From Syntrophomonas sp. (lineage in GTDB: Bacteria; Bacillota; Syntrophomonadia; Syntrophomonadales; Syntrophomonadaceae): a stretch of 64,000 nucleotides of DNA. The position numbers were made by a program, and so were the translations under genes. The stretch covers positions 124,001-188,000 of the forward strand of contig JAENZE010000002.1 of NCBI GenBank assembly GCA_016841425.1. Reading direction: 5' to 3'. The notes beneath the pieces are model-generated. The model ran no database searches. It had not been told where the DNA came from and saw only the letters and a list, made by a program, of their open reading frames with translations. Below, piece by piece: positions 1-64,000 of this stretch. How positions within the stretch are numbered: position 1 is the first letter of the stretch; every line of letters starts with the position of its first letter.

Positions 1-558
1 CGCTGCTGCAGAGAGAAGATTAGTCTGCGTTACCCTATGGTAGAGGTGTTAACTGGTGTCAGCTTCTTATTGGTATACTTGAACACTGGCAGCACTATCA
101 GAGCCGTAGTCGGTGGTTATTTGAGCGTGCTGGTAATCGCCAGTGCATTTATAGATATGGAGCATGGAATAATCCCTGATAAGCTTACGAGCATTGGCAT
201 TATGGCTGGGTTTTTGCTATCGCCATTTACCGTTACATTGGTATCTGCAGCAGCTGGATCTATATTCTTTGGCGGTATATTATGGAGTGCCGGGGTATTG
301 AGCGGTGGGGGGATGGGTGGAGGGGATATTAAGTTGGCCCTTGCCGTTGGAGCACTGTGCGGTATGCCCCATGCAATTTTGGCCTTTATTATCTCTGCTC
401 TGGCCGGTGGGGTTTGGGGGGGGTTTTTCTTATTGACCCATCGTGTCAAGAGAAAGAGTTTTATAAAATTTGGGCCATTCTTAGCGGTTGGCAGTTATCT
501 GGCCTATGTCTACGGAAGCCAGATAATACATGCTTATTTTAGAGTGCTGGGAATTTAA
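1..558 (+). CDS. pilD: Prepilin peptidase (type IV leader peptidase), 5' end outside window
   Basis: This is an integral membrane aspartic protease that cleaves and N-methylates type IV prepilins. The reading frame is open from base 1 and begins with Cys-Cys and the motif ISLRYPMVEVLTG, which normally follows the zinc-binding cytoplasmic domain. The gene therefore starts upstream and the ATG at 37 is internal. Catalytic aspartates are visible in FIDMEHGIIPD and in the glycine-rich GGGDIKL motif, and several hydrophobic membrane segments follow. It is the first of a run of pilus genes on the same strand. The family assignment is secure; only the N-terminal part is missing. Confidence 0.93.
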   Translation, partial: RCCREKISLRYPMVEVLTGVSFLLVYLNTGSTIRAVVGGYLSVLVIASAFIDMEHGIIPDKLTSIGIMAGFLLSPFTVTLVSAAAGSIFFGGILWSAGVLSGGGMGGGDIKLALAVGALCGMPHAILAFIISALAGGVWGGFFLLTHRVKRKSFIKFGPFLAVGSYLAYVYGSQIIHAYFRVLGI

Positions 559-626
559 TAAAAGAATATATGGATATACCGAATGGACTCGTTTTTAGAT
601 GCCATAAAAGGATAAGGAATGTGGTA

Positions 627-1163
627 ATGCCTGGTACAGATAAGATGGAAAGAGATTTTCAAAATGAAAAGGGCCTGAGCCTGATTGAGATAGTTGCTGC
701 ACTTAATATTGTGGCATTGATAGTTATGGTTGTAATCAGTACATCTGCTAGTTCTGCACTATGGATTAACGGTGCCCGGGATGAAACTCTTGTCTCTGCC
801 TATGCTGCTTCTATAGCAGATATCCTTAGGCACAATTCTCTGCAGCTGCATAATCAGATGCAGACTGCTGGTGCCTGGACAGCTGTTGATGAAAACCCTG
901 CGGATGCAGTATTTGCTTTTGCTATCAAAGATGAGCTTATATCCATAGAAGCCCCAAAAGGGATAAACACGACTATTATGGTCAGTTATTTTGATGATAG
1001 CAGTTATTACGATGGGATTTCACAGGACGGTATTTGTGAAATAGGAGGCGATGATGCAGAAGCCATACTGTTTCACGGCAGCCTAATCAAGGTAAGTATT
1101 GAAATGCAGTGGGACAACGGTTCAGCGAATTATTTACTTTCGACTATTTTGGGAGCAAGGTAG
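627..1163 (+). CDS. Type IV prepilin-like (minor pseudopilin) protein
   Basis: The protein carries a class III (prepilin) signal: a short charged leader, then the cleavage site KG|LSLIEIVAAL with the conserved glutamate at +5 and a hydrophobic helix of about 20 residues. The remaining 130 residues are a soluble domain I do not recognise. It is probably a minor pilin processed by the adjacent PilD. The reading frame extends up to an ATG at 570, but the ATG at 627 has a better upstream purine stretch (AAGGAA), and 645 is also possible. It lies 5 bases before the next prepilin-like gene. Confidence 0.8.
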   Translation: MPGTDKMERDFQNEKGLSLIEIVAALNIVALIVMVVISTSASSALWINGARDETLVSAYAASIADILRHNSLQLHNQMQTAGAWTAVDENPADAVFAFAIKDELISIEAPKGINTTIMVSYFDDSSYYDGISQDGICEIGGDDAEAILFHGSLIKVSIEMQWDNGSANYLLSTILGAR

Positions 1164-1168
1164 ATGGG

Positions 1169-1729
1169 ATGAAATGCTTGAATAATCAAATCGGCAGTAC
1201 TCTGATAGAAACCATGGTGGTCCTGGTACTGATAGCCCTGTTTACCAGCAGCCTGATGGCTGTGTACTGGGCATCCGCTAATTCCTTTAATCGAACGATA
1301 AGCATGAGTGAAATGCAGTACACAACGCGAGAAGCTCGCCAACTGATACTTAAAGATATGTATTGCTGTGAAAGAGCAGAAGTATTGGGATTAGATGGCG
1401 GACCGACAGATATGGGCGGAGCTGGCAGCTGTTTAAGGGTGACAATTCCGATTATGCAGGAAGCTGATGTTGAATATATGGCAATATACTATTATGTTGA
1501 AAATGGGAAATTGTACCGAAATAGATTTATGCTGCATGACAAGTACAACATCGGAGATGATGAATTTCTGGATAAAATACCGATAGCGGATCATATGGGT
1601 GTGTTGAGCTTTTCCAGCTCTGCGGCAGGTGTTTTGGAGTATGAATTGATATGCAGCTGCAATAAGGCCACCTTTGAAGTACAGGGTACAGCAAGCAGCC
1701 GGATGCACTACAGCATAAACGGTATATAG
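1169..1729 (+). CDS. Type IV prepilin-like protein (PilW/GspJ-like position)
   Basis: The N-terminus MKCLNNQIGSTLIETMVVL has a prepilin peptidase site: a Gly, then STLIE with Glu at +5, followed by a hydrophobic helix. The body of about 160 residues includes a Cys-Cys pair (YCCERAEV) and two more cysteines near the end. The start at 1169 follows the ribosome binding site GGGAGCAAGG. The longer frame from 1109 would overlap the preceding gene and bury the leader. It is probably a minor pilin that assembles with the neighbouring pseudopilins. The exact subfamily is not resolved. Confidence 0.8.
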   Translation: MKCLNNQIGSTLIETMVVLVLIALFTSSLMAVYWASANSFNRTISMSEMQYTTREARQLILKDMYCCERAEVLGLDGGPTDMGGAGSCLRVTIPIMQEADVEYMAIYYYVENGKLYRNRFMLHDKYNIGDDEFLDKIPIADHMGVLSFSSSAAGVLEYELICSCNKATFEVQGTASSRMHYSINGI

Positions 1730-1745
1730 GGAGGAGCATTCCTGG

Positions 1746-3479
1746 ATGGCTGAGAAGATTGGAGCAGTCAAAGACCATCAGAAAGGCAGCGCTTTGATGG
1801 TCACCCTATTAGTGCTTATGCTAGTATGCCTGACGGGTGCTGCTGTTTTAACTGCTGCAGCGGTAGAGAGGAAAGTAGTGGTATCGCAAAATAGAGTGGA
1901 ACTGCTCAGGCAGGCTGCTGATGGTGGGGTACAGGTTGCCCGGAATATAATAATGAATTATATGGCAGCCGGGCAAGCTATCCCAGCTATGGATGACATC
2001 TTGCTGGACAATGGATTGCGGGTATCAATAAGCTGCGACCCGAGCAGCATAGACAATATGATTGTAACCGTTACTTCCAGGGCCTATATGGAAGATGCTG
2101 ATGGAAAGGTAACAGCCACTAAAGCAGTCAGAGCTGAACTGCTGGTTGCCTGTCTGCCCGGCTGTGCAGTTAGAGCCAGTACTCTAAAATTAGTCGGCAG
2201 GTATTTTTCTACGGTGTCCGAAAAAGGTATTGATGAATCGGGGGGGCAGGATTGGGATGTTAATGATATTGAACCAAGGTTAGCTGGAGATCCAGATCAC
2301 CCCTATAATTATCCCTTGCAAGGCCCAACCTATAACAGTTTTAAACAAAAATATCAGATCAACCATCCCTATTTCAGTACAGACGATCAGCAATGGCCAA
2401 GCATGCCTTATAATGATCATACCTGGTGGGTAGCCTATCAATACGACAGCCTGGATGAACAAGGTTTTCATGATCTGGCACACAGCATAATTTATATTGC
2501 TCCTTTCTATAATCCATATGGATACCTGGAAGTAGTTGATAAAGAAGGTCGGCCAGAACGAATAGAACTTGAACAGGGCTGGGATAATGCCCTGACAGTT
2601 GATGAACAAAATGATTTTTTTATAGAAGAATTAAGTATTCCAGCCTGGGGGTTATTTATGTCAGAAGAATTCTACCAGTCCCAGCTGGTCAATGCGCTGA
2701 TAACCTCCGTTGGTAGTGTTAGTATTCCCGATAAGGAATTCAAATCCCAGGACTTTGTTAAGATAGCCCAGGTCATTGAAAACGTGCCAACACCATCTTT
2801 ACCGACAGAACTCCTGGAAAGCTATCGCTTGCTGTCCCTGGGGAGTACGGATTGGGAGTATATCCCGGAAAATTCAGACAAGCTGGGATATAACAGCGAT
2901 CATTACACAGTTGATATAGATAGGTTAGAAAAGACTTACATATATATTGACTGTCCCGCAGGAGAGACGGCGGTACTGGACTTTAATGCAGCATTGGAAT
3001 CCTCTGGCTGTAGTATGATGGAATGGTTGGCTAACAACACTGCTCCATTCTTCAATTTGGTGAAAAATGAAAGCAGGAAGATAATCATCGTATCAAATGC
3101 CGATCTGGAACTTATCATGGACAATATCATCTTTGAACATTTGAATAGTGATACTCAGTTTTACGTTATCTCCCCGGGAAATATTAGCCTTATCCTGGTG
3201 CCTGCTAATCTTGAATTTCCCGGTTGTCCCAGAAATATAAGTGCTTTTTTATGGGCTGGTCAGGATATGAATATCCATTCTGCAGTCAGGGGATGTAATT
3301 ATAATGGTCTTATAAATGCTGGAAATAACCTGAACATCTACCTGGAAAACCCTGAAGGAATACTGGAAGATGAACCATATTTGCGAATAGAGAAAAGTGA
3401 TATTGTAATCCAGCAGTTTCCCGAAGCGTGGGCTTATCTGGGCATGGCACCTATTATTGCTTATCAATATATTGATTGA
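1746..3479 (+). CDS. PilX-like type IV pilus assembly protein, large
   Basis: A 577-residue protein with an N-terminal hydrophobic helix (about residues 16-40, GSALMVTLLVLMLVCLTG) followed by a charged region with GVQVARN. This is the layout of the PilX N-terminal domain of minor pilins. Unlike a true prepilin it lacks the +5 glutamate. The remaining 500 residues form an unrecognised exported domain rich in aromatic and acidic residues. It sits between two pseudopilin genes and pilM, so a role at the pilus or on the cell surface is likely. The large size compared with ordinary PilX (about 200 residues) is unusual. Confidence 0.72.
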   Translation: MAEKIGAVKDHQKGSALMVTLLVLMLVCLTGAAVLTAAAVERKVVVSQNRVELLRQAADGGVQVARNIIMNYMAAGQAIPAMDDILLDNGLRVSISCDPSSIDNMIVTVTSRAYMEDADGKVTATKAVRAELLVACLPGCAVRASTLKLVGRYFSTVSEKGIDESGGQDWDVNDIEPRLAGDPDHPYNYPLQGPTYNSFKQKYQINHPYFSTDDQQWPSMPYNDHTWWVAYQYDSLDEQGFHDLAHSIIYIAPFYNPYGYLEVVDKEGRPERIELEQGWDNALTVDEQNDFFIEELSIPAWGLFMSEEFYQSQLVNALITSVGSVSIPDKEFKSQDFVKIAQVIENVPTPSLPTELLESYRLLSLGSTDWEYIPENSDKLGYNSDHYTVDIDRLEKTYIYIDCPAGETAVLDFNAALESSGCSMMEWLANNTAPFFNLVKNESRKIIIVSNADLELIMDNIIFEHLNSDTQFYVISPGNISLILVPANLEFPGCPRNISAFLWAGQDMNIHSAVRGCNYNGLINAGNNLNIYLENPEGILEDEPYLRIEKSDIVIQQFPEAWAYLGMAPIIAYQYID

Positions 3480-3499
3480 CTTTCGAAGGAGGTTGTCCC

Positions 3500-4504
3500 T
3501 TGAATACAGTCGGCATAGGCCTGGATATAGGCAGTGTGAAGATTAAAATAGCCAGAGTAAGAAAAAAAAGGGGTGGGTTCGAAGTTGTAAGTTTCGGCAG
3601 CCGGGAAACTCCACCAGGAGCAATTGAGGGAGGAATTATCAAGGATACTAAAATCCTGGGAGAAACCATTGCAGATCTGGCCGGCGAGCTGGGTATAAGG
3701 AATAAGGCGGTAGTAACTGCTGTAGCTGGGCCTCAGGTGTATACCAGGATAATTTCCATGCCCCGGCTAACAATAGAAGAACTCAGAATAGCGGTCAGAT
3801 ATGAAGCTGCTGCTTTTTTGCCCATACCAGTCGAACAAACGGCCATGGACATATTTCCCCTCCGTGAGTACCAAGATTATCAAGGCAAGAGGGCAGAGAT
3901 TTTCTTTGTAGCGGTAAGGCGCAGCCAGTTGGATGATATCCAGACCGCTTGCCGTTTGGGTAAACTAAAGCTGCATGCCATAGAAATCGAACCGCTGGCC
4001 TTACAGCGATTATTGCCAGATAAGAGGAGCTCTGGTACTCAAGCATTTCTAAATATGGGCGCTTCTCGTTGGTGCTTTTCGGTACATCAAAAGGGAGTAC
4101 CGGTTTTCAACCGGTATTTTTCCTTTGCTTATGCAGGTTACCAACCCGGGGCAGTATTGCCTTACAGTGAAAATGTTCCTAGCTGGTCTGCCTCCAGGGA
4201 AACTGATAAGTTGATCTTCGATATGGTAAATGAAGTAGCGCGCTCAATTGAGTATTTCCGGATTCATTATCAGAGCGAACTGAGCAAAATGTTTATTACA
4301 GGCGGCGGAACGCGAGTAAGAGGGTTGGATAAAGCTATCGCTTTAACTACCCGGTGTAAAGTTGAAATAGAAGATGTCCTGGCCCGGGTAAGCCTGGTTG
4401 AGCAGGTTAGCTCAGGGGATTTGGAGGAACTAAAACACGATTTTGCTGTGGCAGTAGGGCTGGCTGTAAGGGGTGGAGATTTCTGGTGGCAGATAAAGAA
4501 ATAA
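3500..4504 (+). CDS. pilM: Type IV pilus assembly protein PilM, actin-like ATPase
   Basis: PilM is the cytoplasmic actin/FtsA-like component that binds the N-terminus of PilN in the pilus alignment complex. The N-terminal phosphate-binding loop GLDIGSVKIKIARV and the later MFITGGGTRVRGLDKA adenosine motif are clear. The start is TTG at 3500, placed 7 bases after AAGGAGG; the upstream ATG at 3476 lies before this site and overlaps the previous stop. The order pilM-pilN-pilO matches the canonical operon. The length of 334 residues is close to the family norm. Confidence 0.93.
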   Translation: MNTVGIGLDIGSVKIKIARVRKKRGGFEVVSFGSRETPPGAIEGGIIKDTKILGETIADLAGELGIRNKAVVTAVAGPQVYTRIISMPRLTIEELRIAVRYEAAAFLPIPVEQTAMDIFPLREYQDYQGKRAEIFFVAVRRSQLDDIQTACRLGKLKLHAIEIEPLALQRLLPDKRSSGTQAFLNMGASRWCFSVHQKGVPVFNRYFSFAYAGYQPGAVLPYSENVPSWSASRETDKLIFDMVNEVARSIEYFRIHYQSELSKMFITGGGTRVRGLDKAIALTTRCKVEIEDVLARVSLVEQVSSGDLEELKHDFAVAVGLAVRGGDFWWQIKK

Positions 4505-5040
4505 GAATAAATCTTATCGAAAAAGATCGCAGGGTGTTGGTTACAAAGAAAACCATAGCGACAAGCCTGCTTATTACGGTATTTATATTGAGTGGGATGC
4601 TTTATAGCTATTACCATGCCAGAGCCCAGCTGAAAAACCTGCAAGCTGAGATAGACCGACTCAATAACGAATATTATCCAACAGAAGCATGTATCCAGGA
4701 TTGGGAGGAAAAAAAGAGCGGGAACGACCTGCTGCAAGAGAAGATAAACACTATATTGTGTATACAAAAGAGGCGGACATCAACCCTGGGGATTCTGGAG
4801 GAAATAGAAAAAGTCATGCCTCCCGGCATAACGTTAACAAATATTGAGGTGAGTATAGAAAAGGTGACTCTCAAGGGATGTGCGCCTGCCCATACCCCCG
4901 AAGCATTATTATTATGTGGTCTTAGAAATAGTAAACTGTTTGGGGATGTAGTGATGGTTGTTTCTGGTGTGAACGAGAAGGCAGGAGAAGTGCTTTTCGA
5001 AGTGGCAGTGGCCCGAGAGGACGGTGAACAGAAATACTAA
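4486..5040 (+). CDS. pilN: Type IV pilus assembly protein PilN
   Basis: A bitopic inner-membrane protein. It has a short cytoplasmic N-terminus with IRINLIEKDRR (the PilM-binding INL-type motif), one membrane helix at about residues 25-45, a coiled-coil stretch (LKNLQAEIDRLNNEY) and an extracytoplasmic domain. The GTG start at 4486 lies inside the end of pilM, a 19-base overlap that suggests translational coupling. The length of 184 residues is usual for PilN. Neighbours on both sides confirm the assignment. Confidence 0.9.
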   Translation: MADKEIRINLIEKDRRVLVTKKTIATSLLITVFILSGMLYSYYHARAQLKNLQAEIDRLNNEYYPTEACIQDWEEKKSGNDLLQEKINTILCIQKRRTSTLGILEEIEKVMPPGITLTNIEVSIEKVTLKGCAPAHTPEALLLCGLRNSKLFGDVVMVVSGVNEKAGEVLFEVAVAREDGEQKY

Positions 5041-5069
5041 GTGACCGTGAAAAAATACTAATAGGTCTA

Positions 5070-5711
5070 TTGATTATAATGGTGGTTGTATACACTTACT
5101 ATTCATATTTGTTATCTCCCCAGTTGGAGCTGCTCGAACAGGCAAGGGAGGAATACCATAGTTTGGAAGCAGAAAAATCAAAACAAGACAAGCTGCTGCA
5201 GAACGAACCACTTTTGGAAAAAGACCAGGTCCAGAATCAATTTAAATCCCTGCTGAATCAAGTTCCGGCTGATCCTTGCATACCTGAGGCAATAGCAGGC
5301 TTGGAGGAGATGGCAATAAGTTCGGGAGTGAAACTGATGGGGATAAACTATCGGAAATCCGTTAAAGCAGGTCCGGCAGAGAACAGCAGCGCATCAAAGG
5401 AGTACGACTTTGAAGATATTCAGGTACAGGTAAAGGGGGATTATCATGAGATTAAAATTTTTATTGGTCTGATTGAAAAGGATCCCAGAATTTATATTTT
5501 AAGCAGCAGCCAGTTTCAAACCCCGATCTATGCTATTAGAAATACGGATGAAGTAGGCGTGGCTCGTGTTAGCTCAGGTACTAATGATTCTTCGATTATC
5601 ACTGCCCAAATAGGTATCAAATTAATTTACGATCATATTAGTATGCCAGGTATAGTGGGTGAAATGGAGGTGAACAGTGCAGGCAGAGCTAATCCCTTCA
5701 GGAATCAATAA
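5070..5711 (+). CDS. pilO: Type IV pilus assembly protein PilO
   Basis: PilO pairs with PilN in the periplasmic/extracytoplasmic part of the pilus machine. A membrane helix is followed by a coiled coil (about residues 20-50) and a ferredoxin-like domain. The first standard start is TTG at 5070, already inside the membrane helix. The same frame stays open back to 5028 and encodes LSDREKILIGLL, which matches the charged N-terminal segment normal for PilO. The true start may be a rare codon such as ATA at 5034, preceded by GAGAGGA. The stop overlaps the convergent HDOD gene by 7 bases. Confidence 0.85.
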   Translation: MIIMVVVYTYYSYLLSPQLELLEQAREEYHSLEAEKSKQDKLLQNEPLLEKDQVQNQFKSLLNQVPADPCIPEAIAGLEEMAISSGVKLMGINYRKSVKAGPAENSSASKEYDFEDIQVQVKGDYHEIKIFIGLIEKDPRIYILSSSQFQTPIYAIRNTDEVGVARVSSGTNDSSIITAQIGIKLIYDHISMPGIVGEMEVNSAGRANPFRNQ

Positions 5712-6901
5712 TCATGTATCTCCCGAAAAACATCTTCAGCTATCAATTCCCAGGTTTCAATCCTGTTTAGCAGGCCTAATTGATCCAGGTATGGCAAATG
5801 CAATTCTGATTTTTTGCAGGGTATTACGCTTCTAAGAGGTGAAGGGGCCAGACCATGTGCAACATGTAAAGCAGTCAGAATACTAAATTCTTTGGTTGGC
5901 CTGGACTGCGGACGGTAATAATACGCTACAGCTTCCAGAATCTGCTGATGAAATCCCCTGATACCAAGAAAATAGGCGCCCAGTTCGGCATGAGTAATTC
6001 CGGTTAGGAGCTGTTCAGCCTCGAGTAAAGTCATCTTATCAGCAACCAGTATATTTCTCAATTCAGTCTGGGTCTGGGGGTTATTCAGCAGCAGCATGTA
6101 ACCAATGTTGTTTAAAATACCCGCCATTTTAGCCTGTTGGGCCAAAGTATAATTGCCGGTTTCAGCCAGGGTAATCCTCATGGCTAGATTACCGATAGTA
6201 AAACTGTTGTTGTTGATAGATTCTGCAGTAGCCAGAATATGGGCTGGCGAATGAAGGTAATTATTTATACCGGCATATATCACTATAGCTTTAGTCATAT
6301 CTAACCCCAGGAGAGCAATGGCTTGTTCAATATTATTGATCCGATTTCCCAGGCCTAAAGCAGGAGAATTCACGATTTGGATTATACGTGATGTAATGGC
6401 ACTATCATGTTCGATAAGTCTGGATATTTTGGTAATAGAGGGATCGGCCAGGGTGAGTTCATCAATAACCTGGTAAACTATTCCAGGTAAACTGGGAAGA
6501 CCTTTAATTCGTGTGCATAGTTTGCAGATAGTATCCGAACCCAGTAAATTACGGATAAAAACTATGCGATCTATATATTGTTTCAAGGTATTAACTTCAA
6601 CCGGTTCATTGATGAAATGGTGAACATACGGTAATGATTGAACAATAGACTCTCGTTCATCTTCCTTTATGAGGGCAATTCGTATTAAGTCAGGATGTTC
6701 CTGCAAAGACGCCCCGCCACTTCCAGTGAATAAACCAAGGGGGCAGATTAAAAAATCTACCTTTTCTTGCTGGAGTATATTCAGGGCTGCCGTTTCATTG
6801 GCAGCGTATAAAACCTGGTAATCGACATATTCCCTGATTAAACAGTTCTTTAAAGCCTGATGTATATCTGGATTTTCTCTAATAAGAATTGAAATGTTCA
6901 A
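5705..6901 (-). CDS. HDOD-domain regulator with degenerate receiver-like N-terminus
   Basis: The first 110 residues resemble a response-regulator receiver fold (LNILQQEKVDFLICP in the aspartate region), but there is no clear phosphoacceptor Asp context. Residues of about 130-330 form an HDOD domain: CTRIKGLPSLPGIVYQVIDE, then ISRLIEHDSAITSRIIQIVNSP, which is the family hallmark. HDOD proteins act in signalling, often tied to motility or c-di-GMP, without the catalytic HD pair. The gene converges on pilO and overlaps its stop. Involvement in pilus regulation is inference from position only. Confidence 0.85.
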   Translation of the reverse strand: MNISILIRENPDIHQALKNCLIREYVDYQVLYAANETAALNILQQEKVDFLICPLGLFTGSGGASLQEHPDLIRIALIKEDERESIVQSLPYVHHFINEPVEVNTLKQYIDRIVFIRNLLGSDTICKLCTRIKGLPSLPGIVYQVIDELTLADPSITKISRLIEHDSAITSRIIQIVNSPALGLGNRINNIEQAIALLGLDMTKAIVIYAGINNYLHSPAHILATAESINNNSFTIGNLAMRITLAETGNYTLAQQAKMAGILNNIGYMLLLNNPQTQTELRNILVADKMTLLEAEQLLTGITHAELGAYFLGIRGFHQQILEAVAYYYRPQSRPTKEFSILTALHVAHGLAPSPLRSVIPCKKSELHLPYLDQLGLLNRIETWELIAEDVFREIHDY

Positions 6902-7451
6902 TATTAGTCTTCCTTCTCCCGTATATTAATCCCTACTGTTCCCTCAATAATAAAATATAAATAGAATTATGTGAAATATTAATATACAACTGCGTTATTC
7001 ATAAAGCCAGATTAGACACGGTCTTCCAGTACCGGGTAGGGTGCCTGGAACACCCTGCAGAACGGAGAAGCCAGATGCAAAATATTAGCCTTATTAGTCG
7101 TCAGTCCCCCCAAATACCCCATTAGTTTTCGAACGAATTTCGGAAAGATAGTTCTGTTTGTGAAGATTTTCTTAATATTCATTTTAAGAAAAATGTCAGA
7201 AAAGCGCAAGTGGCAATAGAAAATAATTAGTACTGAGGTCGGAATTTGACGCGAAACAATAATTCTATTGGTATATAATTCAAATTTTTTCAGGTGCTGT
7301 GAATCTGCAAATGCTGCTTTTACCGTACGGCAATCATCTGCTTAATAGAGCTAAAACCTATAATATCAAATATATTTATCGGCAGGATTATTATATAAAG
7401 GTGTCGAAGGTTTCATTGATTTATGACAAAAAAAGGAGGTATTCTAAGAGT
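6902..7451. other. Intergenic region upstream of the BMP transporter operon
   Basis: The divergent upstream regions of the HDOD gene and the transporter lie here. A small hairpin (GGGTG-CCTGG-AACACCC, near 7039-7055) is visible. The minus-strand frame at 7012-7209 has no convincing ribosome binding site or family features. A TATAAT at 7274-7279 is preceded by TTGACG, but the spacing of 22 is too long for a normal promoter. A perfect Spo0A-box heptamer (TGTCGAA) occurs at 7402-7408, possibly by chance. No purine riboswitch core was recognised. Confidence 0.4.
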
Positions 7452-8558
7452 ATGAAACTAAAGAAATTTACTGCTTTAATACTGCTAGCTATGCTGCTGA
7501 GTGTATTTGTGGTCGGTTGCGGGAATGATGCCAAAACAGAGTCTGAGCAACCTGCTGAGCAAAGCGAAGCTATAAAAGTCGGGTGGGTTTATATAGGCGT
7601 TCCCGGTGATTATGGCTGGACCTATGCCCATGATCAAGGACGCAAGTACCTGGAGGCCGAGATACCCGGGGTGGAATCAATTATTCTGGAAAATGTGCCT
7701 GAGGGAGCGGATGCCGAGCGCAGTTTTGAGCAGCTGGCTCAGGAAGGCTGTTCTATAATATTTGGAACCAGTTTTGGTTACGGTGATGCCATGCTGGCAG
7801 TTGCAGAGAAATATCCCGATATAAAATTTATGCACGCCACAGGCCTGCAGACGGCTGACAATCTTTCTACCTATTTCGGAAGAATATATCAGGCTCGCTA
7901 TTTAAGTGGTATGGTGGCTGGAGCTATGACCACCAATAACCAGTTAGGATATGTAGCGGCCTTCCCCATTCCTGAGGTGGTGCGGGGTATAAATGCTTTT
8001 ACCCTGGGTGCTCAGTCCGTAAATCCTGATGCTAAGGTTAAAGTGGTATGGACCAACACCTGGTTTGACCCGGCAAAGGAAAAAGAAGCTGCCAAGAGCT
8101 TGTTAGAAGCTGGATGCGATGTAATAGCTCAGCATCAGGACACCACTGAGCCACAGGTAGCTGCCGAGGAAGCCGGCAAGTACTGCGTGGGATATAATAC
8201 TGATATGCATGATTTTGCCCCGGAAGGCAATTTAACTTCCCCTATATGGAACTGGGGCCCCTATTATGTTAATACTATTCAAGCGGTTATTGATGGGACC
8301 TGGGCCAGTGAAGCCTACTGGGGAGGAATCGATGAGGAAATAGTTGATTTAGCACCTATCAGTGACAAGGTTCCTGCTGCAATAGTTGAACAGGTCGAGG
8401 CTAAGAAAGAAGCTTTGAAAAGCAAACAATGGGATGTATTTACTGGACCTATCATAGCCCAGGATGGAACTGAGAAAGCAGCCGAAGGCCAGGTTCTAAC
8501 TGATACTGAAATGCTAAGTATGGATTGGTTTGTAGCTGGAGTAGAAGGTTCCCTATAG
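7452..8558 (+). CDS. BMP-family ABC transporter substrate-binding lipoprotein
   Basis: The protein has a lipoprotein signal with lipobox VVGC (Cys at about residue 23), a Glu-rich linker and a BMP (basic membrane protein/Med) periplasmic-binding domain. Recognisable pieces are VGWVYIGVPGDYGWTYAHDQG and FGTSFGYGDAMLAVAEKYPD. Members bind purine nucleosides or related ligands (PnrA, NupN). The start at 7452 follows AGGAGG; the longer frame from 7299 contains no signal peptide at its start. The genes downstream encode the matching ATPase and two permeases. Nucleoside specificity is inferred from the family, not proven. Confidence 0.9.
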   Translation: MKLKKFTALILLAMLLSVFVVGCGNDAKTESEQPAEQSEAIKVGWVYIGVPGDYGWTYAHDQGRKYLEAEIPGVESIILENVPEGADAERSFEQLAQEGCSIIFGTSFGYGDAMLAVAEKYPDIKFMHATGLQTADNLSTYFGRIYQARYLSGMVAGAMTTNNQLGYVAAFPIPEVVRGINAFTLGAQSVNPDAKVKVVWTNTWFDPAKEKEAAKSLLEAGCDVIAQHQDTTEPQVAAEEAGKYCVGYNTDMHDFAPEGNLTSPIWNWGPYYVNTIQAVIDGTWASEAYWGGIDEEIVDLAPISDKVPAAIVEQVEAKKEALKSKQWDVFTGPIIAQDGTEKAAEGQVLTDTEMLSMDWFVAGVEGSL

Positions 8559-8581
8559 TAATTATTAGCATGTGCTTTGGA

Positions 8582-8601
8582 GGGCGGCTTTAAGGCCGCC
8601 C
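8582..8601 (+). terminator. GC-rich hairpin, left copy
   Basis: A perfect stem (GGGCGGC-TTTAAG-GCCGCCC) lies directly after the stop of the binding-protein gene. An identical 20-base copy occurs at 8801-8820. It may act as an attenuator or 3' stabiliser, because the operon continues downstream and only a short T stretch follows the right copy. Confidence 0.6.
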
Positions 8602-8800
8602 CCTATTGCCACCAAGTGGGCAAGATGACAGGCCTATGACAGGAGGGAAGATCAAGGCATGAAAAAAGCCCGCGATTGAGGCGTACCTGGGTACGTTAAT
8701 TGAGCGGACTTCCTTATCCATCGTGAGCTAAGCGAACAATAAATTGTGGTCCTGTGGGCTTTTTGAAATAACGCAGATATTCTCTTCTGTCATAGGCCTG
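8602..8800 (+). repeat. Structured interspersed repeat, copy 1
   Basis: A sequence of about 170-200 bases occurs here and again at 27675-27918. Its ends form an inverted repeat (CAGGCCTATGACAG at 8629-8642 pairs with 8787-8800). An internal hairpin AAGCCCGC...GCGGACTT has a GTAC/GTAC inner stem. The most conserved block is GCGAACAATAAATTGTGG followed by TCCTGTGGGCT (8734-8760). It is bracketed by two identical 20-base hairpins. It may be a miniature mobile element or a structured RNA; I do not recognise a named family. Confidence 0.7.
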
Positions 8801-8820
8801 GGGCGGCTTTAAGGCCGCCC
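8801..8820 (+). terminator. GC-rich hairpin, right copy
   Basis: Identical in all 20 bases to 8582-8601, followed by TTTATCTTAAAGGGG. It lies 23 bases before the ATPase start. Duplication on both sides of the repeat suggests either a target duplication on insertion or two regulatory hairpins. Partial termination here could set the ratio of binding protein to the other transporter subunits. Confidence 0.55.
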
Positions 8821-8843
8821 TTTATCTTAAAGGGGTTTTTAAT

Positions 8844-10364
8844 TTGAATCGGTTTCCAGTGATAGAAATGAAAGGAATAAGCAAACGCTTCCCAGGAGTA
8901 ATCGCTAACGATAATATAAGTTTTCGGGTATATCCGGGAGAAATTCATGCCCTTCTAGGAGAGAATGGAGCAGGCAAATCAACCCTTATGAGTATTCTGG
9001 CCGGTCTGTACCGGCCTGATAGCGGTACTATAAAAGTGAAGGGAGAAGTGATAAGGCTTCATTCACCACGGAAAGCCCTGGAAGAGGGTATAGGTATGAT
9101 TTATCAGCATTTTAGACTGGTAAATAATTTCACTGTAGCAGAGAATATAGTACTGGGTTCCAAGCATGTGAACTGGGGTATCAAACAGGAACGGATACAG
9201 AAGGAAACCCGGGAGATATCACACAATTATGGTCTGGAAATCAATCCTGCGGTGCGAGTAAATCAACTTTCGCTGGGGGAACAGCAAAGAGTTGAGATTT
9301 TAAAAATGCTGTATCGAGGCTGCGATATATTAATAATGGATGAGCCCACTACAGTCCTTACTCCGGGAGAGGTAAAAGAATTATTTCAGGTACTGCGAAT
9401 TATGAGCCGACAGGGAAAAAGCATCGTTTTAATAACTCATAAGCTTAACGAAGTAATGGAGATTGCTGACTACGTAACAGTATTACGTCGCGGTAAAGTG
9501 GTGGGCGATGACCGAATAGAAAATCTTGATGAAGGTATATTAACCAGGATGATGGTAGCCCGGGAGGTTGTTTATTCTCAAGCTCAGCGGGATAGTAGTC
9601 CTGGTGGTGTAATTTTAAACGTTGATAACCTTAAGATTCAGGGTGATAGGGGCAATATTGCTGTCCATGAGGTCAGCTTTAATCTGCGCAGGGGTGAGAT
9701 AATGGCCATTGCCGGTGTGGCAGGAAATGGCCAAAGGGAACTGGTTGAAGCACTGGCTGGTTTAAGAAAGGCAGTATCAGGCAGTATAGAATATGAAGGC
9801 GAAGAGATAAAACACTATGACGCGAAATCCAGAATTGCTTTAGGCATAAATATGGTCCCGGAGGACCGCATTGGTATGGGCCTGGTACCAAATTTAAGTG
9901 TTATAGACAACAGCATCCTGCGCAGTTATTATAAAGAAGAGTTTTACAGCGGGTGGTTTTTAAATTACAATAAAATCCGTTCATATACAGATAGGATTAT
10001 AAACGAATATAACATAGTTCTCTCCGATAGCAATCACCCTGTCAATTATCTTTCTGGAGGCAATCTGCAGAAACTGCTTTTGGGCAGGGAGATCGATCAG
10101 AAACCGAGGGTGCTCTTGGCATCTTACCCGATTAGGGGTTTGGATGTGGCAGCAGCTGAGGGAGTGTATGATCTGCTGTTAAAAGAGAGAGATAAAGGAA
10201 CCGCTATTCTACTTGTACTGGAAGATTTGGATGATATATTTCGGATTGCGGACAGGGTGGCTGTAATGTATCAGGGCTTTATACGAAAGATTTTAGATGT
10301 TGAAAAGACTTCCATAGATGAGATAGGGTCTATTATGGTGGGGACGGAATTAGCAGGAGTATGA
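8844..10364 (+). CDS. BMP-type ABC transporter ATPase with two nucleotide-binding domains
   Basis: A double ABC ATPase of 506 residues. Domain 1 has Walker A GENGAGKST, signature LSLGEQQRVEI and Walker B ILIMDEPTTVL. Domain 2 has a degenerate Walker A (GVAGNGQREL), signature LSGGNLQKLLLGRE and a divergent Walker B (LLASYPIRGLDV), as usual for the YufO/NupO and ribose/nucleoside subclass. The start is TTG at 8844, after AAGGGG. It energises import of the ligand delivered by the upstream lipoprotein. It is separated from that gene by the repeat at 8582-8820 and lies 1 base before the first permease. Confidence 0.93.
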   Translation: MNRFPVIEMKGISKRFPGVIANDNISFRVYPGEIHALLGENGAGKSTLMSILAGLYRPDSGTIKVKGEVIRLHSPRKALEEGIGMIYQHFRLVNNFTVAENIVLGSKHVNWGIKQERIQKETREISHNYGLEINPAVRVNQLSLGEQQRVEILKMLYRGCDILIMDEPTTVLTPGEVKELFQVLRIMSRQGKSIVLITHKLNEVMEIADYVTVLRRGKVVGDDRIENLDEGILTRMMVAREVVYSQAQRDSSPGGVILNVDNLKIQGDRGNIAVHEVSFNLRRGEIMAIAGVAGNGQRELVEALAGLRKAVSGSIEYEGEEIKHYDAKSRIALGINMVPEDRIGMGLVPNLSVIDNSILRSYYKEEFYSGWFLNYNKIRSYTDRIINEYNIVLSDSNHPVNYLSGGNLQKLLLGREIDQKPRVLLASYPIRGLDVAAAEGVYDLLLKERDKGTAILLVLEDLDDIFRIADRVAVMYQGFIRKILDVEKTSIDEIGSIMVGTELAGV

Positions 10365-10365
10365 T

Positions 10366-11433
10366 ATGCTTAAACTCAAATTGATCAGAAGAGAAAATGA
10401 ATCAACCATGGCCCGGTTAATAGTACCGGTTTTATCCATAATAATGGCTTTTGGCTGTGGATGGATTTTTCTTGCTCTATCCGGCTATCTTCCTGCAGTC
10501 GTCTTCGCTAAAATGTTCAATGGCGCTCTCGGCAGCCCTTATGCCATATCTGAAACTATTGTGAAGGCTGTTCCTCTTATGGTAGCAGGACTGGCCATTT
10601 CGCTGGCCTTCAGAATGAAATTATGGAATATTGGTGCTGAAGGCCAGATATATATGGGTGCTTTTGCTGCCAGTGGGATGGCTTTAGCTCTTGGCAATGG
10701 AAGCCCTTATGTAATTATTCCTATTATGATGATAGCAGCTTTCGCAGCCGGGGCATTATGGGGATTAGTGCCTGGCTTACTAAAAGCATACTGGCAGGTC
10801 AATGAGACTATCATAACTCTGATGTTGAATTACGTAGCAATATACTGGGTAGATTATCTGGTGTTCGGTCCCTGGAAAGATCCTAACAGTATGGGATTTC
10901 CGCTCACGCCTATATTTTCACCAGCGGCCCAGCTGCCCACCTGGGGAGATAGCAGAGTACACTTGGGCCTTCTCCTGGCAGGGATCATTGCGATAGTGTT
11001 TTATCTGGTTGTACAGTATACCCGCTGGGGTTACGAAGTCAGGGTTATGGGAGAGAGCTCGCAGGCTGCGAAATATGCAGGTATGAACGTTGCTAAAAAT
11101 ATCATGTTAGTAATGATGGTCAGCGGTGGAATAGCAGGGATAGCAGGAATGATTGAAGTTGCAGGAATTACTCATCGTCTGCAGCAGGGAGTTTCTCCAG
11201 GCTATGGCTATACTGCAATAATAGTCGCCTGGCTGGCCCGGCTTAACCCATTTGCTATTATTATAGTGGCCTTCCTCTTCGGGGCACTTCTGGTGGGTGG
11301 GTTTGCTGTACAGATAGTAGGAGTCTCCTTTTCGATTACCCAGATTTTGCAGGGTACGGTTTTATTCTTCCTGCTGGCGGGCGAGATTTTCTTAAGATAC
11401 AGGTTGGTTTTAGCCCGAGAGGAGGCAGTTTAA
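10366..11433 (+). CDS. BMP-type ABC transporter permease 1
   Basis: A multi-spanning membrane protein of the BPD_transp_2 (RbsC/LivH-like) family. Typical motifs are LWNIGAEGQIYMGA near residue 90 and VRVMGESSQAAKYAGMN near residue 225. About ten hydrophobic segments are visible. It corresponds to YufP/NupP-type permeases. Its stop shares a base with the start of the second permease (TAATG), indicating coupled translation and a heterodimeric membrane channel. Confidence 0.9.
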   Translation: MLKLKLIRRENESTMARLIVPVLSIIMAFGCGWIFLALSGYLPAVVFAKMFNGALGSPYAISETIVKAVPLMVAGLAISLAFRMKLWNIGAEGQIYMGAFAASGMALALGNGSPYVIIPIMMIAAFAAGALWGLVPGLLKAYWQVNETIITLMLNYVAIYWVDYLVFGPWKDPNSMGFPLTPIFSPAAQLPTWGDSRVHLGLLLAGIIAIVFYLVVQYTRWGYEVRVMGESSQAAKYAGMNVAKNIMLVMMVSGGIAGIAGMIEVAGITHRLQQGVSPGYGYTAIIVAWLARLNPFAIIIVAFLFGALLVGGFAVQIVGVSFSITQILQGTVLFFLLAGEIFLRYRLVLAREEAV

Positions 11434-12362
11434 TGGATAATACAGCTCTGTCAGCATTACTGGCAGCAACAATGATAGCCGGTACCCCTATACTATTTGC
11501 TGCAGCCGGGGAATTGCTGGCAGAAAGATCTGGAATATTAAATCTGGGCGTTGAAGGCATGATGCTGGTAGGAGCTGCTTTTGGGTTTATCTGCACTTTA
11601 AGTACAGGTAATCATTGGCTTGGTTTGCTGGCTGCTCTAGCCGGAGGAGGATTTATGGCTTCGATACATGGCCTCATTACTATTACTCTCAGGGGCAACC
11701 AGGTAGTAAGCGGGCTGGCCTTAACTATTTTTGGCAGCGGTTTGAGTGGTTTCCTGGGCAAGAGTTATCAGGGTGCTCCCATGCTTTTCAAGTTTGAGTC
11801 TTTGCATGTACCCGTACTGGGTAATATACCTTTCTTGGGGCCAGTCTTGTTTCGCCATGATCCCATGGTTTATTTATGTATACTTATGGCTGCAGCTATG
11901 TGGTATCTGTTATATAAAACCAGGTGGGGTCTTACTATACGTTCAGTGGGAGAAAATCCCCAGGCAGCTGATGCAGTAGGCATCAATGTCGGACGGGTAA
12001 GGTTTCTTTGTACGATAGTGGGGGGAATGATGGCTGGATTGGGAGGCGCTTATATTTCGCTGGTTTATGCCCCTACCTGGCAGGAGAATATGACTGCCGG
12101 GCGGGGTTGGATTGCGGTAGCTCTGGTTATTTTTGCGCTTTGGAACCCTTCCCGGGCAATTATCGGAGCTTACCTGTTTGGGGGTATAGAGGCATTGACT
12201 TTCAGACTGCAGACCATGGGCATTCATATATCTTCATTTTTTCTGGCCATGTTTCCATATATAGCTACCATAGTGGTTCTGGTGTTAGTAACCATCCGCA
12301 GACGACAGGACGCGGGAGCTCCAGAAGCTTTAGGACTAGCCTATGACCGAGAAGAACGATGA
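11433..12362 (+). CDS. BMP-type ABC transporter permease 2
   Basis: The second BPD_transp_2-family permease, 309 residues, equivalent to YufQ/NupQ. Motifs are LNLGVEGMMLVGAAFGF near residue 35 and IRSVGENPQAADAVGINVG near residue 170, plus about eight to nine membrane helices. It overlaps permease 1 by one base and completes the transporter operon. About 136 bases without a recognisable terminator separate it from tldD, so read-through is possible. Confidence 0.9.
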   Translation: MDNTALSALLAATMIAGTPILFAAAGELLAERSGILNLGVEGMMLVGAAFGFICTLSTGNHWLGLLAALAGGGFMASIHGLITITLRGNQVVSGLALTIFGSGLSGFLGKSYQGAPMLFKFESLHVPVLGNIPFLGPVLFRHDPMVYLCILMAAAMWYLLYKTRWGLTIRSVGENPQAADAVGINVGRVRFLCTIVGGMMAGLGGAYISLVYAPTWQENMTAGRGWIAVALVIFALWNPSRAIIGAYLFGGIEALTFRLQTMGIHISSFFLAMFPYIATIVVLVLVTIRRRQDAGAPEALGLAYDREER

Positions 12363-12498
12363 ACAAGTACTGCTTATGATCATTTTGTCAGGAATAGCTG
12401 GTGATGAAGTAAAAAACATTAAGCCGCATACACACATAATGAATGATTTGGGAAGTATAACGGAGAATAAAGATAGAAGTATTTGTTGGAGGTAGAAA

Positions 12499-13902
12499 AT
12501 GTTAGATAAGGCTTTGCTGGCAGAAGTAGTCCAATTTACTTATAGCAAAGGTATAGATTTTGCTGAGATATATGTGGAAGAAAAACAAGCCAGCAATATT
12601 TTTTGTGAGGATGACCAGATTGAAAAAGTTCACAGCGGTAGAGAAAGAGGAGCAGGAATCCGGGTAGTTAAGGATTATAATACCGCTTATGTATACACTA
12701 ACGATCTCAGCAGGAGCGGGCTTATGAAAGCTGCGGCCGTAGCCCGGGATGCCATTGGTGGAAGACCTTCAGGTATTTTACAGCCTATAAACCTGAGTAA
12801 AATAGATGCTGTTTTTCATATTGAATATCAGCGTCTGCCGGAAGAGGTGGCTTTCGAAGAGAAGATTCAATATGTTATGAAGGCTAATCAGGCAGCTCGA
12901 AGGGTTTCTGGGTTAATCCGTCAAGTTACGGTTGCGGCTGCTGATGTACACAAAAAGATACAGATCGCCAACAGTGCAGGAGAATTCATCGAAGATGATA
13001 GGAACCGGGTCAGGCTGCTGGTCAATACGGTATCTGAAAGCAACGGTATTATACAAACCGGGTATGAGTCTGCCGGTGGGGTTTGTGGTTGGGAACTGCT
13101 GGAGCAGGTAGCCTTTGATGATTTAGCTATAAAAGCCGCGGAACTCTCAGTGCGGATGTTATCTGCAAAACCAGCTCCGGCAGGAAGAATGGCTGTGGTT
13201 ATGTCTTCCGAAGCAGGTGGCACAATGGTGCATGAAGCATGTGGGCATGGTCTGGAGGCAGACCTTATTCAAAAGGGACTTTCCGTATACCGGGGCAAAA
13301 TTGGTATGCAAGTAGCAGCGCCGTGTGTGTCTGTCATAGATGACGCTACTATTGGTAATAAATACGGTTCTTTCAGTTTTGACGATGAGGGCACCCCGGG
13401 GCAAAGAACGATATTAATCGAGAATGGGATACTTATAAATTATATGTATGATAGGTTGACAGCTCAAAAAGATGGGCGAATTTCCACTGGAAATGGACGT
13501 AGAGAGTCTTACCAGCATAAGCCAGTGGTGCGCATGAGTAATACTCTTATATCATCGGGGCAGGAAAATCCGGAAGAAATTATTGCTGCTACCGGCCAGG
13601 GCTTGCTGGTTAAAAAGATGGGGGGTGGTCAGGTTAATACCACCAACGGCGACTTCGTTTTTGATGTTCAAGAAGGATATTTAATCCAAGATGGAAAAAT
13701 AAAATATCCAGTCCGGGGCGCAACTCTAACCGGTAATGGGCCCATGGCATTGGCTAATATTGATAAGGTAGGAAATGATTTAGGATTCAGTATAGGCGTC
13801 TGTGGCAAAGATGGACAGGGAGTGCCAGTATCAGACGCTCAACCGACCATTCGTATAAAGGAATTAACGGTTGGCGGAACTATGCTGTCTAATGCCAGGT
13901 AA
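12499..13902 (+). CDS. tldD: TldD-family metalloprotease
   Basis: The catalytic half of the TldD/TldE zinc protease, which trims unfolded peptides and takes part in peptide-antibiotic maturation in other bacteria. The metal site HEACGH is at about residues 245-250, followed by a conserved GLEADLI. The C-terminal half has FSFDDEGTPGQRT and a GGGQVNTTNGDF barrel segment. The start at 12499 follows TTGGAGG. It pairs with the TldE homologue immediately downstream. The length of 467 residues is normal. Confidence 0.94.
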   Translation: MLDKALLAEVVQFTYSKGIDFAEIYVEEKQASNIFCEDDQIEKVHSGRERGAGIRVVKDYNTAYVYTNDLSRSGLMKAAAVARDAIGGRPSGILQPINLSKIDAVFHIEYQRLPEEVAFEEKIQYVMKANQAARRVSGLIRQVTVAAADVHKKIQIANSAGEFIEDDRNRVRLLVNTVSESNGIIQTGYESAGGVCGWELLEQVAFDDLAIKAAELSVRMLSAKPAPAGRMAVVMSSEAGGTMVHEACGHGLEADLIQKGLSVYRGKIGMQVAAPCVSVIDDATIGNKYGSFSFDDEGTPGQRTILIENGILINYMYDRLTAQKDGRISTGNGRRESYQHKPVVRMSNTLISSGQENPEEIIAATGQGLLVKKMGGGQVNTTNGDFVFDVQEGYLIQDGKIKYPVRGATLTGNGPMALANIDKVGNDLGFSIGVCGKDGQGVPVSDAQPTIRIKELTVGGTMLSNAR

Positions 13903-13961
13903 GCATGAAGCTGCAGCTGCGGCAATGAAAGCGGGAGGCTGAACATTAAGAATGGAACCGT

Positions 13962-13981
13962 CCCAGGGAAGCCTGGGTTTT
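13962..13981 (+). terminator. Intra-operon hairpin with T run between tldD and tldE
   Basis: CCCAGG-GAAG-CCTGGG followed by TTTTAAAA. The stem is only 6 base pairs, so termination is probably partial. It overlaps a fragment (GAACCGTCCC) that recurs at 61991-62030, so it may derive from a repeat rather than being a purpose-built terminator. Confidence 0.4.
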
Positions 13982-14005
13982 AAAAAGGACGTTGGAGGAT
14001 GTAGT

Positions 14006-15343
14006 ATGGAACAGATTCTTAGATCGGCGGGGGAGAAAACCCTTGATGAAGCCAGTCGAAGCGGAGTAGAAGCAGAAGCTTTTCTTATGCACGCTAAAGA
14101 ACTTAGTATAGAAATCGTCGATGGCAGGGTGGAAACTTTAATACAGGCTGATGAAACTGGACTCGGTATAAGAGTTATTAAAAATGGACGGACAGGTTTT
14201 GCATTTACCAGTGATTTGTCCGATAAGGCGATTAAAGATGCAGTACATGATGCCATCAGTATTTCAATCTTTACAACGCAAGATCAATATCACATTCTGC
14301 CTGATAAAGCAGCTTATCCTGAAGTTCAGGTTTTTGATCAGGATACTGCAGATATGAGCCTGGAAGAAAAAATTGAAATAGCCCGATCGGTAGAACGCTC
14401 TGCCAAAAGTGTAGACATGCGTATTGCTATTATAGAAAGGTCCGGCTATGATGACCTCGAATACTGCAATTTGATAATGAACAGTAAAGGTTTGTATGCC
14501 TGTGAAACGGGCAACTTCAGCGGTATATACATTTTTCTCGTAGCCGAAGAGGGTAATGATGCTCAAAATGGTTTTTCAACTATGTCCGTCCGAAAAGCTA
14601 AAGACCTGTCAGCCGCCCTGGTAGGCAAGGAGGCAGCGGCCAATGCTATCCGCGCTTTAAATGCGAGAACTATTAGATCGGGTAAAATGCCGGTAATATT
14701 GGATCCTTATGTTGCGACCAGATTTAGCGGAATAATATCATCCATGGTGAATGCAGAATCAGTACAGAAGGGCAAGTCGATGTTTGCAGGTAAAATTGGA
14801 GAACAGGTAGCTTCACCCCTGTGTACTATTATTGATGATGGCATTTTAGAGGAGGGTATAGCCAGCAGCAGTTTTGATAGTGAAGGGGTGCCGGCTCAGA
14901 AAAAAAACCTGATAGAAAACGGTATCTTAAACACTTACCTCCATAATACTTATACAGCTCAAAAGGATGGGGTGCTGTCTACAGGTAATGCTCAGCGGGG
15001 TTCCTTTAGAGGATTTCCCACGGTAGGAAGTACTAATTTTATTATAGTACCAGGAAGAGATAGTAAAGACAGCTTGATAGACGGAATAGATAGAGGTCTG
15101 TATGTAACCGAGGTTATGGGTATGCATACCGCCAATCCGATATCCGGAGATTTTTCAGTAGGAGCAGCAGGCATCATGATTGAAAATGGGGTCTTGACCT
15201 ATCCGGTGCGAGGTGTAACTATGGCTGGCAATATGGCTGAGTTTTTGCAAAATATTGATGCAGTAGCATCTAATTTCAGGTTCTATGGTGGAAAAGGTTC
15301 CCCCAGTATAAGAATTAAGGAATTGAGTATTGCAGGAGAGTAG
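14006..15343 (+). CDS. pmbA: TldE/PmbA-family protein
   Basis: The non-catalytic partner of TldD. It shares the fold (IVDGRVETLIQADETGLGIR, then SSFDSEGVPAQKK and MHTANPISGDFSVG) but lacks the HExxxH zinc motif, as expected for TldE. The start at 14006 is preceded by TTGGAGGATG; an upstream ATG at 13952 would add 18 residues without a ribosome site. It ends just before aroQ. Together the pair would form a heterodimeric cytoplasmic protease with the active site inside a closed cavity. Confidence 0.92.
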   Translation: MEQILRSAGEKTLDEASRSGVEAEAFLMHAKELSIEIVDGRVETLIQADETGLGIRVIKNGRTGFAFTSDLSDKAIKDAVHDAISISIFTTQDQYHILPDKAAYPEVQVFDQDTADMSLEEKIEIARSVERSAKSVDMRIAIIERSGYDDLEYCNLIMNSKGLYACETGNFSGIYIFLVAEEGNDAQNGFSTMSVRKAKDLSAALVGKEAAANAIRALNARTIRSGKMPVILDPYVATRFSGIISSMVNAESVQKGKSMFAGKIGEQVASPLCTIIDDGILEEGIASSSFDSEGVPAQKKNLIENGILNTYLHNTYTAQKDGVLSTGNAQRGSFRGFPTVGSTNFIIVPGRDSKDSLIDGIDRGLYVTEVMGMHTANPISGDFSVGAAGIMIENGVLTYPVRGVTMAGNMAEFLQNIDAVASNFRFYGGKGSPSIRIKELSIAGE

Positions 15344-15359
15344 TAAGGAGGAGGATGTT

Positions 15360-15818
15360 TTGAGCTATAAAATACTGGTTATTAATGGACCAAACCTCAA
15401 TCTTCTGGGTGAAAGGGAGCAGGAGATCTACGGTACTGCTACCCTGGAGGAAATAAATAAGGATTTAGAGATCATAGCTGCTCAGAAGGGTATGGCAATA
15501 GAATTCTTTCAATCAAATCATGAAGGAGCTTTGATCGATAAGATTCAATCTGCCAGAGGTGATGCTGACTATCTGCTGGTTAATGCTGCAGCCTACACCC
15601 ATTACAGTGTTGCCATTTATGATGCGTTAAAAGCAGTAAAAATTCCATTTATAGAAGTCCATCTGTCTAATCTTGATGCCAGAGAATCTTTCCGCCAGCA
15701 ATCCTTATTGTCTCCTATTGCGGCAGGTAAAATATGCGGACTGGGTGGATTGAGTTACAAAATGGCTTTAATGGCAGCGTGTGAAGCACTTCAGGGAGAA
15801 GATGAGGGACCGCGATGA
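15360..15818 (+). CDS. aroQ: Type II 3-dehydroquinate dehydratase
   Basis: This enzyme dehydrates 3-dehydroquinate to 3-dehydroshikimate in aromatic amino acid synthesis. The N-terminal INGPNLNLLGEREQEIYG, the FQSNHEGALIDKI region, the NAAAYTHYS motif and EVHLSN are all diagnostic of the small dodecameric class II enzyme. The start is TTG at 15360, 7-8 bases after AAGGAGGAGG; the frame upstream to 15330 overlaps tldE. The length of 152 residues is standard. It overlaps the next gene by 4 bases. Confidence 0.95.
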   Translation: MSYKILVINGPNLNLLGEREQEIYGTATLEEINKDLEIIAAQKGMAIEFFQSNHEGALIDKIQSARGDADYLLVNAAAYTHYSVAIYDALKAVKIPFIEVHLSNLDARESFRQQSLLSPIAAGKICGLGGLSYKMALMAACEALQGEDEGPR

Positions 15819-16894
15819 TCGATAGTCGAAGGACGGAGTTTCGCAGTAGATTAGAGCAAAACAAACTGGATGCTATGCTGATAAGCAAACCTGAAAACGT
15901 AAAATATTTGTCCGGCTTTACTGGAGGCAGTGACGCCGTACTGCTGGTGAGCAGCCAGAACCAATATATTATTACTGATTCAAGGTATACAGAACAGGTA
16001 CAAAGGGAATGTCCGGGCTGGGAGCTGCGGCTGGAAAAACCATCTAGCCGGGAAGAACTGATTAATTTGAGTAAAAAGTATACAAATATCGGGTTTGAAA
16101 GCCAGTTTCTTACTCATTATGAGTATGGGGAACTCAATAAAAGTCTGCCCGGGTATTTTATCCCCCTGCTCGGAGTAGTTGAAGAACTGAGGGCAATTAA
16201 AGACGAAAAGGAGCTGGATTTATTAAGAAAGGCTGCAGAGATTGGCGATCGGGTTTTTAGTGAAATTTGCAGTATGATCCAAGCAGATGTTAGTGAAAAA
16301 CAAATCGCCAACCACATTGTCTATAATTTAAAGAATTTTGGCTGTGAAAAAGAGTCTTTCGATACCATAAGCGTTTCTGGTGTAAATGCAGCGCTGCCTC
16401 ACGGGCAGCCTGGTGATAAGCTGCTCAGACCTGGAGATATGTTAACTCTTGATTATGGTGGTTTCTTCAAGGGTTATGCCGGTGACATGACCAGAACCAT
16501 CGCAGTAGCCAGGGCCGACCAGAAGCTGATAGATAGGTATCAAGCGGTATTAGAAGCTCAGCTGATCGGTTTAGGCATGGTAAAGGAAGGGGCAAGATGC
16601 AAAGACATCGATCAAAGCATCAGAAACTCTTTGAAAAAGTATAATTTAGATAAATATTTTATTCACGGTACCGGTCATGGAGTTGGTCTGGAAATACATG
16701 AAGCACCCCGGGTTTCTTTTAGCAGTGACGAAATCCTTAAGAAGAATATGGTTATTACCATTGAACCAGGAATATATATTTCAGGATGGGGAGGAATTCG
16801 TATAGAGGATACCGTAATTGTAAAGGATGGGGGTTGTGAGGTCATAACCCATTCAGATAAGAAGTTATTAATTATTGATGGAGGGATAAAATGA
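15815..16894 (+). CDS. M24B-family aminopeptidase P-like (Xaa-Pro) peptidase
   Basis: A two-domain pita-bread peptidase of 359 residues: a creatinase N-terminal domain (residues 1-120, [15 protein letters not shown]) and the catalytic M24 domain. Dinuclear metal ligands can be read in [31 protein letters not shown] and IRIEDT. It removes N-terminal residues preceding proline. The ATG at 15815 overlaps aroQ, and the stop overlaps efp by 4 bases. This aroQ-pepP-efp order is common in Firmicutes. Confidence 0.94.
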
Positions 16895-17448
16895 TTTCAG
16901 TCAATGATTTTAAAACTGGTGTTACAGTAGAGCTGGACGGCGCAGCGTTTCAGGTAGTTGAATTCCAGCATGTAAAACCGGGAAAAGGTGCAGCATTCGT
17001 AAGAGCCAAGCTTAAAAATGTCCAGACTGGAGCAACGGTTGAAAAGACCTTTCGTGGAGGTGAGAAATTAAGCAAGGCCCATGTGGATCGCAGGGAAATG
17101 CAGTATCTTTATAATGATGGAGAAGGCTATGTCTGCATGGACAATGAGAGCTTTGATCAGATAAGTATAAGTAAAGAGCAAATAGGCGATGGAGTCAAAT
17201 GGCTGCTGGAGAATATGAATATACAGGTGCTTTTATTCCACGAGAACATTATTGGAATAGAACTTCCCAATTTTGTTGAACTGCAGGTGGTGGAAACAGA
17301 GCCAGGCATAAAAGGAGATACTGCTACCGGGGCTACCAAAAATGCCACCCTGGAAACAGGTGCTGTGGTGCAGGTGCCTCTCTTCATTGAAGAAGGAGAT
17401 CGTCTGCGTATCGATACCAGAACCTCGCAATATATGGAACGGGCCTAA
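16891..17448 (+). CDS. efp: Translation elongation factor P
   Basis: EF-P relieves ribosome stalling at polyproline. It is a 185-residue three-domain protein with KOW-like N-terminal domain I ([20 protein letters not shown]), the loop containing KPGKG that carries the modified lysine in many species, and the C-terminal OB domain ending in [12 protein letters not shown]. It overlaps the upstream peptidase by 4 bases and is followed by a terminator. Confidence 0.97.
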
Positions 17449-17470
17449 ACATTCCAGTTTTGTATCTAAG

Positions 17471-17502
17471 AGAGTGGAGCAGGTATCCACTCTTATTTTT
17501 TA
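17471..17502 (+). terminator. Intrinsic terminator after efp
   Basis: Stem AGAGTGGA...TCCACTCT with a 7-base loop, followed by TATTTTTTAT. It ends the aroQ-pepP-efp transcript. Confidence 0.8.
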
Positions 17503-17693
17503 TGCTCTTTGTTTTATAGAAGAATAAGATGAGTAAGTCTGACTAATTAGTTCCCCCTGAAAAAATCGACTTGGGTGTAAGGCAATGCATAAATATACTA
17601 TTCATTGATACGAATGTTTATTTATATCTAATCTTGCCAATAATAACTCCAAATCCTTTGAGCAAAAGGGATATTTGGTGAAGGAGGATATAA

Positions 17694-18131
17694 ATGAAAA
17701 GCATAACGGAAAAGGTCAGCTATCTGCAGGGGTTATGCGAAGGACTGAATGTAAGTGATTCTGGCCCCAACGGCAAAATTATATTTGGAATGCTGCAGGC
17801 GATGGAGGATATGGCTGATATGATCGAAGCTATGCAGCAAGAAATTGGCAGCTTGCAGGAATATATGGAAGATATGGATGATGAAATACTGGAGTTGGAA
17901 GAGAAAATTTGGGGCACAGAGAGTGATGATCAGGATATAATAGAGCTGCAATGTTTGAATTGTGGGGAACAGCTGTATGTTGAGACCAGCATTATGGATG
18001 ATGATGTACTGGAAATAACCTGCCCAAACTGTAATACAGTAGTATATATTAATGATGGATCCTTCGATTTTGAGACTTATAGTGAAGAGGAGGACTTCGG
18101 CAGCCGGGAGACGGAAAATAAAAACTCATAG
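17694..18131 (+). CDS. CD1247-type coiled-coil/zinc-ribbon protein
   Basis: A 145-residue protein. The N-terminal part (residues 1-75) is a helical region ending in an acidic coiled coil (LQEYMEDMDDEILELEEKI) and resembles the CD1247 N-terminal domain. Residues of about 84-110 form a zinc ribbon with CLNCGEQ and CPNC, and the C-terminus is acidic. In clostridia this gene commonly sits between efp and the spoIIIA operon, as here. The function is unknown. The start follows AAGGAGG. Confidence 0.8.
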   Translation: MKSITEKVSYLQGLCEGLNVSDSGPNGKIIFGMLQAMEDMADMIEAMQQEIGSLQEYMEDMDDEILELEEKIWGTESDDQDIIELQCLNCGEQLYVETSIMDDDVLEITCPNCNTVVYINDGSFDFETYSEEEDFGSRETENKNS

Positions 18132-18222
18132 TTCGAGTATATAAGTTGCGGACCTCACTGCAACTCGCTATTCATTACGTTATGGACCAGAGGAGTAAAA
18201 TTAATACAAATAGTCAACCTCC

Positions 18223-18250
18223 AGCCCCCGTTTGGGGGCTTTATTATATT
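18223..18250 (+). terminator. Intrinsic terminator
   Basis: A perfect AGCCCCC-GTTT-GGGGGCT hairpin followed by TTATTATATT. It isolates the zinc-ribbon gene from the spoIIIA operon. Confidence 0.85.
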
Positions 18251-18362
18251 CAAAAATCAAAAACAATCAAAGTCTAACCTTATAAGACCTGGGTTCTGGT
18301 ACATTCGGTAATTTGCTTCTTCAGTTCCTTTATTCTTTTCTGGGTTCGTTTATCTATTTAAT

Positions 18363-18430
18363 CCCCTCCCGTTCTATAGTCACGGTTGGGGTTTTAAAAG
18401 TTTAAAAGTGATTGATGTCATACGGGAGGG
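18363..18430 (+). promoter_or_regulatory. Overlapping inverted repeats upstream of spoIIIAA
   Basis: CCCTCCCGT (18364-18372) can pair either with ACGGTTGGGG ending at 18391, giving a terminator-like hairpin followed by TTTT, or with a perfect 9-base partner ACGGGAGGG at 18422-18430. The two pairings exclude each other. The region lies 120-190 bases before spoIIIAA. Whether it is transcribed with the operon is not known. I could not identify a convincing sigma-E promoter by eye. Confidence 0.35.
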
Positions 18431-18549
18431 CTGTTATAGATGTTATTTGAAGAAATCCGTGGTTAATCAATCCGCCGTTATTAGCAGCAAATTAAATGAC
18501 ATAATTTACTGAGTATACCAATATCTATGTAAAACAGAGGTGATAATGC

Positions 18550-19506
18550 ATGTCAGCAGCTTGTGAAATGGATGTACTAACCAATGAAATCTTTCCTATC
18601 TTGCCCCCGGTGATGAGAAAAATGTTTTTAAGAGCGGATTGGAAGAAAGTGGGGAACATTGAAGAAATCCGTATGAGGTGCAATCAGCCTTTGATAATCA
18701 GGGATTCAGAACATGAATATGGATTGGACCCTAGAGCAGGTGTTACAGCTGATATTAATAAATCTTATCGGGTGAACGGGGAAGATATTATGCGAACTAT
18801 TGCTGCTATCAGCGACAATTCCCTGTATGCCTTTGAAGAGGACATCCGAAAAGGGTTTATTACTATATCAGGTGGACATAGGGTCGGTCTGGCTGGACAA
18901 GTGGTGATGCAGGATACGCACATTAAGAGTATTAAAGAATTCTCAAGCATTAGTATCAGGATTGCGCGGGAAATCAGGAACTGTGCCAGTGGGGTTATGA
19001 ATACTATTTATTCCCCTGCGGATAAAGTGCGCAGCACTTTGCTGGTGTCACCGCCACGCTGCGGAAAAACCACCCTGTTGAGAGATATCGCCAGGTTATT
19101 ATCCTCGGGAAGTCGGCAGCACAAAGGCCTTAATGTAGTGATAGTAGATGAGAGGTCGGAGCTGGCCGGTTGTTATCTGGGAATACCGCAGTTGGATGTG
19201 GGACCCCGTACCGATGTTCTCGACTCATGTACCAAGGCGGCCGGGATGATCATTGCAGTCCGGGGCATGTCTCCAGAGGTTATTATTACTGATGAACTGG
19301 GGAGAAAGGAAGATGTGGATGCAGTTCAGGAATGCTTGAATGCCGGTGTAAGTATTATCAGCAGTGTACACGCGGGAACCATCGAGGAGCTGCAGAATCG
19401 ACCCCTTATGAAGGGTCTGCTTGAAAGCAGAGCATTCAAGAATATTATCCTGCTCTCCAGGAGCAGAGGACCGGGAACAATAGATAAGATAGTCAGGTGG
19501 GATTAG
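18550..19506 (+). CDS. spoIIIAA: Stage III sporulation protein AA, ATPase
   Basis: SpoIIIAA is the mother-cell secretion-type ATPase that powers the SpoIIIA-SpoIIQ channel during engulfment. Walker A is SPPRCGKTTLLRD near residue 166, and Walker B includes the NVVIVDERSELAG region. A GGHRVGLAG motif precedes them. The length of 318 residues is standard. The start ATG follows an AGAGGTGATA ribosome site. It is the first of eight consecutive spoIIIA genes and overlaps the frame of spoIIIAB's upstream region. Confidence 0.96.
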   Translation: MSAACEMDVLTNEIFPILPPVMRKMFLRADWKKVGNIEEIRMRCNQPLIIRDSEHEYGLDPRAGVTADINKSYRVNGEDIMRTIAAISDNSLYAFEEDIRKGFITISGGHRVGLAGQVVMQDTHIKSIKEFSSISIRIAREIRNCASGVMNTIYSPADKVRSTLLVSPPRCGKTTLLRDIARLLSSGSRQHKGLNVVIVDERSELAGCYLGIPQLDVGPRTDVLDSCTKAAGMIIAVRGMSPEVIITDELGRKEDVDAVQECLNAGVSIISSVHAGTIEELQNRPLMKGLLESRAFKNIILLSRSRGPGTIDKIVRWD

Positions 19507-19508
19507 CT

Positions 19509-20033
19509 ATGGCCTGCTTTAAAATGATAGGTACTGCTTTAATTATATCCAGCCTGGGAGCCTGGGGATTATCAGGTGCTCGAGGAATAGGGAAGAGAAC
19601 CGAGGAACTTAGAGATTTGAGGTTTGCGGTAGCCTTCCTGGAAAAAGAAATCACCTATATGCATACTCCATTGACCCGGGCATTAGAAAGAACTGCTCGA
19701 ATGTGCCAACAACCCGTATCCGCTCTCTTTCTGGAAAGTGCCAGAAGACTGAAGGCTGGAAAAGGGCTGACCGCCGGGGAAGCATGGATGAGTGGTTTAG
19801 AAAGTCTAAATATTAAATCCAATCTACAATCAGGTGATTTAGAGATATTAGCCACCGCTGCTCATCATTTGGGAGTAAGTGACAGCTCAGATCAAAAGAA
19901 ATTTCTGGTGCTGCTGCAGGAAGAACTCAAGGTTCAAGAAGAGAAAGCAAGACAGGAGCAAGCTGCCAAGCAAAAGTTATGGTCTTATGGTGGTTTCATC
20001 ATGGGCATAGTAATTGTACTGCTGCTAATCTAA
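19509..20033 (+). CDS. spoIIIAB: Stage III sporulation protein AB
   Basis: SpoIIIAB resembles GspF/PilC-type platform proteins of secretion systems. An N-terminal membrane helix is followed by a charged helical region (RTEELRDLRFAVAFLEKEITY) and a C-terminal helix. The ATG at 19509 is preceded by AGGTGGG; a GTG at 19497 would overlap spoIIIAA. The length of 174 residues is typical. Confidence 0.93.
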   Translation: MACFKMIGTALIISSLGAWGLSGARGIGKRTEELRDLRFAVAFLEKEITYMHTPLTRALERTARMCQQPVSALFLESARRLKAGKGLTAGEAWMSGLESLNIKSNLQSGDLEILATAAHHLGVSDSSDQKKFLVLLQEELKVQEEKARQEQAAKQKLWSYGGFIMGIVIVLLLI

Positions 20034-20085
20034 TAATCCAGGCATGTCGGGAGTATTACAGCATAAAAGAATAGGAGGCTCTTTT

Positions 20086-20280
20086 ATGGATATCGATATA
20101 ATATTTCGTATAGCTGGGATAGGTATATTAATAGCAATTTTGTCTATTGTACTTAAACAAGCTCAAAAGGAGGAACAAGCCGAAATGTTAACGCTAGCCG
20201 GTGTAGTTGTGGTACTCATCATGGTGGTGCAGTTAATGAATCAGCTCTTTACCGTGGTCAGGTCGGTTTTTAATCTCTAA
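20086..20280 (+). CDS. spoIIIAC: Stage III sporulation protein AC
   Basis: A small two-helix membrane protein of 64 residues with the family pattern MDIDIIFRIAGIGI and LKQAQKEEQAEMLTLAG between the helices. The start at 20086 follows AGGAGG; the longer frame from 20044 adds a charged stretch with no ribosome site. It is part of the membrane ring of the spoIIIA channel. Confidence 0.94.
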   Translation: MDIDIIFRIAGIGILIAILSIVLKQAQKEEQAEMLTLAGVVVVLIMVVQLMNQLFTVVRSVFNL

Positions 20281-20330
20281 AGCCTGGTATTGATGGGAAT
20301 TATTTTTACTAATAATAAGGGGCGATTACA

Positions 20331-20720
20331 TTGGAAATAGCTCAAATTGTGGGATTAGCCCTGGTAACAACCATAATGCTCCTCATTCTCAGACAGGAAA
20401 AACCGGTTATGGCAGTACTTTTGAGCATTGTATTCAGTATCATAATTTTCACTTTCCTAATGGGAAAGATGACCTCCATTCTAAGTGTAATGAGTGAATT
20501 GACCCGCAGAGCAGGGATTAACTATTTCTTTTTAAGTACCCTTTTGAAAATACTGGGAGTAGCTTATCTGGCTGAATTTGCGGCAGCAATATGCCAGGAT
20601 GCTGGTGAACAGGCGGTAGCAAAAAAGGTTGAATTCGCCGCAAAAATAATTATCGCTGTACTGGCCCTGCCCATAATGATTGCCATACTCGAATCTCTTA
20701 TGGAACTGATGCCTGTTTAA
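20331..20720 (+). CDS. spoIIIAD: Stage III sporulation protein AD
   Basis: A 129-residue membrane protein with about four hydrophobic segments and the conserved LKILGVAYLAEFAAAICQDAGE segment in the C-terminal half. The start is TTG at 20331 after AAGGGGCG. It lies between spoIIIAC and spoIIIAE in canonical order. Confidence 0.93.
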   Translation: MEIAQIVGLALVTTIMLLILRQEKPVMAVLLSIVFSIIIFTFLMGKMTSILSVMSELTRRAGINYFFLSTLLKILGVAYLAEFAAAICQDAGEQAVAKKVEFAAKIIIAVLALPIMIAILESLMELMPV

Positions 20721-20756
20721 TGGACGGACATTTATGGTGATTAGGGGGTATTAGGC

Positions 20757-21941
20757 ATGCACCAAAAACTCCGCTTTTTATTACTGCTAGGGCTGATAAT
20801 TAACATATTTTCCTGTACGACTGTTTTAGCAGCAGAGGATCAGAGCAATGAGGCAGTATTCTCGCTGCAGGACACTATAGAAACTCTGGATATAGATTTT
20901 CTAGATCAATATAAAAATAATTTAGACAGTGAGATTGCCGATTATGTAGGTGGAAATTCGGTCAAAGATTGGTTCCTTAATTTCATTAAAGGCGATTGGG
21001 ATTTCGATATAAAGAACCTGGGACAGGATATAGTGAAATTTTTTTTTAAAGAAGTAGTTGCTAATTCAAGTTTACTGGGTAAAATTCTGATTCTAGCGGT
21101 TATATCCGCCCTATTGATAAATCTCCAGACCGCCTTTTCATCAGATGTTGCACGTATATCATATCTGGCCTGTTTTCTGGCCTTATGTGCCATAGCTATC
21201 AGTTCCTTTAAATTAGTGCTTGACGTGGGGCAGGCCACTATAGATAACATGGTTGCTTTTATGGTAGGCATGCTGCCTCAAATGCTGGTTTTGACCGCGG
21301 GTTTAGGTAATATTAATGCTTCGGTTATGCTTTTCCCCCTGTTAATGACAGCTGCTACAGCCTTTGCCAATGCCATAAGGATTATTGTATTTCCCCTTAT
21401 CATTATGTCAGCAGTATTATCCATTGTTAATCATATGTCAGAGACTTTAAAAATCGAAAAAATGGCCAAATTTTTTAATGAAATGGCTAAGATCTCCCTG
21501 GGTTTTTTCCTGACCCTCTTTGTGGGCATTATGACTCTGCGGGCTCTCTATGCATCGGTACTGGATAAAGTTGCTCTTAGAACCACCAGATATTTTAGTG
21601 ATAATGCTATTCCGGTTATAGGTAAAATGTTTTCTGACACCATCGAGGTAACTGCCGGGTACGTAGTCATGCTAAAACAAGCGTTGAGTATATTTGGGGT
21701 AATAGTAATTCTCGGCATAATCTTAATGCCGGTAATAAAAATAGCTGCTATAGCACTTATTTATAAAGCAGCTGCGGCTATTGCCGAACCTTTAGGCGAC
21801 TCAAGAACAGCTTCTATTTTAGAGAGTATGAGTGCTCATCTATTTTTTATGCTGGCGGCGGTAATAGCGGTTGCCTTGATGTTTTTTATCATGATCGCCA
21901 TTGTAGCAGGTATGTATAATGGGTGGGCTATGTTGAACTGA
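20757..21941 (+). CDS. spoIIIAE: Stage III sporulation protein AE
   Basis: A large polytopic membrane component (394 residues) with an N-terminal signal-like segment ending VLAAED, a soluble region of about 80 residues, then roughly eight membrane spans. The conserved segments TAGLGNINASVMLFPL and the C-terminal GDSRTASILESMSAHLF fit the family. It is thought to form part of the channel across the mother-cell membrane. Confidence 0.94.
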   Translation: MHQKLRFLLLLGLIINIFSCTTVLAAEDQSNEAVFSLQDTIETLDIDFLDQYKNNLDSEIADYVGGNSVKDWFLNFIKGDWDFDIKNLGQDIVKFFFKEVVANSSLLGKILILAVISALLINLQTAFSSDVARISYLACFLALCAIAISSFKLVLDVGQATIDNMVAFMVGMLPQMLVLTAGLGNINASVMLFPLLMTAATAFANAIRIIVFPLIIMSAVLSIVNHMSETLKIEKMAKFFNEMAKISLGFFLTLFVGIMTLRALYASVLDKVALRTTRYFSDNAIPVIGKMFSDTIEVTAGYVVMLKQALSIFGVIVILGIILMPVIKIAAIALIYKAAAAIAEPLGDSRTASILESMSAHLFFMLAAVIAVALMFFIMIAIVAGMYNGWAMLN

Positions 21942-21958
21942 AGTAGAAGGGGTCATTT

Positions 21959-22537
21959 ATGAGTGTTTTGGCAGACATAGTAAGAAACGTACTGGTTATA
22001 ATTATACTGGCTAGTTTTCTGGAATTACTGCTCCCGGCCGGTACTATAAGGCCTTTTGTACGCTTTGCTATAGGCCTGTTTGTGTTGATAGCAGTATTAA
22101 ATCCGGTGTTGGGATATTTCTTCCATGATAATAATTTTCAGCTTAACTGGTGGGAATGCAAGATTGATGAAGAGGCGGCGGATAGTATCGCAGCCCGGGG
22201 CCAGGAGATAAATGAACGAATGGTAGATCAGAATCAACAGATGCTCCAGGAAAAACTGGAAGGCCAGGTAAGTGCCGTTATTCTATTAGTGCCCGGAATT
22301 GAAGAGGTGCACACCGAAGCGGAAATCAAGGATGGCACCATTGGAAGATTAAGATTTACTATTTATATCGAAAGGACGGAAGCAAATGAGGAGTCAGGAG
22401 AAATTAAGGTATTTATCGATGAAGAAGACTCAGCAGAATTGAAGCAGCAGATTGAAAAGAAGGTAAATAATGTGGTCAGCAATATGTATGGTCTGGAGCC
22501 GGAGAAAATAGAAATTAATTTTGAAGGAGGAGGATAA
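21959..22537 (+). CDS. spoIIIAF: Stage III sporulation protein AF
   Basis: Two N-terminal membrane helices (residues 8-30 and 35-52) with the family motif ASFLELLLPAGTIRPFVRFA are followed by a soluble domain containing acidic helices. The length of 192 residues matches. The start ATG follows AAGGGG. It overlaps the frame leading to spoIIIAG. Confidence 0.92.
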   Translation: MSVLADIVRNVLVIIILASFLELLLPAGTIRPFVRFAIGLFVLIAVLNPVLGYFFHDNNFQLNWWECKIDEEAADSIAARGQEINERMVDQNQQMLQEKLEGQVSAVILLVPGIEEVHTEAEIKDGTIGRLRFTIYIERTEANEESGEIKVFIDEEDSAELKQQIEKKVNNVVSNMYGLEPEKIEINFEGGG

Positions 22538-22538
22538 G

Positions 22539-23129
22539 GTGCTGGAAGAATGGATCAGGGAAAAAGGTTCTGTGAGTAAAGGGACTTCATTTTTACGTTC
22601 CAAAAAAGGGCAGTATCTGCTCATTATTCTGGTTTGTCTGGGGCTCCTAGCCTTAATCTGGCCGGTTGCTGATGGCACAAGTAATTCAGGGACGCAAAGT
22701 GCAGGCCAGGGTGCTGAAGAGGGAGGGTTGGACAATTTGGGAGGCAGCAGTAAAATGAGCCAGGAAGTGGAGTCTATACTGGCTAAAATCGAGGGAGCAG
22801 GTGAAGTGGATGTCAGTATAACCCAGGCTTCTAATGGAATCAGAACTTATGCTGCCAATACCCGGAATGAAAACCGTGAAAGTAACGAGAGCGACAGACA
22901 GGGGGGTACTAAGAACAGCGTGGAAAAGAGCATAACCCAGGATATAGCTGTATCATCGGGAAGCCCATTGCTAATCGAAGAAAAAAATCCAGAGATACTA
23001 GGGGTATTAGTAGTAGCAGATGGGGCCAGATTCCCGGAACTGAGAGAAGAGCTTACTCATGCCACTGCTACCCTCTTAAATATACCGGTACATAAAGTGC
23101 AGGTAATGCCCAGAAAAGGAGGAGAATAA
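22539..23129 (+). CDS. spoIIIAG: Stage III sporulation protein AG
   Basis: A bitopic protein with one membrane helix (about residues 25-42), a glycine/serine-rich linker and a ring-building domain ending GVLVVADGARFPELREEL. It forms the large ring of the SpoIIIA-SpoIIQ channel. GTG at 22539 is 6 bases after GGAGGAGG and one base past the spoIIIAF stop, so it is preferred over a TTG at 22521. It shares one base with spoIIIAH. Confidence 0.93.
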   Translation: MLEEWIREKGSVSKGTSFLRSKKGQYLLIILVCLGLLALIWPVADGTSNSGTQSAGQGAEEGGLDNLGGSSKMSQEVESILAKIEGAGEVDVSITQASNGIRTYAANTRNENRESNESDRQGGTKNSVEKSITQDIAVSSGSPLLIEEKNPEILGVLVVADGARFPELREELTHATATLLNIPVHKVQVMPRKGGE

Positions 23130-23665
23130 TGATCATCAGCTGGAATAAGAAAGTTAAGAGCCGCCTGTACATTTCAGCCGCAGTTATCTTATTGTTATCA
23201 GCTATTTATGCATTTAGTAATGATAACCAGGATATGATCGATGCCAATTCACCTGCCCCCGTCCAGCAGGAAGCTGATGACGGTATTGAAAAATTATTGT
23301 CGGAGCAGGAAGCGGATAACTTTTTCGCTGAATATAGGATGGAAAGGGAAAGAATAAGAAGTAAAGAGGTCGAAACCTTAAAAGATGTTATCAATCAAGG
23401 AAGCAGCAGTCAGGAAGCCAAAGATGCAGCTGCCTTGAGGTTGGTTAAGATAAGCGAAGATATTGAAAAGGAAATGAAGACCGAGAGTCTCATCAAGTCC
23501 CAGGGCTATGAGGACTGCGCGGTTATCATCCAGGCCGAAACAACTACCGTGGTCATACTGGCGCCGGCTCTAAGGGTGGATCAGGAAGAAGAGATTAAAA
23601 AGATGGTCAGTCGATCCGTACAGTGCAGCGATGAAAGCATTTGTATCATCGCCCGGGAGAAGTGA
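23129..23665 (+). CDS. spoIIIAH: Stage III sporulation protein AH
   Basis: The mother-cell partner of forespore SpoIIQ. A membrane helix at residues 10-28 is followed by a charged coiled region and the ring-building domain with SQGYEDCAVIIQAETTTVVI. The length of 178 residues is standard. The ATG overlaps the spoIIIAG stop (TAATG). It ends the spoIIIA operon. Confidence 0.94.
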   Translation: MIISWNKKVKSRLYISAAVILLLSAIYAFSNDNQDMIDANSPAPVQQEADDGIEKLLSEQEADNFFAEYRMERERIRSKEVETLKDVINQGSSSQEAKDAAALRLVKISEDIEKEMKTESLIKSQGYEDCAVIIQAETTTVVILAPALRVDQEEEIKKMVSRSVQCSDESICIIAREK

Positions 23666-23768
23666 TTAATTGGTCTTGGATCAGCAGCCGATATTTGTAT
23701 ATAAACACCAGAGATTGCATTACTGACATTTTATTCATATAATATTAACTGTCAGACTGGAATAGTAT

Positions 23769-23800
23769 GCTCAGGTCTAAGACCTGAGCCTATTTATATA
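23769..23800 (+). terminator. Hairpin after spoIIIAH
   Basis: A perfect GCTCAGGTC-TAA-GACCTGAGC stem followed by CTATTTATATATAA, a weak T tract. It probably terminates the spoIIIA transcript. Confidence 0.65.
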
Positions 23801-23865
23801 TAAATATGAATTAATAATACTATTCTAAGATAGTTTTTCATTGTAGAATATCTGGGAGGTATAGC

Positions 23866-25767
23866 GTGAGCAAGATAAAGATAACTGATACCAGTCTCAG
23901 AGATGGGCATCAAAGCCTCTGGGCTACCCGCATGTCTACTGAGGATATGCTGCCGGTATTGGAAGATATCGATCGGGTAGGGTATCATTCCCTTGAAGTA
24001 TGGGGAGGAGCCACCTTTGACGTATGTATCCGTTACCTGAAAGAGGATCCCTGGGAAAGACTGCGAACCATAAGAAAGATAATTAAAAATACCCCGCTGC
24101 AGATGCTTCTAAGAGGACAGTCCCTGGTAGGTTATATGCATTATCCAGATGATGCAGTAGAGAAGTTTGTTGAAAAAGCTGCAGATAATGGCGTAGATAT
24201 ATTCAGGGTTTTTGATGCTTTAAATGACATGCGGAATATTGACACTGCCATGCGAACCATTAAGAAAGCCGGAAAGCATGCCCAGGCTTGTGTAGTTTAC
24301 ACAATCAGCCCGGTTCATTCCATGCAGCATTTCGTAGATACAGCATTAAGGCTGAAGGATATGGGTGCTGATTCCATATGTGTAAAAGATATGGCGGGTC
24401 TTTTGGCTCCTTATGCAGCCTACGATCTGGTCAAAGCCCTGAAGGCCAATGTTGGACTGCCGGTACAGCTTCATACTCATTATATTGGTGGTTTGGCGAT
24501 ATCTACCTTATTAAAAGCTGCTGAGGCAGGGATAGATATAATTGATACGGCCAGTGTGCCTATGGCATTTGGGTCATCGCAGCCGCCGGTTGAGACCTTG
24601 GTGAGAGCTTTTCAGGATTCTGAATGGGACACCGGGCTGGACTTACATCTGTTGTTTGAAATAGCGACTCATTTTGAACAGATAAGAAAACACAAGGGAT
24701 TTGACAGAGGTGTAACCAGGATATCTGATATGAAGGTTTTTGAGCATCAGGTGCCTGGGGGCATGATCTCCAACTTGTATTCGCAGTTAGAGGAACAGGA
24801 AGCTTCTGATCGAATCGATGAGGTGTTGAGAGAAATACCCCGGGTGAGAGAAGATATGGGATATCCCCCGCTGGTTACTCCTACCAGTCAGATAGTAGGA
24901 ATACAGGCAGTACTAAATGTGCTGATGGGAGACAGATATAAACTATGCCCGGGAGAAGTAAAAGACTATGTTCGTGGGTTTTATGGCCGGCCTCCTGCTC
25001 CAATAAATGAAACGATAAAACAAAAAGTAATTGGGGACGAAAAAATTATAACTGTCAGGCCAGCCGATTTATTAGAACCGGTGTGGGAAAAGGCTAAAGA
25101 AGAGACTGCCAATCTGGCTGAGAGTGACGAGGATATTTTAACCTATATTTTATTTCCGCAGGTAGCATTGAAGTTCTTTGACTATAGAAAGAACAAAGTT
25201 CAAGATGATATTCCGCAAATTACATCCAGCGATGAAGTTGGGGAAGAACTTATAAGAGATGAAATTGAGATTGTAAGAAAGCCGTTCGTTAAAATTAAGA
25301 AAAGACCAATTCATGGGGGCGATGATGAGATGAATATCGATGAAATACGTGAACTAATACTGCTTCTGGATCAAACCAGCATCTCTGACCTGGAAGTACA
25401 AAAAGATGATTATCGGCTTAGTTTGCGTAAAGGAAGTTCCGGTACATCTAATCCGGTTAGCAATAGTAATGCAAAAGTCGGCACTCCGGCCGTAGTTGAA
25501 AATGATGCAGAAATTATCAGGGATGAAGCCATCGAAGTATTATCGCCGATGGTGGGAACATTTTACTCATCTGCTTCCCCTGATTCTGAACCGTACGTCA
25601 AGATTGGCGATCATGTGGATGCCGGGCAAACCCTTTGTATACTGGAAGCGATGAAACTATTTAATGAAATTAAATCAGATTTTGCAGGCACCATCGTGGA
25701 TATATTAGCTGAAAATGCACAACCGGTTGAATTTGGCCAAACAATATTTTTAATTGAAAAAGACTAG
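23866..25767 (+). CDS. Carboxyltransferase (PycB/OadA-type) fused to complete AccB biotin carrier
   Basis: Residues 1-460 are the DRE-TIM/HMGL carboxyltransferase plus conserved carboxylase domain of pyruvate carboxylase subunit B or oxaloacetate decarboxylase alpha. Markers are TDTSLRDGHQSLWATRM, the RVFDALNDMRN segment and LHTHYIGGLA. From about residue 489 a full AccB follows: its helical N-terminus (IRELILLLDQTSISDLEV), a linker and the biotinyl domain with EAMKL (biotin lysine about 597). The GTG start follows GGGAGG. With the adjacent accC it would carboxylate pyruvate to oxaloacetate. A GGGGG stretch before internal ATG 25330 could permit separate AccB production. Confidence 0.9.
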   Translation: MSKIKITDTSLRDGHQSLWATRMSTEDMLPVLEDIDRVGYHSLEVWGGATFDVCIRYLKEDPWERLRTIRKIIKNTPLQMLLRGQSLVGYMHYPDDAVEKFVEKAADNGVDIFRVFDALNDMRNIDTAMRTIKKAGKHAQACVVYTISPVHSMQHFVDTALRLKDMGADSICVKDMAGLLAPYAAYDLVKALKANVGLPVQLHTHYIGGLAISTLLKAAEAGIDIIDTASVPMAFGSSQPPVETLVRAFQDSEWDTGLDLHLLFEIATHFEQIRKHKGFDRGVTRISDMKVFEHQVPGGMISNLYSQLEEQEASDRIDEVLREIPRVREDMGYPPLVTPTSQIVGIQAVLNVLMGDRYKLCPGEVKDYVRGFYGRPPAPINETIKQKVIGDEKIITVRPADLLEPVWEKAKEETANLAESDEDILTYILFPQVALKFFDYRKNKVQDDIPQITSSDEVGEELIRDEIEIVRKPFVKIKKRPIHGGDDEMNIDEIRELILLLDQTSISDLEVQKDDYRLSLRKGSSGTSNPVSNSNAKVGTPAVVENDAEIIRDEAIEVLSPMVGTFYSSASPDSEPYVKIGDHVDAGQTLCILEAMKLFNEIKSDFAGTIVDILAENAQPVEFGQTIFLIEKD

Positions 25768-25777
25768 AGGTGATAAA

Positions 25778-27127
25778 TTGTTTTCTAGAGTCTTGATTGC
25801 CAACCGGGGAGAGATTGCGGTTCGAATTATTCGGGCCTGCAGGGAGTTGGGTATCGAAACCGTTGCGGTATATTCTATAGCTGACCGGGATAGTCTGCAC
25901 GTGAAAATGGCCGACCTGGCAGTTTGCATTGGCAGTGCACCGGCCCGAGAGAGTTACCTGAATATATCCAACATTATTGCAGCAGCTCAGAATTCAGGAG
26001 CCCAGGCCATCCATCCGGGATATGGTTTTCTGGCCGAAAACCCCTATTTTGCTGACTTGTGTCAGACCTATAATATAAAATTTATCGGACCTCGAGCTAG
26101 GGTGATAGAAACTATGGGAGATAAGGTAAAAGCCAGAGAAATTGCCAGAGCAGCAGGAGTAAACCTGGTTCCAGGCAGCGATGGGGCTGTGAGCAGTTAT
26201 GAAGAAGCTATAAGCGTAGCACAAGAGATAGGCTACCCGGTTATGATAAAAGCTTCTGCTGGAGGTGGAGGCAAAGGGATGCGATTAGCCCACAACCGGG
26301 AATCATTGAAGGAGGCGCTTGGCACTGCTAGAATGGAGGCTAATGCAGCCTTTGGCAATGATGAAATTTACATTGAAAAATATATTGAAGAACCGCGGCA
26401 CATTGAAATACAGGTTCTGGGTGATGAATATGGAAACTTGATTCACTTAGGAGAGCGAGATTGTTCACTTCAGCGTCGTAATCAGAAACTCCTGGAAGAA
26501 TCTCCTTCAAGTCTGCTTAATGAAGAAATGAGACAGAAGATGGGAGAAGTAGCTGTTAACGCAGCCCGGGCAGCAGATTATTTTAGCGCTGGTACGGTTG
26601 AGTTTCTGGTTGATAAGAACTGCAAATTTTACTTTATTGAAATGAATACCCGGGTGCAGGTAGAACATCCGGTAACTGAAATGGTTACTGGTATAGATAT
26701 AGTTAAAGAGCAGATTAGAATTGCTGCCGGGCAGAAATTAAGTTATTCCCAGGACGATGTGAAGTTCAATGGATGGGCTATTGAATGCAGAGTCAACGCA
26801 GAAGACCCGGACAATAACTTCCAACCTTACCCGGGAACAGTGGGTCAATATATAATTCCGGGGGGACCTGGGGTACGAGTAGACTCGTCAGTATATTCCA
26901 ATTACACTATTACCCCCTATTATGATTCGATGGTGGCCAAGGTTATTGTGTGGGGGCAGGACCGGCCCGAGGCGGTAAGTAGAATGAGACGAGCTCTAAA
27001 AGAATTTATAATTGAAAATATTGTTACTACTATCCCTTTTCATTTGAAAGTTCTTGATAATGCATTTTTTCAAAGGGGAGAGGTCTATACCAACTTTATC
27101 CAGCGTAGAATGAGCAATGAAGTGTAA
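25778..27127 (+). CDS. accC: Biotin carboxylase subunit
   Basis: An ATP-grasp biotin carboxylase of 449 residues that uses bicarbonate and ATP to carboxylate the biotin on the upstream carrier. Clear motifs are the N-terminal LIANRGEIAVRIIRACRELG, ATP loop KASAGGGGKGMRLA, and the catalytic ERDCSLQRRNQK and EMNTRVQVEHPVTE. TTG at 25778 follows AGAGGTGATAAA; the frame upstream overlaps the carboxyltransferase. It could serve pyruvate carboxylase, acetyl-CoA carboxylase or both. Confidence 0.94.
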   Translation: MFSRVLIANRGEIAVRIIRACRELGIETVAVYSIADRDSLHVKMADLAVCIGSAPARESYLNISNIIAAAQNSGAQAIHPGYGFLAENPYFADLCQTYNIKFIGPRARVIETMGDKVKAREIARAAGVNLVPGSDGAVSSYEEAISVAQEIGYPVMIKASAGGGGKGMRLAHNRESLKEALGTARMEANAAFGNDEIYIEKYIEEPRHIEIQVLGDEYGNLIHLGERDCSLQRRNQKLLEESPSSLLNEEMRQKMGEVAVNAARAADYFSAGTVEFLVDKNCKFYFIEMNTRVQVEHPVTEMVTGIDIVKEQIRIAAGQKLSYSQDDVKFNGWAIECRVNAEDPDNNFQPYPGTVGQYIIPGGPGVRVDSSVYSNYTITPYYDSMVAKVIVWGQDRPEAVSRMRRALKEFIIENIVTTIPFHLKVLDNAFFQRGEVYTNFIQRRMSNEV

Positions 27128-27155
27128 ACATATTAACAATACCAAAAGCTATAAT

Positions 27156-27185
27156 TTGATAATTACCAGTATTTTCTGGTAAAAT
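27156..27185 (+). promoter_or_regulatory. Probable sigma-A promoter of the asp23 operon
   Basis: TTGATA (27156-27161) and TAAAAT (27180-27185) with an 18-base spacer lie 30 bases before the asp23 start, in the short gap after accC. Confidence 0.55.
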
Positions 27186-27217
27186 GCTATTATAAGCATA
27201 AATAGGAGGTGTTGGCA

Positions 27218-27625
27218 GTGGATTCACAGAAACCTGAGATTAATACTGAAATGGGTACCATTAGAATAGCTGATGAAGTTGTATCAACAGTTGCGGGATT
27301 AGCAGCTGCTGAAGTTGAGGGTGTAGCTTCTCTCAGTGGTGGATGGGGTACTGATCTGGTTGAAAAACTGGGTAGAAAAAACCTCGGTAAAGGTATCAAA
27401 GTTGAAGTAGCAGATGGTTCGACCAGTATTGAAATATCAATAGTGGTTAAGTTTGGATATCCGATTCCTGATGTAGCTGAAACAGTGCAGCAAGAAGTAA
27501 AACAATCGGTAGAAACAATGACCGGTTTAATCGTTAAAGCAGTTAATGTAAATGTTATTGCTGTTGATATTAAAAAGGAAGAGCCAGTTGAAGATATTGC
27601 AGCTGATGACACCGAATTAGAATAG
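27218..27625 (+). CDS. Asp23/Gls24 family envelope stress protein
   Basis: A cytoplasmic protein that, in other Firmicutes, is tethered to the membrane by AmaP. The DUF322/Asp23 core shows IRIADEVVSTVAGLAAAEVEGV and VKFGYPIPDVAETVQQEVKQSVE. GTG at 27218 has AGGAGGT 7 bases upstream. The stand-alone AmaP homologue lies downstream, beyond the repeat at 27675-27918. The acidic C-terminus is unremarkable. Confidence 0.92.
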   Translation: MDSQKPEINTEMGTIRIADEVVSTVAGLAAAEVEGVASLSGGWGTDLVEKLGRKNLGKGIKVEVADGSTSIEISIVVKFGYPIPDVAETVQQEVKQSVETMTGLIVKAVNVNVIAVDIKKEEPVEDIAADDTELE

Positions 27626-27639
27626 TGGTTTGTTGGAGA

Positions 27640-27674
27640 CAATAACCCCTGTCAAAGCAGGGAGTAGGTTATTG
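27640..27674 (+). terminator. Hairpin after asp23, left of repeat copy 2
   Basis: CAATAACC pairs with GGTTATTG, with inner CCTG/CAGG pairs. The core AACCCCTGTCA resembles the hairpin at 27919-27942 on the other side of the repeat. Confidence 0.5.
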
Positions 27675-27918
27675 TCAAAGTTGGCAAGAAGCAGGCCGAT
27701 GACAGAAGTGAAGATCAAGGCATGAGAAAAGCCCGCGATTGAGGCGTACTTGAGTACATTGATTGAGCGGGCTTCCTTATCCATCGTGAGCTAAGCGAAC
27801 AATAAATTGTGGTCCTGTGGGCTTTTTGAAATAACGAAGATATTCGTTTCCCTGTTCTTCCTGAGCCTTGCGCGAACTTCAAACTGTAATCCTGTAAAGG
27901 GCTTGTGTCATCGGCCTG
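27675..27918 (+). repeat. Structured interspersed repeat, copy 2 (longer form)
   Basis: Closely matches 8602-8800 over the hairpin and the GCGAAC...TCCTGTGGGCT block. The ends form a 13-base inverted repeat (CAGGCCGATGACA at 27692 with 27906-27918). Relative to copy 1 the terminal stem has a paired change (T-A to G-C). About 60 extra bases contain a second, diverged copy of the GAGC...GCGAAC...TCCTGT...GGGCTT unit (27863-27904 beside 27787-27826). It separates asp23 from amaP. Confidence 0.7.
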
Positions 27919-27942
27919 AACCCCCTGTCATAACAGGGGGTT
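27919..27942 (+). terminator. Hairpin right of repeat copy 2
   Basis: AACCCCCTGT-CATA-ACAGGGGGTT, a 10-base-pair perfect stem, lies 37 bases before the amaP start. It resembles the hairpin at 27640-27674, so this repeat copy is also bracketed by related hairpins. Confidence 0.55.
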
Positions 27943-27978
27943 ATCTGTATTCTTCTATGTATGAAGGGAGTGACATAA

Positions 27979-28518
27979 ATGTCTGGATTATTAAGAGCAA
28001 TTCTATTTCTGTATAATTTGATTTTGCTGGCTCTGGGAGGTATTATTGCCGCGATTGCCTTGGGACGGCCAGAACCAGTGAAGTATCTGGAGATGTTGTT
28101 GTCAACTACTCAGAACCGGATAATATTAGGGAGTGCTGGGATAATATTAGTAATTCTAACCCTGGTAGTATTTGTACCTCTTTTCAAGCGGCAGCCTCAG
28201 GAGGACGCTATTGTAGTGGAAAACGCTTTGTCTGGACAGATTTCAATGACTGCAGCAGCAGCCAAGGTGATAATTTACAAAGCGGTACAAAAAGTAGAAG
28301 GAGTTAAAGAAACCAGAACCACAATTAAAAACCCGGATCAGAGACTTACTATATACATACATATGATGATAAATCCCGACCTGAGTGTACCAGACTTGAG
28401 CAAGCAGATTCAGGATATTGTGAAAGAGGACATGTTGCACATAGGTGGCCTGGAAGTATATGCAGTAAAGGTTTTGGTTGATGACTTCGGGACTGCCGGC
28501 AAATCGGCTGCAAAGTAA
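27979..28518 (+). CDS. amaP: AmaP-like alkaline shock membrane anchor protein
   Basis: Two N-terminal membrane helices (about residues 5-27 and 48-68) are followed by an Asp23-like soluble domain with KVIIYKAVQKVEGVKETRTTI. AmaP anchors Asp23 to the membrane in Staphylococcus. It neighbours asp23 upstream and a DUF2273 gene downstream, the usual trio. The start follows AAGGGAGTG. Confidence 0.9.
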   Translation: MSGLLRAILFLYNLILLALGGIIAAIALGRPEPVKYLEMLLSTTQNRIILGSAGIILVILTLVVFVPLFKRQPQEDAIVVENALSGQISMTAAAAKVIIYKAVQKVEGVKETRTTIKNPDQRLTIYIHMMINPDLSVPDLSKQIQDIVKEDMLHIGGLEVYAVKVLVDDFGTAGKSAAK

Positions 28519-28530
28519 GGGGGAATTCTC

Positions 28531-28749
28531 ATGTGGGAGAATATTTTATCAGAACTGCTGGTTAAACACCGGGGGAAAACTATAGGTATTGCACTGGGTT
28601 TAATAGCCAGTATATTATTTGTCAGTTTTGGTTTCTGGAAAACCTTTTTTATTGCCATTTGCATCGGATTAGGATACTTGCTGGGCAAGAGCATTGATGA
28701 CGATAAGGATATAGAGCTATGGTTGAAAAAATTGTTTAAGGATAAGTAG
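28531..28749 (+). CDS. DUF2273 small membrane protein
   Basis: A 72-residue protein with two hydrophobic helices separated by FGFWKTF and the segment GYLLGKSIDDDKDIELWLKKLF, which is typical of DUF2273. It accompanies asp23 and amaP in many Firmicutes and is presumed to act with them at the membrane. The biochemical role is unknown. Confidence 0.88.
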   Translation: MWENILSELLVKHRGKTIGIALGLIASILFVSFGFWKTFFIAICIGLGYLLGKSIDDDKDIELWLKKLFKDK

Positions 28750-28772
28750 CAGTGTTAGAAAGGTAGATATTT

Positions 28773-29192
28773 TTGAGCAGAAGAAAAGCACGGGAATATG
28801 CTTTTAAAGTGTTGTTTCAAGTAGACCAGGTGGCAGCTGAACCAGGCAGAGCATTTAATTACCTGCTTATGGAATCTGATTTGCCCGAAAAAGATATCAA
28901 GTTTTCGCAGCAATTGATTCAGAAGACTATTAGTAATTTTAATGAAATTGATGAGAAAATTGCTTCTTACGCCAGTGATTGGGCAATAGACAGAATGCCT
29001 GCTGTTGATAGAAATATCATGCGGCTGGCTGCCTGTGAGATTTTATACCTGGAGAGTGTTGATTCTGTTATAGTGATTGATGAGGCGATCGAGATAGCTA
29101 AAAAATATGGTGGTGAGTCTTCCCCGGCATACATTAACGCTATTTTGGACCGGTTAATTGGAGACCGGAAGCAATCAGACAGAAAAGGCTAG
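28773..29192 (+). CDS. nusB: Transcription antitermination factor NusB
   Basis: An all-helical RNA-binding protein of 139 residues that acts with NusE in rRNA antitermination. Motifs are RRKAREYAFKVLFQVD at the N-terminus, DWAIDRMPAVDRNIMRLAACEILYL and the C-terminal FINAILD-like AYINAILDRLIG. The start is TTG at 28773. It is followed by folD, xseA, xseB and ispA, a conserved clostridial order. Confidence 0.95.
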   Translation: MSRRKAREYAFKVLFQVDQVAAEPGRAFNYLLMESDLPEKDIKFSQQLIQKTISNFNEIDEKIASYASDWAIDRMPAVDRNIMRLAACEILYLESVDSVIVIDEAIEIAKKYGGESSPAYINAILDRLIGDRKQSDRKG

Positions 29193-29319
29193 TAATAGCA
29201 GAAGATACATATTAGAGAATACCAAATCTTTGTACCATCTATATTATAAGGTTTGGAGTCATGACTGCCGTTCATTATGTTATATTCATACACTACAGCG
29301 CAAAGGAGTTTGTTCAATA

Positions 29320-30153
29320 ATGGAGTTAATAAGTGGAACAAAAATTGCTGAGGACATAAAGAATGCTCTTGGTGAACAAAACCTTGACAAAGGGATATGT
29401 CCTAATCTGGCTGTTATCCTGGTAGGTGACAATAAGGAGAGTATGATTTATGTGGGGCTGAAGGAGAATGCAGCCCGCAGTATATCCGGGACAACCAGCA
29501 TTATTCAACTGCCCGCCCATATTACTAAAGAGGAATTGCTGGCCGTAATTTCCACGGCTAATAATGAGCAGGATATTGACGGGATAATTATCCAACTACC
29601 GCTGCCGGACCATCTTGCTCCCTGGCAGGATGAATTCCTCGAGGCGGTAAAAGAAGAAAAGGATGTGGATGGTTTTAATCCTTCTAATAGAGGTAAACTT
29701 ATCGGTGGTAAACCGAGATATGTTAGCTGTGCTGCACTGGCATGTACAGAAATTATTGATAGATATGTTCAATCAGATAAAGGTAAGAATGCGGTGCTAG
29801 TAGGGGATTCATTTGATTTAATACTACCCCTTTCTCTAATATTGATAAAGCAGGGATTCAATGTTCAGGTGATAAGTGAATATAAACCTGAATGGATACA
29901 GAATGCGGACATTCTAGTAGTTGAAAAAGGATCACCTAAAATAGTAAAAGGTGAACATCTGCGGGATGGGATGCTGGTAATAGATGCAGGTTTTTACTGG
30001 GATAGTGGAAAGACTCATGGTAATGTGGATAAAGATTCAGTGAGCAAGATAAGTGGGCATCTTTTGCCTGTTCCGGGAGGAATGGGCCCTCTGCTTATTG
30101 CCAAACTTATGGAAAACGTATGCCAGGCAGCCATCTATAACCGGAGCATTTAA
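29320..30153 (+). CDS. folD: FolD-family methylenetetrahydrofolate dehydrogenase/cyclohydrolase, divergent
   Basis: FolD interconverts 5,10-methylene-, methenyl- and 10-formyl-tetrahydrofolate. The catalytic Tyr44 and Lys48 (YVGLK), the IIIQLPLP segment, the VDGFNP aspartate and the LPVPGGMGP loop are present. The nucleotide-binding half is abnormal: the usual PCTP is SCAA, the GRSxxVGxP loop reads GDSFDLILP, and the CHSxT motif is lost. NADP binding may be impaired, leaving mainly cyclohydrolase activity or an altered cofactor. ATG 29320 follows AAAGGAG; the frame upstream to 29158 overlaps nusB. Confidence 0.85.
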   Translation: MELISGTKIAEDIKNALGEQNLDKGICPNLAVILVGDNKESMIYVGLKENAARSISGTTSIIQLPAHITKEELLAVISTANNEQDIDGIIIQLPLPDHLAPWQDEFLEAVKEEKDVDGFNPSNRGKLIGGKPRYVSCAALACTEIIDRYVQSDKGKNAVLVGDSFDLILPLSLILIKQGFNVQVISEYKPEWIQNADILVVEKGSPKIVKGEHLRDGMLVIDAGFYWDSGKTHGNVDKDSVSKISGHLLPVPGGMGPLLIAKLMENVCQAAIYNRSI

Positions 30154-31376
30154 TGCAGAGCTTTATAAGTGTTAGTGAACTGAATGATTATATAAGTGGA
30201 TTGCTGGCAGCAGACGAGTTTCTTTCCGATTTCTGGATGAGGGGAGAAATATCTGGATTCAAATTTTACCGACAGTCCGGCCATATGTATTTTACCCTGA
30301 AGGATCAGGAAACGGCGGTAAGCTGCGTGATGTTCAGGAGCCGCAACCAGGGGCTCAAATTTGATCCAGAGGACGGTATGGAAGTTCTGGTCAGAGTATA
30401 CGTTTCGGTATATCCGAAACAGGGAAAATACCAGGTGTACGTACAGGAAATGCAGCCTTATGGCAGAGGCGGGCTTTTCTTACAATTAGAACAGTTGAAG
30501 AAAAAGCTGGAAGCACAAGGATATTTTGCCCCGGAGAACAAGAAAAGCATTCCTGAAGTAGTAAATTGCGTAGGAATAGTAACCTCCCAGGATGGAGCTG
30601 CCCTAAAAGATATATTGAGAGTAATCAAACAAAGGCACTCCAGCTGCCAGGTAATGCTGGTTCACAGTTCAGTACAGGGGGAGAATGCCCCTTTTGAGCT
30701 GGCTGAAGGACTGAAGTTAATAAATACTCATGGTCAGGCACAGGTGATAATAATTGGCCGGGGAGGAGGCTCCCTGGAGGATCTAATGGCTTTCAATACC
30801 GAAATAGTTGTAAGAGCCATTTACGAATCAGCTATTCCGGTTATATCAGCGGTAGGTCATGAGGTCGATTTTAGTCTGGCGGATCTGGCAGCAGATCTGA
30901 GGGCAGCAACTCCAACCCAGGCGGCCAGCATGGCGGTACCGGATATAAGTCAGTTGAAAAGGGAGTTGGAGAAATATCAGCAGCGACTGAACCGGGTTTT
31001 AGAACTCAGAATAGGTCACTACAGTGAAACTCTGGATCGCCTTATGCTAAAAAGGATCTGGAAAGAGCCTCACATTCTTATCAATGAAAAGCAAAGAAAA
31101 GTTGCAGAGCAGCAAGAACAAATAAATCGCCGGTTGGCAGATTTGATACAAAGCCATGACCACCGATGCCGTTTAGCTATTGAAGCATTGGACAACCTGA
31201 GTCCTTTAAAAGTGCTGCAGAGAGGTTATGCAGTGGTCTATAAAAACGAAAAAATATTGCATAAGATAGAAGCGGCAGAAAATGGGGATTATTTAAAGAT
31301 AATACTTAATGATGGTAAACTGGAGGTCCAAGTAATGGGCAAGGAGATGTTCTTTAATGAAGAAAATGAAATTTGA
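30153..31376 (+). CDS. xseA: Exodeoxyribonuclease VII large subunit
   Basis: The N-terminal OB fold ([25 protein letters not shown]) binds single-stranded DNA. The catalytic domain includes [18 protein letters not shown] and [25 protein letters not shown]-terminal coiled coil ends with [13 protein letters not shown]. It forms a complex with XseB. The ATG overlaps the folD stop (TAATG), and its stop lies inside xseB, indicating coupling. Confidence 0.96.
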
Positions 31377-31575
31377 AGAAGCATTAAAGGGATTGGAAGC
31401 AATAGTAGATAAACTGGAAACCGGGGAGCTGGATTTGGAAGAATCGATCAAGCTTTATGAGCAAGGTATAGATTTGTCAGTATACTGCCAGAAACAGCTG
31501 GCTCAGGCAGAAGGTAAAATACAGCGTTTGATAAAGAAGCTGGACGGAGATATTCAAATAGTGGATATGGAATAA
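31357..31575 (+). CDS. xseB: Exodeoxyribonuclease VII small subunit
   Basis: A 72-residue helical protein with the hallmark [32 protein letters not shown] (read in two blocks). It overlaps xseA by 20 bases. It stabilises the large subunit. Confidence 0.95.
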
Positions 31576-31633
31576 TTCCAAAATATTTCGTGCTGTATAA
31601 GTTGTAATTCAGAACATTAAGGGGACAGCAGAT

Positions 31634-32539
31634 ATGATAAGTGATCCTCAGAGCTTTTTAAATGAAATTAGGATTAGAAAAGAATATGTTGATGATTGTT
31701 TGGAGAAATGCCTGTCCAGGGCTAACACCTACCCGGCCTTGATTCATGAGGCTATGCGTTATGCGGTTTTTAATGGAGGCAAAAGACTGCGGCCCATTAT
31801 GGTTTTTGAGGGAGCAATACTGGGAGGAGCCAGGAAAGAGGATGTTATACCAGCAGCTTGTGCAGTTGAGTTAATACATACATATTCACTGGTTCATGAT
31901 GACCTGCCAGCCATGGATGATGATGACCTGCGCCGCGGACAACCTACATGTCATATTGTTTATGGGGAAGCTAATGCTATTCTGACCGGGGATGCTCTTT
32001 TGACTGCTGCTTTTGAACTGCTGGCAGGCAATATGAAAGTTTCTTCGGTTAAGGCCGAAAACCTTCTGAGAGTAATAGGGGAAATGGCTGCAGCCGCGGG
32101 CAGCAGGGGTATGATCGGGGGACAGGTACTTGATCTGCAGTCAGAAGGTAAAAATATAGATTACGAGACTCTCAGGAAACTGCACAGGTTAAAAACTGGA
32201 GAATTATTCCGGGCGGCTCTGAAGACGGGAGCCATTTTAAGTGGAATGAGTGAAGCAGGGTTGGCTGCTCTAGATAATTATGCTGATAATTTCGGATTAG
32301 CATTTCAAATCATCGATGATATACTGGACATCGAAGGCAGCGAGGACATGACCGGTAAACCTGTGGGCAGTGACGAGAAAAACCACAAGACCACCTATCC
32401 AAGTCTGTTGGGAATAGAGAAGTCCTACCAGTTGGCTCAGGAAGCGGTTAAGGCTTGCCAGGAGGATCTAAAATGTTTTGGTGAAGAGGCCGCATTTCTC
32501 AGGAATCTCGCTTATTATACCCTGGATAGAAAATCTTAG
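31634..32539 (+). CDS. ispA: Polyprenyl (farnesyl/geranyl) diphosphate synthase
   Basis: A class I prenyltransferase of 301 residues. The first aspartate-rich motif is HDDLPAMDDDDLRRG near residue 92 and the second is FQIIDDILDIEG near residue 230. GGKRLRP precedes them. It condenses IPP with DMAPP/GPP, and its partner dxs lies downstream, beyond the OLE RNA. The start follows AAGGGGACAG. Confidence 0.95.
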   Translation: MISDPQSFLNEIRIRKEYVDDCLEKCLSRANTYPALIHEAMRYAVFNGGKRLRPIMVFEGAILGGARKEDVIPAACAVELIHTYSLVHDDLPAMDDDDLRRGQPTCHIVYGEANAILTGDALLTAAFELLAGNMKVSSVKAENLLRVIGEMAAAAGSRGMIGGQVLDLQSEGKNIDYETLRKLHRLKTGELFRAALKTGAILSGMSEAGLAALDNYADNFGLAFQIIDDILDIEGSEDMTGKPVGSDEKNHKTTYPSLLGIEKSYQLAQEAVKACQEDLKCFGEEAAFLRNLAYYTLDRKS

Positions 32540-32659
32540 GCTTGCATATTGCGGTATTGTTTTTCATGTAAACCAATCAGTTGGCAGGAAGGTATCCATC
32601 CATTAAACAGATATGGACAATTCTGTGACTGGTAAGAGGGCCCTTGCCTATGTTATAAT

Positions 32660-33215
32660 CAGGGATGAATAGGAAACTGGCAAAAGGTTGCAGTATTCTA
32701 GTCGACCCTATTAGTTTCGAAGACGGGGCTAAAAATCCGTTAAGGGCACATCGATGAAGCTTCTGGTGTTGGCTTGTGACGCCCAGTCGGGGGTCATCGC
32801 TGGGAGTTAAGGGTCTGGGGGCTATCCGCAAAGGCATGTGGGGACGACCCTCAAATCCGTGGAGGCTCATTATTTATAATGAGAAAACCTGCATTCTGGT
32901 AGAAGCTGGGTGCAGTGTAGCCTGCCTTGAGTGGAGGCGGCGAATAAGCATTTGTGGGCGGTTTTTTCTCGGCCAAGAAATTACCGTCTGTTTTGAAACC
33001 GTCGCTGCAAAAGAGGCTAGAAGCTAATGTGGGTTGTTGAGGAAAACTCCTAGACTGAATGCAGCTTTAGCATGGTTTGTTGAGGATTAAAGTGCGTACT
33101 TAGTGGTAATCCAGTTCTATTATCGGTGACGAAATAGGGCAGACATAAAGGGAAACCGCCCTTTTGGCAACAAAAGGGAGATCTGCTGGGAAAACCTTCT
33201 GGACCTATGTCGCAG
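32660..33215 (+). ncRNA. ole: OLE (ornate large extremophilic) RNA
   Basis: A 686-base gap without a convincing gene lies exactly between ispA and the oapA homologue, the documented site of OLE RNA in Bacillus halodurans and relatives. The stretch is GC-rich and hairpin-dense compared with ordinary spacers. Examples are an 8-base-pair CTCATTAT/ATAATGAG stem (32866-32883) and CCCTTTTG-GCAA-CAAAAGGG with a GNRA tetraloop (33159-33178). An extended -10 (TGTTATAAT, ending 32659) suggests its own promoter. OLE RNA and OapA form an abundant membrane-bound ribonucleoprotein linked to stress and Mg2+/alcohol tolerance. Ends are approximate; I rely on context plus structure, not a covariance-model hit. 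Confidence 0.85.
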
Positions 33216-33225
33216 CGTTTACTCG

Positions 33226-33846
33226 ATGAACAACCTTTTGCCAGACCCGTTTTTATTGGGGGAAATAATAGAGTTGAGTGGCAGATTAAAAAAGAATATA
33301 TTTATTTCTGGATTACTGGTAGCTTTTATCACATTTTTTATGGCTCTTTTGGTCAGTCTGGGGTCAGAGGCTCTGGTAAGGGCCGTAAATAGTGTGCTGG
33401 TGGCATTTTCTTTGCTGCTGGTTATTATTTTTCTGGGGATATTTTTCGATATAATCGGAACTGCTGTGACTGCAGCTGAACTGCCGCCTTTTAATGCCAG
33501 GGCGGCAAAAAAAATATCTGGAGCCAAACAAGGAGTAAAACTTATTCATAATGCAGATATTGTGGCTAATTTCTGTAATGATGTTATAGGAGACATTGCT
33601 GGAACTTTAAGCGGTGCTATAGGTGCCGGTATTGTGGTAAGCCTGCATCGTCAGTTTACCATAAGCGATTTAGCCCTGGCCAGCGCAATGATGACCAGCC
33701 TGATAGCAGCTCTAACTGTTGGCGGTAAAGCCATGGGTAAAAAACTGGCAGTCAATCAGGCTGATAAGATTATTTTTAAAGTTGCTCAGGCGGTAGCCTG
33801 GCTGGAACAGCTTAGTGGCTTGGAATTATTTAAGAACAGAAAGTGA
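33226..33846 (+). CDS. oapA: OLE-associated protein OapA, membrane protein
   Basis: A 206-residue membrane protein with about four hydrophobic segments. Conserved pieces are FDIIGTAVTAAELPPFNARAA and HNADIVANFCNDVIGDIAGT, typical of OapA, which recruits OLE RNA to the membrane and resembles CNNM/DUF21 magnesium-related domains. It starts about 10 bases after the RNA's last hairpins, with no clear Shine-Dalgarno sequence before the ATG, so translation might depend on the RNA's 3' region. dxs follows 9 bases later. Confidence 0.9.
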   Translation: MNNLLPDPFLLGEIIELSGRLKKNIFISGLLVAFITFFMALLVSLGSEALVRAVNSVLVAFSLLLVIIFLGIFFDIIGTAVTAAELPPFNARAAKKISGAKQGVKLIHNADIVANFCNDVIGDIAGTLSGAIGAGIVVSLHRQFTISDLALASAMMTSLIAALTVGGKAMGKKLAVNQADKIIFKVAQAVAWLEQLSGLELFKNRK

Positions 33847-33855
33847 GTTTAAATT

Positions 33856-35772
33856 ATGTCGGGGACCCTTGACACCATTAAATCTACAGAAGATATAAAG
33901 AAAATGAAAATAAGAGAAATGCAGGGTTTAGCAGCTGAGATTAGAGAGTTACTTATAACTAGTATATCTCAATGCGGAGGACACCTGGCCCCAAATCTGG
34001 GAGTGGTAGAATTAAGTATTGCTCTCCAATATGTATTTGATACCTCTATTGACAGGGTTATATGGGATGTAGGACATCAGAGTTATGTACATAAAATACT
34101 TACCGGGCGTAAAGAAGCTATGATGACTCTAAGACAATACGGAGGGTTAAGTGGATTTCCCAAAAGTGAGGAATCCATTCATGATGCATTTAATACCGGA
34201 CACAGCAGCACTTCCATTTCCGCAGCTTTGGGTATCGCGGTAGCACGCGACTTACAGGATCAGAGCTATTCTGTAGTGGCAGTTATTGGAGATGGAGCCC
34301 TGACCGGCGGCATGGCTTTCGAAGCTTTAAACCATGCCGGCATTGAAGGTCGCGATTTAATAGTAATATTGAATGATAACGAAATGTCCATTTCCAGGAA
34401 TGTAGGAGCTATGTCGGGGTATTTGAACCGGCTGCGTACTGATCCGTCCTATTCTCGGACCAAGGAGGAGATCGAGACTCATCTTATGCGGATCCCAGGT
34501 ATTGGTCCTAATATTGCCCGGGCAGCCGGGAGATTTAAGGATTTAGTGAAATACTTGATGGTTCCAGGGATTTTATTTGAAGAACTCGGTTTTACATATA
34601 TTGGACCTGTAAATGGTCATGATCTGGAAGAACTGCTGCCGGTACTCAATAATGCCAGTAAAATGAAGGGACCAGTTTTAATTCACGCCATAACCGAGAA
34701 GGGACGAGGCTATGAGCCCGCCCGCCGTGACCCTGGAACCTTCCATGGGGTAGGACCATTTGATATCAGTACTGGCAGAACTATTAAAAAACCTATCAAG
34801 ACCTATACCGAAATTTTTGGGGAATATATGGTGGACAGGGCTAAAACCGATCATCAAGTGGCAGCCATTACTGCTGCTATGGCAAGTGGGACCGGGTTAA
34901 GCGAATTCGCAGCTCGATATCCGGAACGGTTTTTTGATACCGGTATTTGTGAACAGCATGCGGTTACTCTGGCGGCAGGAATGGCAAAAGCAGGCCTGCG
35001 ACCAGTGGTAGCAATATATTCGACTTTTTTACAAAGAGCTTACGATCAGATTATTCATGATGTAGCATTACAACAATTACCCGTAATATTTGCCATAGAC
35101 AGAGCTGGTCTGGTTGGAGAAGATGGACCTACTCATCACGGCGTATTTGATCTGGCTTATCTGAGAAACATTCCTGGAATCACTATCATGGCTCCTGCTG
35201 ATGAAAACGAATTACTCGATATGTTTCATACCGCTTTTACTATAAATGGACCAGTTGCCATTAGATATCCCAGGGGGGCTGGGGAAGGAGTAGAAATTCT
35301 TCCTGGCCGGCAAATACTTATGCCAGGAGAATCAAAGGTAATAAGAAAAGGACCCGATATAGCTATTATGGCCATAGGCCGCGGGGTAAGCATAGCCAGT
35401 GAAGCTGCTGCTTTAATGGAGGAAAAGGGTATCGGTACCCTGCTCATAAATGCTAGATTTGTGAAACCGATTGATAACACAGTCATAAACGCCATCGGAC
35501 AACAATACCAGCGGTTGGTTACTATCGAGGATAATTGTCTGGATGGAGGATTCGGAAGTGCGGTACTGGAAGCTCTGGCTAAAAATGGTCAGCAAATTGA
35601 CACTATGTGTATTGGCGTACCCGATGAATTTATTGAGCATGGAAAAGTTGAACTGCTTTTAAATTACTTGAATATGGATGCGGTATCGATTGTTGAAACC
35701 ATCATTAATCGATGGCCAGAATTACTGGGTTATAACAGGGAATTGGGGCTGTTGAATTTTGGCAAGAATTAG
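33856..35772 (+). CDS. dxs: 1-deoxy-D-xylulose-5-phosphate synthase
   Basis: The thiamine-diphosphate enzyme that joins pyruvate and glyceraldehyde-3-phosphate in the MEP isoprenoid pathway. The TPP motif GDGALTGGMAFEALNHAG, the DNEMSIS segment, the transketolase CEQHAVTLAAGMA and RAGLVGEDGPTHHG are present. The length of 638 residues is standard. It lies in one operon with ispA, oapA, tlyA and nadK, and overlaps tlyA by 14 bases. Confidence 0.96.
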   Translation: MSGTLDTIKSTEDIKKMKIREMQGLAAEIRELLITSISQCGGHLAPNLGVVELSIALQYVFDTSIDRVIWDVGHQSYVHKILTGRKEAMMTLRQYGGLSGFPKSEESIHDAFNTGHSSTSISAALGIAVARDLQDQSYSVVAVIGDGALTGGMAFEALNHAGIEGRDLIVILNDNEMSISRNVGAMSGYLNRLRTDPSYSRTKEEIETHLMRIPGIGPNIARAAGRFKDLVKYLMVPGILFEELGFTYIGPVNGHDLEELLPVLNNASKMKGPVLIHAITEKGRGYEPARRDPGTFHGVGPFDISTGRTIKKPIKTYTEIFGEYMVDRAKTDHQVAAITAAMASGTGLSEFAARYPERFFDTGICEQHAVTLAAGMAKAGLRPVVAIYSTFLQRAYDQIIHDVALQQLPVIFAIDRAGLVGEDGPTHHGVFDLAYLRNIPGITIMAPADENELLDMFHTAFTINGPVAIRYPRGAGEGVEILPGRQILMPGESKVIRKGPDIAIMAIGRGVSIASEAAALMEEKGIGTLLINARFVKPIDNTVINAIGQQYQRLVTIEDNCLDGGFGSAVLEALAKNGQQIDTMCIGVPDEFIEHGKVELLLNYLNMDAVSIVETIINRWPELLGYNRELGLLNFGKN

Positions 35773-36565
35773 ACTGGACACTTTTTTATTTCAAGAGGGA
35801 TTAACCAGCAGCCGAGAGAAGGCTAGAGCCATGATAATGGCCGGTGAAGTTACAGTTAACGGAAAGGTAATTGACAAACCTGGAACCAATGTGAATGGTA
35901 ATGTTAGCATAATAATTAGCAGCTCCTCTCCTCGCTATGTAAGCCGGGGCGGGCTTAAACTAGAAAAGGCTATTCAGGATTTTCAAATTGATTTTTCATC
36001 AGCTGTAGTCCTGGATGTGGGTGCTTCCACGGGTGGATATACCGATTGTGCGCTGCAGCATGGGGCTGTGAAGGTTTATGCGGTTGATGTTGGTTATGGA
36101 CAGCTGGATTGGAAATTACGCAACGATGCACGGGTCATAAACATGGAAAAAACCAACATCAGGTACCTATCTCTGGAAGATCTGGGTGAAAAGGTAGACC
36201 TTATTACTGTAGATGTGGCGTTTATTTCGACCAGACTGGTATTTCCCATAATTAAAGATCTGCTTAAAGATAATGGGGTCATTATTTCACTTATTAAGCC
36301 TCAATTTGAAGCAGGGAAAAAGCAGGTAGGGAAAAAAGGAGTGGTAAAGGATCCGGAAATTCATCGGAGGGTTCTTAAAGATTGTATCAAATACGCTGCA
36401 AGTACCGGTTTGGCATGTACTGGTGTTACTTATTCTCCGATAACTGGTCCCAGCGGAAATATTGAATACTTTATTAAATTGGAAAAAGATTCAACAACAG
36501 CTTCAGACCTGGAAGAAGTTATAAATATGGTTGTTAGTGAAGCTCACAGTCAGCTGGGAGGGTAA
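35759..36565 (+). CDS. tlyA: TlyA-family rRNA 2'-O-methyltransferase / S4-domain protein
   Basis: An N-terminal S4 RNA-binding domain (RLDTFLFQEGLTSSREKARAMI) is followed by an FtsJ-like SAM domain (VVLDVGASTGGYTDCALQHGA). The family methylates 16S and/or 23S rRNA ribose and is often called hemolysin A. The start is TTG at 35759 inside the end of dxs. The 268-residue length is normal. It ends 3 bases before nadK. Confidence 0.93.
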   Translation: MARIRLDTFLFQEGLTSSREKARAMIMAGEVTVNGKVIDKPGTNVNGNVSIIISSSSPRYVSRGGLKLEKAIQDFQIDFSSAVVLDVGASTGGYTDCALQHGAVKVYAVDVGYGQLDWKLRNDARVINMEKTNIRYLSLEDLGEKVDLITVDVAFISTRLVFPIIKDLLKDNGVIISLIKPQFEAGKKQVGKKGVVKDPEIHRRVLKDCIKYAASTGLACTGVTYSPITGPSGNIEYFIKLEKDSTTASDLEEVINMVVSEAHSQLGG

Positions 36566-36568
36566 AAA

Positions 36569-37396
36569 TTGAAAACACTGCTGGTAAACAACAAAAAATA
36601 CCGGGAGAGTACCAATTATATGACCACGGAGATTTCTGCCAAGCTTCAATCCAGAGGGATAGAAGTGCTGGTAGACGATGGTACTCAGAAGATACTGGAC
36701 CGGGATATTTCTAACATTATTGTTCTGGGCGGGGATGGCACTATGCTTCGAGCAGCCCGTACCTATGGACCCGGAGACCTTCCTATATTGGGGATAAATA
36801 TGGGGAGGGTTGGTTTTCTAAGCAATATTGAAATAAATGAAGTTGATGATTATTTAGATAGATTTCTACAGGGCGACTACACCATAGATACAATGATGAT
36901 GCTGGAAGTGAATGTTTACGAAAACGACGTTGTCATTAATACTTCTTATTGTTTGAATGAGATTATTATCAAATCAAGAATACCCCGAATGGTAACCCTC
37001 AATTATCGAATCAATGGACAGCCTTGTGTGCCTTATAAAGGTGATGGATTGATATTTGCAACTCCTGCCGGTTCCACAGCCTATTCACTATCTGCCGGAG
37101 GTCCTATAGTTGACCCGGAATTAGAAGCCATACTTATAACTCCAGTGGCACCTTATACGTTTTTTGCTTTTGGCCAAAAACCAGCAGTAATTGCAGGTAC
37201 CAAGATTATAACAGTAAACCCTCCCTATGGAAAAGATATTATTATCAGTATGGATGGACAGGTAATAATGGATTTCATGAATAATTACAGCATCGAAATA
37301 AAAAAAGCCAGCCAGGGTCTGCGCTTGGTAAACTTAAAAAAAGTACCGTTTTTTGCTACCATTAACAAAAGGCTAAAACGTATTACCGGTTCGTGA
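36569..37396 (+). CDS. nadK: NAD kinase
   Basis: Phosphorylates NAD to NADP. The GGDGTMLRAARTY motif (residues about 54-66), GINMGRVGFLSN and the NEIIIKSRIPRM and TPAGSTAYSLSAGGPIVDP segments are characteristic. The start is TTG at 36569 after GGGAGGGTAAAA. The length of 275 residues is usual. It overlaps the next gene by 4 bases. Confidence 0.95.
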   Translation: MKTLLVNNKKYRESTNYMTTEISAKLQSRGIEVLVDDGTQKILDRDISNIIVLGGDGTMLRAARTYGPGDLPILGINMGRVGFLSNIEINEVDDYLDRFLQGDYTIDTMMMLEVNVYENDVVINTSYCLNEIIIKSRIPRMVTLNYRINGQPCVPYKGDGLIFATPAGSTAYSLSAGGPIVDPELEAILITPVAPYTFFAFGQKPAVIAGTKIITVNPPYGKDIIISMDGQVIMDFMNNYSIEIKKASQGLRLVNLKKVPFFATINKRLKRITGS

Positions 37397-37977
37397 GTAT
37401 GCAAGGTATAATCAAAAACTCGGTGTCTATGGCCAGACATGTACTGAATCAGCATATTAGACCAGGTGATACGGTTATAGATGCAACCTGCGGCAGGGGA
37501 AAGGATACTCTGTATCTTGCCCGGTTGGTGGGAAAAACAGGAAGAGTGCTGGCTTTTGATATTCAGAGCCTGGCTGTCAACAGTACCTATTCTTTATTAA
37601 GAGAACAGGGTTGGCTGGATGTTGTGTTTCTTATCAAAGACGATCATATAAATATGACAGATCATATTTCTGGTATCGTACCCAGGGCATGTGTATTTAA
37701 TTTGGGTTATATGCCGGGAGGTAATCATACTATTACAACCAAACCCCATTCCACCATAAGGGCTCTGAAAAACTCGCTCGACAGTTTAGCAGTCGATGGA
37801 ATAGTAAGCCTGGTATTCTACACCGGGCACCCGGGTGGAAAAGAAGAATATGAGGCGGTCAACAGTTATGTGGCTGGACTTTCTCAATCCAAATTCACTG
37901 TGATCAAATCGGAGTTTATCAACCAGATCAACAGTCCTCCCGGACTAATACTTATTCATAAAATTAGTGAGGGTTAG
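37393..37977 (+). CDS. mnmM: MnmM/YtqB-type class I SAM methyltransferase (tRNA wobble uridine)
   Basis: A 194-residue rRNA-methylase-like protein. SAM motif I is DATCGRGKDTLYLARLVG, followed by VLAFDIQSLAV; NLGYMPGGNHTITTK is the family signature. Homologues in B. subtilis methylate nm5U to mnm5U in tRNA. The start could be GTG at 37393 or ATG at 37399; neither has a strong ribosome site. It is coupled to nadK by overlap and lies 2 bases before argR. Confidence 0.87.
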   Translation: MSMQGIIKNSVSMARHVLNQHIRPGDTVIDATCGRGKDTLYLARLVGKTGRVLAFDIQSLAVNSTYSLLREQGWLDVVFLIKDDHINMTDHISGIVPRACVFNLGYMPGGNHTITTKPHSTIRALKNSLDSLAVDGIVSLVFYTGHPGGKEEYEAVNSYVAGLSQSKFTVIKSEFINQINSPPGLILIHKISEG

Positions 37978-37979
37978 AG

Positions 37980-38429
37980 ATGAAAGCACAAAGACATTTT
38001 GCAATTATGGATATCATATCCCGGGAACGTATAGCTACCCAGGAGGAGCTGTGTGAAGTATTGAGGGGGCAGGGATTTGATGTAACTCAGGCTACTGTTT
38101 CCCGGGATATAAAAGAGCTTCAGTTGATTAAAATTCCGGATAGTGATGGTTATAGGTATTCATTGCCTGATAATACTGCTTTTAAAAATTCTTATGAACG
38201 GATGAAACGTATTTTTCAAGATTCAGTGGTGAATATCGACTGCAGTGAAAATATCGTAGTTATAAAAACATTACCAGGAGCTGCTCAATCCGTGGCTTCA
38301 ATGATTGATACCTCTGGACTTAATCGGATATTGGGGACGGTTGCCGGAGATGACACCATTATAGTGGTAGTTAAGCCAATTCAGGCTGTGGAAGAAGTAA
38401 TGAGTGAGTTTTTGCGCCTGATAAGATAG
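37980..38429 (+). CDS. argR: Arginine repressor ArgR/AhrC
   Basis: An N-terminal winged helix (AIMDIISRERIATQEELCEVL, then VTQATVSRDIKELQLIK) is followed by a C-terminal hexamerisation/arginine-binding domain with GDDTIIVVV. It represses arginine biosynthesis genes. The 149-residue length is typical. It is commonly adjacent to recN in Firmicutes; here a 630-base gene-free region intervenes. Confidence 0.95.
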   Translation: MKAQRHFAIMDIISRERIATQEELCEVLRGQGFDVTQATVSRDIKELQLIKIPDSDGYRYSLPDNTAFKNSYERMKRIFQDSVVNIDCSENIVVIKTLPGAAQSVASMIDTSGLNRILGTVAGDDTIIVVVKPIQAVEEVMSEFLRLIR

Positions 38430-39062
38430 ATATGAAGGGCCCTTAAGGCGAAACCAAATTGTCCTGTGGGCTCCTAGCTAAGACAAAGCATAAAACTCGC
38501 CAGTGGGTAAGAAATAAAAACTCAGCTTTCGCAAATGGCAACAAGTTTGGTCGTGCGAGCATTATACTTTGTCCCGCCGTCACCCTCCACCCTGCGGGTA
38601 CTACTGATGTTCCCGCTGGTCACTATTAAGGTTGCGGCCGGTCTTATTTTAGGCGATGGAGGAATACATTCTTCGTGTGTGATATCTGGCTAACCAATTG
38701 ATTTGCTCGCTCTGATCCGCCTTACCCTCCTTGCTAAGACAAAGCATAAAACTCGCCAGTGGGTAAGTGCGAAAGTTAATACTATAATAACTTCTTGGGG
38801 ATGAAAGCTTAAGGTTAGCGCAGGGGGATAAAGGCGATTCGTTTAGTGGGACATAACTTGTTTTACCCATCAATCTAAGCATCACTAGCTAACTTATATA
38901 GAGAAAGTAAGACCGGACCCAAGCGGTCTTAAGCATTCATCCGTACAATTTTCATCTGCACTTGTGTCATGCAGACATGTTTGGTTGAGTTATTAGTCTA
39001 TCTAAATAGCCGGAGCTGTGGGGAGATATAGGTGAAAACTTATCAGAGTGGGAAGGGATCAT
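38430..39062 (+). repeat. Gene-free repeat-rich region between argR and recN
   Basis: No convincing gene. It opens with a third, short copy of the block found in the repeats at 8.7 and 27.8 kb (GGCGAAACCAAATTG then TCCTGTGGGCT, 38447-38471). A 35-base direct repeat occurs at 38477-38511 and 38733-38767. A diverged inverted partner of its core lies at about 38556-38578 (GCGAGCATTATACTTTGTCC). CCGGTCTTA at 38638-38646 pairs with TAAGACCGG at 38908-38916, and AAGACCG/CGGTCTT forms a local hairpin at 38909-38930. It could be a decayed mobile element or a structured RNA. Confidence 0.6.
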
Positions 39063-40748
39063 ATGCTGCAGGAAATCTATATTAATAACTTTGTCCTTAT
39101 AGATGAATTGCGTCTTGAACTGCTGCCCGGTCTCAATGTCTTGACCGGAGAAACGGGAGCAGGCAAATCAATTATTATCGATGCGCTAGGTTTAGTTATA
39201 GGTGATCGAATCACTAACGATTTTATCAAGGATAGTCAATATAAAGCGGTAGTCGAAGCAGTATTTGACGTGAGCTGTAATCACGAGGCTCGTAACTTCC
39301 TTCAGGAAAACGGCCTGCTGGAGGAGGATGACCTGCTTATTTTAAGCCGTGAAATAACTCCCGGCGGAAGGAATACCACCAGGATTAATGGTAGAAGCGT
39401 TAATGTTTCGGTCTTAAGAAAACTAGCGGTTAATCTGCTGGACATGCATCTTCAGCATGATCAGCTGAGCATACTAAGGCCAGAGATGTATCTCAAATAT
39501 GTTGATAGTTTCTCGCCCGGAAGTGAAGAGATATTACCGTTAGTACAGAGTAAACATAATGAAATAAGAAACAAAAAGAAGGATATAGAGCAGCTGGAAT
39601 TAGACGAGTTGAATAGAAGGCAAAAGACTGATTTCTTAAGCTATCAGATAGATGAAATAGAAAAAGCCCGCCTGCATCCTGGAGAAGAAGAAGAATTAAC
39701 CAGCCTGGTACATCGCATTCGAAACTCCCGCAAACTGCTGGAAGGCTCCGAAAGATTGCTTAATCTGTTATATGACGGACCCGAAGGACGCAATGCCTAT
39801 GATCTGATATCCATGTCGGTCAATCAATGTGCTGATATGGGTGATGAGCCTATTTTTGTTACCCTGCAGCAGCAGTTGGAAGAGTTCTATTACCTTCTCC
39901 AGGATAAATCGGCAGAAATTTCATCATATCGTGATTCACTTGATTTTGAGCCAGGTTTACAGGAAGAGGTCGAAGAGAGAATATATATTATAAATAAGCT
40001 AAAGAGCAAGTATGGCAACAGTATAGAAGAGATATTAAGTTATCTTGAACAGTCCAGGGAAGAAAAGCTTATGCTGGATAACAGTCAGGAGCGAAAGGAA
40101 ACCCTGCAGCAAGAAACAGAAAAGCTCCTGGAGGAGTATAGTGATTTAGCGGATCGATTAAGCGAGAAGAGGAAACAGGGCGCACTCATTTTAAGGGATA
40201 TAGTCAATAAAGAACTTATAGAACTAAATATGCCTGATATCCAGTTTGAGGTTCTGGTTGAAGCATCTCAAGAAGCAGGCATATTGGGTCAGGATAAGAT
40301 AGAATTCCTTTTTTCTGCTAATCCCGGAGAGGCCATGAGGCCCATCTCACGAATTGCTTCCGGAGGAGAGATTTCTCGCTTTGTTCTGGCTTTAAAAAAG
40401 GCCCTGGCCGAGGTTTACCAGGTTCCAACCTTAATTTTTGACGAAATAGATATCGGGGTGGGGGGCACTTCACTGACATCTATGGCCTTAAAAATTAGGG
40501 AACTTGCCTCCAGCCACCAGGTAGTATTGGTTACTCATTCTCCTCAGGTGGCAAGCTATGCCAGTCAGCACTGTTTGATTGCCAAACAGGTTGCCGATGG
40601 AAAAACTTCGACTGTGGTAAAAACTTTGGGCCAGGAGGAAAAGATTAAGGAAATAGCGAGAATGTTAGGCGGAGATAATTATTCTGAGCTGACCCTGGAA
40701 CATGCCCGAGAAATGTATACCCGGGCACAAACCCACCCTGCTAGTTAA
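39063..40748 (+). CDS. recN: DNA repair protein RecN
   Basis: An SMC-like ATPase of 561 residues acting in double-strand break repair. Walker A is LTGETGAGKSIIIDALG near residue 30, central coiled coils occupy residues 150-360, and the C-terminal part has ASGGEISRFVLALK with Walker B PTLIFDEIDIGVGG. ATG 39063 follows GGGAAGGGA; GTG at 39048 is also in frame. It is the last conserved core gene before the accessory island. Confidence 0.94.
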   Translation: MLQEIYINNFVLIDELRLELLPGLNVLTGETGAGKSIIIDALGLVIGDRITNDFIKDSQYKAVVEAVFDVSCNHEARNFLQENGLLEEDDLLILSREITPGGRNTTRINGRSVNVSVLRKLAVNLLDMHLQHDQLSILRPEMYLKYVDSFSPGSEEILPLVQSKHNEIRNKKKDIEQLELDELNRRQKTDFLSYQIDEIEKARLHPGEEEELTSLVHRIRNSRKLLEGSERLLNLLYDGPEGRNAYDLISMSVNQCADMGDEPIFVTLQQQLEEFYYLLQDKSAEISSYRDSLDFEPGLQEEVEERIYIINKLKSKYGNSIEEILSYLEQSREEKLMLDNSQERKETLQQETEKLLEEYSDLADRLSEKRKQGALILRDIVNKELIELNMPDIQFEVLVEASQEAGILGQDKIEFLFSANPGEAMRPISRIASGGEISRFVLALKKALAEVYQVPTLIFDEIDIGVGGTSLTSMALKIRELASSHQVVLVTHSPQVASYASQHCLIAKQVADGKTSTVVKTLGQEEKIKEIARMLGGDNYSELTLEHAREMYTRAQTHPAS

Positions 40749-40760
40749 GAAAAATAAGAA

Positions 40761-40869
40761 GCAAAGCCTTCCCAGCCATTGATATGCTCCCCTTTGAGTA
40801 GACACCTGAAATAACAAAAATTCAGGACTACGCAAAGGGGAGCATATCAATTATCGGCAGGCTTTTATT
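40761..40869. repeat. Palindromic element A
   Basis: A 17-base perfect inverted repeat (TGATATGCTCCCCTTTG at 40780-40796 with 40833-40849) surrounds an inner CCTGAA/TTCAGG stem. An outer AAAGCCT/AGGCTTT pair follows, then a T-rich tail. A diverged inverse-orientation copy lies at 44156-44240. The ends resemble fused termini of an IS3-type insertion sequence or a MITE. It may also act as the terminator for recN. Confidence 0.55.
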
Positions 40870-40939
40870 TCTACAGATTAACGGAGTTAAGATATGTATC
40901 TCTCCTAGTTTCTGGGTTTCAGGGAGTGACCAAACCTCT

Positions 40940-41311
40940 TTATTTGCCCAGGGATTTTGCTACCTTTAAGATATTTTCCTCACTTAGGCTGGCACTGATA
41001 ATATAGTACCTATCTGGAGTCTGCCATAATAATTTCCTAAGCCCGGTTTTTTCAAAATAAATCAGCGTAGCTTCGTATTCATTAATCTTAACAGTAGAAG
41101 ATTCCGCTTGATTGCTGCGGAAATTATAGGAAAACGAAGTTGGCACATTATTAATTACCAACCTGATGACCCGGAAGAACCTGAAATCAGCAAGAGCATT
41201 GTCCCCCACAGCCAGCAGACCTTGAAGCCACTTATAATCCCTATCTAAATTAGGACTAATTTCCTTTTTTAACATTTTTGCTAAAATGATGGAACTTTTT
41301 GGTCCTCCCAA
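40940..41311 (-). pseudogene. Collapsed DUF4367 anti-sigma gene (remnant of copy 1)
   Basis: The last 60 residues and a short membrane-proximal piece (GLLAVGDNALADFRFF) match the intact gene at 44286-45041 almost exactly. Two deletions explain the rest. One removes the middle domain (equivalent to 44491-44762). The other removes the N-terminus, the start, and the whole sigma gene (equivalent to about 44841-45686), joining the remnant directly to the divergent promoter region. The first 30 codons of the open frame are former non-coding DNA. No functional anti-sigma factor is expected. Confidence 0.85.
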
Positions 41312-41321
41312 TTGTGTATAC
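41291..41321 (+). promoter_or_regulatory. ECF-type promoter, copy 1
   Basis: GGAACTT (41291-41297), 16 bases, then GTGTATACT. The same sequence is preserved in the duplicate at 45754-45786. The GGAAC -35 element is typical of ECF sigma factors. It lies about 33 bases before the secreted-protein start. Confidence 0.6.
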
Positions 41322-41353
41322 TATGAGAGCTTTAATGGGAGGAGGTGAAAATT

Positions 41354-41833
41354 ATGAGAAAAATTTTAGCAGTATTTCTGCTCATCTTAATTATCATGTC
41401 GGTAATGAGTGTACCCGTATTGGCTGTAAGTAAAGATTCAGCACCGACCGCTGCTGTCCATAATACTAGAGCAGAACTTTTATCACAGATAAATCCTGAA
41501 GAGGCTAAGTCCAGAGACTATTTGATTGAGGAATGGTATTCCGAAATCAGGAGTATTGGAAATGGGCAAGTATCACTTTATGGCTGGACCAGGTGCAATA
41601 CGACGTGTGATTCGGTAAGCGTTGAACTGCAACTGCAACGGTGGAACGGTTCAAATTGGTCAACTATTGGCACATATGTGTTTGAAGCATTTAATACCGA
41701 TTATAACTGGGGATTAAGAACCGTTTCAGTGTCTACGGGCAACCATTATCGGGTGAAAAGCTATCATCGGGCCAATTATGGGGCGATTTACGACCAGACT
41801 ACTGCTGTAACAAAGGCGATTTATGTGGACTAA
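41354..41833 (+). CDS. Small secreted protein, DUF6147-like, copy 1
   Basis: The signal peptide (residues 1-24, hydrophobic core LAVFLLILIIMSVMS, cleavage after VLA) is followed by a compact beta-rich domain (GQVSLYGWTRC, SVELQLQRWNGSNWSTIGTY) with two cysteines four residues apart. It resembles the DUF6147 family of exported clostridial proteins; that match is from memory. It is about 92% identical (13 changes in 159) to the protein at 45817-46296. The start at 41354 follows GGGAGGAGG. Its function is unknown. It is transcribed from the ECF-type promoter, divergent from the broken anti-sigma gene. Confidence 0.82.
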   Translation: MRKILAVFLLILIIMSVMSVPVLAVSKDSAPTAAVHNTRAELLSQINPEEAKSRDYLIEEWYSEIRSIGNGQVSLYGWTRCNTTCDSVSVELQLQRWNGSNWSTIGTYVFEAFNTDYNWGLRTVSVSTGNHYRVKSYHRANYGAIYDQTTAVTKAIYVD

Positions 41834-41973
41834 GCTTATTTACAAATAATTTTTAAGACAATAGAGGATCATTAATAGAACTACTAAATGAAACAGGAAA
41901 TGTAACATCAAACTGGTTAGAATAAAGACTATTTCAGATGATTTACTGTTATTATTCCAATGTGATTGTCCAA

Positions 41974-42000
41974 GAACTTTGTGTGACCTAATATGTCTAA
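41974..42000 (+). promoter_or_regulatory. ECF-type promoter before the C39-like peptidase
   Basis: GAACTT (41974-41979), 15 bases, GTCTAA (41995-42000). This closely fits the classical ECF pattern and lies about 30 bases before the peptidase start. Confidence 0.55.
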
Positions 42001-42030
42001 TAATATTGTGCAACAGGAGGAATGAAATAA

Positions 42031-42834
42031 ATGAATAAAATTAGAAAAACTATGTTAATAACCTTAGTTATTTTATTGACAATGTCAGCTAGTAGTTTTG
42101 CCTATGAAAAAGAAGCAGACGAAGTTTATTTAAATAGAGATTTATTGGAAAAGGAAATTTGGAACGAATACATTAAACTTGATGAATTTCAGAAACATTA
42201 TGCAGAAAACCCAAAAGACGCAGAGGCTATGATAGACAGTATAGTTGATACTAAGATGCAAATTCACAGGAACAATTCTATTACTCCACGAGGAGGCCAA
42301 GGTACTATTGCATATATTAATTTTCCTCAATTTAAACAAAAAAACAGTTATTACTGTGGCCCTGCCAGTGCATTGACAGCTATCTATGGAATGGGAGAAG
42401 AAAGTAGTGTTACTGGAAGTACGTATAATGCAAAGCAGGATACATTAGCATATAATATGGGGACAAGTAGTGGTATTGGTACATATGTTTATAGAATGAG
42501 GAATGAATTGAATAACTACTCATCAGAGCAGTATAATTATTATTACGCACCAACCAAAAATGATATGTGGTGGATTATTGGTGGTAGTTTATTATCAGAT
42601 AATGCACCTATTTTACATGCCAATACCCGAGAATTTTCATATTATGAAAATTATAATGTAGAACATTATTTAACTATTGTGTTTCATAATACAGCTATTG
42701 ACGATGATGAGATAGGTTGTATGGCGGTAATGGATAATCATTATAATGATGATTATTATGGAACACATGATATTTCGTTAGATGAAGCTTATGAATCTAT
42801 CAGAGGAAGATATTTAATTGGGGTATCACTATAA
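42031..42834 (+). CDS. Secreted C39-like (papain-fold) cysteine peptidase
   Basis: The signal peptide (residues 1-24, ending SSFA) is followed by a charged pro-like region (25-85) and a C39-like peptidase domain. Catalytic Cys is in SYYCGPASALTAIYG (about residue 109), His in VEHYLTIVF (about 213) and an Asp/Asn in VMDNHYNDD (about 233). It is 267 residues, AT-rich and rich in Asn and Tyr, unlike the flanking core genes. C39 enzymes cut leader peptides or surface proteins. The substrate is unknown; the neighbouring secreted protein is one candidate. Confidence 0.8.
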   Translation: MNKIRKTMLITLVILLTMSASSFAYEKEADEVYLNRDLLEKEIWNEYIKLDEFQKHYAENPKDAEAMIDSIVDTKMQIHRNNSITPRGGQGTIAYINFPQFKQKNSYYCGPASALTAIYGMGEESSVTGSTYNAKQDTLAYNMGTSSGIGTYVYRMRNELNNYSSEQYNYYYAPTKNDMWWIIGGSLLSDNAPILHANTREFSYYENYNVEHYLTIVFHNTAIDDDEIGCMAVMDNHYNDDYYGTHDISLDEAYESIRGRYLIGVSL

Positions 42835-42851
42835 AATTTATTTAGATTTTA

Positions 42852-42887
42852 TTCAGGATGCGGGAAGAAATCTTCCTGTATCCTGAA
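42852..42887 (+). promoter_or_regulatory. Stable hairpin just before the lipoprotein gene
   Basis: TTCAGGAT...ATCCTGAA with inner GGAAGA/TCTTCC and an AA loop gives about 14 paired bases. It ends 5 bases before AGGAGG of the next gene and has no T tract, so mRNA stabilisation or control of translation is more likely than simple termination. Confidence 0.55.
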
Positions 42888-42904
42888 TGAGTAGGAGGTT
42901 TGCC

Positions 42905-44089
42905 TTGAATAGGATAATAAATAGTATTATTATCATGTTATTTCTTGTTTCTTTTAATTTAATTATATTTGGTTGTAGCACTGAATCTCGCCAGGTTGAT
43001 AATATTTATAAAAAAGAAAACATTTCAAATCAGGCCGAATCCTTTAACCATATAATTTCTCGAAATGATGATATTTTCGAAGTAAATTATTTTCCATTAT
43101 CTGTTCCTGAAATAGAAGGAGTAAGAGAGGAAATAGGTGGATGTACTGTATTTGGCAATAAAATATATTACATAGTTAATTTTCCTGAAGACCAGTCCAC
43201 TATTGCCAAATCATCTAGAGTGTACGAATATGATACTGTCACAGCTACAAACAAATTTATTTATGAAATAAAAGATCCAGAAGTTACTTGGATCAATGAA
43301 TTAAGAGCAGATGAGAAAAAATTGTATTGGACGACACTGGGAATAAACAAATGTACTTTGGAAAGTTTTGACCTAAAAACACAAGAAGTGAAAAAAATCC
43401 ACTCGATTTCTTATGAACCAATAAATCGACCTATAGTTTTAGGCGGTAATAGCAGATATCTTGCATGGTATGAATATGATGATGGAACAAATTTATTCAA
43501 GCTTGTGAACTATAATCTAAGTGAAGAAAAAATTTCCTACATTAATAAAGATAGTATGTATTTTTACGGGTTTGCTCGTCCAAGCATAAATAGGGATAAA
43601 GCCCTGATTATAAAAGACGTCAATGATATACTCTCTTTCAATTTAATTAACGTAGAGAACTTTCAGATAGAACATAAGTTTAACTTATCTAAAGAAATAG
43701 AATGTGTTCGGCCTCAAGTTAGTAAAGATTATATAGTATGGAACGATAAACGGGGCGAAAATATATATTTTTATGATTTTAAACTTCATGATGTATCAAG
43801 GATTAGTTTTAGAGAATTATTAGACAAGAGTGTTTTTTCAATGCATCTCTTTGACAATATATTGTATATACATACTACTGCTCACGAGGATATATGGTTT
43901 TTTGATTTAAAAGAAAAAAACTATGGCACTATAACATGGTTAATAGAAAATTCACCCATATCTGGGGATGCAAATTATTCATCGTCAAAAATTTCTTTAG
44001 ATAATCAATACATAAGTTTACTTGACGACTATACTGAACAATATACTAAGCATTATGCGTGCATAATTAAACCTAAGTATGAACAATAA
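42905..44089 (+). CDS. Exported lipoprotein with beta-propeller-like domain
   Basis: The N-terminus has a lipobox (LIIFGC) after a hydrophobic stretch. The remainder, 394 residues in all, shows repeated short beta-rich motifs such as KLYWTTLG, YLAWYEYDDG and IVWNDKRGENIYFYD, suggesting a TolB/WD-like propeller facing outside. TTG at 42905 follows AGGAGG. It is the third gene of cassette 1. It could sense, bind or shield a surface target of the upstream peptidase; this is inference. High Asn/Ile/Lys content marks it as accessory. Confidence 0.7.
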   Translation: MNRIINSIIIMLFLVSFNLIIFGCSTESRQVDNIYKKENISNQAESFNHIISRNDDIFEVNYFPLSVPEIEGVREEIGGCTVFGNKIYYIVNFPEDQSTIAKSSRVYEYDTVTATNKFIYEIKDPEVTWINELRADEKKLYWTTLGINKCTLESFDLKTQEVKKIHSISYEPINRPIVLGGNSRYLAWYEYDDGTNLFKLVNYNLSEEKISYINKDSMYFYGFARPSINRDKALIIKDVNDILSFNLINVENFQIEHKFNLSKEIECVRPQVSKDYIVWNDKRGENIYFYDFKLHDVSRISFRELLDKSVFSMHLFDNILYIHTTAHEDIWFFDLKEKNYGTITWLIENSPISGDANYSSSKISLDNQYISLLDDYTEQYTKHYACIIKPKYEQ

Positions 44090-44155
44090 GTGTTTTAGGA
44101 ATAGACCGCTGTGGGTCTGTCAATAATTTTGTGCTTTGCTCTTTGCCAGTAATAG

Positions 44156-44240
44156 GTTTGATATGCCCCCCTTCGTATAGTCCTGAATTTTTGTTATTTC
44201 AGGGTCTAATCAAAGGGAGTTTATCGTTAATCTGCAGGTT
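44156..44240. repeat. Palindromic element B (diverged inverse copy of element A)
   Basis: TTTGATATGCCCCCC...CAAAGGGAGTTTATCG flank the core GTCCTGAATTTTTGTTATTT, which is the exact reverse complement of the element A core. The stems are more degenerate than in A. Elements A and B thus lie in opposite orientation around cassette 1, as would the ends of a composite element. Confidence 0.5.
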
Positions 44241-44285
44241 TTTCTTTTTTGTATCTTGACCCAGTTAGTTTATGATACTAGAGCT

Positions 44286-45041
44286 TTATATTCCCAGGGA
44301 TTTTGCCACCTTTAAGATATCTTCCTCACTTAGGCTGGCACTGATAATATAGTACCTATCTGGAGTCTGCCATAATAATTTCCTAAGCCCGGTTTTTTCA
44401 AAATAAATCAGCGTAGCTTCGTATTCATTAATCTTAACAGTAGAAGATTCCGCTTCATTGCTTCGGAAATTATAGGAAAACGAAGTTGGCTGGTCTATTA
44501 GGTTTTCATCAATTATCAGTTCATTTCCTATTGAATCTAGATAGTGGAGTTCGGCCGGTGACAGACTATCTATTCCTCTTATATAAATCCCGTCCAAAGT
44601 ATAAGCAGCTGGAATATAACCAGGAAGGACTATTTCATAATCCAGCAGTTGCCGGGCTTCTTCAGGAGAATATAAATCTTTATGATTAGCATTTTGTTCA
44701 ATATTAGTACTATCTATAACAGGTATACTGTTATTGGTTTGAGTGACTCCGGATATACTCACCACATTATTAATTACTGACTTGATGGCCCGGAAGAACC
44801 TGAAATCAGCAAGAGCATTGTCGCCCACAGCCAGCAGACCGGTCAACAAAACCATGAGTATAGCTGCTGCAGCAGCAAGTTTTTTGAATATAGAAATATT
44901 TGTTTTATTATTGATACTCTCAATTTCTCTTGAAATATCTGACCATACTTGATCTTTGTCAGGAGGTATTATACTGTTAGCCGTCTCTTTTAAGCCTTGG
45001 GAAAGCTCACGATCAAAATCATCAAAATAAGTTTTCATCAA
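44286..45041 (-). CDS. Anti-sigma factor, DUF4367 type
   Basis: A 251-residue bitopic protein. The N-terminal cytoplasmic part (1-52) would bind the sigma factor, one membrane helix lies at about 53-72 (AAAAAILMVLLTGLLAVG), and the extracellular C-terminal DUF4367 domain contains LPGYIPAAYTLDGIYIRG and YYIISASLSEEDILKVAKSL. The start overlaps the sigma gene stop by 4 bases (ATGA), the standard sigma/anti-sigma coupling. It presumably holds the sigma factor at the membrane until an envelope signal arrives. It is the intact counterpart of the remnant at 40940-41311. Confidence 0.88.
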   Translation of the reverse strand: MMKTYFDDFDRELSQGLKETANSIIPPDKDQVWSDISREIESINNKTNISIFKKLAAAAAILMVLLTGLLAVGDNALADFRFFRAIKSVINNVVSISGVTQTNNSIPVIDSTNIEQNANHKDLYSPEEARQLLDYEIVLPGYIPAAYTLDGIYIRGIDSLSPAELHYLDSIGNELIIDENLIDQPTSFSYNFRSNEAESSTVKINEYEATLIYFEKTGLRKLLWQTPDRYYIISASLSEEDILKVAKSLGI

Positions 45042-45550
45042 ACCACCCCACTTTCATTTTGGGACTCTAGAATAGCCTTTAATATCATCTTGGCCCTACT
45101 TATCCTGCTCTTGACCGTTCCTAACGGAAGATCCAACATATCTGCTATCTCTTGATCAGTTAAGTCTAAATAGTATTTAAACACCAGTACTTCTCTATAT
45201 TTTACCTTAATTGTATTAAGGGCTTGCTTCAGGTCAATTTCTTTATCCTTTTGTTCTATGATATTTCCCGAGTAAGCTGGTTTGTTTTCAAGTTCATTAA
45301 TATCGGCTATAGGAATGGAATTAGCATGCTTCTTTATCGTATTCTTGGCCTGGTTCGAGGCTACTATAGTCAGCCATGAATACATATTATCCAAATCCTT
45401 CAAATCGTCCAGTTGTTTATAGGCAATAATAAAAGCCTCCTGGGTGGCGTCTCGGGCGATAAACTCATTTTGAATAATCAGATAAGTTGTTCTGTACACC
45501 TTTTCATAATGGGTATTAAAAAGTATTTTAAAAAACTCTATTTTGTTCAT
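45038..45550 (-). CDS. ECF-family RNA polymerase sigma factor
   Basis: A 170-residue two-domain sigma-70 protein. Region 2 contains ARDATQEAFIIAYKQLDDL and region 4 contains LTDQEIADMLDLPLGTVKSR, a helix-turn-helix. The start at 45550 follows AGAGGGG; the longer frame up to 45694 adds an unrelated hydrophobic stretch. It is divergent from the small secreted protein and co-transcribed with its DUF4367 anti-sigma factor. It likely recognises the GGAACTT promoters at 41291 and 45754. Confidence 0.92.
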   Translation of the reverse strand: MNKIEFFKILFNTHYEKVYRTTYLIIQNEFIARDATQEAFIIAYKQLDDLKDLDNMYSWLTIVASNQAKNTIKKHANSIPIADINELENKPAYSGNIIEQKDKEIDLKQALNTIKVKYREVLVFKYYLDLTDQEIADMLDLPLGTVKSRISRAKMILKAILESQNESGVV

Positions 45551-45753
45551 AATTTTATGCCCCTCTAAAACAAATCCAGAAAAGTTATATTGTACCGACA
45601 TGGAAAAAAATGCAAACGGCTTAGCTAATACTATACCAGAAAACAATAAATAAAAAATCATACTATAGCTATATTTCAAGAGCCTCGAAGCCACCTCTAA
45701 CCCCTCTCTAAATTAGGACTAATTTCCTTTTTTAACATTTTTGCAAAAAAGAT

Positions 45754-45787
45754 GGAACTTTTTGGTCCTCCCAATTGTGTATACTAT
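45754..45787 (+). promoter_or_regulatory. ECF-type promoter, copy 2
   Basis: GGAACTT, 16 bases, GTGTATACT, the same arrangement as at 41291. It lies about 30 bases before the copy 2 secreted protein and divergent from the sigma gene. Confidence 0.6.
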
Positions 45788-45816
45788 GAGATCTTTAATG
45801 GGAGGAGGTGAAAACT

Positions 45817-46296
45817 ATGAGAAATATTTTAGCAGTATTTCTTCTCATCTTAATTATTATGTCGGTAATGAGTGTACCTGTATTGGCTGCAAGTAAAGAT
45901 TCAGAACAGACCGCTGCTGCCCATAATACAAGAGCAGAACTTTTATCACAGATAAATCCTGAAGAAGCTGAATCCAGCGATTATTTGATTGAGGAATGGT
46001 ATTCCGAAATCAGGAGCATTGGAAATGGACAAGTCTCCCTTTATGGCTGGACCAGGTGCAATAAAACGTGTGATTCGGTAAGTGTTGAACTGCAGCTGCA
46101 ACGGTGGAACGGTTCAAATTGGTCAACTATTGGCACATATATCTTTGAAGCATTTAATACCGATTATAACTGGGGATTAAGAACTGTTTCAGTGTCTACA
46201 GGCAATCATTATCGGGTGAAAAGCTATCATCGGGCTGAAGACGGTTCGATTTATGATCAGACAACTGCTGTTACAGAGGCGATTTATGTTGATTAG
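45817..46296 (+). CDS. Small secreted protein, DUF6147-like, copy 2
   Basis: A paralogue of the protein at 41354-41833 with the same signal peptide (cleavage after VLA), length and cysteine pair. Most differences lie in the first third after the signal and near the C-terminus (RANYGAI versus RAEDGSI). The start follows GGGAGGAGG. It is the first gene of the intact cassette. Its high identity indicates a recent duplication or gene conversion. Its role is unknown. Confidence 0.82.
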   Translation: MRNILAVFLLILIIMSVMSVPVLAASKDSEQTAAAHNTRAELLSQINPEEAESSDYLIEEWYSEIRSIGNGQVSLYGWTRCNKTCDSVSVELQLQRWNGSNWSTIGTYIFEAFNTDYNWGLRTVSVSTGNHYRVKSYHRAEDGSIYDQTTAVTEAIYVD

Positions 46297-46385
46297 TTTG
46301 TTTGCTTAGTCTTTGGAAAAGCTTGGGCTAAGTTATCATAAAAAGCAAAATATTATATATATACAATTACAAGGAGTGAAATACT

Positions 46386-46919
46386 ATGATAAAAAAGAAG
46401 AAATTATTTGTGACCATTGCTCTTAGCCTCTTAATTATCTTTGCATCAGGCAATAATGTTTTAGCAAACCCACTGTCGGTTGACGAATACCAGAGTAATT
46501 TTTCATGTTGGTGTGCTTGCGCTTCTCAAATTTGTGGATATTTTGAAAACTACTCAACCGAACAAGATTATTATAACTGTGAGGGAGCAATATTTTATTA
46601 TTATGGTGGACAAGTGAATGGAAACATAGACTGGATTGAAGGTGGAGTCCAATATATTACGGACATAAATGGTAGTGTACAATACAATCCTTTGAGCTGG
46701 ACTGCAGTTAAATACCAAATAAACAATGATTGCCCAATTGCAGCTGCCCTAGGTGATTATTATGGCTCTCAACATGCAATTACTATTAGAGGTTATAAAA
46801 CAGAAAACTTTATTAATTATTGCTACTATGTAGATCCATATGATGGATTATACCATCTAAGGGCTTATAATTATTTAGTTAATTCATGGGATTGGGCTAA
46901 TTCTGCGTTTTGGGTATAG
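46386..46919 (+). CDS. Secreted papain-like/C39-like cysteine peptidase, small
   Basis: The signal peptide (residues 1-27, ending VLA) is followed by a minimal papain-fold domain of 150 residues. The Cys motif is QSNFSCWCACASQICGYF, His is in QHAITIRGY and Asp in YYVDPYDG. Gln before the Cys supplies the oxyanion-hole residue. It occupies the same place in cassette 2 as the 267-residue peptidase in cassette 1, but the sequences are clearly different. Preceded by AAGGAG. Confidence 0.78.
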   Translation: MIKKKKLFVTIALSLLIIFASGNNVLANPLSVDEYQSNFSCWCACASQICGYFENYSTEQDYYNCEGAIFYYYGGQVNGNIDWIEGGVQYITDINGSVQYNPLSWTAVKYQINNDCPIAAALGDYYGSQHAITIRGYKTENFINYCYYVDPYDGLYHLRAYNYLVNSWDWANSAFWV

Positions 46920-46935
46920 GAGGGAGATGAATATA

Positions 46936-47679
46936 ATGGAAAAAAAATTGGTTTTATTAATAACAATACTAGTAGTAGGCTTGGTAACGATAAGAGTACT
47001 GCCATCCAGTGCAGAACAAATTGTAAACCAGGAGTTTTTACAGAATAATGAACGAGAAGTGGTGGAAAGTGCAATAAAATCAGGAATGATATTTATAAAC
47101 CAGGAGTTCCTAGAGAATCCCGACTGGAATGTTTCGGAGGAGCAGCTTCCCGCTATTGCAGGTACCCCATATAAGGTCTATCCAATAGATCCAGAAAAGT
47201 TTAAAAACATGAATGCAGATAGCTGTTTGAGAGATTTTATAAAAGGCAGTTATGAATGGGAATTTCCTATACTGACATCGGAAGGAGAAGTTATTAATGT
47301 TGGTTCAATAGCTTTCTTAAATGGAGCCTGGCAATTTGTCGGTTTAGGATTAACTATACCCCAAAGCGGAGTTGAATTAAGTTCTAAACCTGATCAAATA
47401 ATTGAGTTGTTGGAAAAGGAAGATTTAGTAGTGAATTTCACTGATTTTAAGCATATAAGATGGGGACTTCCCCCAATGGATTTATTGGTAGTTACAGCCA
47501 ACTCGCAAGAATATGTTGTTCCAATATATTATCAGCAAAAAGAAAACCATGAAGATGGCCGCATTTTTCCGGTGTTGGATAAAATTAAACCGATGCAAGT
47601 GTATAAAGCAAATTATTTTATAAATTTAATAGAAGCAGAACTATCTAATGCTGATCCGCATATGACAATTATTAAATAA
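46936..47679 (+). CDS. Exported protein of unknown function
   Basis: A membrane-anchor or signal segment (about residues 5-22, LVLLITILVVGLVTIRVL) is followed by a 220-residue extracellular domain. The motif VNQEFLQNN and INQEFLENP appears twice near the start. I do not recognise a family. It is the third gene of cassette 2, in the position of the lipoprotein of cassette 1. ATG 46936 lies 10 bases after GGAGGGA; ATG 46927 is too close to it. Confidence 0.7.
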   Translation: MEKKLVLLITILVVGLVTIRVLPSSAEQIVNQEFLQNNEREVVESAIKSGMIFINQEFLENPDWNVSEEQLPAIAGTPYKVYPIDPEKFKNMNADSCLRDFIKGSYEWEFPILTSEGEVINVGSIAFLNGAWQFVGLGLTIPQSGVELSSKPDQIIELLEKEDLVVNFTDFKHIRWGLPPMDLLVVTANSQEYVVPIYYQQKENHEDGRIFPVLDKIKPMQVYKANYFINLIEAELSNADPHMTIIK

Positions 47680-47720
47680 TAGAAATAGTCCATGTCTTCA
47701 AATATCCATAGATATAAAAT

Positions 47721-47770
47721 AGAGCATCTTTCAGAGAGCTTTTTCTGGGGAGATGCTCTGTTATTAAATC
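47721..47770 (+). terminator. Hairpin terminator after cassette 2
   Basis: AGAGCATCT (47721-47729) pairs with AGATGCTCT (47751-47759), followed by GTTATTAAAT. It has a long loop and a weak T tract. Confidence 0.55.
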
Positions 47771-47859
47771 CATATTCTCATACTGGTTGCCGCCGCATTG
47801 TTAGAATTTCGGATAGTTTGATAAGATAAAACAGGGTGCGAACGGAGCAGGAAGATCTT

Positions 47860-47919
47860 TCAAATAACCGGCAAAAATTCGATAAAGAGTTTAAGAAGAA
47901 GTCGATATTACCAAATTAA
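47860..47919 (+). pseudogene. Possible transposase OrfA scrap
   Basis: One frame reads SNNRQKFDKEFKKKSI before a stop, resembling the extreme N-terminus of IS3-family OrfA proteins (xRQKYDKEFK). Only about 20 codons remain and no other transposase part is present. It lies in the island with the IS-end-like palindromes. This is a tentative reading. Confidence 0.3.
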
Positions 47920-47936
47920 AGAAAGGAGTCGAATTT

Positions 47937-48617
47937 ATGCAGCGAAAATTGGTGATTTGTTTTATAGCAGTTTTTTTATTTTCAGGGTGTTCATTAAGCA
48001 CAGAGAATAGTCCGATTACTAATCAACAATCGGATAATATACCAGTCGAAAACAAGTATTATCAACTGGGATATAAATTAAACGAAACATTTATACCTCA
48101 TAACAATAGTATATATCTGGCCACGGTTAATGGTGAACCTATCAATCTGAATGAATGGAATTATATGGTGTATTATATGGAGGGTAAGAAAACTCAGGAA
48201 GATGTATTCCAAGATTTTGTAAAATTGAAAACACAAGTAGCTGCAGCAAAGATAAAAGGTCTTATGCCTACATCTGAAGATATTTCTCAAATAATGAATA
48301 ACACGCTAGCTTCTTTAGCTGATGAAGAATCATCGTTATCTATGTTGCTGCAAGGGGCAGAATTGACTGGTGACGAATACTGCGAAATTATGAAGCCTCA
48401 ATGGATGGATAAACTGGCTGCATCAAACTGGCAGATTTATGTTAACGATTACCTAAACAGCAATGAAGAGATGGATTTGGGTGGCATGGATCAAGCAGAT
48501 TTTTCCAAAGCTTTTGATTCACTGGCTATTGAAGAATTTGGTGATTTGGAAGTAATCATAACTGAAGATGGCATCCAGGCAGGAATGAATAACAGTTGGA
48601 TTAATAATGTGCATTAA
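47937..48617 (+). CDS. Lipoprotein with SurA/PrsA N-terminal-like region
   Basis: The lipobox FSGC (Cys about 18) is followed by an unstructured Asn/Ser-rich linker. ATVNGEPINLNEWNYMVYYMEG resembles the start of SurA_N/PrsA chaperone domains. The rest is helical, and no parvulin catalytic domain is present. At 226 residues it is probably an exported chaperone-like or accessory protein. The start follows AAAGGAG. The match is limited to the VNGEPI segment. Confidence 0.68.
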   Translation: MQRKLVICFIAVFLFSGCSLSTENSPITNQQSDNIPVENKYYQLGYKLNETFIPHNNSIYLATVNGEPINLNEWNYMVYYMEGKKTQEDVFQDFVKLKTQVAAAKIKGLMPTSEDISQIMNNTLASLADEESSLSMLLQGAELTGDEYCEIMKPQWMDKLAASNWQIYVNDYLNSNEEMDLGGMDQADFSKAFDSLAIEEFGDLEVIITEDGIQAGMNNSWINNVH

Positions 48618-48950
48618 CTTATTAGTCATTTTTTATTTTAACCATATTCGGGGGAAAATTAACCCGGGCATGGCTAGTTAAAAACGATTGCTGTGATAGA
48701 AGCAGCTGTTGCTCTTGAAAATATGCTTTGGATGAAATGCGAAGGGGCATTAAGGAGTGAATAATATTTTCAAATTCGTAGTTATGGGATTAGTGATATG
48801 TATCATTTTTGGGGGTGTAAATTAAGCTGTTTATTCCTACCACATCCGGCCACTGTTCTTGGGATGGATTATAATTATTTGCTAAGTCTAATGAAATACC
48901 GTGAACAATAGTTTTGGAAGAAATAATAGTTTATTCAAGGAGGTGTTACT
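48618..48950. other. Intergenic region without recognisable gene
   Basis: AT-rich. A 22-codon frame (48757-48825) starts with a GTG that overlaps its only ribosome-like site and is not credible. No hairpin with a T tract is obvious. Confidence 0.4.
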
Positions 48951-49226
48951 ATGCCTGCTGTTGTTCAGAGAATATTAAACATCATTGTTGCTGGGTTAAG
49001 CTTATATTTTTCAGTTATTATCATAACTTATATTTATGCAAGCTTAACGCCTGGTAAAGGAATGAGCATGGCATTGAAACCTGACTTTACAGAAATAATA
49101 ATTGCTATGATACTACTGGGGTCAACCTTTTACTATTTCAAATCTGGCCAGCAAATAATGAAAATAGTCTCATCTATTGGATGTATATGTATGTTTGTTA
49201 TCTTAATAATGGTGTTTTTTTCATGA
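48951..49226 (+). CDS. Small membrane protein, unknown
   Basis: A 91-residue protein with three predicted membrane helices (about 8-30, 48-62 and 70-90). It has a strong ribosome site (AAGGAGGTG) 7 bases before ATG, which supports it as a real gene. I do not recognise a family. It is one of two consecutive membrane-protein genes in the distal part of the island. Confidence 0.65.
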   Translation: MPAVVQRILNIIVAGLSLYFSVIIITYIYASLTPGKGMSMALKPDFTEIIIAMILLGSTFYYFKSGQQIMKIVSSIGCICMFVILIMVFFS

Positions 49227-49358
49227 GTTGCCGGATAATCAACAATTATGCCCCAAAAACTAATCAACCTGGATATGGTAACGAACTGTTTTCTGCCTGT
49301 CTATAAGAAATGTTTTTTTGTTATATATTGCGGCTTTTAAAAGGGGAGTGGGAATAAA

Positions 49359-50069
49359 ATGGTATTAACCAAAGCGCTGGAGACATATAGTAAATATTTC
49401 CGTATGATCGTATCCATTGTTCTGCCAGTTGGGATAGTAATAGGTTTAATTTTATGTGGAATTAGCAGTTCGGAATACCATAAACTGGATTATCTGCTGA
49501 TATTTAATGTTCCAGGTTGGCTTTTAAGCCCCTTATGGATAGGAGCATTGATATATAGCTTATCAATGCTGGAATCAGGGCAGGAAATCACTTATAAAAA
49601 TACTGTAAAACATGGCTTAAAAACATGGTGGAAACTTGCTGTTATAGGCATGATTGTAATAGGAGGCCAGTCTCTTCTGTTGGTTTTCCCATCATATAAA
49701 TACAACTTATCGTGGTTATATTATTTGATCATTGTATTTATCGTTATGCGATACATATTCATATTGCCCGTTTTAACCCTGGAAAGCAGAGGTGCAATAG
49801 GATCATTGCGGAGATCTGCTGAATTATCAGAAGGCAAACGTTTAAGCATGTTTTTTGAATTTATCGGATTGTGGGTTTTGCTCTATGTAGTAAAGTTTCT
49901 ACTGACCATGCTTCTTGGATGGGCGGGAAATCTTCTCGGAGCAATATGGATAGCACAAGTATACTTTATTATAATTCTAGGTATGATCGGGCCAGTTATA
50001 GCCTCTCTCATTATAGTCTGGATTTACTATTACTACCTTGAGCAAAGCAAATCCACGATTCAACAGTAA
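49359..50069 (+). CDS. Polytopic membrane protein, DUF975/GPDPase-membrane-domain-like
   Basis: A 236-residue protein with about six membrane helices. The repeated pattern with the segment ILPVLTLESRGAIGSLRRSAELSEG resembles proteins in which a Pro-containing helix is followed by a short amphipathic ALxxS/RRS helix (DUF975, YciC or glycerophosphodiesterase membrane domains). Such proteins are of unknown function. The start follows AAGGGGAGTG. Confidence 0.65.
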   Translation: MVLTKALETYSKYFRMIVSIVLPVGIVIGLILCGISSSEYHKLDYLLIFNVPGWLLSPLWIGALIYSLSMLESGQEITYKNTVKHGLKTWWKLAVIGMIVIGGQSLLLVFPSYKYNLSWLYYLIIVFIVMRYIFILPVLTLESRGAIGSLRRSAELSEGKRLSMFFEFIGLWVLLYVVKFLLTMLLGWAGNLLGAIWIAQVYFIIILGMIGPVIASLIIVWIYYYYLEQSKSTIQQ

Positions 50070-50147
50070 AAACCATAGAATAATTACAAATGATGGATCT
50101 AAGTATGGCTAGAATTTCGTCTTAACGAAATAGGGGGTAGAGGAAAA

Positions 50148-50341
50148 ATGAGAAAAATCTTTAATTTTTTTAGTAAATTATGTATATGCCTAGGTCTGCT
50201 AATCGCATTAATTAATATTGGGGGACCCCCTCTGAGTTCAAGTTGGCATCAGCTTGAACAGCTATATTATATGGAGTATTTTTTGGTGGACTATTTTGGG
50301 GCTTAGGTTATATTATTGACAAATTCTTATCTAAAAAATAA
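50148..50341 (+). pseudogene. Frameshifted small membrane protein gene
   Basis: ATG 50148 after AGAGGA opens MRKIFNFFSKLCICLGLLIA...WHQLEQ, with one membrane helix. At about 50265 the coding sense moves to another frame, which continues AILYGVFFGGLFWGLGYI and ends in FLSKK with a stop at 50339-50341. Restoring one base near GAACAG would give an uninterrupted two-helix protein of about 64 residues. The reading is either an inactivated gene or a sequencing error. Confidence 0.6.
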
Positions 50342-50913
50342 TATTTAATGTGACCTTACCCAGGTTTGATAGACACTGAGAACACCCCTATAAAGCATTC
50401 ATTGCCAGTGACAGAGAACATTCTAAATCGGGAGTTGTTTGCTATTTATATCTTTTTGGATTGGGATCACCTTATGGAATTAAAGTCTTAGGATGGATAA
50501 TGAACCGTTTAGAATGTCCGGGTCCTCGTATAGCTGTAAACGTTTTATCAGGGGCTATGATAGTCAGGTCGCTAACTCGTGCCTGACAACAACTTATCAA
50601 TGACTGAAAGTCCTTTATGGGCAGATGATGGTAAAATAATGTCGTTATTAGAAGAACCCGAAGTTGAAGTTACTCCAGAAGGTCGTCACTTGGGAATTGC
50701 TTATTGATGTCACTCTATAAGTTTATTTGGTTTTGCTTAGTTTGAGCATCAGGAATTTATAAGTTTCGGAAAATATAAATGGATTCAGCAATAAGACAGA
50801 TAAAGTCAATAATATTTGATTAAGTATGATCTTATATTGTCTGGTAGTTCCAGTATAGTTTTACTCCTGCAGGGCAAAAATATATTCTAGCAATCTGCAT
50901 GGGAGTGAATCAT
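50342..50913 (+). other. Decayed or non-coding stretch before spoIVB
   Basis: Several short open pieces without starts. One of about 60 codons (around 50397-50586) contains GLGSPYGIKVLGWIMNRLE, and one of 35 codons (about 50601-50707) contains ESPLWADDGKIMSLLEEPE. Neither has a ribosome site, and I do not recognise them. The appearance is of eroded coding sequence. The spoIVB promoter presumably lies in the last 150 bases. Confidence 0.4.
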
Positions 50914-52233
50914 TTGAAACAAACCAGACCAGTTATCGGAATTATTATTTCCCTATTGTTTTTATTATTATGCTTTTCATCTCAGGGCAGAATAATCCTT
51001 AGTCTGCCAGACAATCAAAAGATGGTGGTAGGGGAAAAAAATATCATAGATATTAATCTGCCTCGACAGCTGGAAACGCAGTTTGAAATGAAAATTTTGG
51101 GACCATCTCAAAGTGTGCTGGCTGCTCCCCAGAACTCCCCCGTAAGTATTACCAGAAATGATTCAGGTTATGAAATTTCGGCACTCAAACCCGGTAAAGT
51201 GGATCTGCAGTTGAAATTGCTTGGTTATATACCCGTTAAGTCTATCTCTATCGAAACCATGGCACCCAGACGGGTTGTTCCCGGCGGCCACTCCATCGGG
51301 GTATTATTGCAATCTAAAGGCATCATGGTGGTGGGGTTTGCGCCAGTAGTCAGCGATAGCGGGGAGAAAATATATCCAGCTCGGGATAATGGAGTGCAAA
51401 TAGGTGATCTGATTTTGGAAGTTAACGGGCAGAAGGTAAAAAGCGAAACGGATTTAGCACAGATAGTAGATGCCAGCCAGAATAAGACTATGGAAATTAA
51501 AATCAAAAGAAAAGAAAAATATCTTACGGTTCCGGTTATCGCACATCTATGTCCGGAAACCCAGAGGTATCGAATTGGCTTATATGTGAGGGATGGAGTA
51601 GTGGGGGTAGGGACCTTAACCTTTTGGGACCCGGAAACTAATAAATATGCAGCTCTGGGACATATAATTCTGGATGCTGATACCAGGCAGGGAATAGATG
51701 TATTAAAAGGGAAAATTGTAAGTGCTTCCATACAGACGATAAAAGCTGGAAAGCCAGGAAAACCAGGGGAAAAGATCGGTGTATTCGATAACTCGGGGAA
51801 AATAGAAGGCAGTATAGATAAAAACGGTTCTTTTGGTATATATGGTGAAACAGCAGTTGATATAGATAACGAACTTTGCAGTTATTCGCTGGAGGTAGGC
51901 TACGCTCATCAGGTCAAAGAAGGTAAGGCCGAGATATACACTGTTGTAAATGGTACAGACATTGAAAAATTTGAAATAGAGATTGAAAAGGTTTATCCGG
52001 AAAGAAAGAATGGCAAAGGCATGGTCATTAAAGTAACTGACCCTCGTCTTTTGAGTCTTACTGGAGGTATTATCCAGGGTATGAGCGGCAGTCCAATAAT
52101 CCAGGATTCTAAAATTATTGGTGCAGTCACCCATGTATTTTTAAATGATCCTCAGCATGGTTATGGGATCTTCATGGATCAGATACTGTCTGAAATACCT
52201 GAGCAATCAGAATTACAAGCGGATGTTAGTTGA
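50914..52233 (+). CDS. spoIVB: SpoIVB serine peptidase (S55)
   Basis: The forespore-secreted protease that triggers sigma-K activation. An N-terminal membrane anchor is followed by a PDZ domain (DNGVQIGDLILEVNGQKVKSETDL) and the S55 catalytic domain: His in AALGHIILD and Ser in GMSGSPIIQ. TTG at 50914 lies after GGAGTGAA; ATG 50899 has no ribosome site upstream. The length of 439 residues is normal. spo0A follows, the usual clostridial arrangement, whereas recN, its usual upstream neighbour, is 10 kb away. Confidence 0.94.
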   Translation: MKQTRPVIGIIISLLFLLLCFSSQGRIILSLPDNQKMVVGEKNIIDINLPRQLETQFEMKILGPSQSVLAAPQNSPVSITRNDSGYEISALKPGKVDLQLKLLGYIPVKSISIETMAPRRVVPGGHSIGVLLQSKGIMVVGFAPVVSDSGEKIYPARDNGVQIGDLILEVNGQKVKSETDLAQIVDASQNKTMEIKIKRKEKYLTVPVIAHLCPETQRYRIGLYVRDGVVGVGTLTFWDPETNKYAALGHIILDADTRQGIDVLKGKIVSASIQTIKAGKPGKPGEKIGVFDNSGKIEGSIDKNGSFGIYGETAVDIDNELCSYSLEVGYAHQVKEGKAEIYTVVNGTDIEKFEIEIEKVYPERKNGKGMVIKVTDPRLLSLTGGIIQGMSGSPIIQDSKIIGAVTHVFLNDPQHGYGIFMDQILSEIPEQSELQADVS

Positions 52234-52315
52234 ATATTTCTCAGAGGTCAATTAAGTAACAGACTTATGCATATCTTGTCTAATTGAGTATGAATTTAAA
52301 AAGATGCCATATTAA

Positions 52316-52323
52316 TTCGACAA
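52316..52323. promoter_or_regulatory. Spo0A box upstream of spo0A
   Basis: TTCGACAA is an exact reverse match of the TGTCGAA Spo0A-binding heptamer, about 225 bases before the spo0A start. This is consistent with known autoregulation of spo0A. Confidence 0.45.
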
Positions 52324-52546
52324 ATTAAAAAAGAATCCTAAATATTGCCAGAAGCACTATATAAGCTCTTGAACCAACTGCCTGGATATACGCCAGGTGT
52401 ATTTATATGTATCATTATGGTGTTGCCTGTGATAATATAGGGTAATTTGGTAGAAAAAAAAAAGAGGAAATGGTTGGTGTATAATAGAAAAAGGATATTA
52501 AATTATAAAAATGCGATATTATAGGGATGAGGAGGATTCATTTTAT

Positions 52547-53347
52547 ATGTTTAGTGAATCAAATCAAATTAAAGTCTTAGTTGCTGATGATAACCGGGAA
52601 TTTTGTGGAATATTAAAAAGTTATTTTTCTAATGATCCTGATTTTGAATTAATCGAAGTATGCACCAACGGAATGGAAGTTATAAATGTATTACAAAAAG
52701 AAGAAGTAGAAGTATTAATCCTGGATTTAATCATGCCATATATGGACGGGATTGGAGTGCTTGAAAAGATCAATGTTATGAATCTTGAGAAACGTCCTCG
52801 GATTATCATTTTAACTGCTTTTGGGCAGGAGAATATAACCCAGAAAGCTGTTCAGCTGGGTGTCGATTATTATATCCTTAAACCTTTTGACCTGGAGGTT
52901 TTAGGAGACCGGGTAAGACAGGTGGTAAGAGACATAAAGGGAGACGATAGTCCGATGTCTATTACTCCATCTTCTATTCCAATTAAGAATTCACGTAATT
53001 TGGAGGTCGAGGTTACCAGAGTAATTCATGAAATTGGAGTCCCAGCTCACGTAAAAGGATATCAATACTTGAGAGATGCCATTATGCTGGTAGTTGATGA
53101 AATCAACTATCTGGGCGCGGTTACTAAAGAATTGTATCCTACTATTGCACAAAAATATGATACTACACCCAGCAGAGTTGAGCGGGCTATCAGACATGCC
53201 ATAGAACTGGCCTGGGATCGTGGCGATGTAGACAAAATAAATAAAGTCTTTGGTTACACTATTAGCGGCGAAAAAGGAAAACCGACTAATTCTGAATTTA
53301 TTGCCATAATTGCTGATCGTTTAAGATTGGAAAACAAAGTTAGTTAA
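52547..53347 (+). CDS. spo0A: Sporulation master regulator Spo0A
   Basis: The receiver domain contains [15 protein letters not shown], phosphoacceptor Asp in [13 protein letters not shown] and Lys in YYILKPFD. The C-terminal DNA-binding domain has [20 protein letters not shown] and [20 protein letters not shown] 52547 follows GAGGAGG; an upstream ATG at 52511 adds 12 residues absent from typical Spo0A. The length of 266 residues is standard. A strong terminator follows. Confidence 0.97.
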
Positions 53348-53382
53348 AAGCCGGAATAATGAGAATTGAATTTATTGTATTT

Positions 53383-53420
53383 AAAAACCTTTTATTGTAA
53401 ACAATAAAAGGTTTTTAATA
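53383..53420 (+). terminator. Strong intrinsic terminator after spo0A
   Basis: AAAAACCTTTTATTG-TA-ACAATAAAAGGTTTTT, a near-perfect 15-base stem with flanking A and T tracts, which would also work on the opposite strand. Confidence 0.9.
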
Positions 53421-53659
53421 TGATGGCCATTGCTGGATTGCTGGTATAAGTAATTTTCGGAATAGTTCGTTTGCGGAAATCAAATTAGACAGTGAAAGAA
53501 ATTGATATAAATTGATGTAAACATACAGAATAGTTATTTTTTGAAAGTGTGCAAATCAAATAATTTGCGGAGTTTTTATTTTATTTATAGTATATGGTAA
53601 TATATATTGATAGTTGTATAGCCTTTACTATTCTGGTAAAACAATAGCTGAGGTGACAA

Positions 53660-54781
53660 ATGATTATAAAGGGCAGGGCCAGGTTGGATTGCAGAACCAA
53701 GAATCTGGTTAAAAGATTAAAAAGAAGCGATATAGCAATAATTAACCACGATGATATTGATGAAGTAGCGGCTAATTCATTAATTGACATAAAACCACAG
53801 GCTATTATCAATGCCGCCCCGTCTATTACTGGGCGTTATCCGGCCAAGGGGGTATATAAAATCCTCAAAGCAGGTATTCCAGTTCTGGACGATGTAGGGG
53901 AAGATATCTTTCAGCAGGTGAAAGAGGGTATTACTCTCGAAATACATGGAAATCAGGTCTTCTATGGGAAACGGATGGTTGCTGAAGGTACTCTCATCAG
54001 TATTCATGATGTAGAATTAAAACTAAAACAAGCCAGCCAAAACATTCAACAGGAGCTGGATAGATTCGTAGAAAATACTCTGGAGTATGCTAAAAAAGAA
54101 AAAGATGTGCTGCTGGGAACCATGGAAATACCAGCTATTGATACACCCATGCGGAACCGTCACGTATTAATTGTGGTGCGAGGCAGCAGTTATAAGGAAG
54201 ATTTAAAGACTATTAGTTCATACATTTTAGAGGAACAACCGGTTCTGGTAGGTGTTGATGGAGGAGCTGATGCATTACTGGAATTCGGCTTGAAGCCTGA
54301 TATTATAGTAGGTGACATGGATAGTGTTTCTGACGAAGCTTTAGGGTGTGGAGCTGAGATAATTGTTCATGCCTATCCTAATGGGACTGCTCCAGGATTA
54401 GAGCGCGTGCAGATGATGAATGTAGAAGCCAAGACGTTTCCTATGCCTGGAACCAGCGAGGATGTAGCTATGATTATGGCATGGGAAGAAGGTGCGAGTC
54501 TGATTGTGGCTGTTGGAACACATTCCAATATGGTTGACTTCCTGGAGAAAGGGCGCAAAGGTATGGCCAGCACTTTCTTGATCAGACTGAAAGTAGGATC
54601 GATTTTGGTTGATGCCCGGGGAGTAAGTCAGCTATACCGGCAAAACTTGCATCGAAGGTACCTATTTCAACTTTTCGTCGGGGCGCTGGTTCCCATATTT
54701 ATTATTCTATGGGTTTCTCCGGCCACTAAACCTCTATTTCAAATATTGCTATTACAGCTGAAACTTTTATTTAATATTTAA
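53660..54781 (+). CDS. steA: SteA-like putative cytokinetic ring protein
   Basis: A 373-residue protein with an N-terminal region, a thiamin-pyrophosphokinase-like fold (VLVGVDGGADALLEFGLKPDIIVGDMDSVSD) and a C-terminal membrane helix (LFVGALVPIFIILWVSP). SteA and SteB affect septum and cell-wall hydrolysis in actinobacteria. The gene is followed by a SteB/MctB-like gene, supporting the pairing. The start follows GAGGTGACAA. The division role is by homology. Confidence 0.85.
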   Translation: MIIKGRARLDCRTKNLVKRLKRSDIAIINHDDIDEVAANSLIDIKPQAIINAAPSITGRYPAKGVYKILKAGIPVLDDVGEDIFQQVKEGITLEIHGNQVFYGKRMVAEGTLISIHDVELKLKQASQNIQQELDRFVENTLEYAKKEKDVLLGTMEIPAIDTPMRNRHVLIVVRGSSYKEDLKTISSYILEEQPVLVGVDGGADALLEFGLKPDIIVGDMDSVSDEALGCGAEIIVHAYPNGTAPGLERVQMMNVEAKTFPMPGTSEDVAMIMAWEEGASLIVAVGTHSNMVDFLEKGRKGMASTFLIRLKVGSILVDARGVSQLYRQNLHRRYLFQLFVGALVPIFIILWVSPATKPLFQILLLQLKLLFNI

Positions 54782-54806
54782 CATGGTTAAAATTGGGGTG
54801 TAAATA

Positions 54807-55697
54807 ATGATTGATCTCAAGTATCATATTGCTTCGATTGTTGCAGTCTTCCTAGCTCTGGGGCTGGGAGTTTTAATTGGCAGTACTATTGTGGGGGACG
54901 ATTTGCTGGTTGATCAACAGCAGAAGATGATTGAACGTCTGGAAGAGCAATTTTATGGTTTGAAGGACCGCGAAGTTGAACTTCTGGCTGATAATGATTA
55001 TAAGGAACAATTGATAAGTAATTACGAGAATTACAGCCAGGCTTTGCTTCCGGCTGTTGTGAGCGGGCGACTGGAAGAATATAAAGTAGCAATAATTGTT
55101 ACTGGTGATAGTGAAATACCAGCGGGTATGATTAATGCCATTTCCATGGCCGGGGCTCAGGTAGTGTCTAAAACAGTGCTTCTTTCCAATATGAAACTGG
55201 AGGATGAAGAGACCAGCAGTCGTATCAAAGAATATTACGGGCTTTCTAACAGTGAGAGTAAAGCTGCTGTCAGACAAAAGATTGCCGATAGTGTAGCCCA
55301 GGTTATTATGAATAAAGAAGAAGAAGGAACCATAGCATTTCTTCAGCAAAATAATCTGGTCAAATTTAGCGGAGCAAACGATATACCAATAAACGGGATA
55401 ATAATTGTGGGTGGAGCTAATAATTTTAGTAATTGTTTTGTAGATGATTTTGACGGCAGATTGATCGATAATTTCCTCCATGATGGTGCGAAGGTGTTTG
55501 GAGTTGAGGGAGTACAGGTAAACTATTCATATATAGGCATTTTTCAAGAATATAATATAAGCACTATTGATAATATAGATAAAAGCCCGGGACAGGTATC
55601 ATTAATTTTGGCCATGGAAGGAGAAGCCGGCAATTATGGCATTAAGACTACCGCTCAGAAATTTATGCCTACGATACCGGTTGATTATAAATTATAA
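54807..55697 (+). CDS. steB: SteB/MctB-like (copper transporter family) membrane-anchored protein
   Basis: An N-terminal membrane helix (HIASIVAVFLALGLGVLIGS) is followed by a coiled coil and a soluble domain. This matches the MctB/'copper transporter' family, whose members pair with SteA. No His/Met-rich copper site is apparent, so a role in division or the envelope is more likely. 296 residues. It lies in an operon with steA and envelope transferases. Confidence 0.82.
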   Translation: MIDLKYHIASIVAVFLALGLGVLIGSTIVGDDLLVDQQQKMIERLEEQFYGLKDREVELLADNDYKEQLISNYENYSQALLPAVVSGRLEEYKVAIIVTGDSEIPAGMINAISMAGAQVVSKTVLLSNMKLEDEETSSRIKEYYGLSNSESKAAVRQKIADSVAQVIMNKEEEGTIAFLQQNNLVKFSGANDIPINGIIIVGGANNFSNCFVDDFDGRLIDNFLHDGAKVFGVEGVQVNYSYIGIFQEYNISTIDNIDKSPGQVSLILAMEGEAGNYGIKTTAQKFMPTIPVDYKL

Positions 55698-55710
55698 GAG
55701 GTAGATGAAG

Positions 55711-56388
55711 ATGAAGTCAGTTATGGCAGTAATTCCTGCCTTTAATGAAGAGGAAACTATAAAATCAACTATTACCGCTGTACAAAAAGTGGAAAGAATA
55801 AGCAAAATACTGGTGGTCGATGATGGTTCGAGGGATGGCACGGCTAAACGGGCTCAAGAAGCTGGTGCACAGGTCCTCATCCTGGAACATAACTGCGGCA
55901 AAGGTGGAGCCATGAACCGGGCCGTGGAATTAGCAGATGCCGATATAGTGGTCTTTTTGGATGCTGATCTGGGTGAAACAGCGTCTCAGGCCAGTTTAAT
56001 AATTGAGCCTGTTTTTAATGGAGAAACCGATTTGTGTATTGCTGCTTTCAGACCTCCGACGAAAAAAGGAGGCTTTGGTCTGGTCAAAGGAACCGCCCGC
56101 AGGGCTATACAAAAAATAGCCGATATAGAGCTTAATTCACCTTTGAGCGGACAGCGGGCTATGAGCAGGGAGGTGCTTATGACAGTAACTCCTTTCCATG
56201 AAGCATACGGAGTTGAGCTAGGTATGACATTAAATGCCCTGGCTAATGGTTTCAGGGTTAAAGAAGTGCTTACCGAAATGAAACATAATGAAACCGGAAG
56301 AGATCTGCGCGGATTTATACACCGGGGCAAACAGTTCCTGGATGTAATCAAGGTTATTAATCTTGAAAACAGGAGGCAAAGTATTTGA
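55711..56388 (+). CDS. Family 2 glycosyltransferase
   Basis: A GT-A fold enzyme: VIPAFNEEETIKSTI, ILVVDDGSRDGTAKRA and the VFLDADLGE metal site. At 226 residues with no membrane helices, it resembles UDP-glucose/dolichyl-phosphate-type transferases. ATG 55711 has AAGAGG at better spacing than ATG 55705. Its neighbours suggest modification of a lipid-linked envelope sugar. The acceptor is unknown. Confidence 0.88.
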   Translation: MKSVMAVIPAFNEEETIKSTITAVQKVERISKILVVDDGSRDGTAKRAQEAGAQVLILEHNCGKGGAMNRAVELADADIVVFLDADLGETASQASLIIEPVFNGETDLCIAAFRPPTKKGGFGLVKGTARRAIQKIADIELNSPLSGQRAMSREVLMTVTPFHEAYGVELGMTLNALANGFRVKEVLTEMKHNETGRDLRGFIHRGKQFLDVIKVINLENRRQSI

Positions 56389-57236
56389 GTATATTTCTTG
56401 CAATAACGGCACTACTGGCTGGATTTGTTTTTGAGGCAGTAGTGCTGTATTTGTTATTGAATATGTTAAAAGATGCTGGAGCTGTAGGAAAGAATTATGC
56501 TGGCCAGGAAATTCCTGTAAGTACGGGCATCAGTTTCCCCATAGTTGTGCTTATCGTTTATCTGATCTATGGTTTCTTTTATCCTCATGATATTACAGCT
56601 AATGTATTCTTGATTGGAATTACCATGATATCCTTTTTGGGATTCATTGATGATAGGTTAGGTACCAGAGATGTTACCGGCCTTAAGGGGCATCTTAAAG
56701 CACTACTGCAGGGTAGGCTTACGACTGGTGGTTTAAAGGCGGTCGGAGGAGGAATAATCGCTTTATATCTGGCAGTAAGCAGTCATACCGTCCTTACCGG
56801 AGAGATTATCCTGGATACTCTTATTATCGCCTTATTTACTAACATGCTAAATCTTCTTGATTTGAGACCAGGGCGAGCGATTAAAGGTTTTTTGGTGTTT
56901 TTTCTGATGATAGTAATTGCAGCATTAGGGCAGATTTCCTGGCTGTTTATGGGCCCGCTGCTTGGTGCCGTGATATATTATTTCCGGATAGATATAAAAG
57001 CAAGAGCTATGATGGGAGATGCGGGCTCAAATGTTCTGGGTCTAACCCTGGGATATTTATGTGTTATCAACCTAGGACTCATTCCAAGGATCTTTATCCT
57101 TCTTGGCCTGCTGACAGTACACATATATACCGAAAAATATTCCCTGTCCCAGACTATAGAACGGGTTCGCTGGTTGAGGATTCTAGATGAGCTAGGAAGG
57201 GGTCAAGCATATGATAAATCAGCAGAGGATAATTGA
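56385..57236 (+). CDS. MraY/WecA-like (GT4) phospho-sugar transferase
   Basis: A polytopic membrane protein of 283 residues with aspartate motifs FLGFIDDRLG, NLLDLRPGRA and MMGDAGSNVLG in GT4 family order. It probably transfers a sugar-1-phosphate to undecaprenyl phosphate. The TTG start at 56385 overlaps the glycosyltransferase stop. It is shorter than MraY (about 320), and the later peptidoglycan-type HHH motif is not evident, so it is not the main MraY. Confidence 0.82.
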   Translation: MSIFLAITALLAGFVFEAVVLYLLLNMLKDAGAVGKNYAGQEIPVSTGISFPIVVLIVYLIYGFFYPHDITANVFLIGITMISFLGFIDDRLGTRDVTGLKGHLKALLQGRLTTGGLKAVGGGIIALYLAVSSHTVLTGEIILDTLIIALFTNMLNLLDLRPGRAIKGFLVFFLMIVIAALGQISWLFMGPLLGAVIYYFRIDIKARAMMGDAGSNVLGLTLGYLCVINLGLIPRIFILLGLLTVHIYTEKYSLSQTIERVRWLRILDELGRGQAYDKSAEDN

Positions 57237-58332
57237 AAATTTTGTTGCTATGGTAGAAATTGCATCAGTATCAAGTAAGGAAGGTAAGATAAGAGATTAT
57301 CTGCTTGCTGAGTTTAGCGGGCGGGGACTGCAGGTGGAGGAAGACCAGGCCGGTGATTTGGTGAATGGTGAATCAGGAAATTTATTGGTAAAAATACCCG
57401 GGGTCGTGGATGGAGAAGCAATCCTGTTCGCAGCCCATATGGATACTGTCGAACCAGGTGAGGGAATCAAAGCTAGTATGGAAGATGGCATAATAAGAAG
57501 CAAGGGTGATACAATACTGGGTTCCGATGACAAGGCCGCTATTGCAGCCATAATTGAAGCGGTGGATGTTTTACGGGAGAATAAAATACCTCATGGGCCA
57601 CTGGAGCTGCTGATCACAGTCTGTGAAGAACAGGGCTTAAAGGGGGCAAAAAGCTTTGATTTCAGCAGATTAAATTCGGTAATAGCTTATGCATTAGATG
57701 CCGGGGGGGAGCCGGGCAGCATTATAATACAATCACCCTGTCAGAATGAGATCGAGTATAAGGTCTATGGAAAACCTGCTCATGCCGGCATGAATCCAGA
57801 GAAGGGCATTAACGCGATTCAAGCTGCAGCCGTAGCTTTATCAAGCATGCCTTGTGGTCGTATTGACCAGGATACCACCTGTAACCTGGGTATTATTGAA
57901 GGAGGAACGGCTCGTAATATTGTAGCGGACTACTGCCATATTAAGGGCGAAGCAAGGAGTCTGATCCGTTCCAAGCTGGATGATATTACAGAATTACTAA
58001 CAAATACCTTTATTGATGAGGTACAGAAACAGGGAGCCCGGGCTGAGGTAGATATTAAATTTTTATATCCTGAGATTAAACTTAGTCCAGAGGATCGGGT
58101 GGTAAAAACAGCAGTAAGGGCTATAGAATCTATTGGTTTAATACCCAGGTTGGAAAGCACTGGTGGCGGAAGCGATGCCAGTATCATACATGGAGCCGGA
58201 ATCCCCTGTGTTAATCTCGGTATTGGAATGAGTAATGTACACACCTGTGATGAATATATTAGAGTAGCCGATTTAATTAAGGATGCCCAGATCGTGCTGT
58301 CTATAATCAGGGAAGTCTTAAAAGAAGGTTAA
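57211..58332 (+). CDS. M20-family PepT-like peptidase
   Basis: A zinc di-metallopeptidase. LFAAHMDTVEPG, ILGSDDKAAIAAIIEA and CEEQGLKGAKSFD contain the metal ligands, followed by a dimerisation (lid) domain with KPAHAGMNPEKGINAIQAAA. Family members are tripeptidase-like aminopeptidases. 373 residues. It overlaps the previous gene by 26 bases. Confidence 0.9.
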   Translation: MINQQRIIENFVAMVEIASVSSKEGKIRDYLLAEFSGRGLQVEEDQAGDLVNGESGNLLVKIPGVVDGEAILFAAHMDTVEPGEGIKASMEDGIIRSKGDTILGSDDKAAIAAIIEAVDVLRENKIPHGPLELLITVCEEQGLKGAKSFDFSRLNSVIAYALDAGGEPGSIIIQSPCQNEIEYKVYGKPAHAGMNPEKGINAIQAAAVALSSMPCGRIDQDTTCNLGIIEGGTARNIVADYCHIKGEARSLIRSKLDDITELLTNTFIDEVQKQGARAEVDIKFLYPEIKLSPEDRVVKTAVRAIESIGLIPRLESTGGGSDASIIHGAGIPCVNLGIGMSNVHTCDEYIRVADLIKDAQIVLSIIREVLKEG

Positions 58333-58347
58333 ACAACGGAGGTACTC

Positions 58348-59445
58348 GTGATTGAATTTAAACGCGGTATAATCACCAGTGAACTGTTTTGTCGTCCCGG
58401 GATACAGGCTTTCCGGGTCCAGGTGGAAGGTAAAGAGGAAAAATGTATAGTATACACTGAACTCAGCGGCAGTACCCAACCAGGTGATGAAGTGATAATA
58501 AATACTACTGCCATAACTCTAGGGTTGGGAACGGGTGGCTATCATTATGTGATAGCAAATCTAAGCCATATAGAAAAGGATTTACAGCCAGGCGGGCATA
58601 TAATGAAAATGCGTTATTCGCCTATGCAGGTTAAGGTTTTAAGCGTAGAAGAAGAAGATAGTCCCCACCACCAGGAAATGCTGGGAGCAGATTCCTTGGA
58701 AAAAACTCCGGTTCTGGTAGGGACACTGCATTCTATGCTAGCCCCTTTAGCTCTTTATCTTCATAGCAAAGGCTATAAAACGGCTTATTTAATGACTGAT
58801 GGTGCAGCCTTGCCTATAGTATTCAGCAATACCGTTGATATTCTAAAAAGTAGAGGTATTATCTGTGGAAGTGTAACTACAGGACACTCTTTCGGGGGTG
58901 ACCTGGAAGCAGTCAATGTCTATTCTGGCCTCTTAGCCGCTAAAAAAGTTCTGCAGGCGGACGTTATCATATGCACTATGGGACCAGGTATTGTAGGGAC
59001 TGGAACCAAATGGGGTTTCACCGGTATCGAACAGGGTGACATTTTGAATGCAGTCGAGGGCCTGCAGGGAACACCCATCGTGGTTCCCCGGATCAGCTTT
59101 GCCGATCCTCGGCCGAGACACAAAGGGATCAGTCACCATACCCTTACGGTATTGAAAAGCGTGTGCCGGGTTAAAGCTATATTGCCCCTTCCTCAGTTGG
59201 AGGAAATTAAAATGAATTATATACTGGATCAGCTGCTCCAGCACAACCTGCTGGACATATATAAATGCTGTCCAGAAGCGGTGGAGGGATTTCAGGCTCT
59301 ATTGGAAGCGAGCAGCATGAGACTCTCTACTATGGGGCGCAGTATCAAGGAAGAGCCGGATTTTTTCATGGCGCTGGGAGCTGCTGCCCGGGTCGCAGAG
59401 CGGGTTTTGCAAGGAGAACAATTAAATCCTATCAAATATGCCTGA
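58348..59445 (+). CDS. DUF3866 family protein
   Basis: A 365-residue cytoplasmic protein with conserved segments GSTQPGDEVIINTTAITLGLGTGG (in two parts), KTAYLMTDGAALPI and GPGIVGTGTKWGFTGIEQG. The family is widespread in clostridia and actinobacteria but uncharacterised. The GTG start follows ACGGAGGTA. It is read with the upstream peptidase gene (15-base gap). Confidence 0.87.
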   Translation: MIEFKRGIITSELFCRPGIQAFRVQVEGKEEKCIVYTELSGSTQPGDEVIINTTAITLGLGTGGYHYVIANLSHIEKDLQPGGHIMKMRYSPMQVKVLSVEEEDSPHHQEMLGADSLEKTPVLVGTLHSMLAPLALYLHSKGYKTAYLMTDGAALPIVFSNTVDILKSRGIICGSVTTGHSFGGDLEAVNVYSGLLAAKKVLQADVIICTMGPGIVGTGTKWGFTGIEQGDILNAVEGLQGTPIVVPRISFADPRPRHKGISHHTLTVLKSVCRVKAILPLPQLEEIKMNYILDQLLQHNLLDIYKCCPEAVEGFQALLEASSMRLSTMGRSIKEEPDFFMALGAAARVAERVLQGEQLNPIKYA

Positions 59446-59457
59446 CCTTGAGCCCTC

Positions 59458-59583
59458 TCAATTTAGATGCATTCTGAGATACTCTTTTAGTGTTAAGTCC
59501 AGGGGATAATCATTAAATATAGAAGGTAAGTCTTTTATTTTACCAAGAGCGGTTAATCCGTTAGCTTTAAATAACACTAGCAT
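59458..59583 (-). CDS. Small protein of 41 residues on the opposite strand
   Basis: ATG 59583 is preceded by AGAGAGGTGATGAA, a good ribosome site, and encodes MLVLFKANGLTALGKIKDLP followed by 21 residues ending in LTLKEYLRMHLN. It fills most of the 197-base gap between two plus-strand genes and runs against them. The composition looks like protein, with regular hydrophobic and charged alternation. Function unknown. It is the only gene in this stretch read on the minus strand. Confidence 0.6.
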   Translation of the reverse strand: MLVLFKANGLTALGKIKDLPSIFNDYPLDLTLKEYLRMHLN

Positions 59584-59642
59584 TTCATCACCTCTCTGGT
59601 AGTTTATGCACTGAATGGTAAAAATATGCAGGAGGTTTATTT

Positions 59643-60185
59643 ATGGATTTTGAAGAAAAAACAATATCCTCCACCACCATATTTGATGGCAGAATCGTAC
59701 GGCTTAGAGTTGACGATGTAAGCCTGCCAGATGGTGGTCAGAGCAAAAGAGAAATCGTTGAACATCCAGGTGCAGTGGCTATTTTAGCCTTGGATGAAGA
59801 GCACAACATCTGGATGGTCAGCCAGTACCGCAAAGCGGTAGAACAGGTGCTTATGGAAATACCAGCTGGAACTCTGGAAGATAACGAAGATCCTTTAGAA
59901 TGCGCCCGAAGAGAATTGGCAGAGGAAACCGGCCTGATAGCAGCCGAGTGGAAGGAAATAATCAGCTATTATTGTGCTCCTGGATTTTGTGATGAAAAAA
60001 CCGTCATCTATATAGCAACACAGCTGAGCAGGGGAAATGACCTGAGCCTGGACCAAGATGAATTCATAGAGGTAAGCAAAATGCCTCTGGAAACGGCTTA
60101 TCAGCATGTTCTGAACGGGAATATAGTCGATGGTAAGAGCCTCATAGCTGTTCAATATGCTGTCCTGAATTATCTGGGAAAGTAA
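59643..60185 (+). CDS. nudF: Nudix hydrolase, ADP-ribose pyrophosphatase type
   Basis: The Nudix box fits GX5EX7REUXEEXGU: the G of GTLEDNEDP, then RRELAEETGL near residues 82-104. The upstream SKREIVEHPGAVAILALDEE is typical of ADP-ribose pyrophosphatases. 180 residues. It hydrolyses ADP-ribose to AMP and ribose-5-phosphate. The start follows AGGAGG. It lies one base before the EndoQ-like gene. Confidence 0.9.
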   Translation: MDFEEKTISSTTIFDGRIVRLRVDDVSLPDGGQSKREIVEHPGAVAILALDEEHNIWMVSQYRKAVEQVLMEIPAGTLEDNEDPLECARRELAEETGLIAAEWKEIISYYCAPGFCDEKTVIYIATQLSRGNDLSLDQDEFIEVSKMPLETAYQHVLNGNIVDGKSLIAVQYAVLNYLGK

Positions 60186-60186
60186 T

Positions 60187-61359
60187 ATGTTGAGTATTTA
60201 TGGAGATCTGCACATCCATATCGGTGCTGCCGCTGGGCAGGCAGTCAAAATTACTGCCTCCCGCAGTCTGGATCTAAGAACCGTGCTTTTCCAGGATGCT
60301 CCCCGGAAGGGTTTGGATATGGTGGGAATTGTAGATGCCGGGACTTTGCCAGTAAGCTTTGAAATTGAGCAGATGATTTTATCCGGAGAAATTCGTGAAC
60401 TGCAGCAAGGAGGATTTCTAGCCCGTAATGGAGTACTCTTAATAACGGCTTGCGAATTGGAGAGCCTGGAGGGAGTACACTGGCTTATTTTCCTGCCTTA
60501 TCTTAAAAGCCTGAAAGAATTCCAACGATTCGTGCGCAGCCGGGTTAATAATATGCAGCTTTCTACCCAAAGAACCCGGGTGAATGCTAGAGAAATGGTG
60601 AATTTGAGCCTTCTCTTGGATGGTATTTTATGTCCAGCTCATGCCTTTACTCCTCATAAGGGGGTTTATGGATTCTGGGTGGATAGGATGGCAGCAGTGA
60701 TGAAAGAGGATTTGAAACAGATCAAGGTTATTGAGTTGGGTTTGAGCGCAGACACAGATATGGCTGATACTATTACAGAGACCCGTCAATTTACTTTTCT
60801 GTCCAATTCTGATGCGCATTCATCCGCCAATGTTGGTCGGGAATACAATCTTTTCCGTATGCGGGCTAAGAATTTTGAAGAATTCAGGTATTGTGTGGAA
60901 AACAGCCAGGGGCGGAAAATAACCGCCAATTTTGGGATGGACCCACGATTGGGTAAATATCATCGCAGTTATTGTCCGTCATGTGCCACTATTAGCACTG
61001 ATGAACCACCTGTTTTGATCTGCGGTAAATGCGGCAGCGATAAAATGATTATCGGAGTCTATGATCGCATCACCTCAATCAAAGACCGGGATCAACCCGC
61101 TCACCCTGTGGGAAGGCCTCCCTACTATTATAGGGTTCCCTTAAAACAACTGCCCGGAGTAGGACCCAGGATGCATGAGAAATTGATTACTTACTTTGGT
61201 AATGAAATATATGTAATAGAAAAAGCGTCGGAGGAAGACATTACGCGTATAGCAGGAGAGGATATAGCTTCTATGATTATGAAAATGAGAAACTCACGTA
61301 TGGAAATTGTCCCCGGCGGTGGAGGGCACTATGGAAAAGTTAAAAAGAATAGTCATTAG
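60187..61359 (+). CDS. EndoQ-like PHP-domain DNA repair nuclease
   Basis: The PHP metal site begins DLHIHIGAA; later His residues lie in CPAHAFTPHKG and SNSDAHSSANVG. A zinc ribbon (YCPSCATIS...ICGKCGSDK, about residues 259-283) and a helix-hairpin-helix-like LKQLPGVGPRMHEKLI follow. This order matches endonuclease Q, which nicks DNA 5' to deaminated bases. 390 residues. It overlaps the next gene by 29 bases. Confidence 0.87.
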   Translation: MLSIYGDLHIHIGAAAGQAVKITASRSLDLRTVLFQDAPRKGLDMVGIVDAGTLPVSFEIEQMILSGEIRELQQGGFLARNGVLLITACELESLEGVHWLIFLPYLKSLKEFQRFVRSRVNNMQLSTQRTRVNAREMVNLSLLLDGILCPAHAFTPHKGVYGFWVDRMAAVMKEDLKQIKVIELGLSADTDMADTITETRQFTFLSNSDAHSSANVGREYNLFRMRAKNFEEFRYCVENSQGRKITANFGMDPRLGKYHRSYCPSCATISTDEPPVLICGKCGSDKMIIGVYDRITSIKDRDQPAHPVGRPPYYYRVPLKQLPGVGPRMHEKLITYFGNEIYVIEKASEEDITRIAGEDIASMIMKMRNSRMEIVPGGGGHYGKVKKNSH

Positions 61360-61990
61360 CTGTGATGCCAGCGGAGCATGGCAAGCTGCCCGTGAAGGCA
61401 TGCTGGTCATGATCGTGGACGTTATTGATATGTCTACAACGCTGGAAAGTGCTCTGGATGCTGGAGCTCTGGCTGTGCTGGGATGCAGTCCAGATTATAC
61501 CCGGGCTCCGGTGGAGGTCAACCCGGAGCAAATAGGCCAGAAAGCAGCCCGGCTATCCCGGGAAAATGATACCGGCATAATACTGGTGGCAGAACCACGG
61601 TCCGGAAGCGAAGCAGAACGAATGGCCCGATGCCAGAAAGTATTGAAGGGTATAGAGAAGGAAAAAGGGATGGTTGAAGCCATTCTTCCGAATATAGGAG
61701 CTGAAACACCTCGTATGGCAGACATGAAAAATCGGGTAGTAGTTGCCGTTACAGATACCGGAGGTGTGGCCTATGATGCGGCACACTTGATAAGTGAAAG
61801 AGTAATAACCGGTACTATTGCCCGTACTCTATCCCAAAAGGGGATGCAGCCTGCTCTTACCGCAGTAAAAAGAGCCAGAGAAGCTGTCCAGGTCACTGAT
61901 CAAGGTATTGCTGTAATTGCCGCCAGCAGAAACTCTATGGAAGATATGCTGGCTGCACAGTTCATCGCCAACCTATTACTACATCCATAA
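61331..61990 (+). CDS. ComB-like (2-phosphosulfolactate phosphatase family) protein
   Basis: A 219-residue protein. VMIVDVIDMSTTLESALDAGA corresponds to the ComB signature region, and LVAEPRSGSEAERMARC and VTDTGGVAYDAAHL follow. True ComB acts in coenzyme M or sulfolactate pathways, none of which is visible here, so another phosphatase role is likely. ATG 61331 follows GGTGGAGG. It overlaps the EndoQ-like gene, suggesting joint expression. Confidence 0.7.
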   Translation: MEKLKRIVISCDASGAWQAAREGMLVMIVDVIDMSTTLESALDAGALAVLGCSPDYTRAPVEVNPEQIGQKAARLSRENDTGIILVAEPRSGSEAERMARCQKVLKGIEKEKGMVEAILPNIGAETPRMADMKNRVVVAVTDTGGVAYDAAHLISERVITGTIARTLSQKGMQPALTAVKRAREAVQVTDQGIAVIAASRNSMEDMLAAQFIANLLLHP

Positions 61991-62035
61991 TGCGACAATC
62001 GAAGAACCGTCCCCTGTCGCACTGTCGCACATTTG
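61991..62035 (+). repeat. Short intergenic repeat with inverted ends
   Basis: TGCGACA...TGTCGCA flank CGAAGAACCGTCCCC, followed by CTGTCGCAC. A piece of this sequence (GAACCGTCCC) also occurs at 13954-13963. It resembles small dispersed repeats of clostridial genomes. It lies just before the ribosome site of the next gene. Confidence 0.5.
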
Positions 62036-62048
62036 AGGGGGAGTTTGT

Positions 62049-63401
62049 TTGAAGCCTACATATATCATAGGACATAAGAATCCTGATCTGGATTCCATAG
62101 CCTCAGCAATCAGCTATAAGGTCTATAAGCAGAGCAGTGATGAGGGTTTATATATTGCTGCAGCAGCCGGGGAACTAAACGATGAAGCCAAATACGTTCT
62201 GGAACATCTGGAGTTTGAACCCCCATTGATATTAAAAAACGTGGGGACGCGGGTGGAAGATCTGCTTGATGAAGAGGACTATCTTTATTTTACGGCTGAC
62301 ATGAGTATGACTGAGATAGGTAATCTAATGCGTAAAAACAACTTGAAGACAGTTCCAGTTTTGGGTGATCAGAAAAGATTCCTGGGATTGGTTACTATTG
62401 GAGATCTGGCTATGATTTTTTTGGAAAAACTGGGGACAGGCCACCATTTGGATAGGAGTCCCCTGATCCTGCAAGAAATACTAGAGTTGAAAGTATCGAA
62501 CATAATGAAAACCCATGATCTGATGTTATTCGAAAAAGACGAAACGGTAGAAGAGGCTAGAAAAAATATGATATCCACCCGATTTAGAAACTATCCCGTG
62601 GTAGATGAAAAGAATCATTATTTAGGTATGATATCCAGATATAATTTGCTGGAAATGAAAAGAAAGCAGTTGATTCTGGTTGACCATAACGAAAAAAAGC
62701 AGGCCGTTGATGGAGTGGAAGAAGCTGAAATAAGAGAGATTATAGACCATCACCGGGTAGGTGATCTGCAGACTATATCTCCCATATATTTTCACAATGA
62801 GCCAGTTGGTTCAACCTGCACTCTGATTGCAGAAAAATACCTGGAAAATGAGATTTACTGCAGCAAGAATCTTGCTGCATTAATGATGGCCGGAATACTA
62901 AGTGATACTATGCTTCTAAAATCACCGACCACCACGCCGAAGGATCAGCGTATAACCAGCAGGCTGCAGGAAATTTCAGGCTTCGAACCCCTTAGCTGGG
63001 GCAGGAAGATCTTCGAGATCACCAGGAACTGGGAGAGCATGAGTGAGGAAGACCTCATTAGTGAGGATTTAAAGGAGTACACTATCTTTGATGATACCTT
63101 TGCTATAGCACAGCTGGAAACTATTGATATAACAGGCATTGCGGCCAGGAAAAACAACCTGACCGAGAGCATGGAGTCAATTTGTGTCCGCAGAGGATAT
63201 GTACTGCTGTGCTTGATGATTACTGATATTATGGAAGAAAAAACTGAAATGATAATAGTGGGGGACAAGAGGTCGGCGGCGGAGATGGCATTTGGGCAGT
63301 CTGCGGTTAATAACAGTATCATTCTTAAAGGAGTAATGTCCAGGAAAAAACAGGTAGTACCAGTGATATTTGAAGCTTTGAGAAAGCAGAGTCTGATATG
63401 A
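62049..63401 (+). CDS. CBS-domain family II inorganic pyrophosphatase (DHH family)
   Basis: The DHH phosphoesterase halves are split by two CBS domains. GHKNPDLDSIASAI carries the DxD metal motif, residues of about 70-220 contain the CBS pair (SNIMKTHDLMLFEKDETVEEA), and EIIDHHRVGD is the DHH motif. PVGSTCTLIAEKYLE, ILSDTMLLKSPTTTPKD and the C-terminal SRKKQVVP complete the fold. It hydrolyses pyrophosphate and is regulated by adenine nucleotides. The 450-residue length lacks a DRTGG domain. TTG start after GAGGGGGAG. Confidence 0.92.
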   Translation: MKPTYIIGHKNPDLDSIASAISYKVYKQSSDEGLYIAAAAGELNDEAKYVLEHLEFEPPLILKNVGTRVEDLLDEEDYLYFTADMSMTEIGNLMRKNNLKTVPVLGDQKRFLGLVTIGDLAMIFLEKLGTGHHLDRSPLILQEILELKVSNIMKTHDLMLFEKDETVEEARKNMISTRFRNYPVVDEKNHYLGMISRYNLLEMKRKQLILVDHNEKKQAVDGVEEAEIREIIDHHRVGDLQTISPIYFHNEPVGSTCTLIAEKYLENEIYCSKNLAALMMAGILSDTMLLKSPTTTPKDQRITSRLQEISGFEPLSWGRKIFEITRNWESMSEEDLISEDLKEYTIFDDTFAIAQLETIDITGIAARKNNLTESMESICVRRGYVLLCLMITDIMEEKTEMIIVGDKRSAAEMAFGQSAVNNSIILKGVMSRKKQVVPVIFEALRKQSLI

Positions 63402-63420
63402 ACATAAAAAGGACTAACAG

Positions 63421-63475
63421 CAGGAGATGCTTGCATGTTTAATGCAAGCATCTTCCTGCCGGTTGCTTTTTTATT
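63421..63475. terminator. Bidirectional hairpin between convergent genes
   Basis: CAGGAGATGCTTGCAT pairs with ATGCAAGCATCTTCCTG (one bulge), followed a few bases later by CTTTTTTATT. It separates the pyrophosphatase gene from the convergent permease gene. Confidence 0.75.
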
Positions 63476-63493
63476 GAAGATAGGAACAAACCA

Positions 63494-64000
63494 TTAATCT
63501 CTTCGCAAAGCTTCTATGGGATCTAAACGAGATGCCTTGTTGGCCGGCAGCATTCCGAATAGGATGCCAATTCCAGCAGAAAAAATGAAGGCTAATAGCA
63601 TAGTTGCCCATGATACCAAAGGCGGCCATTTAGCCAGTTTGGCTATTAAGTAAGCTCCGCCGACTCCCAGAGTCATGCCTATTATCCCTCCAATTAGGCA
63701 TAACACTATTGCTTCAATAAGAAATTGTGTAAGTATATCTTTTCGACGAGCCCCCAGGGCCATACGCAGCCCGATTTCCCGGGTGCGTTCGGTAACTGAA
63801 ACCAGCATGATGTTCATTACCCCGATGCCTCCTACCAGCAAAGAGATACCGGCGACAGCACCGATGATCAGGGTCAGTATACCAGTAATGTTACCCACCA
63901 TTTCCATCTGCTGGTCCAGGGTTTGGGACATATAGGTGACCCCATGGTGACGCCGTTCCAGGAATGTAACAACTTTTTCGGTAGTCGCCTGTACGTCTTC
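63494..64000 (-). CDS. MacB/FtsX-type ABC transporter permease, 5' end outside window
   Basis: The frame is open to base 64000 on the minus strand. The visible 168 residues are the C-terminal FtsX domain: VGGIGVMNIMLVSVTERTREIGLRMALGA, two further membrane helices and the ending ASRLDPIEALRRD, all typical of MacB-like permeases for macrolides, peptides or lipoproteins. The N-terminal helix and most of the extracytoplasmic domain lie beyond the window. Confidence 0.92.
   Translation of the reverse strand, partial: EDVQATTEKVVTFLERRHHGVTYMSQTLDQQMEMVGNITGILTLIIGAVAGISLLVGGIGVMNIMLVSVTERTREIGLRMALGARRKDILTQFLIEAIVLCLIGGIIGMTLGVGGAYLIAKLAKWPPLVSWATMLLAFIFSAGIGILFGMLPANKASRLDPIEALRRD

Follow-up and report, generated by a model that had tools for sequence, protein, structure and literature searches.

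Among described Bacillota ECF switches, sigmaV-RsiV and sigmaP-RsiP are the closest to the locus analysed here: in both, the gene of an ECF sigma factor adjoins that of a single-pass anti-sigma factor whose outer domain serves as sensor, and the promoter is bipartite with an AAC-containing -35 element (PMC4183432, PMC8844934). This locus shares these features, but its outer domain is a DUF4367, the pair has a small secreted, predicted Ig-like protein as near-constant partner and target, and no lysozyme or beta-lactam sensor gene is seen. Members of DUF6147 (PF19644), to which this small protein is related, are likewise small secreted proteins, for which a limited literature search found no function or sigma linkage. 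The locus also encodes cysteine peptidases with the Cys/His/Asp motifs of the C39_2 (PF13529) and C70/AvrRpt2 (PF12385) families, although here the organism is a free-living anaerobe, the enzymes bear Sec-type signal peptides and come with a fixed exported partner, and nothing ties them to injected effectors. Unlike bacteriocin-processing C39 exporters, in which C39 is fused to an ABC exporter and acts on double-glycine leader substrates, they are stand-alone secreted proteins, and no ABC transporter is fused or adjacent to them in either cassette described below. Finally, some homologous C39/partner pairs adjoin AgrB, GHKL kinase, and LytTR genes in the manner of Agr-regulated secreted proteases, whereas the cassettes studied here have ECF-type promoters and no Agr genes in their island. 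ECF switches, papain-like peptidases, and Agr modules are known kinds; the apparently new part is the pairing of DUF4367 anti-sigma factors with DUF6147-related proteins, together with its regulon. A limited search returned no published description of such a near-fixed pairing with a promoter-defined regulon of exported enzymes.

Organization of the island

The window, i.e., the whole 64,000-nucleotide stretch of DNA analysed (G000:C3:124001-188000), derives from a 3.58-Mb Syntrophomonas draft genome in 27 contigs (G000). It contains a ~10-kb island between recN and spoIVB/spo0A, for which a preliminary description had proposed two paralogous cassettes of secreted protein, peptidase, and exported partner under an ECF sigma factor. 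An ORF listing of the window returned every reading frame of that description with the same order, strand, and coordinates. The features are as follows:

39048-40748: recN (name read off the translation, without profile search)
40940-41311, minus strand: remnant of a duplicated DUF4367 anti-sigma gene, with two internal deletions and its sigma gene lost (PF14285, 32.3 bits)
41291-41319, plus strand: ECF-type promoter of cassette 1, GGAACTTTTT-N12-TGTGTAT, one of 2 window matches in a strict motif scan
41354-41833, plus strand: small secreted Ig-like protein, copy 1 (159 aa, DUF6147-related; ATG at 41354)
42031-42834, plus strand: C39a, secreted C39-like cysteine peptidase (QxxxxYCGPAS, HY, and D motifs common to homologues)
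42905-44089, plus strand: partA, exported lipoprotein with lipobox IFGC, probably a beta-propeller (start codon TTG, preceded by a good RBS; frame open from 42887)
44286-45041, minus strand: membrane anti-sigma factor with DUF4367 outer domain (PF14285, 38.4 bits vs cut-off 22.1; one hydrophobic segment, residues ~54-80)
45038-45550, minus strand: ECF sigma factor, 170 aa from ATG 45550 (Sigma70_r4_2, PF08281, 49.0 bits; Sigma70_r2, PF04542, 33.9 bits)
45754-45782, plus strand: ECF-type promoter of cassette 2, divergent from the sigma gene (same match in the strict motif scan)
45817-46296, plus strand: small secreted Ig-like protein, copy 2 (159 aa; ATG at 45817; AF2 model)
46386-46919, plus strand: C39b, secreted papain-like (C70/C39-like) cysteine peptidase (PF12385, 24.1 vs 19 bits)
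46927-47679, plus strand: partB, exported partner of C39b (homologue directly downstream of a C39b-family gene in 8/8 loci)
47937-48617, plus strand: lipoprotein of the duplicated block, 91% identical in the copy on contig C22
50899, spoIVB, and 52511, spo0A (names read off the translations, without profile search)

Both cassettes run from the small protein through the peptidase to the partner, i.e., C39a and partA in cassette 1 and C39b and partB in cassette 2, with the DUF4367 anti-sigma gene and the ECF sigma gene on the minus strand between them. The open frame of the sigma gene reaches 45694, but its coding sequence most likely starts at ATG 45550 rather than at the first GTG. The two 159-residue small proteins are indeed near-constant, at ~91% identity (about 92% in the preliminary description). 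Only the anti-sigma gene and the small gene with its promoter are paralogous between the cassettes; the peptidases belong to two different subfamilies, and the two partners are unrelated. In a repeat analysis, 40938-41833 was found to be a shortened copy of 44284-46296, within which the anti-sigma remnant retains blocks 97% and 94% identical to 44284-44490 and 44763-44840, respectively. The promoter and small gene of this copy are intact despite the anti-sigma deletions and the loss of the sigma gene, and the window holds one intact sigma/anti-sigma pair (44286-45550, minus strand). On sequence comparison, cassette 1 is a degenerate duplicate that has lost its sigma gene.

A third cassette, on contig G000:C22, comprises sigma, anti-sigma, and small protein genes, the same C39b and partB, and then the lipoprotein. 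The C3 and C22 copies show 0 differences over ~1.6 kb (46300-47900), but in the blocks on either side (sigma, small gene, and lipoprotein) they differ at up to 11 positions per 100 bases, while small copy 1 is identical to the C22 copy over ~400 bases and then diverges. Such mosaic identity has the pattern of gene conversion, a possible alternative being an assembly artefact in a 27-contig draft.

Linkage of the small gene to an ECF sigma/anti-sigma pair

The window sigma protein includes regions 2 and 4, both above cut-off, lacks region 3, and is short (170 aa), as in ECF factors. The neighbouring gene encodes a DUF4367 domain beyond one transmembrane segment, as in DUF4367 anti-sigma factors, and its product is predicted to bind and inhibit the sigma factor. 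Searching with a profile of the small protein gave matches in 63 of 393 good Bacillota genomes. An ECF sigma gene was located within 1.2 kb of the small gene in 48 of the 65 assessable loci, compared with a chance expectation of ~2.5% derived from 611 sigma-region-4 genes per ~85 Mb in 22 small-gene genomes. When counted by genus, the linkage was found in 33 of 37, and it occurred in every orientation, with the ECF gene upstream on the opposite strand (13 loci), downstream on the opposite strand (23), upstream on the same strand (9), or downstream on the same strand (3). No ECF gene was present within this distance in the other 17 loci, and genus g109 had none near its small gene. Nearly all linked anti-sigma factors (38/39) matched DUF4367. 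All three DUF4367 domains of G000 adjoin its three small genes, as do 29 of 61 DUF4367 domains across the 22 genomes, which were picked for having a small gene. The arrangement of the preliminary description recurs in relatives, both in G003 and G009 and in other families (G139, G224, G270, and G368). Its constant core is the ECF sigma factor, the DUF4367 anti-sigma factor, and the 159-aa secreted Ig-like protein, rather than the small protein with a peptidase.

Promoter motif and predicted regulon

Control of the cassettes by the ECF sigma factor, as previously proposed, is supported by a strict promoter motif, GGAACYTTTT-N12-YGNNTAT, directly upstream of both window small genes, from which activation by the sigma factor is predicted. 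In the form GGAACTTTTT-N12-TGTGTAT, it has 2 matches in the window (41291 and 45754) vs 0.08 expected. Across 1.14 Mb of loci, the strict motif occurs at 19 sites vs 1 for a reversed-pattern control, and 15 of these 19 sites precede a small gene, one being a truncated copy in locus L100. A genome-wide pattern search of G000 gave credible sites only at the three small genes, the remaining matches being no more numerous than those of the control. G139, G270, and G201 have 4, 5, and 5 strict sites (14 in total) and 0 control matches. Two sites in G270, which belongs to a distant family, lie directly before peptidase pairs, namely a C39a-like gene and lipoprotein divergent from an ECF/anti-sigma pair with no small gene between (L218), and a second C39-like/lipoprotein pair (L215). 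Judged by promoter sequence, small proteins and peptidase pairs appear to belong to one sigma regulon, for which these two sites are the best evidence.

A second clade (L051-L060) has a different -35 element, GTCAAC, with 13 sites vs 0 in the control; 6 of these precede small genes, and the rest precede additional genes, most of which are exported. Strict motifs were clade-specific, and such a promoter is demonstrated in two groups only; a single promoter model across all loci was discarded after it drifted to ribosome-binding sites. Autoregulation of the sigma gene via the same motif was not seen, with 4 of 63 ECF genes exceeding the 95% threshold of other genes. No promoter of their own precedes the window peptidase genes within the window, so that their co-transcription with the small genes rests on gene order, and the gap between the small gene and C39a is long (197 nt).

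Small secreted protein

An alignment of 30 small-protein relatives includes five invariant residues (L97, W105, Y135, R136, and H141, numbered on its first row). Because 7 of these 30 relatives match PF19644 (best 3.6e-8) and the window proteins do not, even at E = 1, we call the family DUF6147-related and not a member of DUF6147. The AF2 model of copy 2 is a confidently predicted beta-sandwich, with pLDDT > 90 over residues 61-162 and strands only, and the best aligned solved structures are Ig-like domains. VIA matches include the MspA rim (Z 10.0), the sensor domain of the anti-sigma factor RsgI4 (Z 8.7 over 93 residues, rmsd 2.7), and many others near 8, scores which common folds, and Ig-like folds in particular, also reach; the best Foldseek E value was 1.9e-3. 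A role as a chagasin-type papain inhibitor, suggested by an Ig-like character common to both, was set aside because most loci have no peptidase. No chagasin-type chain was among the fold matches listed, which in itself excludes nothing. Most likely, the small protein would act outside the cell, binding or shielding something beside the secreted enzymes, and would be neither their substrate nor their inhibitor.

Peptidases, partners, and other cargo

The analysis supports the interchangeable peptidases of the preliminary description. C39a and C39b represent two different subfamilies, both with a signal-peptide-like N-terminus and with Cys, His, and Asp motifs. C39b, a C70/C39-like peptidase of clan CA, scores above the PF12385 (C70) cut-off, and a profile built on it has a weak match to the solved AvrRpt2 core (E 0.0013). 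C39a is a sub-threshold match to C39_2 (13.3 bits, cut-off 24), a cut-off which its homologue in L156 passes with 29.6 bits. Catalytic residues are conserved across homologues of both enzymes; for C39b, Cys41-Trp42, His130, Pro151, and Gly154 are invariant in five homologues, with Asp or Glu before Pro151.

C39a-like genes are usually accompanied by a lipoprotein of ~350-500 aa. A beta-propeller repeat match was obtained for partA, partner lipoproteins in L046 and L104 match PQQ_2 propellers above cut-off, and a G139 lipoprotein, near-identical to that of the L215 pair in G270, matches a beta-propeller model. For partB, the AF2 model has a pLDDT of 73.6 and no match in the PDB, and candidate identities as a known inhibitor or propeptide were dropped as no confident fold match was found. 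More broadly, exported-looking genes, as scored by a crude hydrophobicity rule, make up 100 of 189 genes within 2 kb of a small gene vs 36 of 211 beyond 4 kb (p = 3e-14). The families found near small genes include papain-like C70/C39 peptidases, Amidase_6, a matrixin-like peptidase, a SpoIID-like domain, and beta-propellers.

Discussion

We consider it probable that the module is an ECF signalling unit that has a secreted output of its own. Established at the level of sequence are its gene content and domain matches, the specificity of the promoter, and recurrence, and the steps of the following scheme are borrowed from ECF biology. An outside signal would act on the DUF4367 outer domain, upon which the anti-sigma factor would be destroyed or released and the sigma factor freed. 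Envelope stress, the signal proposed in the preliminary description, is a reasonable guess by analogy with this type of sigma factor. RNA polymerase loaded with sigma would then transcribe the small gene, followed by the cargo through read-through or from further copies of the same promoter, and the products would leave through Sec. This cargo would be a papain-like peptidase with its exported partner in G000, whereas other genera would export an amidase, a matrixin-like peptidase, or proteins that fall in no known family. Because the upstream copy lost its sigma gene and kept its promoter, the intact window sigma factor (or the C22 copy) may drive both window cassettes in trans.

The preliminary description offered another role for the small protein, namely to serve interchangeable C39-like peptidases as a shared substrate, chaperone, or inhibitor. 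C39-like genes do directly follow the small gene in G000 (three copies), G003, and G009, and in G270 the two appear in the same sigma regulon. However, ~30 of the 37 small-gene genera have no C39-like gene nearby, most of them having a sigma/anti-sigma pair, and peptidase/partner pairs exist without the small protein at L153, L154, L155, and L157-L160. Each peptidase is tied to a partner gene of its own and not to the small protein, and we regard a substrate, chaperone, or inhibitor role as very unlikely. Even less credible is that the arrangement is a mere by-product of recent tandem duplication and gene conversion, devoid of functional linkage. Duplication is clear and the C3/C22 identity mosaic, but the linkage is found again in 33 genera, between which the proteins are mostly 20-50% identical, and recent duplication therefore cannot explain it.

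Two further readings concern what the exported proteins do. The C39/partner pairs may be secreted effectors, directed against other bacteria or used in matrix turnover, under social control and with the ECF module as one of several capturing regulators. C39 or partB genes are found beside AgrB, GHKL kinase, and LytTR regulator genes in G000:C5, G000:C22, G034, and G035, and partB is near AgrB in G249. Since pairs also occur without the small gene, the conserved two-gene peptidase/partner pair is, as far as gene neighbourhoods indicate, a unit of its own captured by several regulators. No immunity gene was identified, though, and this reading, possible but on balance doubtful, is more compatible with an ECF signalling unit than opposed to it. 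Alternatively, the small protein could act, once secreted, on its own anti-sigma factor, as a ligand or feedback modulator that binds the outer DUF4367 domain and sets how long the switch is on. Ig-like sandwiches are often protein-binding, and the RsgI4 sensor is among the better fold matches, albeit at a common Ig-like level. In every orientation, the small gene has the sigma/DUF4367 pair as its near-fixed companion, and no other target of the promoter is as constant. Yet the linkage would look no different if the small gene were a conserved target of the usual kind, and several small genes lie away from any sigma gene; such feedback is unlikely. Extending it to DUF6147-related proteins at large, as secreted DUF4367 ligands in a widespread self-sensing ECF circuit, where the main sigma product would report cell-surface or population state and gate enzyme release, is a speculation to which we give somewhat less credence still.

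Overall, the analysis makes partners of DUF4367 anti-sigma domains and the DUF6147-related family. It yields sigma/promoter pairs that differ in their -35 elements, and the small-gene promoter offers a direct readout, so that both the signal sensed by DUF4367 anti-sigma factors and the role of the small proteins become open to test. It also provides a route to listing the secreted enzymes of poorly studied syntrophic anaerobes.

An island shared between two contigs

Positions 40850-50800 of the window form an island that parts recN from spoIVB and spo0A (all three named from reading translations rather than from profile searches), genes that are neighbours in many Bacillota. Parts of 48875-50763 are likewise paralogous to the locus on contig C22 of the same genome that carries the third cassette (L040), and much of 40850-50800 is therefore a shared island. 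Between 46300 and 47900, the window and L040 display zero differences across ~1.6 kb despite the distance between the copies, while the blocks on either side reach as many as 11 differences per 100 bases. This identity amid diverged flanks reflects either gene conversion of recent date or an artefact of the assembly.

Repeat comparison also placed a partly palindromic intergenic element on both sides of cassette 1, the two copies being inverted relative to each other:

40757-40872, bracketing element, first copy
44158-44217, bracketing element, second copy

Elsewhere in the genome this element has only a few partial matches, including C5:56801, beside an Agr/C39b locus, and C22:126286, at the third cassette's edge. 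Possibly, it represents the boundary of duplicated islands.

Other intergenic repeats are dispersed in the window. Two copies of a 41-nt repeat (38471-38511 and 38727-38767) lie between argR and recN, and the stretches at ~8621-8801 and ~27665-27849 share a single matching place in the relative G001.

Modules and signals around the peptidase genes

Pairs of a C39-like peptidase and its exported partner are repeatedly adjoined by Agr-type modules (AgrB, GHKL kinase, LytTR regulator), in which a membrane protein of ~165 aa is encoded upstream of the kinase:

L155, 7911-10722
L040, 15679-18490
L158, 7343-9649
L160, 1900-4616

Within cassette 1, in the stretch 42835-42904, C39a and partA are separated by a gap of 52 nt that contains a hairpin of 15 pairs without a T run, directly preceding the partA ribosome-binding site. 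This hairpin possibly sets the ratio of C39a to partA protein.
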